A stretch of 64,000 nt of DNA, taken from the NCBI GenBank assembly GCA_006226425.1, contig SBGX01000031.1, positions 124,001-188,000 of the forward strand. Reading direction: 5' to 3'. The stretch is from Bacteroidota bacterium. Lineage in GTDB: Bacteria; Bacteroidota; Bacteroidia; Flavobacteriales_D; Crocinitomicaceae. The notes under the pieces are model-generated. The model saw only the letters and a list, made by a program, of their open reading frames with translations, was not told the origin of the DNA and did no database searches. The translations under genes and the position numbers were made by a program. Positions 1 through 64,000 of this stretch are shown here, piece after piece; positions within the stretch are counted from its first letter, which is position 1, and every line of letters begins with the position of its first letter.

Positions 1-106
1 TTGTAAAATAAGTAAAAACTTGATCCCTCATGCTAAAATCAGGCCAAAATTTGCAGTCCGATCCAAATTTTACTATTTTAGATATGATCTAACACTAGCC
101 AAGACG

Positions 107-466
107 ATGAAACGTTTGCTCTTCCTGTTCTTACTTTCCACTGGTACATGTTTTTCGCAACTAAACTACCATGTCGATTTAAGTACGGATTCTCCATGTG
201 GTCCTTTAAGCGTAAAAGAAAAAGCAGAAGTAGATGATTTTAAAGTGTATCCAAACCCAACACGGCAGTGCTTCATTCTTGAACATCTAGGGCAAATTCA
301 ACGAATCACGTTATTAGACCTGACCGGTCGAGAAATTCACAACGAAAAAATTCAGTTTAGCAAACATCAAATTTGTCCCTCGTCCCCCATCCCTGCCGGG
401 ACATATATCCTATGTCTTTATACAAATGAAACAAGGCTTCGGCATAAACTCCGCATCATTCCATGA
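107..466 (+). CDS. Short secreted protein with T9SS type A sorting domain
   Basis: A 119-residue protein. I start it at the ATG at 107, where a clear Sec signal peptide begins (MKRLLFLFLLSTGTCFS), rather than at the upstream in-frame ATG at 20, which would put 29 polar residues before it. About 35 linker residues follow, then a C-terminal T9SS sorting domain with the typical VYPNPT opening near residue 50, a strand ending in TGRE, and PAGTYIL before the basic tail. Such domains direct proteins through the outer membrane by type IX secretion. Almost nothing but the sorting domain is present, which is unusual because the domain normally hangs on a large cargo. The stop overlaps the next gene's ATG (ATGA), so the two are probably translationally coupled. 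Confidence 0.75.
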   Translation: MKRLLFLFLLSTGTCFSQLNYHVDLSTDSPCGPLSVKEKAEVDDFKVYPNPTRQCFILEHLGQIQRITLLDLTGREIHNEKIQFSKHQICPSSPIPAGTYILCLYTNETRLRHKLRIIP

Positions 467-3402
467 GTCTGAAAAAACTTCTTACGGTCTTCTTTCTACT
501 GGTCGCCTTTACCGCAAGTACCCAGTTCATGCTGGAACCGATCCACAAGGATACCATTCGTCTGATGTGTCAGGCCAACGGAGGGGCGGTTCAATGGCAG
601 CTATCCAGTGATTCCATTAACTGGCAGGATATTCCGGGGGCTCAGGACAGTTCTTATATCCATGTTGTCAATACCCTGGAGCTTCCAGTTTACATTCGAT
701 CAAGGATTCAGGAAGAACAATGTGATCCTTATTTCTCGAGCACGATTCAACTCGCTAGCGAAATTCCATCGTACTACTGGTCAGACAATGATGCCTGGAA
801 TAGCGGCATGAAACCCCAGGATGGAGAACTGGCTCAGATTCCTGAAAATAGGCGCATTTTACTGGACGAAAACACCGCCCAACTCAGCGGACTCGAAATT
901 AGAGGAATTCTAGAGTTCATGCATCGCGATCTCGAATTGCAAAGTGACTATGTCCTGGTACAGGGTCGGCTACAGATTGGCAGCAATGAAATTCCCTTTG
1001 CAGAACAAGCTCTGATAACACTTACCGGGTCTGATTCAGAACAAAGCATTATGGACATGGGAACCCGGGGTATCCTCGTGATGGGAGGACAACTTGAACT
1101 GCATGGGACTCCTCCCCAACAGGTCTGGACCAAAATTGCAGCACATGCCAATGCAGGAAGCACCCAGATTGAACTCATTGAAGCAACTGATTGGTCTGTC
1201 GGAGACCAAATCGTACTCGGTCCAACGGATTATTACGAAGCGGCCAACGGAAATTCTGTTAGTCAGCGACTTACACTTACCAACATCGCTAATAATCAGC
1301 TTCAGTTTTCAGAAGCCCTACTCGCACATCGATGGGGACTACTACAATATGCCGGGTCAAATGGAATTTCCCTAGATAGCAATCAGCTTATTTCTCCTCC
1401 AATCCCTGATACAGACAGTACACATACCCCTAGAATTCTGGATGAAAGGGCTGTCGTTGGACACTTAAGCAGAAACATAGTCATTCAGGCGCCCGATGAT
1501 AGTTTGTGGCAGGAACAGGCCTTTGGAGCCCACATTATGATCATGGGAAGCAATGCGCAGGCCAGGTTTGACGGAGTAGAAATCAGAAGAGGAGGTCAAC
1601 GAGGGCGAATTCGTCGCTACCCCGTCCACTGGCACATGCTTAGCTACAGTGGTCCCCAAACACTGGGTGATGCCGAAGGGCAATACATCCGAAACTCCGT
1701 GATTAATGAATCTCGAAACCGGGGAATCGTCATTCATGGCACCAATGGCCTGGAAGTTCGGAAAAACGTTATCTATCATGTAGAAGGACACGGCATTTTC
1801 ACGGAAGATGCCGTTGAACGAAGAAATCTCATTGACAGTAACCTCGTGTTACACGTGCGCAATCCCAACTTGCCACAGAATTTGGCCCTGAAACAACATG
1901 AAGTCGGACAACGTGGTGCTTCTGGTTTCTGGATCAGTAATCCCGATAATACAGTCACGAATAATCATGCTGCTGATTGTGGTACTAATGGTTTTTGGTT
2001 AACTTTTCCAAATCAACCATGGGGAGAAAGTACCCAGGTGTTGGCAGAAGATGGGTTCATCATCAATCCCAGTAGATTGCGTTTTGGACGTTTCAGCCAT
2101 AATACGGCACAATCTAACCGTTTGGAAGGGATCATGCTGGACAATGTAGAGATAGACAGCCTTGGAAACACCTATCCCTATCAATATATTTCCACCACCG
2201 ATGGGAGGGACATTCAATATCCATTCCCTACCTTGCTGCGTTTTTCCCTGTCAAACTTGTCGCTCTGGAAAAATGGTAGTAACGGCATTTGGGACCGTTC
2301 AGTCTGGCCCGATAATTCTGAGATTATATCTGCTGATAATTGCGGACGATTTTTTGCTGGTTCTGGAAGTGGTGGTGTGATTGAGCGCTGTCTCGTGATC
2401 GGAACGAGTTTGAATCATTTAATGAATGGTACCGATCGTCCGGCAGAAGCTGATTTTTCGGCGGGGCACGCCAATTCGCATCCTGTTGCATTTGCGACTT
2501 ACCACAGCACTTTCGATATTCAAAACAACCTCGTCTATCACTTCCCGGCCCTGGTCCAAACAAGAAGTGGTGTTTTTTCGACAGATGATTACTATATCCG
2601 TCCTGTGGAAAAGGGTCAAATCCGAAACACAAACAACGTGATTATTGACTGTCATCCAGGAGTCAAACTCATGCCTCCGTACAACTATTTCACCCTGGCG
2701 AGTGCACTTTGGGATCCACATGGAAACTGGGGACCAGATTCAAACTATTTCGTTTACGATACGCCATTCCTGACACATGGCAAAACCGTCACGCAAGTGG
2801 CCCCTGGAGTAAATGTTTCTGGTGGGGTTTCGGTTCCGGGACCATTTTATGGCTTTGAAGGTTTTGTACTCCATGGAGTTGGTAATACAGCACCTCAAAA
2901 TCAGCCTTTCTTTGATCTCATGGGGATTCATGTTCGACGACTGGACTCCACATTCCAGGAAATCGCTACCTGGACTGTTCCTGAGGCACTCCCGGAATAC
3001 ACCTTTCAACATATGCGGGATTTTGCAACCTCCCCGGACTCTTATTACGAATTGAGTTTTCCCGAAGAAGACTCCTTACCTACAAATTTCCAGATGAATG
3101 TCGAAAACATGCTGGACACAAATGATACCCAGGTCATCGCCATTCAATTCAACGGGAACCTCAATCCCATCGTCCTAATGCAAGCTTATGGTAGTTATGA
3201 AGTTTATCAGCAAGCAAATGATCTACAGGAAGTCCTTCAATCCAATGGAGCTCGTTTTTGGCAGGATAAGGTCAATAATTTAGTTTGGATTAAATTGCGC
3301 GGAGGTGTTTGGGAGTTTTGGACCAACAACCCTGACGAAGCGGTTCCAACAGAAGACGAACTGCTTTACGAAACCTGTGTTCTACGCATTTACGAACCCT
3401 AA
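463..3402 (+). CDS. G8 domain / right-handed beta-helix secreted protein
   Basis: A 979-residue exported protein starting with a signal peptide (residues 1-20). Residues about 22-100 look like a Bacteroidota Ig-like module (WQLSSDSINWQDI, then Cys and strand repeats). Residues about 104-225 match a G8 domain: YYWSDNDAW opening, a conserved ILLD, then paired strands (LEIRGILEF, LVMGGQLELHG). After this comes a long region of beta-helix type with turns such as NNHAADCGTNGFWL and NSVINESRNRGIVIHG, as in the CEMIP/TMEM2/PKHD1 group, some of which act on hyaluronan. A polysaccharide or cell-surface role is therefore inference. It has no T9SS domain of its own although it overlaps a mini-protein that is little more than one. 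It is followed by a hairpin terminator. Confidence 0.75.
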   Translation: MSLKKLLTVFFLLVAFTASTQFMLEPIHKDTIRLMCQANGGAVQWQLSSDSINWQDIPGAQDSSYIHVVNTLELPVYIRSRIQEEQCDPYFSSTIQLASEIPSYYWSDNDAWNSGMKPQDGELAQIPENRRILLDENTAQLSGLEIRGILEFMHRDLELQSDYVLVQGRLQIGSNEIPFAEQALITLTGSDSEQSIMDMGTRGILVMGGQLELHGTPPQQVWTKIAAHANAGSTQIELIEATDWSVGDQIVLGPTDYYEAANGNSVSQRLTLTNIANNQLQFSEALLAHRWGLLQYAGSNGISLDSNQLISPPIPDTDSTHTPRILDERAVVGHLSRNIVIQAPDDSLWQEQAFGAHIMIMGSNAQARFDGVEIRRGGQRGRIRRYPVHWHMLSYSGPQTLGDAEGQYIRNSVINESRNRGIVIHGTNGLEVRKNVIYHVEGHGIFTEDAVERRNLIDSNLVLHVRNPNLPQNLALKQHEVGQRGASGFWISNPDNTVTNNHAADCGTNGFWLTFPNQPWGESTQVLAEDGFIINPSRLRFGRFSHNTAQSNRLEGIMLDNVEIDSLGNTYPYQYISTTDGRDIQYPFPTLLRFSLSNLSLWKNGSNGIWDRSVWPDNSEIISADNCGRFFAGSGSGGVIERCLVIGTSLNHLMNGTDRPAEADFSAGHANSHPVAFATYHSTFDIQNNLVYHFPALVQTRSGVFSTDDYYIRPVEKGQIRNTNNVIIDCHPGVKLMPPYNYFTLASALWDPHGNWGPDSNYFVYDTPFLTHGKTVTQVAPGVNVSGGVSVPGPFYGFEGFVLHGVGNTAPQNQPFFDLMGIHVRRLDSTFQEIATWTVPEALPEYTFQHMRDFATSPDSYYELSFPEEDSLPTNFQMNVENMLDTNDTQVIAIQFNGNLNPIVLMQAYGSYEVYQQANDLQEVLQSNGARFWQDKVNNLVWIKLRGGVWEFWTNNPDEAVPTEDELLYETCVLRIYEP

Positions 3403-3422
3403 AGCCAATACTCAAAAACAAA

Positions 3423-3446
3423 AAAGGCGCCCTTTCGAGCGCCTTT
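3423..3446. terminator. Hairpin terminator after the G8 gene
   Basis: An 8-bp perfect stem (AAAGGCGC / GCGCCTTT) with an 8-nt loop lies 20 bp after the G8 gene stop. On the plus strand only three T follow within the stem, while the minus strand reads into a long T-rich tract. It may therefore work in both directions. Confidence 0.65.
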
Positions 3447-3586
3447 AAGCTATTAACCTGTAGATGTTAATAATTGATCCGTTAGATTGTTTAACGCAAA
3501 TGCTGTGCCAAGGTTACATAAAAATCTAAAAATGTTTCTTTTTTTTAATTTAGTGAGCTCGAAATAAATGAGCAAGGGCGATTAAA
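3447..3586. other. Intergenic region upstream of truA
   Basis: About 140 AT-rich bases between the terminator and truA. No clear TAnnTTTG box is visible, so the truA promoter is not identified. No small gene is evident. Confidence 0.4.
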
Positions 3587-4342
3587 GTGAGTGAAACTCC
3601 CCAGAAACGGTATATTTTCGAGTTGCAATACAATGGCAGCAGATACTTTGGTTGGCAAATTCAACCGAAACAGATTTCTGTTCAACAGGTCATTCAGGAC
3701 TGTCTACATAAAATTTTTCAGGATTTTGACATACAGGTAGTTGGTTGTGGTAGGACGGATACAGGTGTACATGCCCATCAATATTTCCTGCACGTCGATC
3801 TTCCTGCCTCCCATTATGAAGAGCAGGATTTGTTATTCAAACTCAACAGAATGCTTCCGGATGATATTGCGATACGTAATATCAGACAAAGTAGGCCCGA
3901 TTTTCACGCTCGTTTCGATGCCGTTCGAAGAACTTATCGCTATTATGTGCACCGGAAGAAAAATCCATTCAAACAGCAATTGAGCCTTTATCACCCCCAG
4001 TCTCTAGATGTGCTTAAGATGAATCAGGCAGCACAATTTCTGGTCGGGAACCAGGATTTCACCTCTTTTTCCAAACTGCACACAGATGTTAAAACGAATA
4101 TATGCACCGTTTTTGAAGCACAATGGAAAGAGGAAGAGGGAAATATCTACTTCGAAATCTCCGCCAACCGCTTTTTAAGAAACATGGTACGAGCCGTGGT
4201 TGGAACGCTTTTGGAAGTGGGAATAGGAAAAATTCAGGTACAAGAATTTGAGCAAATCATCCGGGCCAAAGACCGTTCAAAAGCTGGTAAATCCGCTGCT
4301 GCACACGGACTCTATCTATGGAATATAGAATACGAACAATGA
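3587..4342 (+). CDS. truA: tRNA pseudouridine synthase A
   Basis: TruA isomerises uridines 38-40 in the anticodon arm of tRNAs. The 251-residue length is normal. The N-terminal YNGSRYFGWQ strand and the catalytic motif GRTDTGVHA, with Asp58 as nucleophile, are intact; the C-terminal FLRNMVRAVVGTLLEVG segment is also typical. The start is a GTG at 3587, placing the family's usual Y-x-G segment at residue 15; no better ATG lies upstream. The next gene overlaps its stop by 4 bp (ATGA at 4339), so the two form a short operon that converges on rimM. Confidence 0.95.
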   Translation: MSETPQKRYIFELQYNGSRYFGWQIQPKQISVQQVIQDCLHKIFQDFDIQVVGCGRTDTGVHAHQYFLHVDLPASHYEEQDLLFKLNRMLPDDIAIRNIRQSRPDFHARFDAVRRTYRYYVHRKKNPFKQQLSLYHPQSLDVLKMNQAAQFLVGNQDFTSFSKLHTDVKTNICTVFEAQWKEEEGNIYFEISANRFLRNMVRAVVGTLLEVGIGKIQVQEFEQIIRAKDRSKAGKSAAAHGLYLWNIEYEQ

Positions 4343-4944
4343 GCATGAAAGCCAGGTTGTTCGGGGTATATTTCCTGTTTTATGCCTACTCATTTGTACG
4401 TTATCACCTGGGAAAAGGAGTCCCTTATGAAGAAGTCATTTATGTCTGGAATAAAAGTTTGTCCTGGATGTCCTTTTTTCTGATTGGGATCAGTATCCTG
4501 CCGGTATCCTGGTGGCGGAAAAGATCATTGAACCGAAAACAAGTTGGGCTGACTGGTTTTTTGATTGCAGCAACACACGTTATTCTCAGTGTCTTTCTCC
4601 TTAAGCCTTCCAGATATCCCTTCCTCTATGATTCGAACAATTCCTGGACATTTCAGGGAATGTGCACGATCGGAGTCGCTATCATGGCATTGGCGATTTT
4701 TGGAATGGTCTTACTAACTTCTCTCGATCAAATCAGTTTGAAAAGTCCACAAAGAGAAAAAATCCTGAAACTTGGAAAATGGGGCTTTCTGATTGTCAGC
4801 CTACACCCTTTTCTGATGGGATACGATAGATGGTTTAATGGCCCGTGGCCCTTTCGGTTCCCTCCCATCACCCTGTTGGCCGTACTTATGAGCATTGCTT
4901 TCTGGATGATTCGTCTGACATTAACTGCCAAAAAAGGGAACTAG
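4339..4944 (+). CDS. Integral membrane protein, ferric reductase-like
   Basis: A 201-residue protein with about five or six membrane segments. I chose the ATG at 4339 (MSMKARLF), which overlaps the truA stop as ATGA, over an ATG 21 bp further upstream inside truA. Two membrane segments carry His in positions (ATHVILSV and SLHPFLMGYDRW) reminiscent of the haem-ligating His of ferric reductase-like domains such as MsrQ/YedZ, and the order of helices is compatible. The family call is tentative; it could be an unrelated small membrane protein. No MsrP-like partner is nearby. Its TAG stop is in CTAG, shared with the stop of convergent rimM. Confidence 0.5.
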   Translation: MSMKARLFGVYFLFYAYSFVRYHLGKGVPYEEVIYVWNKSLSWMSFFLIGISILPVSWWRKRSLNRKQVGLTGFLIAATHVILSVFLLKPSRYPFLYDSNNSWTFQGMCTIGVAIMALAIFGMVLLTSLDQISLKSPQREKILKLGKWGFLIVSLHPFLMGYDRWFNGPWPFRFPPITLLAVLMSIAFWMIRLTLTAKKGN

Positions 4945-5477
4945 TCTTCACCCAAATAGAGGTCCAACAGACCTTCCGGGCAACTCACCAATAGTCTAGC
5001 ATTTTTTCGATCCACTAGTTGCACCAGACCATCTACCAGTGGGATCAGCACCTCTTTTCCATTAGCATCTACCTGAATCAGGGGATTGGAAGCCAAATCA
5101 ATAATTTGAACCACTTTCCCAACCTCACCGTGATTTTCATCTACCAACAAAAATCCTGGCACTTCGTGATCATAAAAATTTTGATTTCCCAATTCGGGAA
5201 GTTCTGTCAAAGGCAGATACACCTTCTTTTTCAGCAGCCTTCTGGCCTCTGCTTCCTCATCAACTCCTTCCAGTTTAATCAGGGCGAAGTTCTTGTTCGG
5301 ATTTAATTGATAACGTTCCAGAAAAAAGGGCGTCAGATTACCATCGATATCAATAAAAAGGCTTTCCACCTCCTCGTACTCTCCTGGATCACTAACGTCC
5401 AAAAACAACGAAACTTCACCTTTAAATCCGTGAAGTTTCGCTATATATCCTAACTGGTAACAATTCTGTTTTTCCAT
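4941..5477 (-). CDS. rimM: Ribosome maturation factor RimM
   Basis: RimM binds ribosomal protein S19 and assists assembly of the 30S head. The protein has 178 residues, as usual. It opens with YQLGYIAKLHGFKGEV, the canonical N-terminal barrel, and carries the PRC-barrel-like C-terminal half with EVGKVVQIIDLASNPLIQV, IPLVDGLV and the ending GLLDLYLGED. It sits 20 bp downstream of rpsP on the same strand, the classical rpsP-rimM pairing, and is presumably read from the rpsP promoter. Its stop codon overlaps that of the convergent membrane-protein gene. Confidence 0.95.
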   Translation of the reverse strand: MEKQNCYQLGYIAKLHGFKGEVSLFLDVSDPGEYEEVESLFIDIDGNLTPFFLERYQLNPNKNFALIKLEGVDEEAEARRLLKKKVYLPLTELPELGNQNFYDHEVPGFLLVDENHGEVGKVVQIIDLASNPLIQVDANGKEVLIPLVDGLVQLVDRKNARLLVSCPEGLLDLYLGED

Positions 5478-5497
5478 ACAGAATAGTCATTTTCAAA

Positions 5498-6145
5498 TTA
5501 TTCGGCAGCCTTTTCTTCTCCTTCTTCGCTGGCCTCAGTAGTTTCTTCAGCAGCTGGAGCTTCTTCTGCAGGAGCCTCTTCAGTTGCAGGAGTTTCCTCC
5601 ACAACAGCTTCCTCTGTACTTGCTTCAGCAGGAGCTTCTTCCCCTTCAGCTACAGCCTCAGGAGCCTCTTCTACTACTTCTGGTTCTGGTGCGTTCTTAG
5701 CTTCGAGTTCTTTCGCACGAGCTTCTTTTACTTCCATTTCTGCCTTCAAAGCTGCTGCTTTCGCTTCATCTTGAGCTTTGGAAACACCTTCTGTTTTTGA
5801 AGTAATCTTAGCTTCTTTTTCCTTCATCCATGCGTCAAATTTCTTCTCAACATCAGCTTCAGTCAAAGCTCCTTTCTTCACTCCGTTCAATAGGTGATTT
5901 TTGTACAAAATTCCTTTATAAGACAAAATAGCTCTTGCCGTATCTGTCATTTCTGCACCTTCCTGCACCCAGTTCAGGGTACGATCAAAATCAAGATCAA
6001 TCGTGGCAGGATTTGTAACTGGATTGTACGTTCCTAGTTTTTCGATGAATTTACCATCTCTTTTAGCGCGCGAATCCGCTACTACCAAATGAAAGAAAGG
6101 TCTTCCCTTTCTACCATGTCTTTGCAATCTAATTTTTGTTGCCAT
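5498..6145 (-). CDS. rpsP: 30S ribosomal protein S16 with long acidic tail
   Basis: The first 80 residues are a normal S16 (MATKIRLQRHGRKGRPFFHLV, then DFDRTLNWVQEGAEMTDTAR). The start is the ATG at 6145; a further in-frame ATG at 6226 would add a non-family leader lying over the promoter. The protein runs to 215 residues against about 80-90 in most bacteria. Residues about 105-150 are Lys/Glu/Ala-rich and probably helical, and from about residue 150 the tail is almost purely Glu, Ala, Pro and Thr. Extended S16 proteins are known in Bacteroidota, but this tail is long and strongly acidic. A TTG-N19-TATCTTTG promoter lies 50 bp upstream. First gene of rpsP-rimM. Confidence 0.93.
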   Translation of the reverse strand: MATKIRLQRHGRKGRPFFHLVVADSRAKRDGKFIEKLGTYNPVTNPATIDLDFDRTLNWVQEGAEMTDTARAILSYKGILYKNHLLNGVKKGALTEADVEKKFDAWMKEKEAKITSKTEGVSKAQDEAKAAALKAEMEVKEARAKELEAKNAPEPEVVEEAPEAVAEGEEAPAEASTEEAVVEETPATEEAPAEEAPAAEETTEASEEGEEKAAE

Positions 6146-6198
6146 AATGTTTATTATTTGGGGTCCGAAACCCCTATTAATAATTAATTTTCGAGCTG

Positions 6199-6228
6199 CA
6201 AAGATAGTCATATTTTTTTGTTCCACAA
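6199..6228 (-). promoter_or_regulatory. Promoter of rpsP-rimM
   Basis: On the minus strand, TATCTTTG (6199-6206) is preceded after 19 bp by TTG (6226-6228), matching the Bacteroidota -7 and -33 elements. The predicted transcript start is near 6195, giving a leader of about 50 nt. Confidence 0.75.
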
Positions 6229-6332
6229 GAATTCAACAATTATTCCTCCCTCTTCTGGTAATATGATTGATAACTTTTTCTTATGACGCTATTTTGATTA
6301 ATTTTACCGCACTTTCTATTTAGCACTTCGAA

Positions 6333-9300
6333 ATGGAGAAATTCTTTAACCGACTGTTTTCCATGCGCGCCATGGCGGTTGGTCTTTTTATCTTTTTATC
6401 AGCTATTGGCTGGGCAACCATTTTGGAATCCAAGTACGACATTCAAACGGCGAAAATCATCGTTTACAATGCACTTTGGTTCGAAATCCTCCTCCTTTAC
6501 CTGGGAATCAATCTGATTGCTAATATTTTCCGATACCGCATGTTCCAGCGGCAAAAAATGGCCATGCTTTCTTTTCACCTGGCTTTTTTGATCATCCTGC
6601 TCGGAGCCGGAATCACTCGTTTCTTCAGTTTCGAAGGATTGATGATGATTCGTGAAGGTGAGAGTTCTAATTTCATTTATCTCAGTGATCCACATCTCTT
6701 TGTGCGCATCCACGATGATAAAATGCAATACACTTTCAATGACAAAAAGTTCCTCTCGGAAGAGACAAATAATGATTTTGAAACCGAAGTTCTTTTTCCA
6801 GGGCATCGCACCCCTATTACAATCAGCTATGTCAACTTTCAAAAGAAATTAATCGATAGTCTGGTTAAGCACGACAGTATTCCCGGGCACGTCCTGGAGA
6901 TCGTCAGTAACGGAATGAATTCCAATTATCTGTCCAAAGGAAAGCTACTCATGGTCGGAGATGTGCCTCTTTCTTATGAGATCAAAGATGCTCCTCCCGG
7001 AATTGAATTGATCGAGCGAGACGGAGAAACCTATATCCAATCCAAACTTCCGATCCGTTACCTTCCCATGTCAATCATGCAGGCGGCCAGACAAAGTGGT
7101 ATGGAACTATCAGACAGTTTATACCAACAAGTTCCGACAGACTCCGCTGTTCCCTTATTAAGCACTACACTTTATCAATGTGGCGGACAACAATTTGTTT
7201 ACAAACAAAAACTTCGAAACACCGCACTTTACAAGCTTCCTTCCGGTAAAAAAGATCAGGGACTGGATCGACTGACCCTGAAAGTTACGGACGGCAATAA
7301 AAGTAAAATTGTTCACCTTGATGGAGGAATGAACGCAATTCCGAACACCGTAAGTTTTCAGTTTGAAGGATTGGATTATGCCATGGAATATGGTTCAACC
7401 GTAAAAGAAATCCCCTTTACCATCGTATGTCGCGACTTCCAATTGGATCGTTATCCTGGATCTCAGTCGGCTTCTTCCTATGCATCCGAACTGACGCTCA
7501 TCGATGAAAAGAACGATTACACCAAGAACAAGAGAATTTTCATGAACCATGTCATGGATTACCAGGGATACCGTCTCTTCCAATCCAGCTATGAACTGGA
7601 TAATCCGGCAACTCCGGAAAATGAAGAAGGAACGAAATTGAGCGTCAACTATGACTTTTGGGGAACCAATATTACTTACCTGGGCTACCTACTAATGGGA
7701 GTTGGAATGCTGATGTCTCTTTTCGCACCGGTAGGACGTTTCCGGGAACTTTTGGACAAAATCAAAAAATCCAGGGCACGAAGAGAATCCAAACTTGGGA
7801 TGATCGCCTTACTCCTATGTTTTAATCTTTTCAATGCGCAAGCTAGTGGAGATCAACATCAGGGGCACGATCATGAGCATTCGACTGAAGAACATGCTCA
7901 TGAACACGAAAGCAGAGAACTCAAACAACATTTCTTTCTCTCGGATGAACATGAAGAACAGCTTTCATCTCTGTTAGTGCAGGATTTTCAGGGACGAATT
8001 ATCCCCATGCACACGCTTTGTGATCAATTATTGAGAAAAGTTCACGGATCCAGTAAATACGAAGGTCATGGTGCAATTCAAAGCATCATGAGTGTCCACA
8101 TGTATCCTCCTTACTGGATCGAACAAAAATTCATCAAGGTACCTAAGGCCCTTCGCGAGCGATTAAAACTTGACAAGTACGCTTCTTTCCAGGAACTTGT
8201 CAATAGGGAAACAGGGGCTTTCAAATGGATCAAAGAGTATGAATCAGCTCACCAAAAACTGGAATCCAGAAGAAGTGAATTTGATAAGAAATTGATCAAA
8301 TTAGTAGAACGTTTTGAAGTTTTTTCAGCCTTTCTGAGTTGGAGCTACCTTAAAATCATGCCGGTCATGGATGAACAAAACAACACCTGGTTCTCTCCAT
8401 TCAGATCCGAATTTGCGCAGCGAGACTCTCTACGTTTTGTAGAGACCATCAAATACCTGGACGCCATTCATCAAGCCAGTAAGAATGGCAATTGGGCGGA
8501 GGCAGAGCAGCGCCTGACCAACATCAAACGTGAGCAGCGGGAAATTGCAAAAGACATTGTACCAAGCGAAAGTCATGTCAACATGGAAATTCGCTACAAC
8601 AAGATGAATATTTTCAAGAACAGTATGTATTTGTACCTATGCATTGGATTCATTCTGTTAATCATCTTCTTCCTGCGCGTATTCATTGAACCTACCGTAA
8701 AAAGTGAAAAACGCTTCCGCAAAATTTCACTTCCATTTATGATTCTGATCGGAATTACCTTTGTCTATCACGGTGCCGGTTTGATCATGCGATGGTATAT
8801 TTCGGGACATGCTCCCTGGAGTAATGGCTACGAAGCAGTTGTATTCATAGCCTGGGTGAGTATGTTGGCAGGATTTGTTTTTTCCAGAAAGAATCCGGTC
8901 ATTATTGCCGGAACAGCGATTTTGGCCTTCCTAATGATTTTTGTCACCGAACTGAATTTATTAGATCCGGAGATCACCCCCCTTCAACCGGTCCTAAAAT
9001 CCTACTGGCTGATGATTCACGTGGCTATCATTACTGGAAGTTATGGCTTCCTGGGACTGGGAGCTATTCTGGGACTTCTCAATCTCAACCTGTACATTTT
9101 TCGCTCCCCTAAAAATGGAGAACGTATTAGTGCCCACATCAACGAAATCACGTATGTTTCCGAATTGACGATTACCCTTGGTTTGTTCATGCTCACCATC
9201 GGTACTTTTCTCGGTGGAGTCTGGGCCAATGAGTCCTGGGGAAGGTATTGGGGATGGGACCCCAAAGAAACCTGGGCCCTCGTCTCCGTACTGGTGTACG

Positions 9301-9563
9301 CCATTGTTCTGCACTTAAGATATATCCCAGGATTAAATGGGAAATTTACTTTCAACCTGGTCTCTCTTTGGGCCTATGGAGCGATCCTATTTACATTTTT
9401 CGGAGTTAACTTCTACCTTGTCGGATTGCATTCTTATGCTCAGGGAGAAGGATTGGCAGAAGTTCCCACATGGATTTATACTACCGTAGGTATATTTGCT
9501 TTGTACAGCCTTATTTCATATATCAGATTTAGAAACTACCGAACAAAAAATACAGCGCTATGA
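6333..9563 (+). CDS. ccsBA: Cytochrome c biogenesis protein CcsBA (ResB-ResC fusion)
   Basis: This system II haem exporter moves haem to the outside and attaches it to apocytochrome c. The 1076 residues combine a ResB/CcsB-like half (membrane helices near the N terminus, a large periplasmic domain, then a helix around residues 445-465) with a CcsA half from about residue 765. The latter carries the haem-handling WWD-type segment WGRYWGWDPKETWALV and several helices with conserved His. Between the halves, residues 507-533 are remarkably His-rich (eight His in about 25 residues), and a further soluble Bacteroidota-type domain follows. The start is the ATG at 6333 before MEKFFNRLFS. It overlaps the peroxidase gene by 4 bp. 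Confidence 0.92.
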   Translation: MEKFFNRLFSMRAMAVGLFIFLSAIGWATILESKYDIQTAKIIVYNALWFEILLLYLGINLIANIFRYRMFQRQKMAMLSFHLAFLIILLGAGITRFFSFEGLMMIREGESSNFIYLSDPHLFVRIHDDKMQYTFNDKKFLSEETNNDFETEVLFPGHRTPITISYVNFQKKLIDSLVKHDSIPGHVLEIVSNGMNSNYLSKGKLLMVGDVPLSYEIKDAPPGIELIERDGETYIQSKLPIRYLPMSIMQAARQSGMELSDSLYQQVPTDSAVPLLSTTLYQCGGQQFVYKQKLRNTALYKLPSGKKDQGLDRLTLKVTDGNKSKIVHLDGGMNAIPNTVSFQFEGLDYAMEYGSTVKEIPFTIVCRDFQLDRYPGSQSASSYASELTLIDEKNDYTKNKRIFMNHVMDYQGYRLFQSSYELDNPATPENEEGTKLSVNYDFWGTNITYLGYLLMGVGMLMSLFAPVGRFRELLDKIKKSRARRESKLGMIALLLCFNLFNAQASGDQHQGHDHEHSTEEHAHEHESRELKQHFFLSDEHEEQLSSLLVQDFQGRIIPMHTLCDQLLRKVHGSSKYEGHGAIQSIMSVHMYPPYWIEQKFIKVPKALRERLKLDKYASFQELVNRETGAFKWIKEYESAHQKLESRRSEFDKKLIKLVERFEVFSAFLSWSYLKIMPVMDEQNNTWFSPFRSEFAQRDSLRFVETIKYLDAIHQASKNGNWAEAEQRLTNIKREQREIAKDIVPSESHVNMEIRYNKMNIFKNSMYLYLCIGFILLIIFFLRVFIEPTVKSEKRFRKISLPFMILIGITFVYHGAGLIMRWYISGHAPWSNGYEAVVFIAWVSMLAGFVFSRKNPVIIAGTAILAFLMIFVTELNLLDPEITPLQPVLKSYWLMIHVAIITGSYGFLGLGAILGLLNLNLYIFRSPKNGERISAHINEITYVSELTITLGLFMLTIGTFLGGVWANESWGRYWGWDPKETWALVSVLVYAIVLHLRYIPGLNGKFTFNLVSLWAYGAILFTFFGVNFYLVGLHSYAQGEGLAEVPTWIYTTVGIFALYSLISYIRFRNYRTKNTAL

Positions 9564-10027
9564 TGACCCTGTTTGATTTTCAGATAAACGATATCAACGG
9601 ACGGCCATTTGACTGGAATCAAGTCAAAGGAAAAAAAATCTTACTCTTAAATACAGCCTCTGAATGCGGCTTCACCAGGCAATATGCAAAATTGGAGGAG
9701 CTCTACCGAAAATATGAGAACAAAGGCTTTAGTATCATTGCTTTTCCCTGCAATGACTTTGGTGCCCAAGAGCCCGGAGATGGAGAAAAAATTAGCGCTT
9801 TTTGTCATGACAAATACGATATTAGTTTTCCAATCATGGAGAAAATCGCTATTTTGGGTGAACAGGGACACCCACTCTTCCAATGGTTATATGCCGAAAC
9901 GGGAGCCGAAGTAAGCTGGAATTTCCAAAAATACCTGATCAATGAAAATGGAAAGGTTGATCGAATGCTTCCTTCACAAACAGAGCCTGACGACCCTGCC
10001 ATTATTGAGTGGATTCAGGCCAATTAA
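9560..10027 (+). CDS. Glutathione peroxidase family protein (thioredoxin-type)
   Basis: A 155-residue Cys-type peroxidase. The peroxidatic Cys36 lies in NTASECGFTRQY. Cys64 lies in FPCNDFGAQEPG, and Cys82 in FCHDKYDISFPI, where thioredoxin-dependent members carry their resolving Cys. Trp120-Asn121 of the catalytic tetrad are present (SWNF). The tetrad Gln, normally in FPCNQFG, is Asp66 here. The likely reductant is thioredoxin rather than glutathione; the adjacent bacillithiol gene makes a bacillithiol link possible. The start overlaps ccsBA (ATGA at 9560); a second ATG follows directly. Its placement suggests a redox operon with ccsBA and bshB1. Confidence 0.9.
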   Translation: MMTLFDFQINDINGRPFDWNQVKGKKILLLNTASECGFTRQYAKLEELYRKYENKGFSIIAFPCNDFGAQEPGDGEKISAFCHDKYDISFPIMEKIAILGEQGHPLFQWLYAETGAEVSWNFQKYLINENGKVDRMLPSQTEPDDPAIIEWIQAN

Positions 10028-10036
10028 ACTTGATTG

Positions 10037-10759
10037 ATGGACACGAAACTCGATATCCTTGCCATAGCTGCCCATCCGGATGATGTAGAACTCTCTGCTT
10101 CCGGCACGCTTATGAAACATATTGACCTGGGGAAACGTGTGGGAATCGTCGATTTAACACAGGGAGAACTCGGTTCAAGAGGAACCATTGAAACACGTTA
10201 CGCCGAAGCAGAACGAGCCTCCGAAATCATGGGAATCGAAGCACGCGTCAATCTGAAAATGCCTGACGGCTTCTTTGAGCATAGCCAGGAAAACCTTTTA
10301 AAGATCATCCAACAAGTGAGGAGGTTTCAACCGGAGATCGTGCTGGTGAACGCCGTTCATGACCGACACACCGATCATGGAAAAGGAAGTAAATTGGCCT
10401 CGGAAGCCTGTTTTTTATCTGGATTGAGAAAAATTGAGACCAGTTTTGAAGGACAGAAGCAAGAAGCTCATCGTCCCAAAGCCGTTTATCATTACATCCA
10501 GGATCGCTATATCCAGCCGGATTTCGTAGTGGACATTAGCAGCTACGTAGATCGTAAGATTGAGACAATCAAAGCTTATCAGACACAGTTCTATGATCCC
10601 AACTCCAAAGAACCGGCAACACCAATTTCCGGAGAAGATTTCTTTGATTTTATCCGGGGACGCATGGCTGAGTTTGGTCGTCCCATTGGAGCCAAATACG
10701 CGGAGGGTTTTACAGCCGAAAGATGGCCTGGAGTCGAGAACCTTTTTGATCTAAAATAA
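10037..10759 (+). CDS. bshB1: Bacillithiol biosynthesis deacetylase BshB1
   Basis: This zinc enzyme removes the acetyl group from GlcNAc-malate in synthesis of bacillithiol, the low-molecular-weight thiol of many Bacteroidota and Firmicutes. At 240 residues it has normal length. The LmbE/PIG-L metal and catalytic motif AHPDDVE is at residues 12-18, followed by TQGELGSRGT and the second metal motif DRHTDHG. The ATG at 10037 is preferred to a TTG one codon upstream. It lies 9 bp after the glutathione peroxidase gene in the same direction. Other bsh genes are not in this window. Confidence 0.93.
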   Translation: MDTKLDILAIAAHPDDVELSASGTLMKHIDLGKRVGIVDLTQGELGSRGTIETRYAEAERASEIMGIEARVNLKMPDGFFEHSQENLLKIIQQVRRFQPEIVLVNAVHDRHTDHGKGSKLASEACFLSGLRKIETSFEGQKQEAHRPKAVYHYIQDRYIQPDFVVDISSYVDRKIETIKAYQTQFYDPNSKEPATPISGEDFFDFIRGRMAEFGRPIGAKYAEGFTAERWPGVENLFDLK

Positions 10760-10760
10760 A

Positions 10761-10790
10761 AACCGGAAGCATCCGAAGACACTCCCGGTT
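10761..10790. terminator. Possible terminator between convergent bshB1 and DUF3078 gene
   Basis: An inverted repeat AACCGG ... CCGGTT with an imperfect inner stem lies between two converging genes. There is no strong T tract, so this is weak support. Confidence 0.35.
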
Positions 10791-10812
10791 AGGGTTTATG
10801 TGTAATTGATTC

Positions 10813-11748
10813 CTAAAATTTATAGCTGAATCCAACGTTCAGCACTTGTTTGAATTGAACTCTTGGACCTACGGCATCGATTACCCCGTCCCGGTTCTCG
10901 TCAACTGAAATATCGATGTCATCATCGTATAACAAATGAGTTCCCAAGGTGACGCTGATGTATTTGTTCACCTTCATACTCAGCAAGGTTTCCCAACTCA
11001 CATCAATGTTTTGAGGATTGTGCGTATAATTCGAGAACAATTCCAATTTGGTCTGGAAACGAATATTTTCCATCAAATCCTTCGTCCATGACATTCTCAG
11101 ATACCCCCCGAATTCAGAGCGAACTCGTTTACTGGAATCCACTCCAAATGCGCCCTGATTTGACAATCTCTCATCCAGTACAAAAGTATTTTTGGATGTG
11201 AATGGAGCAATATAGAGTGTGAAATTGCTGCTTGGTCGGTACTCTGCCCCGACAGCAACCAACAGATATCCGGGTGCCATGAATTTGGAAATGGCCACTG
11301 AATCATTCGGGTAATTGTATCCGTTTGTCCATTGCGTTTTAAAGTTCAACAAGCCCGCATAGTACCAGCTTTTCTTGATCTTACGCCCATATTTGGAGGT
11401 GTAGTCGATTCGGTCATCTACCTTTTTCCAAAGATCCGAATTCCCCTGATTCAACAGTCCATAACCTAGTTCCAGGTAATTCTCCCAGGCATATTTTTTG
11501 GCTACGCGGTGACCATAGAGGCTAACCAGTCCGTTAAAAGCAATCGAACTCTCTCCACCGGCAGCCCAATTAGTCAAACTTGCCTGAGCCATTCCCAGGT
11601 TAATCACTCCCCCCTTTTTCCATCCCAGTGTAGTATCCTTAATCGTTTTTTTTCGAATTTTATCCTCCCCTTCCGTCACCTGAGCACTCAGTTGATGAAT
11701 TGAAGTTACAGCAAGCAGTCCGACAATTAAAATACTTTTAAAATGCAT
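10813..11748 (-). CDS. DUF3078 outer-membrane-type protein
   Basis: A 311-residue protein with a signal peptide (MHFKSILIVGLLAVTSIHQLSAQ), a short charged linker, and a run of amphipathic strands ending in an aromatic residue (GFSYKF), as expected for an outer-membrane beta-barrel. The segment GWKKGGVINLGMAQASLTNW and the following AAGGESS are the hallmark of DUF3078. Near the C terminus DDDIDISVDENRDGVIDAV resembles a calcium-binding loop. The function of the family is unknown. It starts 3 bp after mscL and is probably cotranscribed with it. Confidence 0.85.
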   Translation of the reverse strand: MHFKSILIVGLLAVTSIHQLSAQVTEGEDKIRKKTIKDTTLGWKKGGVINLGMAQASLTNWAAGGESSIAFNGLVSLYGHRVAKKYAWENYLELGYGLLNQGNSDLWKKVDDRIDYTSKYGRKIKKSWYYAGLLNFKTQWTNGYNYPNDSVAISKFMAPGYLLVAVGAEYRPSSNFTLYIAPFTSKNTFVLDERLSNQGAFGVDSSKRVRSEFGGYLRMSWTKDLMENIRFQTKLELFSNYTHNPQNIDVSWETLLSMKVNKYISVTLGTHLLYDDDIDISVDENRDGVIDAVGPRVQFKQVLNVGFSYKF

Positions 11749-11751
11749 GGA

Positions 11752-12132
11752 TTATTTGTTTTTTAGTAAGTCACGAATTTCCCCCAACAATACCTCTTCA
11801 TTCGAAGGTGCAGGTGGAGCTTTCGGAGCCTCTTCTTCTTTTTTCTTCATTTTGTTCATCATTTTGACGACCATAAACAACGTCAAAGCGATCAACATGA
11901 AATTGACTACCGATTGAATGAACATTCCATATTTAACCGTTGCTGTACCGAACTGATAAGTCAAGCCCGAAAAGTCCTTCCCCCCCATAAGCACACCAAT
12001 TAGAGGCATGATGATATGATCTACAAGAGCTTTTACAATTGCACTGAAGGCACCACCGATCACCACCGCGATCGCGAGGTCCATCACATTTCCTTTCACT
12101 GCAAAATCTTTAAATTCCTTAATGAATCCCAT
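11752..12132 (-). CDS. mscL: Large-conductance mechanosensitive channel
   Basis: MscL opens under membrane tension and releases solutes during osmotic downshock. The 126-residue protein starts MGFIKEFKDFAVKGNVMDLAIAVVIGGAF, the conserved N-terminal helix and first membrane helix with its small-residue gate. A periplasmic loop (KDFSGLTYQFGTATVKYG) and second helix follow, then a cytoplasmic tail with a Lys/Glu cluster and a final amphipathic helix. The ATG at 12132 gives normal length; upstream in-frame codons encode no family residues. Its stop is 3 bp before the DUF3078 start. A TATTTTTG box lies about 25 bp upstream. Confidence 0.95.
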   Translation of the reverse strand: MGFIKEFKDFAVKGNVMDLAIAVVIGGAFSAIVKALVDHIIMPLIGVLMGGKDFSGLTYQFGTATVKYGMFIQSVVNFMLIALTLFMVVKMMNKMKKKEEEAPKAPPAPSNEEVLLGEIRDLLKNK

Positions 12133-12156
12133 CTTTCTAGTGTTTATTATTTGCCG

Positions 12157-12164
12157 CAAAAATA
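12157..12164 (-). promoter_or_regulatory. -7 box upstream of mscL
   Basis: TATTTTTG on the minus strand; predicted start near 12153 and a leader of about 21 nt. No good -33 element is visible. Confidence 0.45.
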
Positions 12165-12298
12165 GCCTTTTTGAAAAAACCTGGGTATGAAAAACACAAG
12201 TGCGACAAAAAAACGTTTTAGCCGAGTTATTCAATTTTATTGACAGCCTATTCTTAATAAAAGAATCGAATCAGGCAGACCAAAAGATGGTGAATCCT

Positions 12299-12306
12299 TA
12301 TTTTTG
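12299..12306 (+). promoter_or_regulatory. -7 box upstream of the GH3 gene
   Basis: TATTTTTG ends 17 bp before the GH3 ATG; predicted transcript start near 12310. The -33 element is not clear. Confidence 0.45.
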
Positions 12307-12323
12307 AGTATCAAAGTCCCGAA

Positions 12324-13472
12324 ATGAACAAATTTTCCTTTTTATTCGTCTTCCTTTCCATTCTTCTTCAGGCCTGTGGTCAACACACAAATGAAAATCA
12401 CTCTGATCAGCATGATCCGGAACAGGATGAAAAAGCCTTAGCTCCCTCATCCAGATATTCACTGAAAGATTTTTTGAATTCGAATGAGCAATTGGAATCT
12501 GATGTAGAACGAATATTCCACCAACTCGATGATACCGCCATTGTGGCTCAGCTACTCATGCCTGCCATCGGAAAATACGGGCAGACGGAAGAAACAATCC
12601 GATCCCTCGTCCAAAAACGACAAATTGGTGGTCTGCTTTTACTAAACGGAACAAAACAGCAATTTTCAAACTGGACCAAAGAATTCGATTCGACGAATCT
12701 AAGCCTGGGACAACTCCCGTTTTTGTATTCAGCAGATGCCGAACCTAGTTTAGTAAACAGAAAAATCATTGGTTCCAGAACCGTCAAAAAGGCCAATCAG
12801 CTTAAGAGTATTCAGGAAGTACGGGATTGCGCGGATACAATATCCAGGGACCTCACAGAGATTGGGATCAACTATAATTTCGCCCCGGTCGTTGATATGT
12901 CTCCCAACAAAACAGTCGGATACCGCAGTTTTGGGGCAAAAACAGAAAATATCATCCCCTGGTCGGAGGCGTTTATTCAGCAGAGTCAGGATCAACAAAT
13001 CATCGCAACCGCAAAACACTTCCCTGGCCATGGACTGGTTTCAGGAGATACCCATAAATCTCTTCAGGTGATTAACGGGGAATTGAAAGAAATAGGAAAT
13101 TATCCTCCACTCATTCAAAAAGGGGTATTATCGATCATGATTGCCCACATCGCCGTTAAAAACAATCGGCAATACGACACGAAAGGGATGCCCGCCAGCA
13201 TCTCCCACAAAATTGTGACAGAATTGCTTCGAAATGAAATGAATTTCAAGGGCCTGATCGTTACTGACGCCATGAATATGGGGGGAGTCGTCAACATTCC
13301 GAACTGCAACATTCAAGCCGTACAGGCCGGGTGTGATGTAATTCTGATGCCTGTCAATGCTTCAAAAACACACCTTGAAATACTAAACAAATATCATCAG
13401 GACCCCAATTTTAAAACAATCGTCGATCAGGCTGCTAAACGAATTATTCGAATGAAATTATGTCTCATGTAA
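12324..13472 (+). CDS. Glycoside hydrolase family 3 lipoprotein (NagZ-like)
   Basis: A 382-residue predicted lipoprotein (signal peptide ending LLQACGQ, so Cys18 would be lipidated). The rest resembles the N-terminal barrel of family 3 glycosidases of the beta-N-acetylhexosaminidase type: KHFPGHG near residues 231-237 followed by DTHKSL, and the nucleophile-bearing TDAMNMGG around Asp315. NagZ enzymes remove GlcNAc during peptidoglycan recycling in the cytosol; a lipid-anchored form would instead act in the envelope. Bacteroidota have such exported GH3 proteins, often with extra domains, which are absent here. The next gene overlaps its end by 13 bp. Confidence 0.85.
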   Translation: MNKFSFLFVFLSILLQACGQHTNENHSDQHDPEQDEKALAPSSRYSLKDFLNSNEQLESDVERIFHQLDDTAIVAQLLMPAIGKYGQTEETIRSLVQKRQIGGLLLLNGTKQQFSNWTKEFDSTNLSLGQLPFLYSADAEPSLVNRKIIGSRTVKKANQLKSIQEVRDCADTISRDLTEIGINYNFAPVVDMSPNKTVGYRSFGAKTENIIPWSEAFIQQSQDQQIIATAKHFPGHGLVSGDTHKSLQVINGELKEIGNYPPLIQKGVLSIMIAHIAVKNNRQYDTKGMPASISHKIVTELLRNEMNFKGLIVTDAMNMGGVVNIPNCNIQAVQAGCDVILMPVNASKTHLEILNKYHQDPNFKTIVDQAAKRIIRMKLCLM

Positions 13473-14005
13473 ACACTGATCACCACTCCTGGGAAGCCCA
13501 TTTTGAATCGGAGCTCTACCTCCTGGAAAAATTAAAATTGAGGCACATCGTAATCCCTTACGATGTTCTTCAGGAACTGGCAGACGAGGATGACAAGTCC
13601 GTTTACCAACAACGTTTCTGGATTGCAATCGATGACTGTGAGCCATGGCAGGCAGGATCTGTGGCCCTGGGAGAACAAAATGCTTATATCAGCATCAAAT
13701 CAGCCCTCCTCAAAAAGATGGGACTTCAAATCGGAGATCATGTTCAGGTTAAATTAAGAAAGGACCGCTCCGAATATGGAATGCCCTTTCCGGAAGAGCT
13801 TCAGGAGGTTTTATTACAGGACCCGGAAGCAGATAAACGATTTCATGAACTAAATCTGGGAATGAGACGTTATATCATCTATTATGTCAATCAGGTAAAA
13901 AGTTCTCAAAAGAAAATTGAGCGTTCACTGTTTTTGATCGGGAATCTGAAGGAGATTCCTACCAATGAAGTCAATTTTCGTTTACTTTTGGGTAAAAAAG
14001 ATTAA
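13460..14005 (+). CDS. YdeI/OmpD-associated, DUF1905 family protein
   Basis: A 181-residue soluble protein without signal peptide. Residues about 20-105 fit DUF1905 (strands IVIPYDV, then LGEQNAYISIKSALLKKMGLQIGDHVQVKLRKD), and residues about 125-170 fit the YdeI/OmpD-associated helical tail (NLGMRRYIIYYVNQVKSSQKKIERS). The biochemical role of these families is not established. It starts inside the end of the GH3 gene and ends 2 bp before the barrel gene, so it belongs to the same transcript, but nothing in it suggests envelope location. Confidence 0.8.
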   Translation: MSHVNTDHHSWEAHFESELYLLEKLKLRHIVIPYDVLQELADEDDKSVYQQRFWIAIDDCEPWQAGSVALGEQNAYISIKSALLKKMGLQIGDHVQVKLRKDRSEYGMPFPEELQEVLLQDPEADKRFHELNLGMRRYIIYYVNQVKSSQKKIERSLFLIGNLKEIPTNEVNFRLLLGKKD

Positions 14006-14007
14006 TT

Positions 14008-14817
14008 ATGAAATTTTGCTTCTTTTTTTGTTTGTTGTTCTTGAGTTCAGGCCTTCTCGCCCAGGGACTGATCGATGGTTTTTTCAAAGGCAAAGGAAAT
14101 TTAGATTTGGCCGTCTCTGCTTCCTACCAGCAAGCCAAACAATATTACGCGGGAAGAAATCTCATTAATCTCGAACGAAATATCCAGGCGAACAGTATCT
14201 ATGCCGCCTACGGACTCCATCCAAAAATTGACGTAGTGGCAAACATTCCGGTTATCAACGGTCAATTACAGGATTTTGGTTTCATGGGTAAATTCGCTCT
14301 ACTCAATTTGAATATTAAGCAAGGGAAATTCACTGCTTTTGCTGGAATCGGAGGCTCCTTTCCCCTTTCCAATTATCGAACGGAAACGAGTCAGGCTGTT
14401 GGACAACGTGCTATCCAAATCATTCCACGTCTTGGTTTTCAATGGATGCTCGGAAATGGTTTCTTCATCCAGAGTCAAAGCGGCTACAACTACAGCCTGG
14501 ACCCTGTCCCCTCTTCCTTTCCCTTTTCTGTCAAACTGGGACTGGCACAAAGTAACTGGTATTATGATGCCTGGTTCGATTTTCAGGAAGGTGATGGAAA
14601 TGCAGATTATCAAGGAAGTGTTCCTTTCACTACATTCAGAGAACTCGTTACCAGTTATCAACGTGTTGGAGGCACCATCTATCGGGGAATTGGGCCCAGA
14701 TGGGGTGTTTTCCTAAATGGTTCATATACCCTGAGCGGTCGAAATACCGGAAAGGCCTGGAGTGCTGGTCTCGGTGCAGTGATTAAATTTTCCAAAAAAA
14801 CAGAATCCAATGATTAA
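14008..14817 (+). CDS. Outer-membrane beta-barrel protein
   Basis: A 269-residue protein with a signal peptide (MKFCFFFCLLFLSSGLLAQG) and alternating amphipathic strands throughout (NSIYAAYGL, KIDVVANIPV, GFQWMLGNGFFIQSQSGY, WGVFLNGSYTLSG), ending in a strand AGLGAVIKF. This is the pattern of small transporter-like barrels found in many Bacteroidota proteins of unknown substrate. It overlaps the M16 peptidase gene by 8 bp and follows the YdeI-like gene by 2 bp, so co-expression is likely. A porin or sensor role is inference only. Confidence 0.7.
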   Translation: MKFCFFFCLLFLSSGLLAQGLIDGFFKGKGNLDLAVSASYQQAKQYYAGRNLINLERNIQANSIYAAYGLHPKIDVVANIPVINGQLQDFGFMGKFALLNLNIKQGKFTAFAGIGGSFPLSNYRTETSQAVGQRAIQIIPRLGFQWMLGNGFFIQSQSGYNYSLDPVPSSFPFSVKLGLAQSNWYYDAWFDFQEGDGNADYQGSVPFTTFRELVTSYQRVGGTIYRGIGPRWGVFLNGSYTLSGRNTGKAWSAGLGAVIKFSKKTESND

Positions 14818-17719
14818 ACGTTTTTCTTTTTGCAAGCCTCATCGTTCGAAAACAGGATTGTTCCTACTTCCTTTTATTCTTGCCACCTTTGCTTCCTTTT
14901 CCCAGCAAGACCCATTGCAAGTCACCCAGTTTAAACTGGACAATGGACTCACGGTCATGCTTTCGGAAAACCATCACTCACCTCAAATTTTTGGGGTAAT
15001 CGCCGTCAAAGCAGGTGGTAAAAATGACCCGGCCGATGCCACGGGAATTGCCCATTACCTAGAGCACATGCTCTTCAAAGGAACTGATCAGTTGGGAACC
15101 TGGAACTTCGCACAGGAAAAAGTGCATTTAGATCGGATCAAAGCCCTCTATGAGGAGCTTGGGAAGACAAGCAACGAAGAAGCACGACAGGAAATTCAGA
15201 GCAAAATCAACGAAGAGTCTATCCAGGCTGGGAAATACGCCATTCCGAACGAAATGGACCGGATGCTTTCCGAGATCGGAGGACAAAATGTCAATGCTTT
15301 CACCACAGAAGATTTCACAGCCTACCACAACACCTTTCCTTCCAACAAACTGGAAAGATGGTTACAGGTATATGATCATCGCTTCGAAAATCCGATTTTT
15401 AGATTGTTTCAGTCCGAACTCGAAACAGTTTATGAAGAAAAAAATCGAAGTATGGACTCCCCTTTCTCTGCCATTTTTGAGGAATTCGCCAAAAATTTCT
15501 GGAGAAAACATCCTTACGGACAACAAACTATTTTGGGACATACGGAACACCTAAAGAATCCTTCCCTTGAAAAAATGTACGCCTACTTTAAGCAGTACTA
15601 CGTGGCGAATAATATGGTGCTTGTCCTATCGGGAGATTTTGACACAGACGAGGCTAAGGAACTGATCAAAAAATACTTCTCTGACTGGCGTCGGGGAGAA
15701 GTTCCGAGCTTTCCAGATTATCAGGAAGCCGATTTCCAGGGGAATGAAAAAGTAACGATTAAAGCGACCCCTATCAAGGTCCTGGTCCGCGGTTACCGAA
15801 GCCCTAGCCTCAATCATCCTGATTATCACAAAATGGAGATTGTCCATTATCTTTTGTCCAATGAAGAAGAATCAGGTCTGTTGGACCGCCTATCCATCGA
15901 AGGAAAATTGAACTACGCGGGAATGATGCCAGTGGCCTACAACGACTACGGTTCCTCTGTCCTCTTTGCTGTTCCAAAAATTGTCGGACAGGGATTCCAG
16001 GATGCAGAAAAGCTTGTCGATGAGCAATTGGAGCTGCTGAAAAAGGGTACTTTCAGCGAATCCTTTTTTGATGGAGCGAAAATGTCCCTGATCAAAGATT
16101 TCGAACGACAGTTGGAAAACAACGAAGATCGGGCACTGTTGTTAGTTAATGCCTTTTCATCCGGACTTGACTGGACGGACCATTTGAAGCAATTTGAACA
16201 TTTGAAGCAACTCACCAAAGCAGATATTGTTTCGGCAGCCAATAAGTATTATGGTCCTAATTACCTGACATTATATTCCAAAAGAGGATCCATCAAACAC
16301 GAAAAGCTGAACAAACCAGGGTTTGAACCGGTGATTCCGGAAGATGGAAAGAGCTCCAAATTCTATGAAGAATGGAAGCAGACCAAAGACAACAAAATTT
16401 CGGGACGTTTTGTCCAATTTGACAAAGATATTGATCAGCGAAAGCTGAAAGACCAGGTCGAATTACGTTGTGTCAAGAACCCCTTTAATTCCATTTTTAA
16501 CCTGCGAATCAGCTGGGGAATTGGATCGGATCACGATTCTCTCCTTTTCTACCTTCCAACTTATCTGAACAAGCTAGGTACGGAAAAGATGAGCGCCACG
16601 GAATTCAAACAAGCCCTCTTTGAAAAAGGAGCATCAATGAATTTTGCTTCCAGTGCAGGAGAATTCTTCCTGAATATCAATGGACTCGATTCTGAATTCG
16701 AAGCAACTATGACACTCGTTCAGGAATTCTTGAGAGACTTTAAAAACGATTCAAAAGCCATCAGCAATATGGCTCAGGAGATTAAAACAGAGCGTAAATT
16801 CCGTACTTCGGAACCAGGCTCCCTTCTTCAGGCATTGAGTAGTTATGCCCTGTATGGTCAGGACTCATACGAACTCCGACAGTTTAGTTCCAAGCAAATT
16901 AAAAAAATAAGCACGGCGGAACTTGCTGCTTCTTACGATAAATCACTCCAATACGGAATCCAAATCAATTACGTGGGATCTAAGTCCGGAGATCAGATCC
17001 AGAAAGAACTGGAAACACTCCTTCCTGAGTTCAATCCGACCAAAGCGAGGTTGGAACATTTCAATCGCACCAAGCAAGGCTTTGACAAAAACCGTGTTTA
17101 TTTTACGCATCATAAAAAAGCAGTCCAATCACAAATCATGTTCCTGATTGATGGTGTTCCAATGAATCCAGAGCAAATGGGTATCATCAACGCTTTCAAC
17201 AACTATTTTGGAAGTGACATGTCTTCATTGGTCTTTCAGGAAATCAGAGAATTCCGTTCCCTCGCCTATTCAACCAGCGCCATGTACGGTCTGGGAGAAA
17301 AACCAGGATATCACAACCGCTTTTATGCGTATGTTGGATGCCAGGGAGATAAAACTCCGGAGGCCCTGGAAGTGATGTACGATCTAATGCAAAACATGCC
17401 GGCTAAAAAAGAGCGAATTGAAGCGATCCGATCCAATTTAATCTCTGCTTCGCGTAGCGCAAAGCCGAATTTCAAAAACCTGATCTGGCAGGTTGATTCC
17501 TGGAAAAAAATGGGTCTAACGGAAGACCCAAACAAAGGGTTGTTGCCCTTTTATCAAGATCTGACATTCGATCAGATCGTTCGTTTTCAACAGGAACATA
17601 TCAAGGACAAATCCATTCAATTGATTGTTATCGGAAATAAAAAGAAATTTGATTCCGGAGTGTTCAAAAAGTATGGGGAAGTGAAACAAGTAAAAAGCAA
17701 AAAAATAGTGAGACGATAA
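14810..17719 (+). CDS. M16 family metallopeptidase (fused two-half form)
   Basis: A 969-residue exported protein (signal peptide with LPFILATFASFSQQ). The inverted zinc motif HYLEH is at residues 82-86, with the Glu-rich helix ETVYEEKNRSMDSP supplying the third ligand downstream. A second M16 half in the C-terminal region (about residues 530-960) lacks the zinc site, as in fused pitrilysin/insulinase-type enzymes. It would cleave peptides in the periplasm. It overlaps the barrel gene by 8 bp and is followed after 5 bp by yqgE. No fault in the active site is seen. Confidence 0.92.
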   Translation: MIKRFSFCKPHRSKTGLFLLPFILATFASFSQQDPLQVTQFKLDNGLTVMLSENHHSPQIFGVIAVKAGGKNDPADATGIAHYLEHMLFKGTDQLGTWNFAQEKVHLDRIKALYEELGKTSNEEARQEIQSKINEESIQAGKYAIPNEMDRMLSEIGGQNVNAFTTEDFTAYHNTFPSNKLERWLQVYDHRFENPIFRLFQSELETVYEEKNRSMDSPFSAIFEEFAKNFWRKHPYGQQTILGHTEHLKNPSLEKMYAYFKQYYVANNMVLVLSGDFDTDEAKELIKKYFSDWRRGEVPSFPDYQEADFQGNEKVTIKATPIKVLVRGYRSPSLNHPDYHKMEIVHYLLSNEEESGLLDRLSIEGKLNYAGMMPVAYNDYGSSVLFAVPKIVGQGFQDAEKLVDEQLELLKKGTFSESFFDGAKMSLIKDFERQLENNEDRALLLVNAFSSGLDWTDHLKQFEHLKQLTKADIVSAANKYYGPNYLTLYSKRGSIKHEKLNKPGFEPVIPEDGKSSKFYEEWKQTKDNKISGRFVQFDKDIDQRKLKDQVELRCVKNPFNSIFNLRISWGIGSDHDSLLFYLPTYLNKLGTEKMSATEFKQALFEKGASMNFASSAGEFFLNINGLDSEFEATMTLVQEFLRDFKNDSKAISNMAQEIKTERKFRTSEPGSLLQALSSYALYGQDSYELRQFSSKQIKKISTAELAASYDKSLQYGIQINYVGSKSGDQIQKELETLLPEFNPTKARLEHFNRTKQGFDKNRVYFTHHKKAVQSQIMFLIDGVPMNPEQMGIINAFNNYFGSDMSSLVFQEIREFRSLAYSTSAMYGLGEKPGYHNRFYAYVGCQGDKTPEALEVMYDLMQNMPAKKERIEAIRSNLISASRSAKPNFKNLIWQVDSWKKMGLTEDPNKGLLPFYQDLTFDQIVRFQQEHIKDKSIQLIVIGNKKKFDSGVFKKYGEVKQVKSKKIVRR

Positions 17720-17724
17720 GCTGC

Positions 17725-18312
17725 ATGAAAAAGATACTCGATATAAGCTTTGAGAATCAACTCGCTCCGAAAAAAGGGCGAATTTTAATTTCTGATCCTT
17801 TCTCCGAAGATATGTACTTCGGGCGCTCCGTTGTTTACCTGTGTGAACACTCTGAAAAGGGAAGTTTTGGATTTGTTTTGAACAATTATGCAGATGTCGA
17901 GCTAAAAAGCCTGAACCAGGATTTCCCTGATATGAAATCGGTCATCAGTATTGGCGGACCCGTGGAAAAAGACAGCATGTATTTCATTCACACCCTTGAG
18001 AACAAGCTGGAAGATGATTTGGTAATCGATCAGGGAATTTATGTCGGAGGAGACTTTCAGAAACTCTATGAAATCATCCAGCCGGAACACCTTGCAAAAC
18101 ACCAAATTCGCTTCTTTTTGGGTTATTCGGGATGGGAAGCCGGACAACTCGAAGAAGAAATTAAGAACAACGCCTGGGTCGTCGCAGAAGTTGACTCCGC
18201 CGAAGAGGTGATGAACGTGGATATCGAAGACCCCTGGAAGTATTTTTTACAGAAGTTGGGAAAGAAATACGAAATCATTTCTGAATTCCCTGTCGATCCG
18301 CGAGAAAACTAA
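17725..18312 (+). CDS. YqgE/AlgH family protein
   Basis: A 195-residue DUF179 protein. The typical opening KGRILISDPFSEDMYFGRSVVYLCEHSEKGSFGFVLN is present, as are ISIGGPVEKDSMYFIHT and the later FFLGYSGWEAGQLEEEI. Known members are soluble; AlgH was reported as an alginate regulator in Pseudomonas, but a general function is not settled. The ATG at 17725 lies 5 bp after the M16 gene, making this the last gene of the run that begins with the GH3 lipoprotein. Confidence 0.92.
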   Translation: MKKILDISFENQLAPKKGRILISDPFSEDMYFGRSVVYLCEHSEKGSFGFVLNNYADVELKSLNQDFPDMKSVISIGGPVEKDSMYFIHTLENKLEDDLVIDQGIYVGGDFQKLYEIIQPEHLAKHQIRFFLGYSGWEAGQLEEEIKNNAWVVAEVDSAEEVMNVDIEDPWKYFLQKLGKKYEIISEFPVDPREN

Positions 18313-18363
18313 AGTTGTCACGAAAACTGCAATTTTGTCAGCCTTTCCAAAGAAGGTACAGTC

Positions 18364-18400
18364 TTTGCGTTCTTTAATCCCGATCAAATGGTTAATTTTG
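18364..18400 (+). promoter_or_regulatory. Candidate promoter upstream of the PRYY/mutL run
   Basis: TAATTTTG (18393-18400) ends 20 bp before the ATG at 18421. A TTTG at 18364-18367 is 25 bp upstream, longer than the usual spacing, so only the -7 part is well supported. Confidence 0.4.
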
Positions 18401-18420
18401 TTCATTGAGCCCAGATCAGT

Positions 18421-18759
18421 ATGAAGATACGTTTTCTATCCAAGGTTACGCCTCACAAGAGGTTTCATTTTTCGCCCCGTTATTACGATGAGCGGAAAGA
18501 ACGTCTTGAACATATGATTGAACGGGCCAAAGCAGATGAAGAGGTCAGTTCAGAAGATGACCAATTGAGAAGAAAGGAAATGCTCCGACAAAATCTGTCT
18601 GAATCCTGGGGACGTGATCGAAGAAGAGCCAAGGAAAATACCCGCTCAAATATGCGCGTGGTACTGATTATCCTGGCGATTCTCTTGCTCGGGTTCCTGA
18701 TTTTCCGACAAAATGCCAAAACACAAAAAGAAGCTACGATTGTTCATCAATTGGATTAG
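18421..18759 (+). CDS. Conserved small membrane protein with PRYY motif
   Basis: A 112-residue protein: a basic N-terminal part with FHFSPRYYDERKE at about residues 15-27, a charged helical middle, and one membrane helix near residues 79-95 (VVLIILAILLLGFLIF). Small Flavobacteriia proteins with the F.F.PRYY pattern and a C-terminal membrane helix are regularly encoded just before mutL, where some carry the misleading label riboflavin synthase subunit beta. This one has no relation to lumazine synthase. It ends 2 bp before mutL. Function unknown; the topology suggests a cytosolic domain tethered to the inner membrane. Confidence 0.7.
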   Translation: MKIRFLSKVTPHKRFHFSPRYYDERKERLEHMIERAKADEEVSSEDDQLRRKEMLRQNLSESWGRDRRRAKENTRSNMRVVLIILAILLLGFLIFRQNAKTQKEATIVHQLD

Positions 18760-18761
18760 AC

Positions 18762-20594
18762 ATGAGTGACGTGATTAAACTTTTACCCGAACACATCGCA
18801 AATCAAATTGCGGCCGGAGAGGTGATTCAACGTCCTGCTTCCGTATTGAAGGAACTTGTTGAAAACGCACTGGATGCGGGAGCTGATAAAATTGAGATTT
18901 GGATCAAAGATGCCGGTAAAAACCTGATTCAGGTCATTGATAATGGTATGGGGATGTCGGAAACAGATGCCCGAATGGCCTTCGAACGACACGCAACGAG
19001 CAAACTCAACGACGCCAAAGATCTTTTTGCTTTGAAGACCAAAGGTTTTCGTGGAGAAGCCCTGGCTTCTATCGCGGCAATTGCCCAGGTAAGCCTGCAA
19101 ACTCGAATGGAGGGAGAAGAACTTGGAACCTGTATCCAGATTGAAGGCAGTGAAATCACGGATCAAAGTCAGGTGAGTTGTAAGCCTGGTAGTTCTTTCG
19201 CTGTTAAAAACCTGTTTTTCAATGTTCCGGCCAGACGTAATTTCCTGAAGTCCAATCCGGTAGAACTGAAGCACCTGGAAAATGAATTTCACCGGATTAC
19301 ACTTGCTCACCCAGAAATTTCCTTTCAGTTTACACACAACGACCAGTTACTCTACCACCTGGAAAAATCAAACCTGCGCAAACGAATTGTCGATCTCTTC
19401 GGTAGAGCGTACAATGACCGTCTGATCCCGATTGAAGAACACACTGACCTGGTTGGCCTTAAAGGCTTCATTGGAAAACCGGAGTTTGCTAAAAAGACGC
19501 GGGGAGAACAGTTTTTCTTTGTGAACAATCGCTTCTTCAAGGATACTTATCTCAATCATGCCGTATTTCAGGCCTACGACAATTTGCTAGCCTCTAAAAC
19601 CTACCCCTCCTACTTCATTTTTCTGGACGTTGAACCTTCCAGTATTGACGTCAATGTACACCCGAATAAGACGGAGATCAAGTTTGAAAACGACCGGGAA
19701 ATTTACGCCATACTTAAGAGCAGTGTGAAGCAGAGTCTTGGCCAATTTAACATTAGCCCCAGCCTGGATTTTGAGCAGGAAAATAGTTTTGAATTGCCCT
19801 GGGAAAGTCGAAAGCAGATTCCGGTAGAACCGCAAATCAAGGTCAATCCGGACTACAACCCCTTCCAAAGCAAATCACTAGGTGGTGCCAGTGGTAGCGG
19901 GATCAAAAATGTTCAGTCCGATGCCCTCCGAAAAAGTGGATTCGGGAGTCCTCAAAGCTCACCAGAAGATTGGGAGCAGTTCTACAAACTGGAAGAAGAA
20001 GCTTCTGAACAGCAACAACAACTGGATTTGCCGGTAGAGGGCGAATCTTCCAAGCATTTCATTTTTCAGCATCCATTCATCATTAGCCCGGTCAAAAGCG
20101 GATTGCTGTTTGTACATATCCGTCGGGCCCGGGAACGAGTGCTTTATGACGAACTCATGCAGCAATTCCTGAGTCAACCGATTCCCTCCCAACAGCTATT
20201 ATTTCCACTTCAGGCTGAGCTTCAGGGGGCCGTGAAATCTTATTGGCTGAGCAATCGAAAAACGACCGAACGTCTGGGCTTCGTCTTTGAAGAAAGCAAA
20301 GAAGGAATTGATTTTACAGGAATTCCCGCACCCTTGGACCAGGAACAGGGAACGAATTGCATCGAACAGATCAATGCTCAAATCATGCACGGGGAACCAG
20401 ACAAAGGAGAACTGGCCCATGAATTTATTCTTTCCATTGCCAGTGCAGGATCCAGAACGCATGAAAAATGGAATGAAAGCAAGGCAAACCATCTCATTGA
20501 ACAATTGTTTCAATGTAAAGAACATCAGTACACAGCAACAGGCAAACGCATTCTGGATACCATCCGGAAAGAAGAATATTTAAAGCAATTTTAG
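18762..20594 (+). CDS. mutL: DNA mismatch repair protein MutL
   Basis: MutL links mismatch recognition by MutS to strand removal. The N-terminal GHKL ATPase is intact: VLKELVENALDAGA, DNGMGMSETD, and GFRGEALASIAAI, followed by the transducer with VNNRFFKD and DVNVHPNKTEIKF. The C-terminal dimerisation domain is present from about residue 430. Its endonuclease motif is degenerate: the region that normally reads DQHAxxExxxxE is HIRRARERVLYD at residues 452-463, and the CPHGRP-like segment near the end reads YTATGKRIL without Cys or His. The nicking function is therefore doubtful. At 610 residues the length is normal. It is the second gene in a run ending with rhomboids. Confidence 0.95.
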   Translation: MSDVIKLLPEHIANQIAAGEVIQRPASVLKELVENALDAGADKIEIWIKDAGKNLIQVIDNGMGMSETDARMAFERHATSKLNDAKDLFALKTKGFRGEALASIAAIAQVSLQTRMEGEELGTCIQIEGSEITDQSQVSCKPGSSFAVKNLFFNVPARRNFLKSNPVELKHLENEFHRITLAHPEISFQFTHNDQLLYHLEKSNLRKRIVDLFGRAYNDRLIPIEEHTDLVGLKGFIGKPEFAKKTRGEQFFFVNNRFFKDTYLNHAVFQAYDNLLASKTYPSYFIFLDVEPSSIDVNVHPNKTEIKFENDREIYAILKSSVKQSLGQFNISPSLDFEQENSFELPWESRKQIPVEPQIKVNPDYNPFQSKSLGGASGSGIKNVQSDALRKSGFGSPQSSPEDWEQFYKLEEEASEQQQQLDLPVEGESSKHFIFQHPFIISPVKSGLLFVHIRRARERVLYDELMQQFLSQPIPSQQLLFPLQAELQGAVKSYWLSNRKTTERLGFVFEESKEGIDFTGIPAPLDQEQGTNCIEQINAQIMHGEPDKGELAHEFILSIASAGSRTHEKWNESKANHLIEQLFQCKEHQYTATGKRILDTIRKEEYLKQF

Positions 20595-20597
20595 GAC

Positions 20598-21386
20598 ATG
20601 TTCTCATTTTTTAGTCATATGCCTTCGGTCACCAAGAACCTCTTGATCATCAACGTTCTACTTTATTTCGTCTCGATTTGGTTCGAGAGCACCGGAGTGA
20701 TCAATCTCTTTGATCTTTTTTCCTCCCATTACATTGGGACGCCATTTTTTGAGCCCTTTCAGATCGTGACGCACATGTTCATGCACTCGGCTCATGATTT
20801 CAGACACATTTTCTTCAACATGTTCGGTCTGGTGATTTTCGGGAGCCATTTGGAACAGGTTTGGGGAGCCAAGAAATTTTTCATATTCTATTTCATTGTC
20901 GGAATTGGAGCCTTTGCGGTAGAAAATATCTACTATGGAATCCAGGTTTATCAATTGAAAAACGAATTGGTGGCCATGGGATATGATCTGAGCAAGATCA
21001 ACGACTTCATCATGGAGTATAAATACTTTGCGGGCTCAGAAGGAATTGCCAGTCCGGATCCAAACCTTGTCCCTTATCACCTTCCCGAAGGGATTGGGTA
21101 CATCAAATTATCCCTCTCTTCCGGTTTGGGAGCATCCGGAGCACTTTTTGGAATCCTCGGTGCCTTTGTTATTCTTTTCCCGAATACCGAACTGATGCTG
21201 CTCTTTATTCCCTACCCTATCAAGGCCAAATACCTGATCGGAATTTACATCCTCTACGAAGTATACCGAACCTTCAATCCGGTGATCGGAGATAATGTCA
21301 ACCACCTGGCACATATTTCAGGGGCAGCAATCGGGATCGCTTACGTATTTATCTCCCGGAAGTTTGATCGGGGAAGTTTTTATTGA
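20598..21386 (+). CDS. Rhomboid family intramembrane serine protease (first copy)
   Basis: A 262-residue membrane protein with about six helices. The catalytic Ser lies in GLGASGALFGILGA, and the partner His in NHLAHISGAAIG; the His/Asn-bearing HIFFNMFGLVIFG of helix 2 is also present. A loop of about 60 residues (roughly 115-170) between helices is larger than in minimal rhomboids. It begins 3 bp after mutL and is followed 7 bp later by a second rhomboid, an arrangement frequent in Flavobacteriia. Substrates are unknown. Confidence 0.93.
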   Translation: MFSFFSHMPSVTKNLLIINVLLYFVSIWFESTGVINLFDLFSSHYIGTPFFEPFQIVTHMFMHSAHDFRHIFFNMFGLVIFGSHLEQVWGAKKFFIFYFIVGIGAFAVENIYYGIQVYQLKNELVAMGYDLSKINDFIMEYKYFAGSEGIASPDPNLVPYHLPEGIGYIKLSLSSGLGASGALFGILGAFVILFPNTELMLLFIPYPIKAKYLIGIYILYEVYRTFNPVIGDNVNHLAHISGAAIGIAYVFISRKFDRGSFY

Positions 21387-21393
21387 TTCAACC

Positions 21394-22302
21394 ATGCAGG
21401 ATAGAAGTTTTTTAGACGAATTAAAACACCAGTATCGATCAGGTGGAATGTACATGAAGCTTATCTTCATCAATGTACTTGTCTTCTTATTTATCAACCT
21501 GATCAGTGTGATCGGACGGCTCACGGAAAGCAGTGATCTCTTTGATTTGGTATCCCTGCTATTCACGCTTGAAACCGATTTCAATTCCTTCCTGTTTCGT
21601 CCCTGGGGACTCTTTACGAGTATCTTTTCTCATGTAGGATTCATGCATCTCGCATTCAACATGTTGATGCTTTTCTTCATGGGACAGGCTTTTGAACGTT
21701 ATTTTGGCTCCCGAAGACTTTTAAGCGTTTACATTATCGGGGGAATCGCCGGGGGAATCCTTGAGATTGTCGCTCATGCGGTATTTCCTGCCTTACTCTA
21801 TCGCCCAAGCGTCGTTTTGGGAGCATCGGGTTCCATCATGGCTATTTTCATTGGATTAGCCTTCTATAAGCCCAATTTACCCCTGTCTTTTTTCGGACTT
21901 TTCCAGCTTAGAATCATCTACCTCGGAATCATTTATCTGATGTTGGATATTCTCAATTTGGGAGCGGATGATGGAACGGCACATTTTGCTCATTTGGGAG
22001 GTGCGATCATCGGAATTTTGGCGGCGCAGCAGCCTATGAGTTCCCGAAATTTTATTGCACGACTCGAGAATTGGTTCGTACAGCTCTGGAAGAAGAATCC
22101 TCAACGAAAGAAAAAGAAAAGTGGCTTTAATTACAATCAACAAGCCCGAAAGAAGACGGATGAAGAGTATAATGTCGATGCAAAGCGAAGACAGGAAAAA
22201 ATAGATGCCATTCTGGACAAAATATCCCGTTCGGGATACGAATCCCTCAGCAAGGCGGAAAAAGAATTCCTGTTCAGGCAAAGTGATAAAAATGGTTCGT
22301 AA
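21394..22302 (+). CDS. Rhomboid family protease with C-terminal DUF6576-like tail
   Basis: A 302-residue paralogue of the preceding gene. I use the ATG at 21394 (MQDRSFLDELKHQY), since an earlier in-frame start would lie inside the upstream gene. The active site Ser is in VLGASGSIMAIFIG and the His in HFAHLGGAIIG. After the last membrane helix come about 90 cytosolic residues: a very basic stretch (NPQRKKKKSGFNYNQ) and a helical end, IDAILDKISRSGYESLSKAEKEFL, which fits the small tail domain common on Bacteroidota rhomboids. It overlaps the next gene by 11 bp. Confidence 0.92.
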   Translation: MQDRSFLDELKHQYRSGGMYMKLIFINVLVFLFINLISVIGRLTESSDLFDLVSLLFTLETDFNSFLFRPWGLFTSIFSHVGFMHLAFNMLMLFFMGQAFERYFGSRRLLSVYIIGGIAGGILEIVAHAVFPALLYRPSVVLGASGSIMAIFIGLAFYKPNLPLSFFGLFQLRIIYLGIIYLMLDILNLGADDGTAHFAHLGGAIIGILAAQQPMSSRNFIARLENWFVQLWKKNPQRKKKKSGFNYNQQARKKTDEEYNVDAKRRQEKIDAILDKISRSGYESLSKAEKEFLFRQSDKNGS

Positions 22303-23410
22303 GCTCCTCAGCATCTTTAAACCTATCAACCTACTCAGAATCACTACGGTTCTCGGTTTGTTGGCGCTCGGGTTGAGCTACCTGGCTCCTTTTGTGCACC
22401 CTGAAACCATCTGGTTCCTCCCCTTTTTTGGGCTGGCCTATCCCATTGCCATTTGCCTTAACCTCTTGTTGCTTATCATTTGGGGCATCATGAAAAGTCG
22501 ATGGGCGCTTTATATCCTGCTCTTCATACTGCTAGGTGGAAATCTGCATTTTCGAATTACGGCCATCGCCCTGAATAGTGAAGAAGCTCCAAAAACAGCA
22601 CTGAAAGTACTAAGCTACAACGTTCGACTATTTGATATCTACGCCCTCAAAGAAGATCCCAGTCATGCCAATCGTGATTCCATCTTTGCTTTCCTGAAAC
22701 GAGAACAGGCGGATGTCGTTTGCATGCAGGAATTCTATTACCAGGATCATACCGTTGGTTTTCCCAGCGTGGACACCTTCAACACCCTGCTTCAGGCAGC
22801 ACACTCACACAACCGAATGTCTTTTAGTCCCGGGTTTCGAAATTACTTTGGAGTGGCCATCTACTCCAAGGATCCCATGATCACTAAAGGACAGGTCGAT
22901 TTTGAGGAAAATGGTCCTCAAACGAACAATTTCTGCATTTTTGCAGATATCGTTCGGGATCAGGATACATTTCGAGTGTACAACGCCCATCTTCAGTCGA
23001 TTAAATTTCAACAGGATGACTACGCCCTCTTTGGTGACCGGGCCATGACCGGTAATGCGCGATCCAATATCCCCATCCTTCTAAAAAAACTACATCGTGC
23101 TTCCTGTATCCGGGCAGACCAGGCAAAAAAAGTGGTTGAACACATGGAACAATCTCCCTACCCCGTTATTTTATGCGGAGATTTTAATGCACCTCCCATG
23201 TCCTATACCTATAATCGCTTCAACAACGTCTTCACAGATGCCTTTCGCAACAGTTCCTATGGCTGGGGAAGTACTTATGCCGGAAAAGTGCCAGCTGGGC
23301 GGATTGACTATATCTTTCATTCGGAAAAACTTGAATCCGGGGACTTTCAGATTCAAAAGGGCGTTTTTTCTGATCATCGGGCTATTAGCTGCCGGGTTTG
23401 GGAAAAATAA
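22292..23410 (+). CDS. Membrane-anchored endonuclease/exonuclease/phosphatase family protein
   Basis: A 372-residue protein starting at the ATG at 22292 (MVRKLLSIFK). Three hydrophobic helices fill residues 1-100, followed by an EEP domain: SYNVRLFD, then QEFYYQD with the metal-binding Glu, then CGDFNAPP, and the C-terminal SDHRAISCRVW. These motifs are intact, so a metal-dependent phosphodiesterase or phosphatase acting outside the membrane is likely; the substrate may be DNA, a phospholipid or a sugar phosphate. It follows the second rhomboid with an 11-bp overlap, a conserved order in this group. Confidence 0.9.
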   Translation: MVRKLLSIFKPINLLRITTVLGLLALGLSYLAPFVHPETIWFLPFFGLAYPIAICLNLLLLIIWGIMKSRWALYILLFILLGGNLHFRITAIALNSEEAPKTALKVLSYNVRLFDIYALKEDPSHANRDSIFAFLKREQADVVCMQEFYYQDHTVGFPSVDTFNTLLQAAHSHNRMSFSPGFRNYFGVAIYSKDPMITKGQVDFEENGPQTNNFCIFADIVRDQDTFRVYNAHLQSIKFQQDDYALFGDRAMTGNARSNIPILLKKLHRASCIRADQAKKVVEHMEQSPYPVILCGDFNAPPMSYTYNRFNNVFTDAFRNSSYGWGSTYAGKVPAGRIDYIFHSEKLESGDFQIQKGVFSDHRAISCRVWEK

Positions 23411-23449
23411 ATATTTTAGTATTGATCCATTTTTTATTACTTTTAACCC

Positions 23450-23905
23450 ATGAAATACGGAATCATTCTTAGCCTATTTGTTTTCGTTTTAGGGGCTTGT
23501 GGTGAAGAGCCTAATAAAAAAGAACCTGTTGATGAACAGGAAGAAACTCCGATCGTCGGAAAGTGGAAACTACAAACCCACAAAAAGAAAGACGATAAGG
23601 AAACCGAAATTGACTTAAAATCCCAACCGACACAGGTCATTTTGTCCATCCTGGACGGTGGATATTTTGTTTTATACGACACTTTTGTTGACCCCAAATT
23701 CAATCAAAAAGGATTTAGCCGAATTTCCGAAAGAAGCAAAGGTCAGTGGGAATTCCGAGATGGGAAAAAGCTTGTCCTTAGACACAATCGGGAGGACACC
23801 ACTATTGTTGAGGAACTGATCATTACCCTGCTGAACAAAAATACACTGGTTACCCAGGGGAAAGACAATAAGGCAACTATTTACAAGACGTATCAAGGAT
23901 ACTAA
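23450..23905 (+). CDS. Lipocalin-like lipoprotein
   Basis: A 151-residue lipoprotein: the signal peptide ends LGACGEE, so Cys17 would carry the lipid. After a polar acidic linker, VGKWKLQTHKKKDD opens a set of beta strands typical of lipocalin-like Bacteroidota proteins (GYFVLYDTF, GQWEFRDGKKLVL, TLVTQGKDNKATIYKTY). The family is broad and the ligand is unknown. It lies 39 bp after the EEP gene, so it may have its own start of transcription; a weak TAnnTTTA sequence precedes it. Confidence 0.6.
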   Translation: MKYGIILSLFVFVLGACGEEPNKKEPVDEQEETPIVGKWKLQTHKKKDDKETEIDLKSQPTQVILSILDGGYFVLYDTFVDPKFNQKGFSRISERSKGQWEFRDGKKLVLRHNREDTTIVEELIITLLNKNTLVTQGKDNKATIYKTYQGY

Positions 23906-23917
23906 AAACGCCATCCG

Positions 23918-24535
23918 ATGCTTTTAGAGATCAATCCGGAAAACATGGATCAACGCCTGATCAATCAGGTAGTGGACATCCTTCAGGGAGGAGGTCTGAT
24001 CATTTATCCAAGTGATTCAGTGTACAGTATTGGCTGTGATGCAAGTAACCGGGAAGCTATTCGCAAATTGGCGCGATTCAAGAATCAAAAACTGAATAAA
24101 ACGCGTTTTTCGATCATTTGCTCTGACATTTCGGATATAGCCAGCTATACCAAACAGTTATCCAGACCTGTTTTTAAAGTTCTCAAACACCACCTTCCGG
24201 GACCTTTCACTTTCATTTTGGAAGCAAATAACGAAATTCCCAAAATATTTGATTCCAAACGGAAAGAGATCGGGATTCGAATTCCGGATCACCCGATCAC
24301 TCAAGCCATCGTAGATGCCATGGGGACTCCCCTGGTGACTTCCTCGCTTCACGATGACGAAGACACCATCATGGATTACTTTTTAGATCCCTATCAAATA
24401 TATGAACGCTTTGATAAGCAGGTAGATTTGATCATTGACGGTGGACCAGGGAAATTGTATGCATCCACCGTGGTTGATTGCACCGGAGAGGACATTGAAG
24501 TAATTCGAGAAGGAATTGGAATCTTACAATTATGA
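23918..24535 (+). CDS. YciO-type Sua5/YrdC family protein
   Basis: A 205-residue protein of the Sua5/YrdC/YciO fold, which in TsaC makes threonylcarbamoyl-AMP for tRNA t6A. The nucleotide-binding opening reads YPSDSVYSIGCDA rather than the YrdC PTDTVYGLG form. The later segments (PGPFTFILEANNEIPK, GIRIPDHPITQAIVDAMGTPLVTSS, LIIDGGPG, REGIGILQL) follow E. coli YciO closely. YciO is a poorly understood relative of TsaC, so activity in t6A synthesis should not be assumed. It overlaps the next gene by 4 bp. Confidence 0.85.
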   Translation: MLLEINPENMDQRLINQVVDILQGGGLIIYPSDSVYSIGCDASNREAIRKLARFKNQKLNKTRFSIICSDISDIASYTKQLSRPVFKVLKHHLPGPFTFILEANNEIPKIFDSKRKEIGIRIPDHPITQAIVDAMGTPLVTSSLHDDEDTIMDYFLDPYQIYERFDKQVDLIIDGGPGKLYASTVVDCTGEDIEVIREGIGILQL

Positions 24536-25110
24536 TCCTGATCATCGACTGCGGAAGCAACAAAGTTCCCTCCATCGAATATGCGGTTGATCTGAGCTGT
24601 GATTACCAAACAGTCGGAGTTTTTGATCTTACGGAAGAGCAGTTGAATCAGGCCATGGGTGTTATCATTTCAGGGGCTCCCATTCTAGTCACCGAAATCG
24701 ATTTATCACCATATCAAACGGCCTTTTCCTGGATAAAGGACTATTCCAAACCTGTCCTTGGAATTTGCTTCGGACACCAAATTCTTGGATTGATTCATGG
24801 CGCCTACGCCGCCCGACAAAAGGATGATCGGGACTGGCAAACGATCGAATTAATTGAGGACAGTCTGCTTTTCGACAAATTTCCTTTTGAATTTAAGATG
24901 GTGGAAGATCATTGTGAAAACATCTCCGTACCATCGGATTTCAAACTTCTCGCTGTATCTGATGCTTGTGTGAATGAAGCCATGGAACACGAAAGCAAGA
25001 CTCTTTTTGGCGTTCAATTTCACCCGGAAGTTTCCGGAAATATGGGGACACTGCTTATTGAAAACTTTGTTAATATTTGCTTCAATTCGGCGAAAAACAG
25101 CCCAAAATAA
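24532..25110 (+). CDS. Class I glutamine amidotransferase, stand-alone
   Basis: A 192-residue GATase1 domain. It has the nucleophile motif GICFGHQ (Cys near residue 82) and the His-Glu pair in QFHPEVSG, so ammonia release from glutamine should work. The sequence is closest in style to the amidotransferase subunit of GMP synthase (IIDCGSNK at the start, VMxxHCE-like MVEDHCENI), but no synthetase domain is fused or adjacent. The partner enzyme is therefore unknown. It is coupled to the YciO-type gene by an ATGA overlap and is followed after 16 bp by the SpmA/B-like gene. Confidence 0.85.
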   Translation: MILIIDCGSNKVPSIEYAVDLSCDYQTVGVFDLTEEQLNQAMGVIISGAPILVTEIDLSPYQTAFSWIKDYSKPVLGICFGHQILGLIHGAYAARQKDDRDWQTIELIEDSLLFDKFPFEFKMVEDHCENISVPSDFKLLAVSDACVNEAMEHESKTLFGVQFHPEVSGNMGTLLIENFVNICFNSAKNSPK

Positions 25111-25126
25111 TAGCGATATTAGCTGA

Positions 25127-26356
25127 ATGTTGAACAAAATCTGGATTGGATTTTTTCTTGTTTCCCTAATCACCGCCCTGGGAAAACTATTTTTTTATCA
25201 GGACACCCAGGTCTTCAAGCAAATGGCCGATGCCCTCTTCGATGCCGGCAGCCTTGGTTTTACAATTGCCATCGGATTGACAGGGGCCATGTGTATCTGG
25301 TTAGGATTTATGCGGATTGGTGAAAAAGGAGGGGCCGTAAAACTCCTCTCGAAAGCGATTGCCCCACTCTTTCGAAAACTGTTTCCGGATGTACCGGAGG
25401 ATCACCCAGCTGTGGGTTCCATCATGATGAATTTCTCCGCCAACATGCTTGGTTTGGACAATGCCGCCACCCCCATTGGTTTAACCGCCATGAAGCAGCT
25501 TCAGGAAATCAATCCGAAAAAGGATACGGCTTCCAATGCACAAATCATGTTCCTGGTTCTGAACACCTCCGGATTGACCATCATTCCAGTCAGTGTTTTG
25601 GCCATTCTTTCCAGCAACCAGGCCAGCAACCCAACTCAGGTTTTTCTCCCTATTCTCATGGCTACCTTTTGCTCCACTCTAGTTGGAATGACCGCTGTGG
25701 CATTAAAACAAAAAATTAAACTGATCGACCCGGTTATTATGGCCTACATTGGTAGTATGACCGGTATATTGATTGCACTACTAATTGGGCTGAATTACTA
25801 CCCTCAATATACCCAGATCGTCACCGATGTTGGCGGAAATGCATTGCTCTTCGGGATTGTTGGCTTATTCTTCGTGCTGGCCATTCGGAAAAAAGTAAAC
25901 CTGTATGAAGAATTTATCTCTGGAGCCAAGGAAGGCTTCCAGGTCGCTGTACAAATCATCCCCTACCTGATTGCCATGTTGCTGGCGATTGCCCTTTTTC
26001 GGGCTTCGGGTGCCTTTGAAGCACTTTTGGACGGTATTCGCTGGTTGTTCCTGACCATTGGACTGAAATACGTAGAATTTGTCGATGCCCTCCCAGTAGC
26101 TTTGATGAAACCCTTAAGTGGTGGTGGAGCCAGAGCACTTTTCGTTGAGTTAATCCCTCAATTTGGGGTGGATAGTTTCCAGACCAAACTGGCAGCCACG
26201 CTGCAAGGGAGTACGGAAACAACCTTTTACGTCCTGGCCGTATATTTTGGGGCAGCTGGGATCAAAAAAACACGCTATGCCGTTGGAATGGGGCTCATTG
26301 CTGACCTGGCTGGAATCATCGCCGCCATATTGTTGTCTTACTATTTTTATTACTAA
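25127..26356 (+). CDS. Spore maturation-like nucleoside recognition membrane protein (SpmA-SpmB fusion)
   Basis: A 409-residue membrane protein joining two nucleoside-recognition (Gate) domains. The SpmA-like half holds MMNFSANMLGLDNAATPIGLTAMKQLQE and the SpmB-like half begins near residue 210 and holds the PLSGGGARALFVE and GSTETTFYVLAVYFG segments. In Bacillus the two are separate sporulation proteins; fused forms are common in non-sporulating Bacteroidota, where the transported or sensed molecule is unknown. Its TAA stop overlaps the ATG of the next gene by one base, indicating coupling. Confidence 0.9.
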   Translation: MLNKIWIGFFLVSLITALGKLFFYQDTQVFKQMADALFDAGSLGFTIAIGLTGAMCIWLGFMRIGEKGGAVKLLSKAIAPLFRKLFPDVPEDHPAVGSIMMNFSANMLGLDNAATPIGLTAMKQLQEINPKKDTASNAQIMFLVLNTSGLTIIPVSVLAILSSNQASNPTQVFLPILMATFCSTLVGMTAVALKQKIKLIDPVIMAYIGSMTGILIALLIGLNYYPQYTQIVTDVGGNALLFGIVGLFFVLAIRKKVNLYEEFISGAKEGFQVAVQIIPYLIAMLLAIALFRASGAFEALLDGIRWLFLTIGLKYVEFVDALPVALMKPLSGGGARALFVELIPQFGVDSFQTKLAATLQGSTETTFYVLAVYFGAAGIKKTRYAVGMGLIADLAGIIAAILLSYYFYY

Positions 26357-26829
26357 TGGGACTTTTCAATCGAAGGAAAAAAAAGAAAGCAGGAGAAATT
26401 CAGAAGGTAGCACTCAAAAATGTGAACTATCACCCAAAAATTATTTTGGCCTGGGCCAAAGCCATTGAAGGAAATGAAGAATTAGCCCAGTACCTCAAGG
26501 ACAATGGCTTTGATGAATTGAATATGGCCTGCGCCGCCATCCGACTAAAACAAGAAGCACGAGAGTGGCTGATGAACAACGGATACGCCCAATTAATGGC
26601 CATGATCCATGCTGCAGAAGGAGACGAAAAAGCATTACGCTGGTTGAATTTGAATGACTTTGAACTCCTCGCTCAAATCGCGCTGGCTGTGGAAGGACAT
26701 CAAGAGGCCTGGATCTGGCTCAGAACTCATGCCACACAAGATTTATTTATCCTCGCCCAGAGCATCAAGCAAGTCAAGGATGAGATTGAAGAAAATCACA
26801 ACGACATCCACTCCTTTGGAAAGGACTAA
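26356..26829 (+). CDS. Small protein of tandem helical repeats
   Basis: A 157-residue soluble protein with a very basic start (MGLFNRRKKKKAG). Residues about 40-140 contain four related units of about 25-27 residues: EGNEELAQYLKDNGFDELNMA, LKQEAREWLMNNGYAQLMAM, EGDEKALRWLNLNDFELLAQI and EGHQEAWIWLRTHATQDLFIL. Each has the pattern E-A-xx-W-L-xxx-G/D-xxxL, suggesting stacked helical hairpins as in TPR or HEAT-like scaffolds. I do not recognise a named family. It is coupled to the SpmA/B-like gene by a TAATG overlap, so it may be a cytosolic partner of that membrane protein. Confidence 0.6.
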   Translation: MGLFNRRKKKKAGEIQKVALKNVNYHPKIILAWAKAIEGNEELAQYLKDNGFDELNMACAAIRLKQEAREWLMNNGYAQLMAMIHAAEGDEKALRWLNLNDFELLAQIALAVEGHQEAWIWLRTHATQDLFILAQSIKQVKDEIEENHNDIHSFGKD

Positions 26830-26848
26830 AAGCTACGCAACTAATTAT

Positions 26849-26856
26849 TATTTTTG
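26849..26856 (+). promoter_or_regulatory. -7 box upstream of lhgO
   Basis: TATTTTTG followed by GCAGG; predicted start near 26860, leader of about 15 nt to the ATG at 26875. No clear -33 element. Confidence 0.45.
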
Positions 26857-26874
26857 CAGGAAATTTTGTTGGAT

Positions 26875-28086
26875 ATGACCTATGATATAGCCATTATCGG
26901 TGGAGGAATTGTTGGAGCTGCGACCTTATACAAGCTGCAGAAGCGTTTCCCCGAACTAAAAATTGCTTTGATCGAAAAGGAAAAACTGCTCGCTGATCAT
27001 CAGACAGGGCACAACTCCGGGGTTATCCACTCAGGACTCTATTATACACCCGGTTCTTTGAAAGCCAAAAACTGTGTGGCTGGACGGAGAGAATTGGTGG
27101 CTTTTGCCAAAGAACATGGCATTGATCACGATGTTTGTGGAAAGGTGGTTGTAGCGACGAATGAAAGCGAACTTCCCTTCATGGAGAAAATCTTTAATAA
27201 CGGGATTCAAAATGAAATTGAAGGAATTGAAAAAATCGGACCGGAACGGATTCGTGAGATCGAACCACATGTGAAAGGTATTGCCGGAATCTGGGTTCCC
27301 TGTACAGGGATCATCGATTTCCGGGGAGCAACCGGCAAAATGGTTGAATTGGCGCTCGAAATTCAGGAGGAAAGTAAGCTTTATCTGGAACACGAAGTCA
27401 TGGACATTGAAAAAAAGGAGGATTTTTCCATCATTAAAACTTCCAAAGTAGAAATTCAGGCCAAAAATCTGGTTTTCTGTGCCGGACTTCAAGCTGACCG
27501 CCTTGCCCGAAAGGATGGGGTTCAACTCAAAGAAAAAGTGGTTGGTTTCCGGGGTGACTATTATGAACTGACGGACCAGGCCAAACACAAAGTAAAAAAC
27601 CTGATTTATCCGGTTCCTAACCCAGAGTTTCCATTCCTCGGGGTACATTTCACGCGCATGACCAATGGTGATATTGAATGCGGTCCGAACGCTGTTTTCA
27701 CCTTTAAGCGAGAAGGTTATGGAAAAACGGATTTTTCGCTACGGGACACCTGGGATGCATTGACGTATCGCGGAACCTGGAAGTTGTTCTTTAAAAACAT
27801 GAAATTTGGAATTGACGAATACCGACGGGCCTTCTCTAAAAAACGTTTCCTCCGAACTTTGCAGGTATTGATTCCAGACTTAACGATGGATGACATTAAA
27901 CCGGGAAGGGCCGGAGTACGTGCGTTGCTTCTTCGTCAGGATGGAGATACCCGGGATGATTTCCGAATCGAATACAAAGGAAATTCCATTCATGTATTGA
28001 ATGCCCCCTCGCCTGCTGCCACAGCCTCGCTGGCCATCGGAGGTTATATCGCCGAAGAAGCGGAAAAACACTTCCGTTTGAAATAA
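26875..28086 (+). CDS. lhgO: L-2-hydroxyglutarate oxidase/dehydrogenase
   Basis: An FAD enzyme that oxidises L-2-hydroxyglutarate to 2-oxoglutarate. The start is the ATG at 26875 (MTYDIAIIGGGIVGAAT), which places the dinucleotide-binding GGGIVG at residues 9-14; an earlier start at 26854 would lie over the -7 box. The conserved segments HNSGVIHSGLYYTPGSLKA, WVPCTGIIDF and the C-terminal NAPSPAATASLAIGGYIAEE are all present and match LhgO rather than other DAO-family members. The length (403 residues) is usual. It converges on cvfB with 25 bp between stops. Confidence 0.93.
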   Translation: MTYDIAIIGGGIVGAATLYKLQKRFPELKIALIEKEKLLADHQTGHNSGVIHSGLYYTPGSLKAKNCVAGRRELVAFAKEHGIDHDVCGKVVVATNESELPFMEKIFNNGIQNEIEGIEKIGPERIREIEPHVKGIAGIWVPCTGIIDFRGATGKMVELALEIQEESKLYLEHEVMDIEKKEDFSIIKTSKVEIQAKNLVFCAGLQADRLARKDGVQLKEKVVGFRGDYYELTDQAKHKVKNLIYPVPNPEFPFLGVHFTRMTNGDIECGPNAVFTFKREGYGKTDFSLRDTWDALTYRGTWKLFFKNMKFGIDEYRRAFSKKRFLRTLQVLIPDLTMDDIKPGRAGVRALLLRQDGDTRDDFRIEYKGNSIHVLNAPSPAATASLAIGGYIAEEAEKHFRLK

Positions 28087-28111
28087 TTCAATCTGATAAA
28101 TTGGAGTTCTA

Positions 28112-28945
28112 CTATTGAATGAGTCGGATCGAATTTCCTTCGATATCAACCATTCGCTTTCGATAGAGGTTTCCAAGTGCCTGCTTAAAAGCCTTTTTAC
28201 TTAGGCCAAATTGCTCACGGATATCATCTGGATCTGATTTATCACCTACCGGGAGATGCCCGCCAGCCTCACGTAGTTTTTCCAGAATCTGTTCAGCTGC
28301 CGGCTCAATTCGGGCATAGCCTTTCTTTTCCAGAGCAATATCCAGCTTTCCATCTTCCCGAACGTTCAAAACATAGCCTGAGCAACGCTCCCCCCGAAGA
28401 AGGGGTCTTGAGATATATGAATTGAAGATCATCCCTCCATAGGTATCATTCACGATGACCTGCTGCCCCAATTCATGACGATCAGTGATCAGCAAATCAA
28501 CTTCATCCCCTTCCTCTACGACAATTCGTTCCCGCTCCAGAAAACGCCTCGTTTTAGCAGAAGCAACCAATCGCTGGGTAGAATCATCCAGGTAGAGGTA
28601 AACCAAATACGATTTTCCTTCTTCCATTTTGACCAATTGTTCCCGATATGGGCAAAATAGTTGTTTGAGTAAACCCCAATCCAGAAAAGCTCCCAGATGA
28701 TTGACATCTGTCACCTCAAGATAAGCAAAAGTATGTAATTCGATCTTTGGTGTTTCCGTGGTTGCCACAGGTCGTTCTTCCGAATCCAGGTAAACAAATA
28801 CACGCAATTGATCTCCTTCCTGAAACTCCTCTGACACGTATCTGTTAGGCAACAGGACTTCATCGCCTTCATCATTCCCCAAATAGGCCCCGACACTCGT
28901 AAACCTCAACAATTGCAGTTCATTATACTGCCCCAGATACAACAT
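28112..28945 (-). CDS. cvfB: S1-like RNA-binding protein of the CvfB family
   Basis: A 277-residue protein made of S1-type OB domains and a C-terminal winged helix. The segments EVTDVNHLGAFLDWGLLKQLFCPY, the matched domain with VNDTYGGMIFNSYI and LRGERCSGYVLNVREDGKLDIAL, and the ending DIREQFGLSKKAFKQALGNLYRKRMVDIE are typical of CvfB/YitL. CvfB affects virulence-factor expression in Staphylococcus; its RNA targets are not well defined. It starts 6 bp after the universal stress protein gene and is likely cotranscribed with it. Confidence 0.88.
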   Translation of the reverse strand: MLYLGQYNELQLLRFTSVGAYLGNDEGDEVLLPNRYVSEEFQEGDQLRVFVYLDSEERPVATTETPKIELHTFAYLEVTDVNHLGAFLDWGLLKQLFCPYREQLVKMEEGKSYLVYLYLDDSTQRLVASAKTRRFLERERIVVEEGDEVDLLITDRHELGQQVIVNDTYGGMIFNSYISRPLLRGERCSGYVLNVREDGKLDIALEKKGYARIEPAAEQILEKLREAGGHLPVGDKSDPDDIREQFGLSKKAFKQALGNLYRKRMVDIEGNSIRLIQ

Positions 28946-28951
28946 GAAATT

Positions 28952-29758
28952 TTAAAAATAAAGCTTGGAAGCAGACTTGGAATTGATCACCAAACAAGGA
29001 ACATTCATGTCATTGACGATCAATTTAGACGCGAAGGTATCAAACACCGCAAAAAGGCTTTCAGAATGATATGCAAAGGCAATAAAATCACCGTTATTCT
29101 TTTTTACATATTCCAACACTTTTGTTTGGAAAGACCCTCGCTTTTTAACCATATTAAACTCTGCATTGAGTCCACGCTCTTCAAATTGATCCCGAACCAA
29201 TGAGATTCGATTCGAAAGCTTTCTGGAAAGAATTTCATCGCGTTCATCCTCCGCTATCACGTGAATCTCGGCTTTAAAAATATTCGCAATATCTCCTGCC
29301 AAATTGGTAATCTGAAGACTTTCCTTCGTCATATCAATCGGTACTACAATCCGTTTGATTTCGTTGATTGGTGTATTCTTTTGAACGATCAAAAATGGCA
29401 CTTCCGAACTGGTCACCACCTTAATCACATTGCTTCCAAATAATTTCTGTGAAGTGGTCAATCCATGTGTTCCCATGACGATCAACTGGGCATTTTGCTT
29501 TTTGGCTACTTTCCCCAAATCCTCCAAAAAATTCCCCACAACAATCTTTCCTTCCACCTTGACGTAAGAAGGAGCATTGCACTCATTGACAATCTTCTCC
29601 ATTTTTTGAAGAGCAGGCTTCGATTTGGATTTATCTGGAACAATATGAACCACAACGATATCTACTCTTACTTTACTTGTTAAACTAATCGCATATTTCA
29701 GCGCGGCATCCCCTACCGGAGTAAAATCGTGGGGTACCATGTAGATGTTCTGGCTCAT
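28952..29758 (-). CDS. Universal stress protein with tandem Usp domains
   Basis: A 268-residue cytosolic protein with two Usp folds. The first (residues about 4-128) begins YMVPHDFTPVGDAALKYAI and has a nucleotide-loop-like MGTHGLTTSQKLFGSN and ends VPFLIV. The second (about 134-262) begins RIVVPIDMTKES and has a loop FAYHSESLFAVFDTFAS without the full GxxG pattern, so only the first is likely to bind ATP. The gene has a good Bacteroidota promoter with a palindrome just upstream of it. It is followed by cvfB after 6 bp. Confidence 0.9.
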   Translation of the reverse strand: MSQNIYMVPHDFTPVGDAALKYAISLTSKVRVDIVVVHIVPDKSKSKPALQKMEKIVNECNAPSYVKVEGKIVVGNFLEDLGKVAKKQNAQLIVMGTHGLTTSQKLFGSNVIKVVTSSEVPFLIVQKNTPINEIKRIVVPIDMTKESLQITNLAGDIANIFKAEIHVIAEDERDEILSRKLSNRISLVRDQFEERGLNAEFNMVKKRGSFQTKVLEYVKKNNGDFIAFAYHSESLFAVFDTFASKLIVNDMNVPCLVINSKSASKLYF

Positions 29759-29792
29759 GTTGATTGTTTTATAGTTTTGCCTTGAAGCTTAC

Positions 29793-29826
29793 CAAAAATA
29801 AAGTAATTTTTTGAGAATTATGCAAA
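29793..29826 (-). promoter_or_regulatory. Promoter of usp-cvfB
   Basis: On the minus strand TTTG (29823-29826), 22 bp, then TATTTTTG (29793-29800). The predicted start near 29789 gives a leader of about 31 nt. Confidence 0.6.
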
Positions 29827-29843
29827 TCCGAATCAATACTAAT

Positions 29844-29859
29844 TAACAGTCAACTGTTA
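29844..29859. promoter_or_regulatory. Inverted repeat upstream of usp promoter
   Basis: TAACAGT-CA-ACTGTTA, two 7-bp arms with a 2-base centre, lies 17 bp upstream of the -33 element of usp and 32 bp downstream of the helicase stop. The centre is too small for a good RNA hairpin loop, so a protein-binding site is a reasonable alternative to a helicase terminator. Confidence 0.4.
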
Positions 29860-29891
29860 TTAAGCCCTTTTTATCGTAGGTTTTAACCTAT

Positions 29892-31193
29892 TTAGCGACA
29901 ACTCCTGAGCCTACAATTTTTCTTTTTGATTTGCATTTTTTGACAGGATTTCCGGTACGGTCCGAAACCGTCCCGATCAACGACCAGGTAGCTGTATCGA
30001 TCCCGAATCAGGATTTTCTTTATGGCCGCATTGGGAACTCCAATACTTCCTGTCAGGGCTCCTACAATGTCCATTTTTCTAATCTTGTCTTTCCTGCCTA
30101 AATCCAGGTACAACAAGTCTAATTTTGGCGTCTCAAAACAACCCGATTCCTGCCCTGGATCGAGTTTCAATTCTTCAATGGATTCCATGTATTCAGGAAG
30201 CTGATCTTCTGCTGTAAGCAAAACGTGTACCTTCCCTTCCTTCCCCATCCTTCCAGTTCTTCCGTTCCGATGAATATAATCCTTCTCATTGCCTGGAAGC
30301 TGATAGTGAATGACGCAGGCCACTTCCTCCAAATCAAGTCCTCTGGATGCTAAATCGGTGGACAACAGACAATCCGCGATCCCTTCGTTAAAACGAATAA
30401 TGCTCTCTTCTCTTACTTTCTGTTCCAATCCCCCATGGAAAGCAGCGTGACTCTTCCCTGCCTCCCACAAATGTTCCGAGATGCGATCAACAGCCTCCCG
30501 ATGGGTACAGAAAACCATCACCGGCTTTCCCTGGTACATCCATAATAGATTCAATAACTCCCTGAATTTATCCTGATCCGGACAACGAATCCAACTGATC
30601 TCTCGAGAAGCTTCTTCCTTTGACTCCCGATAATCTTTCCGGACAAATGAATACGTCTTCAGCGCATCCGGAAGTCGCTCTATTTCGGTGGCACTAACCA
30701 ACTGAATCTGCTCAAATCCATTCATGTACCCCAGAATATCTTCCAACTGATCATAAAACCCCAATTCCAGGATTTTATCATATTCATCCAAAACCAGTTG
30801 ATCAAAAGCTTCCAACCCAGGACTCTTCCTTCTCAGATGATCCAACATTCTCCCTGGGGTCGCTATCACAATTTCCGGGTGGGCCTGCAACTGATCCTGC
30901 TCATCTTTGAACGAATGTCCTCCGTAACACAAAACACTTCGAAGTCCTGACCTAAGTGACTGCAGTACTTCATGCAACTGCATGGCCAATTCCCTGGTCG
31001 GTGACAAAACTAAAATGCCCGATTTTTCCCTCAGGTGATGAAATTTCAGCAAATGCACCAAAAAAGCAAGTGTTTTCCCACTTCCTGTTTCGGATAAAAG
31101 CATGGTGTATGGAGAGGTCTCCCTCAAGTAATCTTCCTGCATCGGGGTCCATTGCTGAAAGCCCAATACATCCAAATAATCCCTTTCTTTCAC
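29892..31193 (-). CDS. DEAD-box RNA helicase, DbpA-like C-terminal domain, DEYD variant
   Basis: A 433-residue helicase. Motif I is SETGSGKT (34-41), Ia PTREL, Ib TPGR, motif II DEYD (136-139, normally DEAD), motif III SAT, and the second RecA domain has STDLASRGLD and HRNGRTGR. After it, KIRKMDIVGALTGSIGVPNAAIKKI is a DbpA-type RNA-binding domain, which in E. coli DbpA recognises 23S rRNA helix 92, so a role in 50S assembly is likely. The last about 20 residues are Cys/Lys/Arg-rich. It lies 9 bp after the M1 peptidase gene on the same strand. Confidence 0.88.
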   Translation of the reverse strand: MKERDYLDVLGFQQWTPMQEDYLRETSPYTMLLSETGSGKTLAFLVHLLKFHHLREKSGILVLSPTRELAMQLHEVLQSLRSGLRSVLCYGGHSFKDEQDQLQAHPEIVIATPGRMLDHLRRKSPGLEAFDQLVLDEYDKILELGFYDQLEDILGYMNGFEQIQLVSATEIERLPDALKTYSFVRKDYRESKEEASREISWIRCPDQDKFRELLNLLWMYQGKPVMVFCTHREAVDRISEHLWEAGKSHAAFHGGLEQKVREESIIRFNEGIADCLLSTDLASRGLDLEEVACVIHYQLPGNEKDYIHRNGRTGRMGKEGKVHVLLTAEDQLPEYMESIEELKLDPGQESGCFETPKLDLLYLDLGRKDKIRKMDIVGALTGSIGVPNAAIKKILIRDRYSYLVVDRDGFGPYRKSCQKMQIKKKNCRLRSCR

Positions 31194-31202
31194 TCCAATT
31201 GA

Positions 31203-33500
31203 CTACTCTTGTAGCCTCTTTTGACGCTGCATCGGATTCTCGTAGTTCCTTCGCTCATTAAACAATTCAAAACGGCTTGGAATGGATCTGGTCGGCCAGT
31301 AGTTATTACTTAAATCAGTATCTGCGGTCTCCAAAAGCGGGTCAAGTTCCAGGGAAACGACTTCCTGATCAAAAACAAACACTTTGGAAACCTGATCATG
31401 ACGCTTGCGCCAAATTTCTGCTGGAATCCGGATCGTTTCCTGAGATCCATCAGCAAAATTAGCCTTCACGATCAGGGGCATTACCAATCCACCAATATTC
31501 TCAAAGCTTACTTCATAATAATGTTGATTTTTATTGAGTAACTCCAACTCTTCAGCACTTAATTTCTTCTTAAACTCCTCGTACTCTTTTTTGTCCAGCG
31601 CATCCACTTCATAAACATCTCTTTTTGCATAGAAATCATCAATATTTGCATCCCGTTCGTTCACTGTTTGTGGAATATCCTTCTTATTCCGTTCCGTTTT
31701 AATGAATGGCACCTGCTCATCATCCTGCTTCTTTTGGAAGGCTTTTTCAACTTCCGGATTGTGCGTATTCAACTGGTAATGTTTGACTGACGAGAGGGCG
31801 ATATCCACATGATCCGTGGTAAAGAACCATCCTCTCCAAAACCAGTCGAGATCAACAGCCGAAGCCTCTTCCATCGTTCGGAAAAAATCGGCCGGTGTTG
31901 GGTGCTTGAATTTCCATCGCTCACAATAAGTCTTGAACGCATAATCAAACAATTCTCTTCCCATGACCGTCTCTCGCAAAATATTCAGAGCAGTAGCCGG
32001 CTTTCCATATGCGTTGTTCCCAAACTGGAACAGGGATTCCGAATTGGTCATGATCGGTGCAATGTTATTTGGATCCCCTTTCATGTAATCGACAATGTAT
32101 CTGGCCGGTCCTCTCCTTGATGGGTAATCCCGCTCCCACTCCTGCTCGGTCAGGTATTGAACAAAGGTATTTAGTCCTTCATCCATCCAGGTCCACTGAC
32201 GCTCATCCGAATTGATGATCATCGGGAAGAAATTGTGTCCTACTTCGTGGATAATAACTCCCCACATCCCATATTTGGTCCCTTCAGAATAGGTTCCGTC
32301 TTTTTCAGGTCTTCCCCCATTAAAGCAAATCATCGGATATTCCATTCCAATCCGGTTCGTATGGACAGAAATCGCTACCGGATAAGGATAATCGATCGTG
32401 TATTTGGAATAGGTCTTGATTGTATGAGCTACCAGTTTGGTCGAATACCGCTCCCACAAGGGATTTCCTTCTTTTGGGAAATAGGACATGGCTAATACGC
32501 GCTTGGAACCGATGTCTACTCCCTGAGCATCCCAAATGAATTTACGAGAGCTCGCAAAGGCAAAGTCGCGAACATTTTTTGCTTTAAAGACCCATGTTTT
32601 GTTGCCTGTTGACTGCTCTTTCTCATTTTCTTCCGCTTCCGCCTGCGTCACAATCATGACCGGTTGATCCGAATTCATGGCCTGCTTCATGCGATCTCTT
32701 TGTTGTGAACTCAGCACTTGAGAAGCATTTTGAAGTTCTCCGGTCGCTCCTACAATATGATCCTCCGGAACCGTAATTTTCACTTCGTAATCTCCAAAAG
32801 GCAAGGCAAATTCACCAGCTCCCAGGAACTGCTTGTTCTGCCACCCCTCTACGTCGTTATACACACACATGCGCGGAAAGAACTGTGCAATCGTATAGAG
32901 ATAGTTTTTGTCCTCCTCAAAATACTCGAGTCCAGAACGTCCTCCAACCTTGGAGCGGTCATTGATGTGGTACCACCACTTGATCTTAAAGGAAATGCTT
33001 TGCCCAGGTTCCAATGGCTTCACCGGATCAATACGCATCATTGTTTTATTGATAAAGTACTTCATGGCTCTTCCGGAAGTTTCTTCCACAGACTCCACCT
33101 TAAAACCACCGTCATACTCAAAATTTCTTCTGGTCAGGCTCTTTATGCTTCTGAAATCCTCCATGCGCTCCACCCGGATCAATTTACTATCCGAATCAGG
33201 CTTAAAGAGGTTTTGGTCCAACTGCAACCAAAGGAATTCCAGACGATCAGGGGAATTATTCCGATACGTGATCACCTCTTCACCACTTAATCGCTGTGTT
33301 TTATCATCTATACGAATGTCCATTTTATAATCCGCCTGCTGCTGATAATAAGCATGTCCAGGCCCTCCAGATGCATTGCGATAGGAATTAGGTGTCGGCA
33401 ACTCCATGTCCAATTGAGCAAATTTGTTTTGAGCCCAAAGACTTGTTCCACTAACACATAAGACGATCAGACTATAAAAAATATTGGCTCTGTTTCTCAT
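31203..33500 (-). CDS. M1 family zinc metallopeptidase
   Basis: A 765-residue exported aminopeptidase-like protein (signal peptide ending SLWAQ). The zinc site HEVGH is at residues 418-422 with the third ligand Glu441 18 residues on (WMDEGLNTF). The substrate-binding GxMEN segment appears as RIGMEYPM near residue 385. An N-terminal beta domain (DIRIDDKTQRLSGEEVITYRN) precedes the catalytic part, and a C-terminal domain is rich in charged residues. The usual arginyl/aminopeptidase activity is expected in the periplasm. It overlaps the DUF6702 gene by 4 bp, a frequent pairing in Flavobacteriia. Confidence 0.93.
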   Translation of the reverse strand: MRNRANIFYSLIVLCVSGTSLWAQNKFAQLDMELPTPNSYRNASGGPGHAYYQQQADYKMDIRIDDKTQRLSGEEVITYRNNSPDRLEFLWLQLDQNLFKPDSDSKLIRVERMEDFRSIKSLTRRNFEYDGGFKVESVEETSGRAMKYFINKTMMRIDPVKPLEPGQSISFKIKWWYHINDRSKVGGRSGLEYFEEDKNYLYTIAQFFPRMCVYNDVEGWQNKQFLGAGEFALPFGDYEVKITVPEDHIVGATGELQNASQVLSSQQRDRMKQAMNSDQPVMIVTQAEAEENEKEQSTGNKTWVFKAKNVRDFAFASSRKFIWDAQGVDIGSKRVLAMSYFPKEGNPLWERYSTKLVAHTIKTYSKYTIDYPYPVAISVHTNRIGMEYPMICFNGGRPEKDGTYSEGTKYGMWGVIIHEVGHNFFPMIINSDERQWTWMDEGLNTFVQYLTEQEWERDYPSRRGPARYIVDYMKGDPNNIAPIMTNSESLFQFGNNAYGKPATALNILRETVMGRELFDYAFKTYCERWKFKHPTPADFFRTMEEASAVDLDWFWRGWFFTTDHVDIALSSVKHYQLNTHNPEVEKAFQKKQDDEQVPFIKTERNKKDIPQTVNERDANIDDFYAKRDVYEVDALDKKEYEEFKKKLSAEELELLNKNQHYYEVSFENIGGLVMPLIVKANFADGSQETIRIPAEIWRKRHDQVSKVFVFDQEVVSLELDPLLETADTDLSNNYWPTRSIPSRFELFNERRNYENPMQRQKRLQE

Positions 33501-33997
33501 AAGTTTATCTTTTGTTTCTCACTATTCTTAAGGAATACGATGGTTTGACGATGATCTCCAATAATCAAACTAGCTTTATTTTGCTGATTTTCGTATGCTT
33601 TCATCAGGGTTTTAAAAACTAAAAAACTTGCCTCCTTTGGAAGCACAATTTCATCCCGGTACAAATAAAAGTTGATCTTCCCCTCCAACGTACATTCAAA
33701 ATCAAGTAATTTCAATAGCACCTTTTCGCCATTTAATACCAGGTAAAAATCCGCTCCCAGTTCTGCTTCAATTTTTTTTAAATTTTCCTTACTATGGGAC
33801 ATTCCCTCCAGGTGTTTTTTAACCAATTTCTTACTTTTAAACACATCTTCCATCTCATGAATGGAAGCCGTCAGCGTCGCTTCGATCCGCTTTTCTGTTG
33901 GCTTATATTCAATCTCTGCAAAAGCAAAATAATAGCTGTGTGCAAAGCTCATCATGGCCATTAGGCTAGCGAAACATGTTAAAATCCACCTTTTCAT
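33497..33997 (-). CDS. DUF6702 family exported protein
   Basis: A 166-residue protein starting at the ATG at 33997 (MKRWILTCFASLMAMMSFAHS), where a signal peptide begins; earlier in-frame starts would put hydrophilic residues first. The mature part starts YYFAFAEIEYKPTEKRIEATLTASIHEMEDV, the pattern of DUF6702, a periplasmic beta protein of unknown role often beside an M1 peptidase. It overlaps that gene by 4 bp. A -7 box ends 6 bp before the start codon, implying a nearly leaderless mRNA for the DUF6702-M1-helicase operon. Confidence 0.8.
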   Translation of the reverse strand: MKRWILTCFASLMAMMSFAHSYYFAFAEIEYKPTEKRIEATLTASIHEMEDVFKSKKLVKKHLEGMSHSKENLKKIEAELGADFYLVLNGEKVLLKLLDFECTLEGKINFYLYRDEIVLPKEASFLVFKTLMKAYENQQNKASLIIGDHRQTIVFLKNSEKQKINL

Positions 33998-34003
33998 TGC
34001 AAA

Positions 34004-34011
34004 CAAAATTA
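34004..34011 (-). promoter_or_regulatory. -7 box of the DUF6702-M1-helicase operon
   Basis: TAATTTTG on the minus strand. With the usual spacing, transcription would start near 34000, three bases before the ATG. No good -33 is seen. Confidence 0.4.
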
Positions 34012-34111
34012 ACATTCTAAGGATTCTGATCTCTAAAAATTTGGATGAAAGGTTCTTTTCCAAAGTCCAAATTATCAATTTTCGTTTTAAGTATCTCCAA
34101 ATCTATATTAC

Positions 34112-34119
34112 TACCTTTG
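34112..34119 (+). promoter_or_regulatory. -7 box upstream of second DEAD-box gene
   Basis: TACCTTTG on the plus strand, predicted start near 34123, leader of about 16 nt. The -33 element is poor. Confidence 0.45.
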
Positions 34120-34138
34120 CACAAAGCATTTCCCGTCT

Positions 34139-35473
34139 ATGAAGTATTTTGAGGAGTTCAACCTGAACAAAGCCATCCAAAAAGCATTGGTCGATCTGGA
34201 CCTTCGGATCAGCACCCCAATTCAGGAAAGTGCTTTTGCCCCTATCATGTCCGGGCGCGACTTGATTGGTATTGCCCAAACGGGTACGGGAAAGACATTG
34301 GCCTACCTGCTACCCGCACTTCAACAATGGAATTTCACGTCCAGCCGCAATCCCCAGATTTTAATCATCGTTCCAACACGTGAACTCGTGGTTCAGGTAG
34401 TTCAGGAAGTTGAAAAATTAAGCAGTTATCAGAATTTGGTAGTCCGTGGATGTTACGGTGGTGTGAACATTCGAACCCAGGCAGACGAGCTTAATCTTGG
34501 GCTAGATGTACTCGTTTCTACCCCAGGACGTTTACTGGATCATATCTTGAATGGAAATTTGTCGGTTCGAGACATCAAAAAGCTGATCATAGATGAAGTA
34601 GACGAGCTCTTTGAATTGGGCTTCAGACCGCAGCTTCAAGCTATTTTAGAACTGCTCCCCGAAAAGAAACAAAGTCTCATTTTTTCGGCGACACTTTCTG
34701 AAGAAATCGAGGAACTTGCTCGAAAAGAACTGATTCGTCCACTGAAAGTGGAAGCGGCACCGGCCGGAACTCCACTGGATCAAATTGAAGAAAGTTATAT
34801 CCGGGTTCCAAATTTCTACACAAAAATTGAGTTTTTGAAGCGTTTTTTTGAAGGATCAGAGGCCTCCAAAAAAATCCTCTTGTTTGTTGGTTCCCGAAAA
34901 CTGGCGGATCTTGTCCATCAGGAATTAATGCAAAACGAAGCACTGCAAATTGGTATCGTTCACTCAAGTAAGTCTCAAAATTATCGTTTCAATGCGGTGA
35001 AAGACTTTAAAACGGGAACGAGCAATATCCTCTTGGCTACAGACCTAATCTCTCGCGGAATTGACATCCAGGAAGTCTCATTGGTCATCAATCTGGATGT
35101 TCCGGATCAGGCCGAAATCTATTTGCACCGAATTGGAAGAACCGGAAGAGCTCAGGCAGCAGGAAAGGCCCTCACACTGATCTCTGATTTCGAACTTGAA
35201 CGCTGGGAAGCAGTTTGTGACTTTACAGGTTCCCCTAAGATTGAACAACGACTACCAGAATACCTCCCCCTCCGAACAGAGTTAATCCCGGAAGAACAAC
35301 CGGTTCAAACAATGGTACTACCGGACATCAAAACTCCCAGCAGAAAAGATGCGGGACCAGCATTCCACGAAAAAAAGGCCAAAAATCAAAAGGTCAATGT
35401 GCGGAAGAACTGGAAAAAAATCAAACAGGAAAAGTACGGAAAACCGAAAAAAAAGGGTGGCAAGCGACGTTAG
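34139..35473 (+). CDS. DEAD-box RNA helicase, DEVD variant
   Basis: A 444-residue helicase with Q motif (TPIQESAFAPIMSGRD), motif I AQTGTGKT, PTREL, STPGR, motif II DEVD (152-155, normally DEAD), SAT, LATDLISRGIDI and HRIGRTGR. The C-terminal about 80 residues are Pro- and Lys-rich with a strongly basic end (KQEKYGKPKKKGGKRR), a typical non-specific RNA-binding tail. It is divergent from the DUF6702 operon that contains the other helicase. Its stop overlaps the stop of the convergent amidotransferase gene. Confidence 0.9.
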   Translation: MKYFEEFNLNKAIQKALVDLDLRISTPIQESAFAPIMSGRDLIGIAQTGTGKTLAYLLPALQQWNFTSSRNPQILIIVPTRELVVQVVQEVEKLSSYQNLVVRGCYGGVNIRTQADELNLGLDVLVSTPGRLLDHILNGNLSVRDIKKLIIDEVDELFELGFRPQLQAILELLPEKKQSLIFSATLSEEIEELARKELIRPLKVEAAPAGTPLDQIEESYIRVPNFYTKIEFLKRFFEGSEASKKILLFVGSRKLADLVHQELMQNEALQIGIVHSSKSQNYRFNAVKDFKTGTSNILLATDLISRGIDIQEVSLVINLDVPDQAEIYLHRIGRTGRAQAAGKALTLISDFELERWEAVCDFTGSPKIEQRLPEYLPLRTELIPEEQPVQTMVLPDIKTPSRKDAGPAFHEKKAKNQKVNVRKNWKKIKQEKYGKPKKKGGKRR

Positions 35474-36030
35474 TTAGACTTTAAAAAGTTTTGCAGCATT
35501 TCCTTCCCGTGAGGAGTTAAGATCGATTCCGGATGAAACTGAACACCAAACAATGGGAGCTCGCAATGTTCGATCGCCATCAAAACTCCATCCGAATCAT
35601 ACGCACACGCTTCGAAAGGAGATCCCACTTTCAAACGGACTGCCCAACTATGATACAGCCCCACCTCTTCACCTACTCCCAGTCCTCCAAAAAGACTCCC
35701 ATTTGATTGCGTTAGTTTTCTGGAAACCCCATGGCGCACATTAGTCAGGTTGTACAATTCATCTCCCGCATGTTCGGCCAGGGCCTGCATCCCCAAACAA
35801 ACTCCTAACATCGGTTTCGAGTACCAGTAGCGTTGAATCAACTCCATCAATTGCCCGGCATCAACTGGTAATCCCGGTCCCGGAGAAAGAACGATTCGAT
35901 CACAGGATGAAACAATATCCCAGTCAATTTCATCGTTTCTCAATACCGACACTTCTGTCCCTAAACCTTCCAAATAATGAAACAGATTGTAAGTAAAGGA
36001 ATCATAGCTATCTAATAAGAGTACCTTCAC
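35470..36030 (-). CDS. Anthranilate/aminodeoxychorismate synthase glutamine amidotransferase subunit
   Basis: A 186-residue class I amidotransferase (TrpG/PabA). It shows LLLDSYDSFTYNLFHYLEGLG, SPGPGLP, the catalytic GVCLGMQALAEHAG (canonical GVCLGHQ, with Met in place of His after Gly), and the His-Glu pair in VQFHPESILTPHG. It would feed ammonia to a chorismate-using partner for tryptophan or folate. No TrpE/PabB gene is nearby, so PabA and TrpG cannot be told apart; a stand-alone gene away from trp genes favours PabA. Its promoter overlaps the ridA start region. Confidence 0.88.
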   Translation of the reverse strand: MKVLLLDSYDSFTYNLFHYLEGLGTEVSVLRNDEIDWDIVSSCDRIVLSPGPGLPVDAGQLMELIQRYWYSKPMLGVCLGMQALAEHAGDELYNLTNVRHGVSRKLTQSNGSLFGGLGVGEEVGLYHSWAVRLKVGSPFEACAYDSDGVLMAIEHCELPLFGVQFHPESILTPHGKEMLQNFLKSN

Positions 36031-36049
36031 GAGTTTCCGTTTATTTTAG

Positions 36050-36057
36050 TAAACTTG
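36050..36057 (+). promoter_or_regulatory. Possible -7 box of ridA
   Basis: TAAACTTG differs from TAnnTTTG at one position and ends 18 bp before the ridA ATG. There is no clear -33 element. Confidence 0.3.
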
Positions 36058-36064
36058 CAACAGG

Positions 36065-36094
36065 CAAATATACGCATGAAAAAAATTATTCAAA
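36065..36094 (-). promoter_or_regulatory. Promoter of the pabA/trpG-like gene, overlapping ridA start
   Basis: On the minus strand TTTG (36091-36094), 18 bp, then TATATTTG (36065-36072). The predicted start near 36061 gives a 31-nt leader. It covers the first codons of divergent ridA. Confidence 0.6.
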
Positions 36095-36456
36095 TACCCG
36101 GAGCACCTGCGCCTATAGGCCCGTACAGTCAGGCCATCCTAAAAAAAGACACCCTGTATGTCAGTGGACAAATCCCCATGGACCCCATTAAAAAAGAACT
36201 GGTCACCAAGTCGATTGACAAAGCGACACATCAGGTTCTGAAGAACATCGGTGCCTTGTTGCAGGAAGCAGGTATGAATTACGAACATGTCGTCAAATGC
36301 TCCATTTTCCTAAGAGATTTGGATGATTTTGTACGAGTAAACGAGGTTTATAGTGAATACTTCAAGCAAAACCCTCCTGCTCGGGAAACCGTTCAGGTAA
36401 GTCGTCTTCCCATGGATGTTCCCATTGAAATTTCCTGTATCGCCATCGCAGATTAA
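36076..36456 (+). CDS. ridA: RidA family reactive intermediate deaminase
   Basis: A 126-residue protein starting at the ATG at 36076 (MKKIIQIPGAPAPIGPYSQA). RidA hydrolyses reactive enamines and imines such as 2-aminoacrylate, protecting PLP enzymes. The family signature is complete: YVSGQIPMDP, the conserved Arg in PARETVQVSRLP and Glu in VPIEISCIAIAD. It is divergent from the amidotransferase gene, with overlapping promoters, and is followed 8 bp later by a glycosyltransferase gene. Confidence 0.93.
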   Translation: MKKIIQIPGAPAPIGPYSQAILKKDTLYVSGQIPMDPIKKELVTKSIDKATHQVLKNIGALLQEAGMNYEHVVKCSIFLRDLDDFVRVNEVYSEYFKQNPPARETVQVSRLPMDVPIEISCIAIAD

Positions 36457-36464
36457 CGTTCAAT

Positions 36465-38423
36465 TTGAAGGATTCCACGGATATATCAATTGTCATTGTC
36501 AACTACAATGTTGAGTACTTTTTGGAGCAATGTCTCAATTCAGTGTTCAATGCGTTGGGCGAAGTAAAAGGAGAAGTATTTGTCGTAGACAACAACTCCA
36601 TTGACCAGTCAGTCAATATGGTTCGTGAGCGTTTTCCGGAGGTCAAATTGATTGCCAACAAGCAAAACCTGGGTTTTTCAAAAGCAAACAACCAGGCGAT
36701 CAAACAAGCTTGTGGTCGCCATATCCTATTGCTTAATCCGGATACCGTCGTCGAAGAAGACACCTTTGAAAAAGTCGTTGGCTTCATGGACCAACATGAA
36801 GACGCAGGTGGATTGGGGGTGCGAATGATCGATGGAAAAGGGAAGTTTTTGCCAGAATCCAAGCGCGGGCTACCTACTCCTTCTGTCGCATTCTTTAAGA
36901 TTTTTGGTCTCTCCCGGATTTTTCCGAAATCAAGTATTTTTTCCAGGTATCACCTGGGACACCTTTCCGAATTTGAGACCGCCGAAATAGATATTCTCAG
37001 TGGAGCCTTTATGCTCATGCGGAAAAGTGTGTTGGATGAAATTGGACTTCTGGACGAAACCTTTTTCATGTACGGAGAAGACATCGATCTCTCTTATCGT
37101 ATCCAATTGAGTGGATCCAAGAACTACTATTTCCCAGAGACAAGGATTATTCACTACAAAGGGGAAAGCACCAAAAAGAGTTCCGTGAACTACGTATTTG
37201 TTTTCTACCGGGCCATGGTCATTTTTGCTCAAAAGCATTTTTCCAAAAATCACGCCTTCCTGTTCTCTTTTCTGATCAATATTGCGATCTATTTTAGGGC
37301 TGGACTCGCCATTGGAGCACGCTTTGTAAAAAGGGCTTTCCTGCCAGTAGTCGATTACGCTTTCATCCTCACCGGACTTTTCCTTCTGACAAGATACTGG
37401 TTGCAAATGGACATCCAGTTTCCGGAACAACTCATCCGCTATGCGATTCCTTCCTACGCGCTTATCTGGTTGATGACCAATTTTTACGCCAGCTCCTATG
37501 ACTTCCCACAAAAACTATCCCGTTTTCTAACCGGAACACTTTTCGGGACTTTCGTGATTCTGGCCTTTTATGCCTTACTTCCCAAGTCTTTTCAATTCTC
37601 CAGACTCTATATCCTGGTAGGTACCGGGTGGGTCATTGGATACTACATATTGAGCCGGATTTACCTGCATTTTACAGTCCGAAAAAAATTCCGACTCAAT
37701 GAACGCACCAACTCCCGCTTCCTGATCGTTGGGTCTGAGAAGGAATGCGAACGGGTGGAACAGGTCTTGAAACAAATCAATCGAAAAACAGAGCTTGTTT
37801 TGAGCGTTTCCCCTGAACAGGAAAAACAGGCTTCGCAAGCAGGAACCCTCAGTCAATTAGACCAATTGGTCCTGAACTACAAAGCTGATGAAATCATTTT
37901 TTGTGCCCGGGACATCGCTGTGCAGGACATTATTCAATGGATGATCCGACTGGAAGACGACCATCTTGATTTCAAAATCGCTCAACCCGACAGCAGTTAT
38001 TTGATTGGAAGTAACAGCATTCATTCTGCCGGAGACTTATATTTCGTAGACATCAACGAAATCAGTAAACCATTCAACAAGCGACTCAAGCGAACCCTCG
38101 ATATCATTGTCTCTTTTTTGGGACTCCTCTTTAGCCCCATTCTACTCTTTTGGTATCAGCAAAGATGGCAATTCGTAAAGAACATGTTCCATTGCTTTAT
38201 CGGCAAAAAAACACTGGTCGGATACTCCGTACAGGATCGTCCGAACGAAAATTTCCGGCTTTTACCGAGAATCAGACAAGGAATCCTCTTCCTCTCGGAA
38301 CAACTTCATGTTCAGGATGATCAAACAACTGATAAACTGAACTTTATCTACGCCAGGGATTATAATATCCTGAAGGACATCCATGTTCTCAAACGAGCCT
38401 GGAAAAAACTCGATCGGAGGTAG
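36465..38423 (+). CDS. Composite GT2 glycosyltransferase with vestigial sugar-phosphate transferase domain
   Basis: A 652-residue protein. Residues 5-255 are a GT-A, family 2 glycosyltransferase of the rhamnosyltransferase type (SIVIVNYNVEYFLEQCLNSV, NPDTVVEEDT, FMYGEDIDLSYRI). Several membrane helices follow (about 265-400). Residues about 415-530 form a Rossmann-like domain (SRFLIVGSEKECERVEQVL) and residues about 537-652 begin like a polyprenyl-phosphate sugar transferase (NKRLKRTLDIIVSFLGLLFSP) and end like one, but the central RxGxxGxxF-KFRSM active segment is missing. The start is a TTG 8 bp after ridA, as no ATG lies before the GT2 core. It probably acts in surface polysaccharide or glycolipid synthesis. 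Confidence 0.8.
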   Translation: MKDSTDISIVIVNYNVEYFLEQCLNSVFNALGEVKGEVFVVDNNSIDQSVNMVRERFPEVKLIANKQNLGFSKANNQAIKQACGRHILLLNPDTVVEEDTFEKVVGFMDQHEDAGGLGVRMIDGKGKFLPESKRGLPTPSVAFFKIFGLSRIFPKSSIFSRYHLGHLSEFETAEIDILSGAFMLMRKSVLDEIGLLDETFFMYGEDIDLSYRIQLSGSKNYYFPETRIIHYKGESTKKSSVNYVFVFYRAMVIFAQKHFSKNHAFLFSFLINIAIYFRAGLAIGARFVKRAFLPVVDYAFILTGLFLLTRYWLQMDIQFPEQLIRYAIPSYALIWLMTNFYASSYDFPQKLSRFLTGTLFGTFVILAFYALLPKSFQFSRLYILVGTGWVIGYYILSRIYLHFTVRKKFRLNERTNSRFLIVGSEKECERVEQVLKQINRKTELVLSVSPEQEKQASQAGTLSQLDQLVLNYKADEIIFCARDIAVQDIIQWMIRLEDDHLDFKIAQPDSSYLIGSNSIHSAGDLYFVDINEISKPFNKRLKRTLDIIVSFLGLLFSPILLFWYQQRWQFVKNMFHCFIGKKTLVGYSVQDRPNENFRLLPRIRQGILFLSEQLHVQDDQTTDKLNFIYARDYNILKDIHVLKRAWKKLDRR

Positions 38424-38443
38424 CAAAATAGGATTTTTTAAAC

Positions 38444-38451
38444 TACTTTTG
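38444..38451 (+). promoter_or_regulatory. -7 box upstream of the E2 gene
   Basis: TACTTTTG, predicted start near 38455, leader about 32 nt. No clear -33 element. Confidence 0.4.
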
Positions 38452-38486
38452 CATGCAAATTACAAGATCTTCATTTAGTTTTATAT

Positions 38487-39809
38487 ATGGCACAAATAGA
38501 AATCAGACTTCCCAAAATGGGAGAAAGTGTTACCGAGGCAACAATTACCAATTGGATTAAAGAAGTCGGTGACACCGTTGAACTTGATGAACCGCTTGTC
38601 GAAGTGGCAACAGATAAAGTAGACAACGAACTCCCTTCAGAAGCAGAAGGTGTGCTAATCAAACGATTTTTTGAAAAAGATGATGTTGCCCAGGTGGGAG
38701 ACGTCATCGCAATCATTTCTACAGACGGAAGTGATACGGTAGCAGAAGCTCCAGCGGCGACTCAGGAAAAAGCAGCAGTTGTTGAAGAAAAAGCAGCGGC
38801 ACCCGTCGTGGCGGCAAGTAGTGCTCCTTCGCAAAGTGTTTCAAGCCAATCAGGAAATAGATTTTATTCTCCATTGGTTAGAAGCATTGCCAGCAAGGAA
38901 GGTATTAGCATGAATGAACTGGATCAATTGAATGGTACAGGAAAAGACGGACGTGTTACGAAGAAAGATGTTTTGTCTTACCTGGAAAACAGAGGAAGCC
39001 AGACCACACCTGCACCGCAACCACAGGTTGAAGTTCAAAAGGCTCCAGCCAACAATGCCCCTAAGACACAGGAAGCAGTAAGCAACTATGTAGCTGGTGA
39101 TAATGAGGAAATCATCGAGATGGATCGAATGCGTAAACTGATCGCAGATCACATGGTGATGTCCAAGCAAACCTCTCCACACGTGACTTCATTCGTTGAA
39201 GCCGATGTGACAAACATTGTGAACTGGAGAAACAAGGTGAAAAAGGAATTTGAAAAACGTGAAGGAGAGAAAATCACCTTTACTCCTATTTTCATTGAAG
39301 CCGTTGCGAAGGCCATTAAGGACTTCCCGATGATCAACGTGACTGTCAATGGAAATCAGATTATCCGTAAAAAAGAAATCAATATTGGAATGGCCACCGC
39401 TCTTCCAAGTGGAAACCTGATTGTTCCGGTCATCAAAAATGCGGATCGATTGAATTTGACAGGACTGACCAAGTCCGTGAATCAGTTGGCAAACGACGCT
39501 CGAAACAATAAACTGAAACCGGAAGATATCCAAGGAGGAACTTACACATTGACAAACGTTGGAAGTTTTGGAAACGTGATGGGTACCCCTATTATCAACC
39601 AACCTCAGGTAGCTATCCTGGCTGTTGGAGCCATTCGTAAGATGCCAGCCGTTATTGAAACTCCGGAAGGTGACTTTATCGGAATCCGACACAAAATGTT
39701 CCTGTCCCATTCCTACGACCACCGAGTGGTTGATGGATCATTGGGTGGAATGTTCGTCAGAAGAGTGGCCGATTATCTGGAACAATTTGATCCGAAAAGG
39801 GAATTTTAA
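38487..39809 (+). CDS. 2-oxo acid dehydrogenase E2 (dihydrolipoamide acyltransferase)
   Basis: A 440-residue core subunit of a 2-oxo acid dehydrogenase complex. Residues 2-76 are a lipoyl domain with the modified Lys44 in ATDKVDNE. An Ala/Pro-rich linker leads to the peripheral subunit-binding domain (about 125-165, SPLVRSIASKEGISMNEL...GRVTKKDV). The catalytic domain follows and ends with the active SHSYDHRVVDG. The DKVDNE lipoyl motif resembles branched-chain or broad-specificity E2 proteins more than succinyl-type ones, but the E1 and E3 genes are absent, so the substrate is not fixed. Confidence 0.93.
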   Translation: MAQIEIRLPKMGESVTEATITNWIKEVGDTVELDEPLVEVATDKVDNELPSEAEGVLIKRFFEKDDVAQVGDVIAIISTDGSDTVAEAPAATQEKAAVVEEKAAAPVVAASSAPSQSVSSQSGNRFYSPLVRSIASKEGISMNELDQLNGTGKDGRVTKKDVLSYLENRGSQTTPAPQPQVEVQKAPANNAPKTQEAVSNYVAGDNEEIIEMDRMRKLIADHMVMSKQTSPHVTSFVEADVTNIVNWRNKVKKEFEKREGEKITFTPIFIEAVAKAIKDFPMINVTVNGNQIIRKKEINIGMATALPSGNLIVPVIKNADRLNLTGLTKSVNQLANDARNNKLKPEDIQGGTYTLTNVGSFGNVMGTPIINQPQVAILAVGAIRKMPAVIETPEGDFIGIRHKMFLSHSYDHRVVDGSLGGMFVRRVADYLEQFDPKREF

Positions 39810-39853
39810 TCCTGGCAGGACATTTGTTCCTGGTTTTAACTAAAAAACAAAAT

Positions 39854-41956
39854 ATGATGCTGAAACGCTTATCGATCTGGATACTTACTGCTACATTCCC
39901 GTTCCTTGCATTCTCTCAGTACACCGAAGAAGAACTGGAAAAGGTACTTCAAACAGCTTCCGAAGCTGAATTAGTTACAGAGAACAGCCGGATGCTTCTG
40001 GAAGGTTATTTCTATCATGCCGGTCGAATTGCCGATCGCTTGTTGGAAATCAACCCGGAAAGTTCGAATTACAATTACAGACGGGGATTCATTTATCTGG
40101 ATTTGAGTAGTGATTTTGTCAACGCCCTTCCTATGTTGGAAAAGGCCGTGAAAGATGTTTCCATCAATTTTGACATGTACTCCGCCCGGGAAAAAAGTGC
40201 GGCAGTTGACGCTTACTACCACCTGGCCAGATGTTATCACCTGGACGAGCAGATCGACAAAGCAATCAAGTACTACGAGAAATTCCTGGACATGAGTAAA
40301 ACGGAATCTACCTTGATTCCTTTTGCCAAATTGAAACTTCAACAATGTCAGGTAGCCAGAAGATTGATTGCCAACCCTAAAAATTACCGGGTTAAGAACA
40401 TCGGTGACGTCGTGAATAAGGAAACAGCCGAATATTCTCCTGTCATTTCGCTGGATGGTTCTGCTCTTTACTTTACGTCCAGACGTGAATGGCCGGACAG
40501 TTCTTCCAACCAGTATATTGATCCGAGAAACAATATGCACCCGGAAGATATTTATGTCAGCTACCTTGACTTTGATAGTACCTGGATGGATCCGATCAAA
40601 TTGGAATTCTGTGTGCCAGAGCAAAACGAAGCCACGATTGCCGTAAGTTCCGACGAACGTAAGATTTACGTTTATCAGGACATTACTGGTGGTGGGGATA
40701 TCTATTATTCGGATTTCTCAACAAATAAATTCCAGGAGCTACAGCAGTTTGAAGCCCGTTCGGTGAACACCAAATACTGGGAACCACATTGTACTGTTAC
40801 TCCGGATGGACAAAACATGTATTTTGTCTCTGACCGCCCGGGTGGTTTTGGCGGACGAGATATCTACCGAATTGTTCGTCTTCCAGACGGAAGCTGGAGT
40901 CGTCCCAAAAACCTTGGACCAGATATCAATACTGAGTACGATGAGGAATCTCCTTTCATCGCCATTGATAATAAAACACTTTACTTTTCCAGCAATGGTC
41001 CGAAGAGTATGGGAGGATTTGACGTTTTCCTAACGATTCGAGATGAGAACAATAACTGGTCTACTCCACTCAACCTGGGTTATCCATTGAACTCATGTAA
41101 TGACGATCTCTTCTACACCACTACGGTGAATGGATTGAAAGGATATCTGACCTCTTTCCGAAAGGGAGGATATGGAGAAAAGGATATTTATGAGATCGAA
41201 AATGACTTCCTTGGACTGAATCAACTAGCGGTATTCAAGGGAATGATCAAAACGGTCGACAACAAGCCTTTCCCTGCAGATATGGCTATCACCGTCAACT
41301 GCCTGGATTGTGGAGACGGTATCAAAAGAACCGTGTTCCCAAACATGAGAACCGGTTTGTTTTATAGTGCCCTGGAGCCTTGTCGACAGTATGAATTGGT
41401 CTTTCACCATTCCAATGGAGAAATTGAATTCTATAAAGAGAATGTCTCAACGGACTGTAGCAAAGAATATGATGAAATTTACCGGGAAGTCTTACTTGAC
41501 GTAGACAAAATGGAAATCATCAAATTGGATACGCAACGAGTTGTCATTGCGAACAAAGAGGTTACCGTCGGAACTGATTTGGGTAAAATTATCGAGATCA
41601 ATCCAATCTACTTCGACTTCGATAAATTCAATATTCGTCCGGATGCTGCCGTTGAGTTGGATAAGATCGTTGCAATCATGAATGAATACCCAAAAATGGA
41701 GATTGAATTGGGTTCACATACAGACTGTCGTGGTAAAATGGAGTATAACGACAAATTATCTCAGAAACGAGCAACTTCCTCCGCAGAGTACATCAAGTCG
41801 CGAATTACCAATCCACAACGAATTTTTGGAAAGGGATATGGTGAACGAAAATTGTTGAACAATTGTGCCTGTGAAAAACGGAAAAAGTCAAAATGTTCCG
41901 AAGAAGAGCACCAATTGAACAGACGTACAGAATTTATTATCATCAAACTGGAGTAA
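39854..41956 (+). CDS. OmpA-family protein with TPR-like and PD40 repeats
   Basis: A 700-residue exported protein (start at 39854; MMLKRLSIWILTATFPFLAFSQ is the signal peptide). Residues about 20-160 are TPR-like helices (YYHLARCYHLDEQIDKAIKYYEKFL). Residues about 180-460 contain PD40/WD40-like blades (SPVISLDGSALYFTSRR, CTVTPDGQNMYFVSDRPGGFGGRDIY, SPFIAIDNKTLYFSSNG). A small Cys-containing beta module comes next, and residues about 585-700 are an OmpA peptidoglycan-binding domain with HTDCRG and KRATSSAEYI. This order resembles PorE-type T9SS-associated anchors. It lies 1 bp before an exonuclease gene. Confidence 0.87.
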   Translation: MMLKRLSIWILTATFPFLAFSQYTEEELEKVLQTASEAELVTENSRMLLEGYFYHAGRIADRLLEINPESSNYNYRRGFIYLDLSSDFVNALPMLEKAVKDVSINFDMYSAREKSAAVDAYYHLARCYHLDEQIDKAIKYYEKFLDMSKTESTLIPFAKLKLQQCQVARRLIANPKNYRVKNIGDVVNKETAEYSPVISLDGSALYFTSRREWPDSSSNQYIDPRNNMHPEDIYVSYLDFDSTWMDPIKLEFCVPEQNEATIAVSSDERKIYVYQDITGGGDIYYSDFSTNKFQELQQFEARSVNTKYWEPHCTVTPDGQNMYFVSDRPGGFGGRDIYRIVRLPDGSWSRPKNLGPDINTEYDEESPFIAIDNKTLYFSSNGPKSMGGFDVFLTIRDENNNWSTPLNLGYPLNSCNDDLFYTTTVNGLKGYLTSFRKGGYGEKDIYEIENDFLGLNQLAVFKGMIKTVDNKPFPADMAITVNCLDCGDGIKRTVFPNMRTGLFYSALEPCRQYELVFHHSNGEIEFYKENVSTDCSKEYDEIYREVLLDVDKMEIIKLDTQRVVIANKEVTVGTDLGKIIEINPIYFDFDKFNIRPDAAVELDKIVAIMNEYPKMEIELGSHTDCRGKMEYNDKLSQKRATSSAEYIKSRITNPQRIFGKGYGERKLLNNCACEKRKKSKCSEEEHQLNRRTEFIIIKLE

Positions 41957-41957
41957 T

Positions 41958-42806
41958 ATGAAATTGCAATTAGACAAGGCTCTTGCTGTTTTCGATATTG
42001 AGGCTACCGGTCTGAATATTTCGGAGGATCGCATCGTCGAAATTGCAGTTATCAAACTAAATCCGGATGGTTCCCGGGAAGAATTCCATTCCCTTGTCAA
42101 TCCAGGGATTCCAATCCCTCAGGAAGTCGTCGATATTCATGGAATTGATGATCAAAAAGTCAAGGATGCTCCCCTATTTGCGGAACTTTCCCCAAAACTG
42201 ATGGCATTTATTGGAGATGCCGATCTGGCCGGATACAATTCCAATAAGTTTGACATCCCTATGTTAGCGGAAGAGTTACTGCGTGTGGACGATACTTTTG
42301 ACCTCTCGCATCGAAAATTCGTAGATGTCCAGAACATCTTCCACAAAATGGAACAGCGAACGCTGGAAGCTGCCTACAAATTTTATTGCGATAAAAAAAT
42401 CGAGAATGCGCACAGTGCCATGGACGATACCCTGGCGACGATGGAAGTGTTATTTGCACAATTAGAGCGATATAGCAACCTGGAAGCCAACGTGGACTTC
42501 CTCTCCGATTTTTCAAAAGGTTCCGGACTGGATAAAGTCGATTTTGCAGGAAGATTGGCCCGAAATAAAGATGGCCATGTCGTTTACAATTTTGGAAAAC
42601 ACAAGGGGAAAAGTGTTGAACAAGTCATGCAGGAAGAACCAGGATATTACGGTTGGTTTATTTCAGAAGGAACGGATTTCCCCAAATTCACCAAACAAAA
42701 GCTGAAAGAAGAAGTGGATCGGATTAAAAAATCCAAATATGAGGAAGCTTCGCCCAAAAAATTCACCGATAAATTGGATGCGCTTCAAAACAAGTACAGG
42801 AAATGA
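41958..42806 (+). CDS. DnaQ-like 3'-5' exonuclease with ExoX-type C-terminal domain
   Basis: A 282-residue protein. Residues 8-175 form a DEDDh exonuclease: FDIEATG with Asp13 and Glu15, GYNSNKFDIPML with the second Asp, and HSAMDDTLAT with the catalytic His and Asp. Residues about 205-250 (VVYNFGKHKGKSVEQVMQEEPGYYGWF) match the small C-terminal domain of exodeoxyribonuclease X type proteins. It would remove nucleotides from 3' ends, in DNA proofreading or repair. It starts immediately after the OmpA-family gene and overlaps the next gene by 4 bp. Confidence 0.9.
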   Translation: MKLQLDKALAVFDIEATGLNISEDRIVEIAVIKLNPDGSREEFHSLVNPGIPIPQEVVDIHGIDDQKVKDAPLFAELSPKLMAFIGDADLAGYNSNKFDIPMLAEELLRVDDTFDLSHRKFVDVQNIFHKMEQRTLEAAYKFYCDKKIENAHSAMDDTLATMEVLFAQLERYSNLEANVDFLSDFSKGSGLDKVDFAGRLARNKDGHVVYNFGKHKGKSVEQVMQEEPGYYGWFISEGTDFPKFTKQKLKEEVDRIKKSKYEEASPKKFTDKLDALQNKYRK

Positions 42807-43414
42807 AAATTATCTGTATCGGAAGAAACTACGCGGACCACGCCAAAGAAATGGGAGCCGAAAAACCAACAGCTCCTGTCTTTTTTCTCAAACCAGACTC
42901 GGCACTGCTTCCTAAAAAAAATCCTTTCTACTATCCCGACTTCACAAAGGACCTCCATTACGAATGCGAGCTGGTTGTAAAGATCTGTAAGCTCGGGAAA
43001 AACATCTCGGAAAGACATGCACATACCTACTACCAGGAGATTGGAATCGGGATAGATTTTACGGCCCGGGACCTCCAGAGCAAGTGTAAAGAAAAAGGGC
43101 TGCCCTGGGAAATTGCGAAAGGTTTTGACGGAAGTGCCCCCCTTTCCGAACGTTTTTTAAACAAAGAAACACTGGATTTGGATCAGCTTGACTTTTCGCT
43201 TCGCAAAAACGGAGAACTGGTTCAGCAGGGAAATACGAAGGACATGCTTTTTAGCATCGATCAAATTATTTCTTACGTTTCTCAATTCATGACCCTCAAG
43301 ATTGGAGACTTAATTTTCACTGGAACTCCTGCCGGTGTGGGACCTGTGCAAATTGGCGATCAACTGGAAGCGGCAATCGGAGCCGAGACACTGTTCAAAC
43401 TCCGAATCAAATAG
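42803..43414 (+). CDS. Fumarylacetoacetate hydrolase family protein
   Basis: A 203-residue FAH-type enzyme. It shows the substrate-side KIICIGRNYADHAKEMG, then the metal-binding YECELVVKI, GFDGSAPLSE and the GDLIFTGTPAGVGPV loop. This compact form fits acylpyruvase or oxaloacetate decarboxylase-type members better than true fumarylacetoacetase, but the substrate cannot be read from sequence. It overlaps the exonuclease gene by 4 bp and converges on the DinB-like gene with 2 bp between stops. Confidence 0.9.
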   Translation: MKIICIGRNYADHAKEMGAEKPTAPVFFLKPDSALLPKKNPFYYPDFTKDLHYECELVVKICKLGKNISERHAHTYYQEIGIGIDFTARDLQSKCKEKGLPWEIAKGFDGSAPLSERFLNKETLDLDQLDFSLRKNGELVQQGNTKDMLFSIDQIISYVSQFMTLKIGDLIFTGTPAGVGPVQIGDQLEAAIGAETLFKLRIK

Positions 43415-43416
43415 GA

Positions 43417-43920
43417 TTAGTTTAACAAGTCCAGATTAAACGAATCATAATACTTGGTCTCTGTCCCCGTCAACCATTTGGTCAGCAAGGTAATCTGCCC
43501 TGTATGATAGGAAAAATGCTCGATGACATGGATCATGGCCGAGAAACCGGTGGTTCGAAAGCCCTGAATCATCATTTCTTGCTGCAAACATTTGGGATCC
43601 ATTTCTCTTAAAGTCTGGCGGATATTCACTCGTAAATTCTCCAACAAAAAAATGAGATCTGATTTTCGAATATTGTCCTGTGGCCGAAACTCCTGCTGAC
43701 GATCTCTGTTATCCTCAACCCCTCCAATACCAGATAGCACCCATTGACGCGCATTGCCACACAAATGGATGACTAGATTTCCAATGGGGACCACCTGAGC
43801 GTTTGGTTGCTTCCAAAGTTGTTCTTCTTCAAGCATGGACAAGCACTTGAAAATTCGAACGTAACTCTCCTGAAATACTCTTTTCTCAAACTCAGCCACA
43901 AGGGCTTCTTTCGCTCCCAT
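43417..43920 (-). CDS. DinB-like four-helix protein
   Basis: A 167-residue protein starting at the ATG at 43920 (MGAKEALVAEFEKRVFQES); longer in-frame extensions would run through the tRNA gene. The helices carry the His triad expected for a DinB/YfiT-like metal site: one in GNLVIHLCGNARQW and two in HVIEHFSYHTGQI. Members include thiol transferases that use bacillithiol, which fits with bshB1 in this genome, but many have no known role. No promoter box is obvious. Confidence 0.8.
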   Translation of the reverse strand: MGAKEALVAEFEKRVFQESYVRIFKCLSMLEEEQLWKQPNAQVVPIGNLVIHLCGNARQWVLSGIGGVEDNRDRQQEFRPQDNIRKSDLIFLLENLRVNIRQTLREMDPKCLQQEMMIQGFRTTGFSAMIHVIEHFSYHTGQITLLTKWLTGTETKYYDSFNLDLLN

Positions 43921-43970
43921 AAGTAGTTTCTTTGCCGTTTTATTAAAGATACAAAAAAAAAATGTCTTTG

Positions 43971-44002
43971 TTGAAGCAGAAAAAGAAATTTGCCTATCTT
44001 TG
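43971..44002 (+). promoter_or_regulatory. Promoter of tRNA-His
   Basis: TTG (43971-43973), 21 bp, then TATCTTTG (43995-44002). The predicted start near 44006 precedes the mature 5' end by about 37 nt. Confidence 0.65.
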
Positions 44003-44042
44003 TGCACCAATTCCAAAAAACATGGTTGATTGGAATAAACAC

Positions 44043-44117
44043 GGTGGTTGTAGCTCAGTTGGTTAGAGCGCCGGATTGTGGTTCCGGAGGTCGTGGGTTC
44101 GAGACCCATCTTCCACC
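44043..44117 (+). tRNA. tRNA-His (GTG anticodon)
   Basis: A complete cloverleaf with the His-specific extra G at -1 (44043) facing discriminator C73 (44117). The D arm is 44053-44069, the anticodon GTG is at 44078-44080 on stem CCGGA/TCCGG, and the T arm is 44093-44109 with loop TTCGAGA. CCA is not encoded. The acceptor stem GTGGTTG pairs with CTTCCAC apart from two adjacent T-T positions (5-68 and 6-67). Its 3' half is repeated 160 bp downstream. Confidence 0.93.
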
Positions 44118-44118
44118 C

Positions 44119-44183
44119 TGAAAGCTTCACAGGAATGTGAGGCTTTTTTTGTGTACAATCGGCACTCTGCCTTCGCCCTCCCT
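44119..44183 (+). repeat. 65-bp direct repeat, copy 1
   Basis: The terminator hairpin and about 30 further bases are repeated in the same orientation at 46304-46368 with roughly ten differences. The two copies flank the AT-rich DUF6119 gene. Confidence 0.8.
44121..44150 (+). terminator. Terminator of tRNA-His (repeat copy 1)
   Basis: An 11-bp stem (AAAGCTTCACA / TGTGAGGCTTT, one G-T pair), GGAA loop, and a run of seven T. It ends the tRNA-His transcript and is part of a 65-bp segment repeated at 46304. Confidence 0.85.
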
Positions 44184-44240
44184 CACAATAAGATCTTTCA
44201 GATCCTTGTTCGGTCTTCACCATGCTACGCATGATTCTTA

Positions 44241-44279
44241 GTTCCGGAGGTCGTGGGTTCGAGACCTGCCTTATACCCT
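44241..44279 (+). pseudogene. tRNA-His 3'-half fragment
   Basis: Bases 44241-44266 are identical to 44081-44106 of tRNA-His (from the base after the anticodon through most of the T arm). The following bases keep a degraded likeness to the acceptor strand (CCTTATACCCTT against TCTTCCACCCTG). There is no 5' half, so no functional tRNA can form. It looks like an attachment-site scar or the remains of a second tandem tRNA-His. Confidence 0.75.
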
Positions 44280-44369
44280 TAAGTTTTTTTACCCTCAATA
44301 TTGATTCAATTCAAACCATATCATACTTGACATAGAAACGCTATCAAGTAGAGATTCAAATCTACCAGT

Positions 44370-46148
44370 TCACTCTCTATAAATTTTAGAGATGGACATT
44401 CTAATATCCTTAGCCTTAAGAGTATAATAAGTATGTAAAATAGATATCTTCGCTATTGATGATTTGGTAGACTTTATTTCTTCCAAAATTTCGTGTTTCC
44501 CTGTTGTTTTTTTCTTAGTTGCATAGGCAAATACGAACCTAAGACTATCCTTTTTTAAATAGTTGTTTTTAAATTCATCAAAACCAATTCTTCTACCTCC
44601 ATTCCTTTCAGAGAATTTGATTACGCGCTCAAAATAATTCTTGATTGCCGGTTGCTCAAAATCGGAAATCCTGACTTCCGAGATAACTTTGGCACTATTA
44701 AGAATTTGACTTTGAAGAACTCTTAAATTCCGATCAAGACCATTCTTAACATGGTAAATAATCATTTCAGTTTCATTACTAGAAATAAAATCTGCCAATT
44801 CAATGTTCCTATATTTAATCGTATCCCCCATAATTCCCGAATCAAATTTAGACAACAATGATCTATTATAATCTTCTTCGTAATCCGATTCATCAGATTT
44901 CCAATCAGGTAATTCTATTAGATCTATCCTTTCGAACATACTATCTAGTCTGGAATTTAGGTTGCTAACAAAATTCGAAGAATAAGTGTACCAAATGTTC
45001 TCAAACTTAATATAACGGGTATTATTAAACTCTACTTCACCGGACAACCATTCTGACAATTTTCTATCTGAAATCTCTGTGCCAACATCTTCATTTTTGA
45101 TAATTGTCCTCATCCTAGTTATCCATTCCACAAATGTGTCAAATCTGATAGAGGAAGTATCTACGTTAAACGGACGAAGCAATGTTTTCAGATAGATCTT
45201 TTGATTTGTGTTAACATTAAATCGCTCCCTACCCCTCTGCAAATAAATTACAGAACTATTCAAATATTCAATTAGGGAAGGATGGAATATTTCCGTATCA
45301 AGTTTTGGAGAGTTTAAATCGTTATAGTACTGCTTAAATAGCATCTCATTTAGAACACTTTCTAACTCTCTGTCTCTAAACTTTTCTGGCTCGACTACAA
45401 AAGATGATAATTCTTTATACCTTACATTTCTAAAGGGATTAATTTCAAATCCTGGTTCCACTTCTACCTTCAACAATTTGGATAGCCTAGAAATTCTATT
45501 CAAAATGGTTTCCAAATTAATAGAAGTGTCTATTTTGAAGCCAGCCTCGCCTTTAACCAGTAGTTTCTTTCTTTCCGTCTGAACTCCCAATCTAGAAAGT
45601 GCTTTTTCGTCAATAAATGCCTCCAATCCTCTATAAAATTTTCCAAAATCATCATTATCATGAAATACAAAATCAGACCTAAAGAATCTACTAGAGGCTA
45701 GTTCTATTCCCACGAACCCCCTCTCTGATAAAGATCGAATTTCAGTTTTATTAGGATCAATCAATCTCTCTACTATACTAAATCCAAAATCATAGTCAAC
45801 TATCTCCTCAATTATTCTATACGAGTGCCCTCCTGTGATAACGAAAATTTCCGTATATGAAAAAAAGAACATTAAAAGTGCATAATTTTTATTTTTTACT
45901 TCCTGTAATTGATTAGATTTAGCAGCTTCTCTTGATATTCTTAACCAAGAGGGCGGTTTAAAACTCGGACTGTTAATATATTGTAGTATTTGAAATTCTC
46001 CTGCTACTGAATCACTTTCAACAAGATCGTATTTAAGTCCATGCTCAGCATTATAATTGTTCATGAATGTTTCGATAAACTGTTTGGTTTCACCAGTCTT
46101 GAACATTCTACTATTTACTCGAAAAATTTTGGGGCTATATGATGACAT
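44370..46148 (-). CDS. DUF6119 (TIGR04141) sporadically distributed protein
   Basis: A 592-residue protein starting at the ATG at 46148; a TTG two codons upstream lies in the -7 box. The pattern fits DUF6119/TIGR04141: KPPSWL (64-69), a strand pair FFFSYTEIFVITGGHSYR with GGHSYR at 106-111, YDFGFSIVERLIDPNK, a long helical middle, then YEEDYN (423-428), IELADFISS, YHVK (465-468) with a Gln-containing segment VLQSQILNSAKV, and a final FVFAYATKK strand. The family has no established biochemical function and is known for patchy occurrence. Codon use is AT-rich, unlike all neighbours, and it stands alone beside tRNA-His. A role in defence against mobile elements is inference from context. Confidence 0.75.
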   Translation of the reverse strand: MSSYSPKIFRVNSRMFKTGETKQFIETFMNNYNAEHGLKYDLVESDSVAGEFQILQYINSPSFKPPSWLRISREAAKSNQLQEVKNKNYALLMFFFSYTEIFVITGGHSYRIIEEIVDYDFGFSIVERLIDPNKTEIRSLSERGFVGIELASSRFFRSDFVFHDNDDFGKFYRGLEAFIDEKALSRLGVQTERKKLLVKGEAGFKIDTSINLETILNRISRLSKLLKVEVEPGFEINPFRNVRYKELSSFVVEPEKFRDRELESVLNEMLFKQYYNDLNSPKLDTEIFHPSLIEYLNSSVIYLQRGRERFNVNTNQKIYLKTLLRPFNVDTSSIRFDTFVEWITRMRTIIKNEDVGTEISDRKLSEWLSGEVEFNNTRYIKFENIWYTYSSNFVSNLNSRLDSMFERIDLIELPDWKSDESDYEEDYNRSLLSKFDSGIMGDTIKYRNIELADFISSNETEMIIYHVKNGLDRNLRVLQSQILNSAKVISEVRISDFEQPAIKNYFERVIKFSERNGGRRIGFDEFKNNYLKKDSLRFVFAYATKKKTTGKHEILEEIKSTKSSIAKISILHTYYTLKAKDIRMSISKIYRE

Positions 46149-46151
46149 TCT

Positions 46152-46182
46152 CAAACTTAAATAGTCAAACAGAATTTATCAA
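46152..46182 (-). promoter_or_regulatory. Promoter of the DUF6119 gene, leaderless arrangement
   Basis: On the minus strand TTG (46180-46182), 20 bp, then TAAGTTTG (46152-46159). With the usual four-base step the transcript would start at 46148, the A of the ATG itself, so the mRNA may have no leader. Confidence 0.65.
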
Positions 46183-46198
46183 TACGTATTAACACCCT

Positions 46199-46214
46199 AT
46201 TTACTATAGTAAAT
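46199..46214. promoter_or_regulatory. Perfect 16-bp palindrome upstream of the DUF6119 promoter
   Basis: ATTTACTATAGTAAAT is a perfect inverted repeat, 16 bp upstream of the -33 element. It has the form of an operator or activator site for a dimeric DNA-binding protein. No regulator is encoded in the island. Confidence 0.5.
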
Positions 46215-46605
46215 CTGCCTTGACCACATAAAAACAGAAACGAGATAAGAAATTTTGAATTTCCTTCCTCGTCAAACTCGTACAAATTGGCTAACCACCT
46301 CATTGAAAGCTTCACAGAAATGTGAGGCTTTTTTTATGCTCAATCGGCGCTCTTCCTGCACGCTCCCTTTTTTATTCAGACTTTACCCATCAAAAAACCG
46401 CCATTTCCTACCATTTAATAATTGAAAGTAGTCATACATCAATTAAAGGCTTCTTGCACTTTCCCAATGCAACAGTATTATGTAGTTTTGTAATGATTAA
46501 GAAAATTGGTTTCATAATTGTTTGACAACATTTAACGTAAACGTCACTTTCAATTAAACCCGATACGACTTTAGAATTCATCATGCAAATAGTCGTTGCA
46601 AAGAA
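46215..46605. other. Gene-free region between the island and the TetR operon
   Basis: Apart from the repeat copy at 46304-46368 I find no convincing gene here. The possible reading frame at 46322-46525 has no family features and runs through the terminator. A -7-like TAGTTTTG at 46483-46490 is the only promoter-like site and would direct a short RNA towards the terminator at 46607. Confidence 0.5.
46304..46368 (+). repeat. 65-bp direct repeat, copy 2
   Basis: Second copy of the segment at 44119-44183, with the same 11-bp terminator stem (46306-46331), GAAA loop and seven T. The bases just before it (CTAACCACCTCATTG) retain only a slight likeness to the tRNA 3' end, so the copy now follows no tRNA. 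Confidence 0.8.
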
Positions 46606-46634
46606 GCCCGATCCAAACAAGGATCGGGTTTTTT
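46494..46634 (+). ncRNA. Candidate small RNA
   Basis: A plus-strand TAGTTTTG box (46483-46490) predicts a start near 46494, and a strong intrinsic terminator ends at 46634, giving an RNA of about 140 nt. It contains no real reading frame. No -33 element is clear and I do not recognise the RNA; it could equally be intergenic sequence with a leftover terminator. Confidence 0.25.
46607..46634 (+). terminator. Strong intrinsic terminator before the TetR gene
   Basis: An 8-bp perfect stem CCCGATCC / GGATCGGG, loop AAACAA, followed by six T. No annotated plus-strand gene ends here. Confidence 0.85.
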
Positions 46635-46663
46635 ATGCATTTAACATTTTTTTGAAATAAAAA

Positions 46664-46696
46664 TTTGCAAAATAGATAGTATTACTATTATATTTG
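46664..46696 (+). promoter_or_regulatory. Promoter of the TetR-ABC-HlyD-TolC operon
   Basis: TTTG (46664-46667), 21 bp, then TATATTTG (46689-46696): a near-ideal Bacteroidota promoter. The predicted start near 46700 lies 14 nt before the TTG start codon. A regulator acting on its own operon would bind around here. Confidence 0.75.
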
Positions 46697-46713
46697 TAAG
46701 CAAAATAACTTAA

Positions 46714-47385
46714 TTGAATTTTCAAAGCAACATAAGTATCCTCGTAAATGAACAGGTTTATCTGAAATCTCCTGAGTCCAGTAAGCTTGGCCAAAAGATT
46801 ATTAGAGGAAGTATTGACCTGATCGATGAACTCGGCTTTGAAGATTTCACGTTTAAAAAACTGGCTTCTTCCATTCAATCCACAGAGGCATCGATTTACC
46901 GCTATTTTGAGAGCAAACACCACTTATTGGTCTACCTGGTTCTTTGGTACTGGGGCTGGCTGGAGTACCGCATGCATCTGCGCCTGGCGAACATCGAAAA
47001 CCCCAAAGAAAGACTGAAGCGGGCCGTCAGTGTCCTTACTGAAAAAATCACCGAAGATTCCAATTTCTCACAGATCAATGAAGTGAAATTAAATCGGATT
47101 GTGATCTCTGAGGCCTCCAAAATTTACCTCAACAAAAAGGTAGATAGCGAAAATGAACTGGGCTTCTTCCTGCCCTATAAAAGACTGGTGGCACTGGTTT
47201 CTGACATTATCACAGAAATCAACCCGGATTTCAAATACCCGCACATGCTTGTTTCGACTGTTATTGAGGGGGCGAATCACCAACACTTTTTTGCTGAGCA
47301 CCTCCCTCGATTAACAGACTGCTGCGACGACGAGGACGCCATCTCTCATTTTTACCAGGAACTTGTTTTAAACGAAATTAAATGA
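46714..47385 (+). CDS. TetR family transcriptional regulator
   Basis: A 223-residue regulator. The N-terminal helix-turn-helix (about residues 23-70) reads KLGQKIIRGSIDLIDELGFEDFTFKKLASSIQSTEASIYRYFESKHHLL, the standard TetR form, and the remaining helices form a ligand or partner domain. The start is TTG at 46714, as no ATG lies between the promoter and the HTH. Its stop overlaps the ATG of the next gene (ATGA). As the first gene of an export operon it most likely controls that operon; its ligand is unknown. Confidence 0.9.
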   Translation: MNFQSNISILVNEQVYLKSPESSKLGQKIIRGSIDLIDELGFEDFTFKKLASSIQSTEASIYRYFESKHHLLVYLVLWYWGWLEYRMHLRLANIENPKERLKRAVSVLTEKITEDSNFSQINEVKLNRIVISEASKIYLNKKVDSENELGFFLPYKRLVALVSDIITEINPDFKYPHMLVSTVIEGANHQHFFAEHLPRLTDCCDDEDAISHFYQELVLNEIK

Positions 47386-47702
47386 GTCGTCCATCCACAT
47401 ACACGAACTGGAACTGGTCACGCTTACTCATGGCCCTTTCGCTGCTTTTGATTCTTTCATTTAAATTGACTTATCAAAGTGTCTCCTTCTTTCAGGAAAC
47501 CATTGAATGGCAATTAGAGGCACAGGATGACATCAATGATGGAGAAGAATCGGAGGAATCTGACTGGGAAGCAATTGCCCCATCTATTTCTTTCAAAGAG
47601 AAGCAACTGATCGAAAAGATTCGGTGTTCAAACACCAAAGATCAATTCACTTCTATTCACTTCCATTCAAGTATTCCTACCCCTCCTCCCGAACAGATAT
47701 AG
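47382..47702 (+). CDS. Small single-span membrane protein in an export operon
   Basis: A 106-residue protein with no recognised family. It has a short polar N terminus, one membrane helix at about residues 14-31 (LLMALSLLLILSFKLTY), and an acidic exterior segment (DDINDGEESEESDW) followed by a Pro-rich end. The ATG overlaps the TetR stop, and the ABC gene follows after 54 bp. It may be an accessory subunit or a small regulator of the exporter; this is inference from position only. Confidence 0.6.
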   Translation: MSRPSTYTNWNWSRLLMALSLLLILSFKLTYQSVSFFQETIEWQLEAQDDINDGEESEESDWEAIAPSISFKEKQLIEKIRCSNTKDQFTSIHFHSSIPTPPPEQI

Positions 47703-47756
47703 TTTTCCAGTGATTCAGGCCCCTCGGGCCACCGTAATTCATTTAACTCAAAAATT

Positions 47757-49433
47757 ATGTCTAACAATACCATGAGTCCGGTACAGCGTTTCTGGGCACT
47801 TATCAAACCGGATCAAAAAGAGATCCAAAACGTTTACTTGTACGCCTTGTTTTCCGGATTGGTTAACCTCAGTCTTCCAATTGGAATCCAAGCCATCGTG
47901 AACCTTATTCAGGGTGGACAGATCAGTACCTCCTGGATCGTCCTGGTCAGTTTTGTCATTCTGGGAATTCTGGCAGCCGGGATCATGCAGGTACAGCAGT
48001 TGAAGATCACCGAAATCCTTCAACAGAAGATTTTCGCAAGAGCCAGTCTGGAATTTGCCTATCGTATGCCACGCATCAAATTGGAAGCGCTCTATCGGCA
48101 CTACGCTCCGGAACTGATGAATCGTTTCTTTGACGTAATTTCTGTTCAGAAAGGACTCTCAAAAATGTTGATCGACTTCTCAACGGCTTCGATCCAGACG
48201 CTTTTTGGGCTACTCTTACTGTCCATGTACCATCCTTTCTTCATTGTATTCAGTTTGATTCTTATTGTACTCGCCTACACCATTTTCAGACTGACAGCGA
48301 AAAAAGGACTCAAAACGAGCCTGGAAGAATCCAAGCACAAGTACGAAGTCGCCCACTGGCTCGAAGAAATTGCCAGAACGGCCACCAGCTTCAAATTGGC
48401 CGGAATCACTGACCTGCCGATGAAAGGAGCCGATGAAAGAACCGAGCACTATATCCGTGCCAGAGAATCCCACTTCAAGGTGCTGGTGACCCAGTACTGG
48501 CTCATGATTGTCTTCAAGATTCTGGTAGCAGCAGGACTTTTGATCGTTGGGGGACTCCTCGTTTTCGATCAGCAAATGAACGTGGGTCAGTTCGTTGCGG
48601 CCGAAATCATTATTCTTTTGGTACTGAATTCCGTGGAAAAATTGATCCTGAGCTTTGAAACCGTCTATGATGTTCTAAGTTCCCTTGAAAAACTAGGACA
48701 GGTAAGTGACCTGGAGCTTGAGCAAAATGTTGGGATGGAAACTTCCTCCCTGGATGAAGCCGGTGCCATGAGCGTCGAGCTCAAAAACATTGATTTTTCC
48801 TACCCAGATGCACCTGAAGCAGTCTTCAAAAACTGTTCTTTGAATATCGAAGCAGGAAAACGAGTGCTGATTCGGGGAAATGGTGGAAAAGGCAAAAGCA
48901 GCTTGCTGTACCTGCTCTCAGGCCTCTTTACACCGCAAAAAGGAAGCATTCTTTACAATGATATTCCGGCAGGAAACCTGATTCCCGATCAATTGCGCTC
49001 ACGCATTGGAGACTGTCTGACCGAAGAACAGTTGTTCGAAGGAAGCATTCTCGACAATATCACCATGGGAAGGCCAAATGCCAAACTGGATCGCGTAAAA
49101 TGGGTCGTTGAGAAACTCGGACTTAAGGACTTTATCAGCTCCTTACCCAATGGGTATCAAAGCATTATCCGAAACCAGGGAAAACTCCTTTCGGGTGGCA
49201 TTGCCGACAAACTGATCCTGGCCAGAAGTATCGTGGATCAACCAAAACTGCTTCTGATTAAAGATCAATTCACTTCACTGAAAGGGAAGGAAAGAGAGGA
49301 CATTATGCGCTTTCTGTTTGATCGGGAAAACAATTGGACACTGGTCATTGTTTCACATGATCCGCAAGTGGAAAAACTCGTTGACATGATTGTGGAGGTC
49401 AGCGATCAACAATTAATCATTTCAAAAAAATAA
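47757..49433 (+). CDS. ABC exporter (type I secretion-like) with degenerate ATPase motifs
   Basis: A 558-residue fused permease-ATPase. Residues 1-320 hold six membrane helices of the type I ABC exporter fold, without an N-terminal peptidase domain. The nucleotide-binding domain (about 345-558) has Walker A GNGGKGKS (374-381), a signature LSGGI (478-482) and H-loop His534. The Q-loop Gln is Thr (Thr422 in GDCLTEEQLF), and the Walker B pair is Asp503-Gln504 (LLLIKDQFTS), where the catalytic base is normally Glu. It stands before HlyD and TolC genes, so it should power a tripartite exporter; ATP hydrolysis may be slow or need another base. Confidence 0.88.
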   Translation: MSNNTMSPVQRFWALIKPDQKEIQNVYLYALFSGLVNLSLPIGIQAIVNLIQGGQISTSWIVLVSFVILGILAAGIMQVQQLKITEILQQKIFARASLEFAYRMPRIKLEALYRHYAPELMNRFFDVISVQKGLSKMLIDFSTASIQTLFGLLLLSMYHPFFIVFSLILIVLAYTIFRLTAKKGLKTSLEESKHKYEVAHWLEEIARTATSFKLAGITDLPMKGADERTEHYIRARESHFKVLVTQYWLMIVFKILVAAGLLIVGGLLVFDQQMNVGQFVAAEIIILLVLNSVEKLILSFETVYDVLSSLEKLGQVSDLELEQNVGMETSSLDEAGAMSVELKNIDFSYPDAPEAVFKNCSLNIEAGKRVLIRGNGGKGKSSLLYLLSGLFTPQKGSILYNDIPAGNLIPDQLRSRIGDCLTEEQLFEGSILDNITMGRPNAKLDRVKWVVEKLGLKDFISSLPNGYQSIIRNQGKLLSGGIADKLILARSIVDQPKLLLIKDQFTSLKGKEREDIMRFLFDRENNWTLVIVSHDPQVEKLVDMIVEVSDQQLIISKK

Positions 49434-49435
49434 GC

Positions 49436-50788
49436 ATGCTAAATATTTCTCATAACAGAGTTTCCAAGGAAATTAGAGAGAAGCGTTTCTCTACCCTGGA
49501 GCGATTGGAAAAAAAGCGATCTGGACGCGTATTTAGAAGGCTCATTTTTTCAGTACTTGGGATTACACTCGTCATTCTATTTCTGCCGTGGACCCAGAAT
49601 ATCCGTTCCCATGGTAAAGTGACGACCTTACTTCCTGAGCAACGACCGCAACACCTCAATTCGATCATTGCCGGAAAGATTGAGAATTGGTATGTCCGGG
49701 AAGGAGATTTTGTCAAAAAGGGAGACACTGTCCTGAAAATTTCCGAAATCAAAGATGCATACTTCGATCCACAACTCCTGCAACGTACGGACCAGCAAAT
49801 CGATTTGAAAAATGCTTCCGTGAAAGCGTATGATGAAAAAATAAAGACCCAAAGTGATCAACAACAAAGCTTAAGACAACTTCGGGATGCAGCCATTTCT
49901 CAAATGAACATCGAGTTGCAGCAGACCCGATTAAAGGTACAAAATGATAGTATCTCCTACGAGGCAGCTAAAATCCAACTCAAAACAGCTGAATATCGTT
50001 TTCGGCGCCTGGACAGCCTCTATCAGGCGGGACTCAAATCACTGACAGATTTCGAAAGCCGAAATCTCAAATTACAAGAAACAAGAGCCAAAGAGATGGA
50101 AGCACGCAACAAATGGCTCAATAGTCAGAATGATCTCGAAAAACTGCGATTGAAGCAAGCGCAATTGAGGCAAAAATTCGACGCTGATTATGCCAAGATC
50201 CAGTCTGAAAAGATGAACAGCCTAACGAATCGCCTGACTGCCGAAACGGACATTAACAAATTGGAGAATCAGTACGCCAATTATCTGTTTCGACAGGGAC
50301 TTTATTTTATCACTGCGCCACAGGACGGCTACATAACTCAAACGATCTCTGCCGGAATCGGGGAAATCCTCAAGGAAGGGAGCAAAATACTCACGATCGT
50401 TCCTAAAAACTATGAACTGGCGGTCGAAATGTTTGTCGAGCCCATTGACCTCCCCCTCGTTCATCCAGGAAACGAAGTTCGGATCCAATTTGACGGATGG
50501 CCAGCCATAGTATTCTCCGGTTGGCCCAATGCCAGCCACGGAACTTTTGGAGGCAAGGTCTACGCCATCGATCGCCATATCAGTACAAATGGAAAATACC
50601 GTGTTTTGATCCAGGCTGACCCAAGTCAACCCACCTGGCCAGAAGCCTTACGTGTGGGAGCCGGAACTTCCAATATGCTACTGCTAAAAGATGTTCCGAT
50701 CTGGTACGAGCTCTGGCGAAAAATCAATGGATTCCCGCCGGAATATTATACCGGCAACAATTCTCAAAAAGCACAAGATGAAAAATAG
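49436..50788 (+). CDS. HlyD family periplasmic adaptor
   Basis: A 450-residue membrane fusion protein. A cytosolic basic start and a membrane helix (about 33-52) lead to the biotinyl-lipoyl-like segment IAGKIENWYVREGDFVKKGDTVLKI. A long coiled coil follows (about 100-285), rich in Gln, Lys and Glu, then the returning lipoyl half with APQDGYITQTISAGIGEILKEGSKILTIVP and beta-barrel strands. It bridges the ABC exporter and the TolC channel. It begins 2 bp after the ABC gene and overlaps the TolC gene by 11 bp. Confidence 0.92.
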   Translation: MLNISHNRVSKEIREKRFSTLERLEKKRSGRVFRRLIFSVLGITLVILFLPWTQNIRSHGKVTTLLPEQRPQHLNSIIAGKIENWYVREGDFVKKGDTVLKISEIKDAYFDPQLLQRTDQQIDLKNASVKAYDEKIKTQSDQQQSLRQLRDAAISQMNIELQQTRLKVQNDSISYEAAKIQLKTAEYRFRRLDSLYQAGLKSLTDFESRNLKLQETRAKEMEARNKWLNSQNDLEKLRLKQAQLRQKFDADYAKIQSEKMNSLTNRLTAETDINKLENQYANYLFRQGLYFITAPQDGYITQTISAGIGEILKEGSKILTIVPKNYELAVEMFVEPIDLPLVHPGNEVRIQFDGWPAIVFSGWPNASHGTFGGKVYAIDRHISTNGKYRVLIQADPSQPTWPEALRVGAGTSNMLLLKDVPIWYELWRKINGFPPEYYTGNNSQKAQDEK

Positions 50789-52172
50789 GATCATACTCAT
50801 ATATCTACTCCTCGCCCCTCTTCTTTTAATGGGACAGGGAGAAGACCGGACGCTATTCAGCTATGAAGAGTATATGCAGTTGGTGCGAGAACATCATCCG
50901 ATTGCTTTTCAGGCCGAATTGATCCGAAAAGGAGCAGAACTGGATCTCAAAAAGGCAAAAGCCGGATTTGATCCGAAATTGTATGGAGATTTCGGTCAAA
51001 AGCAATTCGAACAAAAGCGATACTACCAACAGCTGCACTCCGGCTTAAAAATCCCGAGTTGGTTCGGACTTGAATTTGATGCCGGCTACTCCAATAATAC
51101 CGGTTTCGCAATCAATCCCGAAAACAGTACCCCAAACGCCGGACTCTGGCATGCCGGACTCAACCTGCAACTGGGGAAAGGAATGTTCATTGATCAACGT
51201 CGAGCTGAACTGAAAATGGCCCGACAACTCCTTGAAGCCAGTGTTTTTGAACAACAGTTAATGATCAACCAATTATTTCTGGAAGCCGGAACCGCTTATT
51301 GGGAATGGCATAAGGCCTACAACAAGCAACTCATCCTACAAGAAGCACTCAAAAATGCCAATGATCGCTTCGAAGGAATCAAATCAAGCTTTGAATTTGG
51401 TGATCTACCCGCTGTTGATACGCTCAAAGCGAGCATCCAGGTAACCGACCGACAATTAAAGCTAACTCAGGCCCAACTGGAACTGCAGAACAAAAAAAAC
51501 AAGCTGGAAGTCTTTCTGTGGCAAGACGGAATGATCCCTCTGGAACTGGATTCAACAAGCAGACCGGAAATTTACACAGGAACCCAAAAAGTCGAAGTAA
51601 ATGAACTGCTACCCTCTCCGTCTGAACTGGCTGAAAAGCACCCCGAAATAAAATCCAAAGAAATTAAACTCCAACAATACGGTGTGCAACTCAGACAGAA
51701 ACGGGAGAACCTGAAACCAGAACTCTCCTTGAAATACCGCTACATCCAAGAGCAAAACCCCAATAGCATTCAGAGTCAAATGCTGACCGAAAATTACACC
51801 ATTGGCGCCCAGTTGGCCTATGCTCCCTTTACCCGAAAGGAGCGTGCCGATGTCAAGCTGACCCGCCTGAAGATAGACGGTCAACAGGCAGTAATCAAGC
51901 AAAAAAGAAACGAAATCCAAAACAAAATTGAAATGGCCGGTGATCAGTGGAACGTTAGCCTGAATCAACTCGAGTTGCTTCGAAAAAATCAGGAAAACTA
52001 CCGTTCCCTCCTACAAGCTGAAATCAAACTGTTTCAGGAAGGGGAAGGCTCGCTTTTTCTGGTAAATCAGCGGGATTTGGACTACCTGGAATCTCAACTA
52101 AAGTTTTTGGATGGAATTTATGCGAATCAGCTGGCCGCTTTAAACTACAAATTCCAGTCGGCCAGTTTCTGA
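50778..52172 (+). CDS. TolC family outer-membrane efflux protein
   Basis: A 464-residue outer-membrane channel. The start is the ATG at 50778, where the signal peptide begins (MKNRIILIYLLLAPLLLMGQG). Two TolC repeats of long helices are seen: the first includes AELIRKGAELDLKKAKAGFDPKLYGDFG, the second KSKEIKLQQYGVQLRQKRENLKPELSLKYRY, with strand segments between. It completes the exporter with the ABC and HlyD proteins and is the last gene of the TetR-led operon. Confidence 0.92.
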   Translation: MKNRIILIYLLLAPLLLMGQGEDRTLFSYEEYMQLVREHHPIAFQAELIRKGAELDLKKAKAGFDPKLYGDFGQKQFEQKRYYQQLHSGLKIPSWFGLEFDAGYSNNTGFAINPENSTPNAGLWHAGLNLQLGKGMFIDQRRAELKMARQLLEASVFEQQLMINQLFLEAGTAYWEWHKAYNKQLILQEALKNANDRFEGIKSSFEFGDLPAVDTLKASIQVTDRQLKLTQAQLELQNKKNKLEVFLWQDGMIPLELDSTSRPEIYTGTQKVEVNELLPSPSELAEKHPEIKSKEIKLQQYGVQLRQKRENLKPELSLKYRYIQEQNPNSIQSQMLTENYTIGAQLAYAPFTRKERADVKLTRLKIDGQQAVIKQKRNEIQNKIEMAGDQWNVSLNQLELLRKNQENYRSLLQAEIKLFQEGEGSLFLVNQRDLDYLESQLKFLDGIYANQLAALNYKFQSASF

Positions 52173-52196
52173 ACCCGGTGATTTTCTAGCGATTCA

Positions 52197-52227
52197 TTGC
52201 CATTTTAAGCAATTGTGGTTATCATTG
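52197..52227 (+). promoter_or_regulatory. Promoter of the dicarboxylate symporter gene
   Basis: TTG (52197-52199), 20 bp, then TATCATTG (52220-52227), one mismatch to the -7 consensus. Predicted start near 52231, leader of about 13 nt. Confidence 0.5.
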
Positions 52228-52243
52228 TGCTAAATTAAAAGCA

Positions 52244-53680
52244 ATGGCCATTCACTGGAAAATCATTATCGGTCTGCTCCTTGGGATCATTTGGGCCTTT
52301 CTTTCGAGTTATCTGGGCTGGTCTCAGTTCACACTTGATTGGATCGCTCCTTTTGGGACCATTTTCATCAATTTATTAAAGATGATTGCGGTTCCATTGG
52401 TACTTTTTTCCATCATCAAAGGTGTTTCAGACCTGAAAGATGTCAGTAAACTGGGTAAAACGGGCCTCAAAACACTTGGGCTGTACCTGGTGACCACACT
52501 TTTTGCCGTTTCCCTGGGCTTGATCCTGGTCAATTTGATTAAACCGGGGAAATACCTGGAAGAAGAACAACTCATTAAGAATCGAATTCAGTATGAGCTA
52601 TGGTGTGCTGAACAAGGGAATGAAATCAAGGATGGCAAACACTATTTGAGCGATCCTAAATATAGTGAACAGGTTGCAGCAGCCAGGAAAGAATACCAAA
52701 CGAATGTAGATCAACTAGCCGCAGACGAGACCTTCCAAAAGAGACAAAGTGCCGTTAGTGATCAAAAAAATGCCAGTCCCCTACAAGCTTTGGTGGACCT
52801 GGTTCCATCAAATCTTTTTGGAGCACTGACAGACAATAAATCCATGCTCCAGGTGATCTTCTTCGGGATTTTCTTTGGGGTGACCTTGCTGCTTATCCCT
52901 ACTTCTTCGGCAGAGCCGGTTAGCAGAGTAATCGGAGGTCTAAATGATGTTTTTCTCAAAATGGTAGATGTCATCATGCGAGCGGCGCCATTCTTCGTAT
53001 TTGCCCTGCTCGCTGGAAAATTTTCGGAAATGGCCAAAGATGACCCAGGTAAACTCCTAGAGCTCTTCGCCAGTTTAGGAGTTTATAGTCTCGTTGTTGC
53101 TGTTGGTCTGCTCATCATGATTTTTGCTGTCTATCCGAGCCTGATCATGACCATCGCCAAACGCAAGATTCGATACGGAAGCTTTTTCAAGCGTATTAGT
53201 CCTGCCCAGTTCCTGGCATTCTCGACCAGTTCCAGTGCAGCCACCCTTCCGGTGACGATGGAATGTGTCAAGGACCGCATCGGAGTATCCAAAGAGATTA
53301 CCAGTTTTGTGCTGCCGATCGGAGCTACGGTCAATATGGATGGTACAAGCCTTTATCAAGCCGTTGCAGCCATTTTCCTGGCTCAAATTCACATGATTGA
53401 CCTCAGTATCGGCCAGCAGCTAACGATTATTGTCACGGCTACGATGGCCTCCATTGGTTCCGCCGCAGTTCCAAGCGCCGGCCTTGTGATGCTCATGATT
53501 GTATTGGGCTCCGTCGGTCTAAATCCAGCCTGGATTGCCTTTATTATGCCCATTGACCGACTTTTGGACATGCTGAGAACAGTGGTGAATGTAACAGGAG
53601 ATGCTACCGTTGCAACAACCATTGCGGCTACTGAAAATGAACTAAATGTCGTACCGGACGCTGAACTAGACCGGGAATAA
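52244..53680 (+). CDS. Dicarboxylate/amino acid:cation symporter (DAACS family)
   Basis: A 478-residue inner-membrane transporter of the GltP/DctA type. The serine-rich re-entrant loop AFSTSSSAATLP, the cation-binding NMDGTSLYQAVAAIFLAQ, the second re-entrant loop SIGSAAVPSAGLVMLMIVL and MPIDRLLDMLRTVVNVTGDATVA are all present. An unusual loop of about 70 polar residues (about 105-180) sits between helices 3 and 4. It takes up glutamate, aspartate or C4-dicarboxylates with sodium or protons; the substrate is not fixed by sequence. Confidence 0.93.
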   Translation: MAIHWKIIIGLLLGIIWAFLSSYLGWSQFTLDWIAPFGTIFINLLKMIAVPLVLFSIIKGVSDLKDVSKLGKTGLKTLGLYLVTTLFAVSLGLILVNLIKPGKYLEEEQLIKNRIQYELWCAEQGNEIKDGKHYLSDPKYSEQVAAARKEYQTNVDQLAADETFQKRQSAVSDQKNASPLQALVDLVPSNLFGALTDNKSMLQVIFFGIFFGVTLLLIPTSSAEPVSRVIGGLNDVFLKMVDVIMRAAPFFVFALLAGKFSEMAKDDPGKLLELFASLGVYSLVVAVGLLIMIFAVYPSLIMTIAKRKIRYGSFFKRISPAQFLAFSTSSSAATLPVTMECVKDRIGVSKEITSFVLPIGATVNMDGTSLYQAVAAIFLAQIHMIDLSIGQQLTIIVTATMASIGSAAVPSAGLVMLMIVLGSVGLNPAWIAFIMPIDRLLDMLRTVVNVTGDATVATTIAATENELNVVPDAELDRE

Positions 53681-53690
53681 AACAAAAGCT

Positions 53691-54359
53691 ATGAACATAT
53701 CTAAGGAAAATCTCGCTTTTTTAAGTGCACTGAAGAAAAACAATACCAGAGACTGGTTCAACCCCAGGAAAGAAGAATTCAAAAAGCATGAAAAGGAAGC
53801 CAAGGAATTCTTCCAATCTGTTGAAAACCGAATGAACGAAACAGATCAGATAGAGGGATATAAGGTTTTTCGAATCTATCGAGACGTTCGTTTTTCAGCC
53901 GACAAAACTCCATTTAAAGCCCGGTTCGCTGGAAGTTTTAGTCGCGCAACTGCAGCACTAAGAGGTGGCTACTACCTGAACATAGAACCCGGAAACTCCA
54001 TTGCGGGAGGAGGCTTTTATGCTCCCAATCCGGAGGATCTGAAACGAATTCGAATGGAATTTGACATGGATGATAGCGAAATCAGGGAAATCATGTCCAA
54101 TCCGAAGTTTAAAACCACTTTTGGAGACATGCAAGGGGACGAGTTAAAATCCGCCCCCAAAGGTTTCGACAAAGAAAGTAAGGCCATTGACCTGATTCGC
54201 AAAAAGCAGTTCTATTTCATCAGACATTTCAGTGATGCCGAAGTACTTAGCCCTGACTTTGAAGACAAAGTTATTGATAGCTATTTAACCATCCGGCCCT
54301 ATTTTGACTACATGAGTTCGGCACTAACGACTGATTTAAACGGAGAATCTATCCTTTAA
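53691..54359 (+). CDS. DUF2461 domain-containing protein
   Basis: A 222-residue cytosolic protein with the full pattern of DUF2461 (TIGR02453): NTRDWFNPRKEEFKKHE near the start, KVFRIYRDVRFSADKTPFKARFAGSFSR, YYLNIEPGNSIAGGGFYAP, and APKGFDKESKAIDLIRKKQFYFIR. The family is widespread but its function is unknown. It follows the symporter gene by 10 bp and precedes a methyltransferase gene by 15 bp, so it may be part of a three-gene transcript. Confidence 0.9.
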   Translation: MNISKENLAFLSALKKNNTRDWFNPRKEEFKKHEKEAKEFFQSVENRMNETDQIEGYKVFRIYRDVRFSADKTPFKARFAGSFSRATAALRGGYYLNIEPGNSIAGGGFYAPNPEDLKRIRMEFDMDDSEIREIMSNPKFKTTFGDMQGDELKSAPKGFDKESKAIDLIRKKQFYFIRHFSDAEVLSPDFEDKVIDSYLTIRPYFDYMSSALTTDLNGESIL

Positions 54360-54374
54360 TGACTCAACTCGACA

Positions 54375-54959
54375 ATGGCTCAACTCGACGCAGATTATTG
54401 GAATAATCGCTATCACAAACAGGAAACAGGCTGGAATATTGGCTGTGCCTCGGATCCAATCCGTCACTGGCTGGATGCCCAAGAGAATAAAGATCTTAAC
54501 ATCCTAATTCCAGGTGCTGGTTTGGCCTATGAAGCCGAATACGCCTGGCAACAGGGATTTCACCATGTTGTTGTGCTGGACTATGCCGAGAAGGCCCTGA
54601 ACGAATTCAAAAAAAGAAATCCTGAATTTCCTGAAAAACAAATAGTTAAATCAAATTACTTTGAGCATCAAAACAAGTATGATGTCATCATTGAACAAAC
54701 TTTTTTCTGTGCACTTGATCCGAAATTACGGGATGAATACGTGCGTCATACCTCCACACTCCTCAAAAACGGCGGTAAGTTGATTGGACTGTTATTTGAT
54801 TTTCCCCTGGATCAACAAGGTCCTCCCTACGGAGGAAGTCGGGAACACTATGAAGAACTCTTTGGCAAATACTTTAAAATTGAGCACCTGGAAATTTGCC
54901 CAAGATCGATCAAACCCAGATCTGGAAAGGAATTCTGGATTGAATTTACCAAAGAGTAA
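54375..54959 (+). CDS. TPMT-like class I SAM-dependent methyltransferase
   Basis: A 194-residue methyltransferase of the thiopurine S-methyltransferase family. The family opening YWNNRYHKQETGWNIG, the SAM-binding ILIPGAGLAYEAEYAWQQG, VVVLDYAEKALNEF, and IIEQTFFCALDPKLRDEYVRHTSTLL are present. Bacterial members methylate metalloid or sulfur compounds and small thiols; the substrate here is unknown. The ATG at 54375 starts MAQLDADYW. Confidence 0.88.
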   Translation: MAQLDADYWNNRYHKQETGWNIGCASDPIRHWLDAQENKDLNILIPGAGLAYEAEYAWQQGFHHVVVLDYAEKALNEFKKRNPEFPEKQIVKSNYFEHQNKYDVIIEQTFFCALDPKLRDEYVRHTSTLLKNGGKLIGLLFDFPLDQQGPPYGGSREHYEELFGKYFKIEHLEICPRSIKPRSGKEFWIEFTKE

Positions 54960-54960
54960 T

Positions 54961-54974
54961 TTAGTTTAAACTAA
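54961..54974. terminator. AT-rich palindrome between convergent genes
   Basis: TTAGTTTAAACTAA is a perfect 14-bp inverted repeat just after the methyltransferase stop and before the end of the convergent lipoprotein gene. A bidirectional terminator is possible but weak. Confidence 0.3.
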
Positions 54975-54983
54975 TAAAATAGT

Positions 54984-55253
54984 TTAATTACAGTTCTTAG
55001 AAGCTTCCTTGATGGCATCTTCCAGAGCTGCACGATCTCCTTCATCGGCTGTGTTAATAACCGACTCCAAATATTCCGCTCTGTTCTTTAAATCTCGTTG
55101 AAGCTCTTCATTGGTAGGGTCCTCTTCTAATTTCTTCTGAAGATCTTTGATTGCACAAGTATGGCTGACACCACTTGCCACCAATTCCGGATCAGGTCCG
55201 CATGAAAACAGCAAAGCACTCAAAGCAATAATCGTAATGTAACTCTTTTTCAT
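54984..55253 (-). CDS. Small lipoprotein
   Basis: An 89-residue lipoprotein. The start is the ATG at 55253 (MKKSYITIIALSALLFSCG), with Cys18 in the lipobox LFSC. The mature part is short, acidic and probably helical (IKDLQKKLEEDPTNEELQRDLKNRAEYLESVI) and ends with a single further Cys (KNC). No family name is recognised; small helical lipoproteins like this are common in Flavobacteriales. A TATCTTTG box lies 23 bp upstream. Confidence 0.7.
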   Translation of the reverse strand: MKKSYITIIALSALLFSCGPDPELVASGVSHTCAIKDLQKKLEEDPTNEELQRDLKNRAEYLESVINTADEGDRAALEDAIKEASKNCN

Positions 55254-55276
55254 AGTTTTTGTGATTAGTTCGTTAC

Positions 55277-55284
55277 CAAAGATA
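55277..55284 (-). promoter_or_regulatory. -7 box of the small lipoprotein gene
   Basis: TATCTTTG on the minus strand; predicted start near 55273, leader about 20 nt. No -33 element at normal spacing. Confidence 0.45.
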
Positions 55285-55327
55285 AAATTATCGGGCACAA
55301 AAGACTAACTTTAGGCCTAGAAGTTCC

Positions 55328-57730
55328 ATGAAACATCTTCTTTGGATAACGCTACTTACCTTGCTCCAAAGCTCCGTTTATTCCTTTGGCCAGGAGAAAT
55401 ACAATCTTTCTGGAACAATTCAGGATCAACGAACCGGGGAAAGTATTTACAGCGCCAAAGTTTCCGTGCAAGGCAAAAACATCGGAGTCCTGAGCAATAC
55501 GGACGGCTACTACACCCTCTCTCTCCCACCCGGCAAATATCGGATTGTTGTTCGTGCCTACAGCTACGACAGTATTCAGCAAGTCATTGAACTCGATCAG
55601 GATCGCGTGGTAGATTTCAGACTGAAAAGCAAATTGAAGGAACTGGACGAAGTTCAGGCCACCGCCGAAAAAGAGGGACAACTTAAAAATTCCAAAATCG
55701 GACAAATCGATCTTGACATCAATAAAATCAAGACGCTTCCTGCTTTTATGGGGGAAATTGACATTGTCAAAGCCATCCAGCTACTTCCAGGTGTTAACTC
55801 GGCCAGTGAAGGCGGACAGGGCTTTTACGTTCGTGGTGGTGGCCCCGATCAAAACCTGGTGATGTTGGACGATGCCCACGTGTACAATGCCTCCCATTTG
55901 TTTGGCTTCTTCTCCATCTTCAATGCCGATGCCGTTAAAAATGTGAACCTGATCAAGGGGGGAATTCCAGCCAATTACGGTGGTCGACTCTCTTCCGTAC
56001 TGGAAGTGGGAATGAATGAGGGAAATAACCAACGTTTCGGAGTTAAAGGGGGACTTGGAATTATTTCATCTCGCCTGAGTTTAGAGGGCCCCATTGTCAA
56101 AAACAAAAGTTCCTTTCTCCTTTCTGCCCGGCGGACATACATTGACGTTTTGATGAAGGGCCTCATCCCGTCCGAATCACCATTTGCTGGTTCCGGCTAC
56201 TTTTTCCACGATTTTAATTTCAAAACAAATTTCCGACTTGGAAAAAAGGACAAGTTGTTTCTGAGTGCCTATTATGGGAAAGATCAGTTTACCTACAACA
56301 ATAAACGAGACGATTTCATTGTCCGTATGCCCTGGGGAAACGGAATTGCAGCGATCCGATGGAATCACATCATCACTCCCAAACTGTTTGTCAACGTAAT
56401 CGCCAACTATACGAACTATGAATTTAAGTTTGATTCGGAACAGGAAAACTTTCGTTTTGAGCTCCTCTCAGGCATCAAAGACCTCGGAGGAAAGACGCAA
56501 TTTACCTACCATGTGAACACACGTCAAAAATTGAAATGGGGAGCGGAATACCTCTTTCATACCTTCATCCCCACGAGCGTCTCTGCTTCACAGGAGGACG
56601 TTGTTTTCGATACGGGCCTTGCCCAAAAGATCAAGAGCCATGAATCAGGGATTTATATCACCGACGAAATTGATTTTAGCGACAACTTTCGGGTGAATGC
56701 AGGCCTGAGATACAGCACCTATCAATTTGTTGGCCCCTTTACCCGCTATATCAACGGGTCGGTCAATGGACAGGATAGCACCATCGTTTACGGCAGAAAT
56801 GACTTGATTCGCTTTTTTCACGGGCTGGAACCCCGACTCACGTCCAGGTACATCCTGAACAGTAAAAGTTCCCTTAAAGCCGGGTTTACGTACAACTACC
56901 AATATGTGCATCTCACTTCGCTCAGTGCCGTTTCGCTACCAACGGACATCTGGTTTCCTGCCACCGACCTCGCTCCTCCTCAAAAAGCCTGGCAGGCTTC
57001 CCTCGGATACTTTCGGAATTTTTTGAAGGATCTGTACGAAAGTTCTGTCGAAGTCTACTATAAGTCCATGCAAAACCTGGTAGAATACAAGAATGGAGCG
57101 CTTCCCCAGGACAATGTAAACGACAATACGGACAATCTACTGTTGACTGGCAAAGGATGGAGTTACGGAGCCGAATTTTTCCTCAAGAAGACACGAGGGA
57201 AACTAACCGGTTGGATCGGCTATACCTGGTCCAAAACGGAACGCTATTTCCCAGAGCTTCAGATGGATCCCTTTCCAGCCAAATACGACCGACGTCATGA
57301 TCTTTCTGTGGTGGCCTCTTATCAATTGAATAAGCGTTGGACCTTTGGAGCCAGTTTCGTATATGCTACCGGAAATACCTTAACCCTCCCTTCCAGCTGG
57401 TATTTACAGGGACAAGATTTGCTTTTTCATTATGGAGAACGGAATGCGACCCGTATGGCTGACTATCATCGCTTTGACTTAGCCGCTACCTGGTATGCCA
57501 AAGACACAAAAAAGGTATATGACCCTGTCAAAAATGAGCACATCGAGGTTCCCAAACGTTATAAGAGCAGTTGGAGCTTTTCCGTTTACAATATGTATAA
57601 TCGCGCCAATCCATACTTTTTGTACATTGACAATGATGGAGATTTGCTAGAAGGAGACTTTAAAATCAGTGTCAAACAGGTCACCCTCTTTCCGATTATT
57701 CCCAGCATTACCTGGAATTTTGAATTCTAA
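55328..57730 (+). CDS. TonB-dependent receptor with carboxypeptidase-like domain
   Basis: An 800-residue outer-membrane receptor. A signal peptide (1-22) is followed by a carboxypeptidase-regulatory-like domain (about 25-105: LSGTIQDQRTGESIYSAKVSVQGKNIGVLSNTDGYYTLSLPPG), a plug domain (about 125-235: VRGGGPDQNLVMLDDAHVYNASHLFGFFSIFNADAVKNV) and a barrel ending in SITWNFEF. It is coupled to a DUF4249 lipoprotein gene 2 bp downstream, an arrangement seen in many Bacteroidota and thought to form a receptor-lipoprotein unit. The substrate is unknown; no FecR or sigma factor gene lies nearby. Confidence 0.93.
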   Translation: MKHLLWITLLTLLQSSVYSFGQEKYNLSGTIQDQRTGESIYSAKVSVQGKNIGVLSNTDGYYTLSLPPGKYRIVVRAYSYDSIQQVIELDQDRVVDFRLKSKLKELDEVQATAEKEGQLKNSKIGQIDLDINKIKTLPAFMGEIDIVKAIQLLPGVNSASEGGQGFYVRGGGPDQNLVMLDDAHVYNASHLFGFFSIFNADAVKNVNLIKGGIPANYGGRLSSVLEVGMNEGNNQRFGVKGGLGIISSRLSLEGPIVKNKSSFLLSARRTYIDVLMKGLIPSESPFAGSGYFFHDFNFKTNFRLGKKDKLFLSAYYGKDQFTYNNKRDDFIVRMPWGNGIAAIRWNHIITPKLFVNVIANYTNYEFKFDSEQENFRFELLSGIKDLGGKTQFTYHVNTRQKLKWGAEYLFHTFIPTSVSASQEDVVFDTGLAQKIKSHESGIYITDEIDFSDNFRVNAGLRYSTYQFVGPFTRYINGSVNGQDSTIVYGRNDLIRFFHGLEPRLTSRYILNSKSSLKAGFTYNYQYVHLTSLSAVSLPTDIWFPATDLAPPQKAWQASLGYFRNFLKDLYESSVEVYYKSMQNLVEYKNGALPQDNVNDNTDNLLLTGKGWSYGAEFFLKKTRGKLTGWIGYTWSKTERYFPELQMDPFPAKYDRRHDLSVVASYQLNKRWTFGASFVYATGNTLTLPSSWYLQGQDLLFHYGERNATRMADYHRFDLAATWYAKDTKKVYDPVKNEHIEVPKRYKSSWSFSVYNMYNRANPYFLYIDNDGDLLEGDFKISVKQVTLFPIIPSITWNFEF

Positions 57731-57732
57731 AC

Positions 57733-58701
57733 ATGAAAAAGAAACTTCCATATCATTTACTGTTCCTACTCGCCGGCTTTCTCCTGACCTTTGTGTCCTG
57801 CGAAAAAGAGGTGGAGATTGAGATTCCCGGCTACCAGGAACAATTGGTAGTAGATGGGAGCATCGAACTGGATCAGCCACCGTTTATCTTACTATCTAAA
57901 TCTAAAGACATCTATGCACCAACCGATATCCAATCTTTTCTTGGCAGCTTTGTGTCGGGAGCACAAGTCACCGTCAGCGATGGAAGTGTCAAATATCCCA
58001 TGATTGAAGTTTGTACAGACAATCTTCCTCCTGGAATGGAAGAGCTCGCCGCGGAGGCTTTCGGTTTGCCGGTATCAGAACTTAGTAAGTATCATTTATG
58101 TGCCTACACCAGCTTCGATCCGAATATTTTCGGGAAGCAGGGAATTACCTACGAACTGGAAGTACAATATGAGGGGAAAACGTACACTTCCTCTAGTCAG
58201 ATGTTGACAGCTCCGGTTTTTGACAGCGTTTACTGGAAAGCCGCCCAGGGACTCCCCGATTACGGCTACTCCTACGTCACCTTTACCGATCCCGGAAACA
58301 CCAAGGACGCTTACCAGTGGGAAGTCCGGCGAATTAACACAAATAGCGAAGGAAAACCTATCGATGCCGGATTCACCAGAACTTTCAATCCGGTATTTGA
58401 CGATGAATTCATTAATGGGCTTACCTTCGATTTCTGGTACGAAAATCCGATGTCCTTTGATGACGAAAGTTTGCCGGAGGAATACCGGGGATATTATGCC
58501 AAAGGAGATACGGTGGTGATCAAATTCTCGAAGATGGATCAGATCGCCTTTGAATTTTTTGAGAAAAAATACGTGCAGCTAAGTAGTGGAGGAAGCCCCT
58601 TTGCCTCCCCCGCCAATATCCCAGGAAATATTGAAGGAGGCGCGCTCGGTATTTGGGTTGCACTGGCGCCACTCTATGATACCCTGGTCTGTTTGCCGTA
58701 A
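57733..58701 (+). CDS. DUF4249 lipoprotein, partner of the TonB receptor
   Basis: A 322-residue lipoprotein with signal peptide ending FVSC (Cys23). The mature start EKEVEIEIPGYQEQLVVDGSIELDQPPFILLSKS is the hallmark of DUF4249, and the rest is a beta-sandwich-like domain with an acidic tail. These proteins almost always follow a TonB-dependent receptor and are presumed to sit on the outer surface and help substrate capture. It begins 2 bp after the receptor gene. Confidence 0.9.
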   Translation: MKKKLPYHLLFLLAGFLLTFVSCEKEVEIEIPGYQEQLVVDGSIELDQPPFILLSKSKDIYAPTDIQSFLGSFVSGAQVTVSDGSVKYPMIEVCTDNLPPGMEELAAEAFGLPVSELSKYHLCAYTSFDPNIFGKQGITYELEVQYEGKTYTSSSQMLTAPVFDSVYWKAAQGLPDYGYSYVTFTDPGNTKDAYQWEVRRINTNSEGKPIDAGFTRTFNPVFDDEFINGLTFDFWYENPMSFDDESLPEEYRGYYAKGDTVVIKFSKMDQIAFEFFEKKYVQLSSGGSPFASPANIPGNIEGGALGIWVALAPLYDTLVCLP

Positions 58702-58752
58702 GTTTTAAGTTTGGTATCAAATTTGTATATTCACCATCAAAGCACTAATAAA

Positions 58753-59454
58753 ATGAAGAAGATACTACTTTTAACCACACTACTTATCGGAGGAGGTTTG
58801 TTTGCACAACCAAACCATGATGCTTGGTCTGCCCTCCTGAAAAAACACGTTTCCAGTTCAGGAAAAGTGAACTACAAAGGCTTTAAGCAAGACAAAGAGA
58901 AACTCAATGCCTATTTGACGGATCTGAAAGAGCATACTCCCACCAGCTCCTGGTCGGCTAAAGACAAAAAGGCCTACTGGATCAATGCTTACAATGCTTT
59001 CACGATCAAACTGGTTTCGGACAAATATCCAATTGGAAGTATTCGCGATCTATCCTTTAACGGAAAATCTGCCTGGGATCATCAGTGGATTGAGATCGGA
59101 GGAAAAAAACTGTCTCTGAATGACATTGAGAACACCAAGCTCAGAAAAGGCTTTCATGATCCAAGAATCCACTTTGTGATCAACTGTGCCTCCTTCTCCT
59201 GTCCGATCTTGCCCAATAAAGCTATTACAAGCTCCAATATCGATCAGATGTTGAATCAATACACCAAGAAGTTTCTGTCTGATACGAAAAGAAACAAAGT
59301 TGCAGCCGATGAAGTGCAGGTTTCCGAACTGTTTAAATGGTACAGCGAAGATTTTGGTGACCTGATCAAGTTCATTAATAAGTACAGCTCGACCAAGGTC
59401 AATTCAAATGCGAAAATCAGCTATATGACCTACAAATGGAATATTAATGATTAA
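58753..59454 (+). CDS. DUF547 domain-containing exported protein
   Basis: A 233-residue protein beginning at the ATG at 58753 (signal peptide MKKILLLTTLLIGGGLFAQ). Most of the mature part is DUF547: KKAYWINAYNAFTIKLV, then SAWDHQWIEIGGKKLSLNDIEN, and HFVINCASFSCPILPNKAI with two Cys. The conserved Asn-Ala-Tyr-Asn and Cys residues suggest a papain-like or transglutaminase-like fold, but the function is unproven. It overlaps a periplasmic rhodanese gene by 8 bp. A TAAGTTTG box at 58706-58713 might drive it. Confidence 0.88.
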   Translation: MKKILLLTTLLIGGGLFAQPNHDAWSALLKKHVSSSGKVNYKGFKQDKEKLNAYLTDLKEHTPTSSWSAKDKKAYWINAYNAFTIKLVSDKYPIGSIRDLSFNGKSAWDHQWIEIGGKKLSLNDIENTKLRKGFHDPRIHFVINCASFSCPILPNKAITSSNIDQMLNQYTKKFLSDTKRNKVAADEVQVSELFKWYSEDFGDLIKFINKYSSTKVNSNAKISYMTYKWNIND

Positions 59455-59974
59455 ACACACATCATATTTACAAAAAGGGATGCTCTTCTGGGGCATCTTT
59501 TTTTTGATCTCTACGCTTTTCGGGCAGGAAGTCGACCCCAAGTACCAAAAAATGCTTCATCGCTTCTATGACGAAGATTTTAAGACCATTTCTCCTGAAA
59601 AAGCACAGAAACTCCTCTACCATGAAAATGTGTACTTCCTGGATATTCGGGAAAAGAAAGAGTTTCAGGTCAGCCACATCCCTGGAGCAATGTATGTAGG
59701 CTATGATCATTTGGATTGGGATGCGATTAACCGGATTCCACGCGATGCCAGAATTATCGTCTACTGCTCCATTGGTGCCAGAAGTCAAAAAATTGGAAAA
59801 AGACTCCTGGAAAAAAACTTCAAACACGTGGAAAATCTCTACGGAGGCCTGTTTTTATGGGCCAACCAGGAAAGACCTATGATCAATAAGAATGGACTCC
59901 CGACTAGTTATATCCACGGATATAGCCCTACCTGGGGAAAATGGATCAAAAAAGGGCAGGTCGTTTATCCCTGA
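59447..59974 (+). CDS. Exported rhodanese-like protein
   Basis: A 175-residue protein with a signal peptide (GMLFWGIFFLISTLFGQ) and a single rhodanese domain (about residues 45-150). Cys107 in YCSIGARSQ is the active-site Cys, and VYFLDIREKKEFQVSHIPGAMYVGY is the typical strand and CH2A-like segment. It should carry out sulfur transfer in the periplasm. A short tail (SYIHGYSPTWGKWIKKGQVVYP) follows. It overlaps the DUF547 gene by 8 bp, so the two may act together. Confidence 0.9.
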   Translation: MIKHTSYLQKGMLFWGIFFLISTLFGQEVDPKYQKMLHRFYDEDFKTISPEKAQKLLYHENVYFLDIREKKEFQVSHIPGAMYVGYDHLDWDAINRIPRDARIIVYCSIGARSQKIGKRLLEKNFKHVENLYGGLFLWANQERPMINKNGLPTSYIHGYSPTWGKWIKKGQVVYP

Positions 59975-60007
59975 CCTACCCCATCGTTTTATCAATTCCA
60001 GAAACTA

Positions 60008-61165
60008 TTAAGTAGCTGGCTTGTAATCTTTTTTGTCGATGATCATTTTGGAAAGAATCTCACAAAGGATTTCGGAAGTACCTCCTCCAATCGGCCCTAA
60101 GCGGCTATCTCTCAACAAACGAGCCATCGGGTACTCTTCCATGTATCCATATCCTCCCAGGAACTGTAAGCAATCATAAATCACCTCATCTGCAATTCTG
60201 GTCGCATTCAACTTGGACATACTCGCCTCTTTCACAACATACTCCCCGTCATTCAATCGCTTGGCCGTCACGTAATTGAAGGTCTTGACAATCTCGACAT
60301 CCGATGCCATTTTTGCAATCCGGTGACGAATCGCCTGAAACTCATCCACTCTTTTTCCGAATGCCTTACGATCCGAAATATACTGAAGTACATATTCAAT
60401 AGCGTATTCAGCCCGGGCGTGTGCATTAATTCCCATTACCAATCGCTCCAGCGCAAAATGCTGCATGATGTAGAAAAATCCATTATCCTTCTCACCCATC
60501 AGGTGTGATGCGGGAATCCGGACATTGTCGAAAGCAATTTCTGCCGTATCAGAAGCTCTCCACCCCAGTTTATCCAACTTGGAAGAAGAAATTCCCGGAG
60601 CATCCCGATCGATCAGGAAAATACTGATTCCCTTGGCTCCTTTTTCGGGAGTCGTTTTAGCGGCAACAATCAGATAATCACTGTAAACCCCATTGGTAAT
60701 GAAAGTTTTGGACCCGTTAATCACGTATTCATCGCCCTCCAGTACGGCCGTAGTTCTCATGGCTGCCACATCCGAACCTCCAAATGGTTCTGTGATACAC
60801 AAACAGCCTATCATCTCTCCAGTGATACTCGCCGATAAATATTTTTGCTTGATTTCTTCAGAACCTTCAGCTTTCAAATGCGTCATTGCCAGGTATGCAT
60901 GCGCCCACATGGCTGCGGCAAAACCTCCCGAATGAATTCGCTGCATTTCTTCCAAAAAGATGACCGTAAAGAAAAGATCGAGGTCCAAACCTCCGTACTC
61001 TTCCGGGCAATTAATTCCAAAATAACCCATTTCACCGAACTTTTCCCAAATAAATCGGTCAATAGTCCCGGTTTCTTCCCATTTTTCAATGTGTGGTACT
61101 ACTTCTTTTTGCAGAAAATCTCTAAAACCTTGTCTGAATTGTTGATGTTCCTCGGTAAAAAACAT
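60008..61165 (-). CDS. Acyl-CoA dehydrogenase
   Basis: A 385-residue FAD enzyme of beta-oxidation. I start at the ATG at 61165 (MFFTEEHQQFRQGFRDFL), where the family begins; the longer form would overlap the -7 box. CLCITEPFGGSDVAAM, GSKTFITNG and GWRASDTAEIAFDNVRIP are intact. The C-terminal position of the usual base Glu reads IGGGTSEI, that is, without Glu. As in long-chain and isovaleryl enzymes, the base is expected in the helix ARAEYAIEYVLQYI instead, where a Glu is present. Preference for long or branched chains is therefore likely. Confidence 0.92.
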   Translation of the reverse strand: MFFTEEHQQFRQGFRDFLQKEVVPHIEKWEETGTIDRFIWEKFGEMGYFGINCPEEYGGLDLDLFFTVIFLEEMQRIHSGGFAAAMWAHAYLAMTHLKAEGSEEIKQKYLSASITGEMIGCLCITEPFGGSDVAAMRTTAVLEGDEYVINGSKTFITNGVYSDYLIVAAKTTPEKGAKGISIFLIDRDAPGISSSKLDKLGWRASDTAEIAFDNVRIPASHLMGEKDNGFFYIMQHFALERLVMGINAHARAEYAIEYVLQYISDRKAFGKRVDEFQAIRHRIAKMASDVEIVKTFNYVTAKRLNDGEYVVKEASMSKLNATRIADEVIYDCLQFLGGYGYMEEYPMARLLRDSRLGPIGGGTSEILCEILSKMIIDKKDYKPAT

Positions 61166-61186
61166 GCTTTTGTGGTAATTTTTGTA

Positions 61187-61216
61187 CAAAAATAACTCGT
61201 TTTAGCAAACATGCAA
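61187..61216 (-). promoter_or_regulatory. Promoter of the acyl-CoA dehydrogenase gene
   Basis: On the minus strand TTG (61214-61216), 19 bp, then TATTTTTG (61187-61194). Predicted start near 61183, leader about 18 nt. Confidence 0.7.
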
Positions 61217-61233
61217 GCCTAGCAGCCACCTTC

Positions 61234-63273
61234 TTACAATTTTTGTATCATAAAATCGGTCCGACGATTAATCGCCCGGCTATTATAATCCTTGTTCGGC
61301 ACTTTTGGACGTGTTTCTCCAAATCCCTTAGCACTTAGGCGTTTTCCCTCCACTCCCAATTCGATCAGGTATTTCTTCACGGACTGGGCACGATTTTCGG
61401 ACAATTTCATGTTTTCCGCATCATTCCCGACGTCATCCGTATGTCCCTGAATCATAATGGTTATGGACTCATTTTCCTGAAGGAAGCGGGCAAATTGCTG
61501 CAAAATAAACTTGGATTTCTTTGTCAGTGAATAAGAACTGGTCTCAAACAAAATATCGTTGATCGTATAAGCTTCTCCTTCCTTCAATGGTTTTACATCC
61601 ATTTTCTTCCCCCGAACTACCGTCTTTGCGGTCAAATCTTCTTTTGTCACCAGCTTGGAATCAAAGGCATGTCCCTCTTTCTTCACACTCACCATCACAT
61701 CCTGTGGTTTGTCCAACTTTACGATCGCCGCATACTTCCCATCATCGCCGTTCACCTTTACTTTCTCCACTTTCCCGTCTTCGTAGGCTACTTCAATGGT
61801 TGCATCGGACACTGGCTTTCCATCATCCCCCTTCAAATCTCCTTTGATCATCGCTACTGGCTTTGGTCGTGCTTCCGGATACAACTCGAACTGATAAATA
61901 TTCCAATCTCCACCAACACGTGAAGAGAAATAGGCCAGTTTCCCGTTTGTGGATACAAACACCCCGATTTCATCTGCCTTACTATTGATGGGATAACCAA
62001 TATTTACGGGTGTATCCCAACTTCCGTTTTTCATCCGCGAGATAAAAATATCAAGGCCTCCGATACCTTTTCTTTTGTCCGAAGAAGAAGATACGAAGTA
62101 CAAAGTCTCCGAATCCTGATGCAAGAAGGGACTTTTGTCCTTTCCTTCCGTATTCAGTACATCAACTGGACGTCCCTCCGACCATGCTCCGTCTGCATCC
62201 CGGGTAGCCATGTAAATATCTTCCATTTGTGTATCCGGTCTCAGGGCCGTATAAAACAAGGTATTTCCATCGGCTGAAAGTGTCGGTTGTGCTTCCCATC
62301 CGGTTTTTGTATTGATTCCTGGCCCCATATTTTCCAGTGGAGTCCATTCAAAATCATTCCCTCCGGTTCCCGAACGCTTAAATTCGGTGATGTAGAGATC
62401 GCAATTCATGTAATCCCTCCCACTGACTGGCTCATTTTTACAGGCACAAATGATCATCTCTTTGTTATCTACAGACATGGTTGCCGCACCGTAGCTGGCA
62501 AAGGAGCCATCATTAAATGGTTTCTTAAAGGGTTTTCCACGATCGAATTCAGCGTCCATATCCGTTCGTTCTGAAAAAGTGAACTCTTCCACCACATTGG
62601 AAACCATATCTCCCAGATTTCGGCGGTCCAGTTTCCGGGTGTAGAACATCAACTCATTGTCCGGAGAAATCATTGGGAAATACTCGCCATCTGCCGTGCA
62701 GACGTTCTTTACCATCACCGGGCTAAAGGGGACTTCCTTCGTTTTCAACTGTTGATCACTCTCCAATTGTTTGATCACGGCCTGTACATCCTGCAACTTT
62801 TTGTCGTGATCTTCAGAATATCGTCCCATATCCGAATGATTGTAATTCAGGAATTGCTTGAAATAACTAATCGCTTCATCCACCTCATTCTGATTGTAAT
62901 TGATGACTCCCAGATAATAGCTGCAATTGGCGTGATAATCGGAACAATGAGAAAGGGCTTCCTTCAGGAGGGCCTCTGCTTTCTTAAAACTCCGGTCTCC
63001 GGCGGCCTGATTCGGAATTTGACGTTCATAAAAAGATAAACCCTGATTATAGGCATACATCCCAAACTCGTAATAAGCCATGGCGTTATCCGGAGCCTCC
63101 TTCATGGCCTCTGAGAATTTCTCTGCTGCCAACTGAGGAGTACCGGCATTCTGTCCAGCCTGAATCAGTTTAAGAACTTTTTTGGGCGGGGCCAAACACG
63201 ATTCATCTTCTTCCTGTCCAAAACTACATAAGACCGATCCCAACGCCAGTAATGCAAGGTAAATTTTCCCCAT
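61234..63273 (-). CDS. PorE-like OmpA-family protein (TPR-PD40-CRD-OmpA)
   Basis: A 679-residue exported protein (signal peptide ending LCSFGQ). In order it has TPR-like helices (about 25-165: AMAYYEFGMYAYNQGLSFYERQ), PD40 blades (about 190-450: FPMISPDNELMFYTRK, QPTLSADGNTLFYTALRPD), a carboxypeptidase-regulatory-like module (about 470-550: MIKGDLKGDDGKPVSDATIEVAYEDG), and an OmpA domain (about 565-679) with QGHTDDVG and SENRAQSVKKYL. This is the domain order of PorE, which tethers the T9SS ring to peptidoglycan. Because a second protein of similar build is encoded at 39854, assignment as the actual PorE is uncertain. Confidence 0.87.
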   Translation of the reverse strand: MGKIYLALLALGSVLCSFGQEEDESCLAPPKKVLKLIQAGQNAGTPQLAAEKFSEAMKEAPDNAMAYYEFGMYAYNQGLSFYERQIPNQAAGDRSFKKAEALLKEALSHCSDYHANCSYYLGVINYNQNEVDEAISYFKQFLNYNHSDMGRYSEDHDKKLQDVQAVIKQLESDQQLKTKEVPFSPVMVKNVCTADGEYFPMISPDNELMFYTRKLDRRNLGDMVSNVVEEFTFSERTDMDAEFDRGKPFKKPFNDGSFASYGAATMSVDNKEMIICACKNEPVSGRDYMNCDLYITEFKRSGTGGNDFEWTPLENMGPGINTKTGWEAQPTLSADGNTLFYTALRPDTQMEDIYMATRDADGAWSEGRPVDVLNTEGKDKSPFLHQDSETLYFVSSSSDKRKGIGGLDIFISRMKNGSWDTPVNIGYPINSKADEIGVFVSTNGKLAYFSSRVGGDWNIYQFELYPEARPKPVAMIKGDLKGDDGKPVSDATIEVAYEDGKVEKVKVNGDDGKYAAIVKLDKPQDVMVSVKKEGHAFDSKLVTKEDLTAKTVVRGKKMDVKPLKEGEAYTINDILFETSSYSLTKKSKFILQQFARFLQENESITIMIQGHTDDVGNDAENMKLSENRAQSVKKYLIELGVEGKRLSAKGFGETRPKVPNKDYNSRAINRRTDFMIQKL

Positions 63274-63486
63274 TTATTTCGATTTTTTTCTGATTATTCT
63301 GTTCTATAACAAAAGTCGTACCCAATTAGATATAATACAAAATAACGGCTTTGGTTACGGGAAATTTTGCCCGAACTTTCTTTTTTTTAAACAGTAAATT
63401 GTGGGTAGATCGGCTTTTTTGATCCATTAGTCTTTTTTAACAGTGTGATGTCATGTCTTTTCAGGGGAAAATCGTAAACTTGTCCT

Positions 63487-64000
63487 ATGATGCGCGTACT
63501 ATTTCTTTCTTCAATACTCCTTCTGACTTCTGCCCTCTTCGGGCAGGAAAAAGACAGTGTGAGGCTGATCCAGCTTTCAGGAGTGGTGGTTTCAAGTGAC
63601 AGTCTGGAGCAATTGCCCTTTACCACCGTGTATGATCGGGGAAGTAAGCGCGGTACCGTGGCTGATTACTATGGTTTTTTCTCCATGGTAGTTTTTCCTG
63701 GAGATACACTCATGTTCAGCTACTACGGCTATAAAACAAGTTCTTTCATTGTGCCGGATACCCTGACCGACAATCGCTATTCGATCATCCACATGATGCA
63801 TCAGGACACCATTAATCTCCCTACAGTTACTGTTTATCCCTGGCCTTCCCGGGAAGACTTTGCACGTGCTTTCCTGGAAATGAAGCCTTACGATGATGCC
63901 TTGCGAAGAGCTCAAAAACAGCTTTCTGGAGAAAGTCTGGCCTTTGTGGCTGCCCGTATGTCCAGCGACGCATCACTATCAGCCGGCTGGGAACAAAATC
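63487..64000 (+). CDS. Partial exported protein with carboxypeptidase-like domain (cut by window end)
   Basis: An open reading frame of at least 171 codons from the ATG at 63487 to the window end. It starts with a signal peptide (MMRVLFLSSILLLTSALFGQ) and continues into a carboxypeptidase D regulatory-like domain: VRLIQLSGVVVSSDSLEQLPFTTVYD, then RGTVADYYGFFSMVVFPGDTLMFSYYGYK. The segment after residue 110 (WPSREDFARAFLEMK) appears in a common family of Flavobacteriales envelope proteins with this domain. A TAAACTTG -7-like box ends 4 bp before the ATG, so the mRNA may be leaderless. The rest of the gene is outside the window. Confidence 0.75.
   Translation, partial: MMRVLFLSSILLLTSALFGQEKDSVRLIQLSGVVVSSDSLEQLPFTTVYDRGSKRGTVADYYGFFSMVVFPGDTLMFSYYGYKTSSFIVPDTLTDNRYSIIHMMHQDTINLPTVTVYPWPSREDFARAFLEMKPYDDALRRAQKQLSGESLAFVAARMSSDASLSAGWEQN

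Follow-up and report, generated by a model that had tools for sequence, protein, structure and literature searches.

Gene and family assignment

The window, a stretch of 64,000 nucleotides from the genome of a member of the Crocinitomicaceae, carries an intact gene of the DUF6119/TIGR04141 family next to a tRNA-His gene (Table 1). The open reading frame extends from 44370 to 46154 if read from a TTG start; an internal ATG at 46148, with which the starts of homologues align, gives a protein of 592 residues. The preliminary description had recognized the family from a pattern of short motifs, and a profile search confirms the assignment: the protein matches at full length and above the curated cut-offs of both PF19614 (DUF6119; E=3.2e-28, 99.1 bits, cut-off 27) and TIGR04141 (E=7.2e-26, 90.7 bits, cut-off 35). 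The gene is present as a single copy in its own genome, and its product, about 20% identical to its relatives, retains all invariant residues of the family in an undisrupted frame. It falls in a Bacteroidota branch of the family (R476, “RDLxNQ”), as distinct from the canonical branch found on proteobacterial plasmids (“SHLfxQG”).

Table 1. Features of the tRNA-His locus, in window coordinates
Feature	Position	Strand	Basis or remark
tRNA-His, anticodon GTG, read as the integration site	44044..44118	+	
65-nt tRNA terminator region, copy A	44119..44183	+	
Partial copy of the tRNA-His 3' end, 42 nt	44241..44282	+	First 26 nt (44241-44266) identical
DUF6119/TIGR04141 gene, intact, 592 aa	44370..46148	-	ORF and profile matches
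C-terminal domain, residues 335-592, proposed nuclease domain	44373..45146	-	Predicted model, mean pLDDT 89
Stretch coding residues 424-481, with E424, D442, E450, D453, H466, K468 and Q481	44706..44879	-	Invariant in 41 sequences
N-terminal region, residues 1-334, proposed sensing or targeting part	45147..46148	-	Full-length model; role inferred
Perfect 16-nt palindrome ATTTACTATAGTAAAT	46199..46214		51 bp upstream of the start codon
65-nt tRNA terminator region, copy B	46304..46368	+	86% identical to copy A

The surrounding genes are ordinary ones (FAA hydrolase, DUF1572/DinB-like, TetR, ABC transporter, and HlyD), and a check of these neighbors found no defense gene adjoining the DUF6119 copy, which is alone, as the preliminary description had it. 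Its AT-rich codon use, also described there as unlike that of nearby genes, is evident from a GC content of 32.5%, where 52 window ORFs average 43.2% (SD, 2.6), and from a GC3 of 0.29, against 0.456 (SD, 0.049). High AT content extends over the stretch from about 44250 to 46750. A foreign origin of the gene is confirmed. The only other window ORF with a GC3 this low (0.27) lies at 5498-6226 and has a normal overall GC content.

Integration footprint at tRNA-His

The tRNA and the flanking duplication reported earlier proved to be the tRNA-His gene and a 65-nt repeat of its terminator region, the two copies of which bracket the DUF6119 gene, each with a hairpin of about -16 kcal/mol. A genome-wide search found no further copies of the repeat. 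The partial copy of the tRNA 3' end sits between the tRNA and the gene. We also looked for a degenerate tRNA 3' end immediately ahead of copy B and rejected it, as 433 of 500 shuffled sequences scored equally well; with no credible tRNA end at that position, the footprint departs from the textbook attL/attR arrangement. We read it as the mark of integration at the tRNA gene by a recombinase that has since been lost. Because the repeats do not form a clean pair, more than one event is likely to have occurred at this site. Beside the window copy there is no integrase or partner gene left, only att-like footprints. Proximity to a tRNA is not a rule of the family; most homologue loci have no tRNA nearby.

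The palindrome upstream of the gene (ATTTACTATAGTAAAT) reaches a length attained in only 4 of 1000 shuffles and is a possible operator. Long palindromes (14-22 nt) of different sequence also precede several homologues.

Distribution, transfer and selection

Patchy distribution, supposed in the preliminary description, is seen in the genomes searched: the family occurs in 2 of 59, the genome under study being one of the two, and in four relatives tRNA-His is present but the gene is absent. In three of them (G001, G003, and G005) the FAA hydrolase is kept next to tRNA-His and in the fourth (G002) the DUF1572/DinB-like gene; all four have another gene within about 170 bp after the tRNA, and since that gene differs from the one in the window, none of them yielded the exact empty site. 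Neither of the two observations that the earlier account had named as contrary to it, the lack of a profile match and universal presence with normal codon use, was made.

Pairwise comparisons of homologue loci revealed the gene itself as the unit of transfer. Between Marivirga and Fulvivirga, 1790 bp are common at 88.9% identity, corresponding to the gene and about 29 bp upstream of it, and nothing else is common across the roughly 21 kb compared. Two Flavobacterium strains share the gene alone (86%), as do two Flavobacteriales MAGs (76%). The ratio dN/dS was 0.05 in two pairs of homologues and 0.10 in a third, the MAG pair being saturated at synonymous sites; purifying selection on the homologues is strong. 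The sharing of this gene alone between otherwise unrelated loci, together with the low dN/dS, implies that it moves without partners and is kept under selection.

Genomic company of the homologues

A scan of genome contigs recovered 25 homologue loci, all from Bacteroidota as judged by their record titles. Among the 23 that are nonredundant, a gene of the types named below was found near at least 10, counting neighbors within three ORFs of the DUF6119 gene. In Algoriphagus these neighbors comprise a type I restriction-modification (R-M) operon (HsdS and HsdR); a type IIG R-M gene lies near the homologues of a Maribacter and a Flavobacteriales MAG, an Mrr-type endonuclease near another, and a UvrD helicase with an OLD-TOPRIM ATPase (Gabija-like) near that of a Chryseobacterium. 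Further neighbors include a TIR protein, AbiTii proteins, Eco57I and C5 methylases, and AAA and PLD-like proteins. With PADLOC, 468 families were matched in the set of 119 neighbors and 9 in the 89 control proteins, the 9 resembling cross-hits from exonuclease and OmpA-type orthologues that occur repeatedly; the control set is the less diverse of the two, so that the contrast is indicative only. Other homologues, including the one in the window, are solitary among ordinary genes.

Searched by tblastn, the window protein had no match in plasmids and phages, and plasmid homologues were reached with a query from the canonical branch, which retrieved 30 plasmid records, mostly from Pseudomonadota, with Enterococcus and Streptomyces in addition. 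We read 13 annotated plasmid regions. A type I R-M operon contains or adjoins the gene in 7 of them, a count in which several alike alphaproteobacterial regions are not independent: in four the gene lies between hsdS and hsdR, with frames touching or overlapping, and in the remaining three it lies next to the operon. Other plasmid copies lie near genes for AbiH, NACHT, a UvrD/AAA pair with Shedu, or TIR proteins, and in 2 of the 13 regions no recognized defense gene is adjacent. In a Pseudomonas phage, one homologue has an integrase as its neighbor. The survey of homologue neighborhoods that the preliminary description had named as a check did, then, find defense genes, with type I R-M both on plasmids and in Algoriphagus.

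On the alphaproteobacterial plasmids (L108, L109, L115, and L116) the order hsdS, TIGR04141, hsdR, SprT-like metalloprotease recurs, making the metalloprotease a second constant companion of those hsd operons. A DUF6119 fragment related to the branch of the window protein was also seen on an IMG/VR viral contig (L097:10001-10444; E=4.8e-5, below the cut-off).

The C-terminal domain

Eight residues (W386, E424, D442, E450, D453, H466, K468, and Q481) never vary in 41 sequences drawn from Bacteroidota, Pseudomonadota, an Enterococcus, and a phage. All lie in the C-terminal domain, where the predicted model places D453 before a short strand, the HxK in the strand after it, and Q481 in the helix that follows. 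This strand-strand-helix order is compatible with that of PD-(D/E)XK nucleases such as Hjc, whose motifs II to IV are D33, E46/K48, and D61 (PMC1913061). The spacing D453-13-H466-2-K468-13-Q481 of the window protein is the same as that of D33, E46, K48, and D61 in Hjc; in the canonical branch the D-H-K-Q spacing varies. The likeness extends to the motif II aspartate and the motif III lysine, both invariant (D453 and K468), and to a polar residue at motif IV. It ends at the motif III acid, in place of which all 41 sequences have histidine, and for this reason the protein is not classed as a PD-(D/E)XK member.

Nor did comparisons of fold and profile give a significant match: a fold search of the PDB returned nothing with E below 0.03, and when the C-terminal profile was compared by hhalign with HsdR N termini, Mrr, PDDEXK_5, and RdgC, no score reached significance. 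Among the weak PDB matches are several proteins that we take to be restriction-type endonucleases and Holliday junction resolvases. We propose that the C-terminal domain may work in the manner of a PD-(D/E)XK enzyme, with the histidine and neighboring carboxylates binding metal.

The top viral Foldseek match of the full-length model, an “exonuclease” of 284 residues from phage PTXU04, was rejected as support for a nuclease. Two PTXU04 proteins of this length were checked, and the one with a match to an exonuclease family proved RdgC-like, so that the match is no evidence for a PD-(D/E)XK fold. That protein (L123:31001-31855), annotated as hypothetical, matches Pfam PF04381 with E=2.6e-7 and is probably the top viral match in question.

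Proposed function

The recurrence of relatives in antivirus operons, together with the nuclease-like pattern of the active site, suggests that the window protein is probably a stand-alone antiphage enzyme, either a restriction or an abortive-infection nuclease. Our preferred reading, to which we assign a probability of about 0.5, is that of a horizontally acquired, stand-alone defense effector at the tRNA-His site, with a C-terminal domain that is most likely a metal-dependent nuclease. According to this model, the gene would have arrived by horizontal transfer and become established at the tRNA-His integration site; the C-terminal domain of its product would cleave by way of a D...HxK...Q active site in a PD-(D/E)XK-like build; and the N-terminal region would recognize the target or bring it into place, the probable target being invading DNA and the alternative RNA. 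Relatives in hsd operons might then form a second layer behind restriction-modification, a stand-alone antiphage or antiplasmid nuclease having also been recruited into type I operons. We infer the defense function, the nuclease activity, the target, and the trigger.

Two ideas in the preliminary description fared unevenly. The defense role, conjecture in that description, is supported indirectly by the association of relatives with R-M and other defense genes in several phyla, by gene-only transfer, and by the nuclease-like motif; it is the relatives that lie in defense neighborhoods, however, and not the window copy, and the nuclease fold is not proven. As for a single-gene system, the gene does move alone, but many relatives belong to type I R-M operons.

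The embedding of relatives between hsdS and hsdR would also suit a defense protein that cleaves RNA or is otherwise toxic, an abortive-infection effector resembling PrrC that stays silent until a phage disturbs the cell or the partner R-M system. A precedent exists in EcoprrI, where the nuclease gene prrC is embedded in the hsd operon (PMC3874165). We consider this alternative rather unlikely, given that many copies, that of the window included, have no R-M partner alongside and that the ATPase and known tRNase domains of PrrC-type proteins were not found by Pfam and NCBIfam searches, which returned DUF6119/TIGR04141 and one subthreshold match.

It is improbable, in our view, that the protein is instead a nonenzymatic accessory factor of R-M or other DNA-targeting systems, engaged in DNA binding, assembly, or regulation, and that its solitary copies act in trans on host systems. 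Co-operonic placement with hsd genes in several lineages and a full-length Foldseek match that leads to an RdgC-like phage protein of DNA-binding type are consistent with such a role, but transfer of the gene alone between unrelated contexts argues against it, and the invariant block of acidic residues, His, and Lys looks catalytic. Least probable is unused cargo, the leftover of an integrative element that is intact in this strain through recency: the bare att-like footprints, with neither integrase nor partner gene, would fit, but the frame of 592 residues is intact with every invariant residue in place, and the family is under strong purifying selection.

The preferred reading of a stand-alone defense effector can be extended, tentatively, to the family. 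DUF6119/TIGR04141 proteins could be undescribed, widespread defense nucleases with a variant D...HxK...Q site, acting both as a mobile single-gene system and within type I R-M operons, there as an additional subunit or a back-up effector. If so, they would add to bacterial immunity a type of nuclease with an unusual, histidine-containing active site and would exemplify a single gene that travels between solitary sites and R-M operons. Residues D453, H466, K468, and Q481 and the natural operons would then offer handles for probing how restriction is connected with a second-layer effector.

Comparison with known systems

No paper describing DUF6119 or TIGR04141 was found in a search of open-access literature; the family label of TIGR04141 is “sporadically distributed protein.” Among the models of PADLOC-DB 2.0.0, the window protein matched none beyond RT_UG6, a spurious match (E=0.005 over 30 residues). 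With the systems of that database the DUF6119 gene has in common that it is compact, patchily distributed, and found in defense neighborhoods. A parallel in gene arrangement is the PrrC anticodon nuclease of EcoprrI: several DUF6119 relatives, though not the window copy, are likewise embedded in type I R-M operons, and, unlike prrC, many DUF6119/TIGR04141 copies are solitary.
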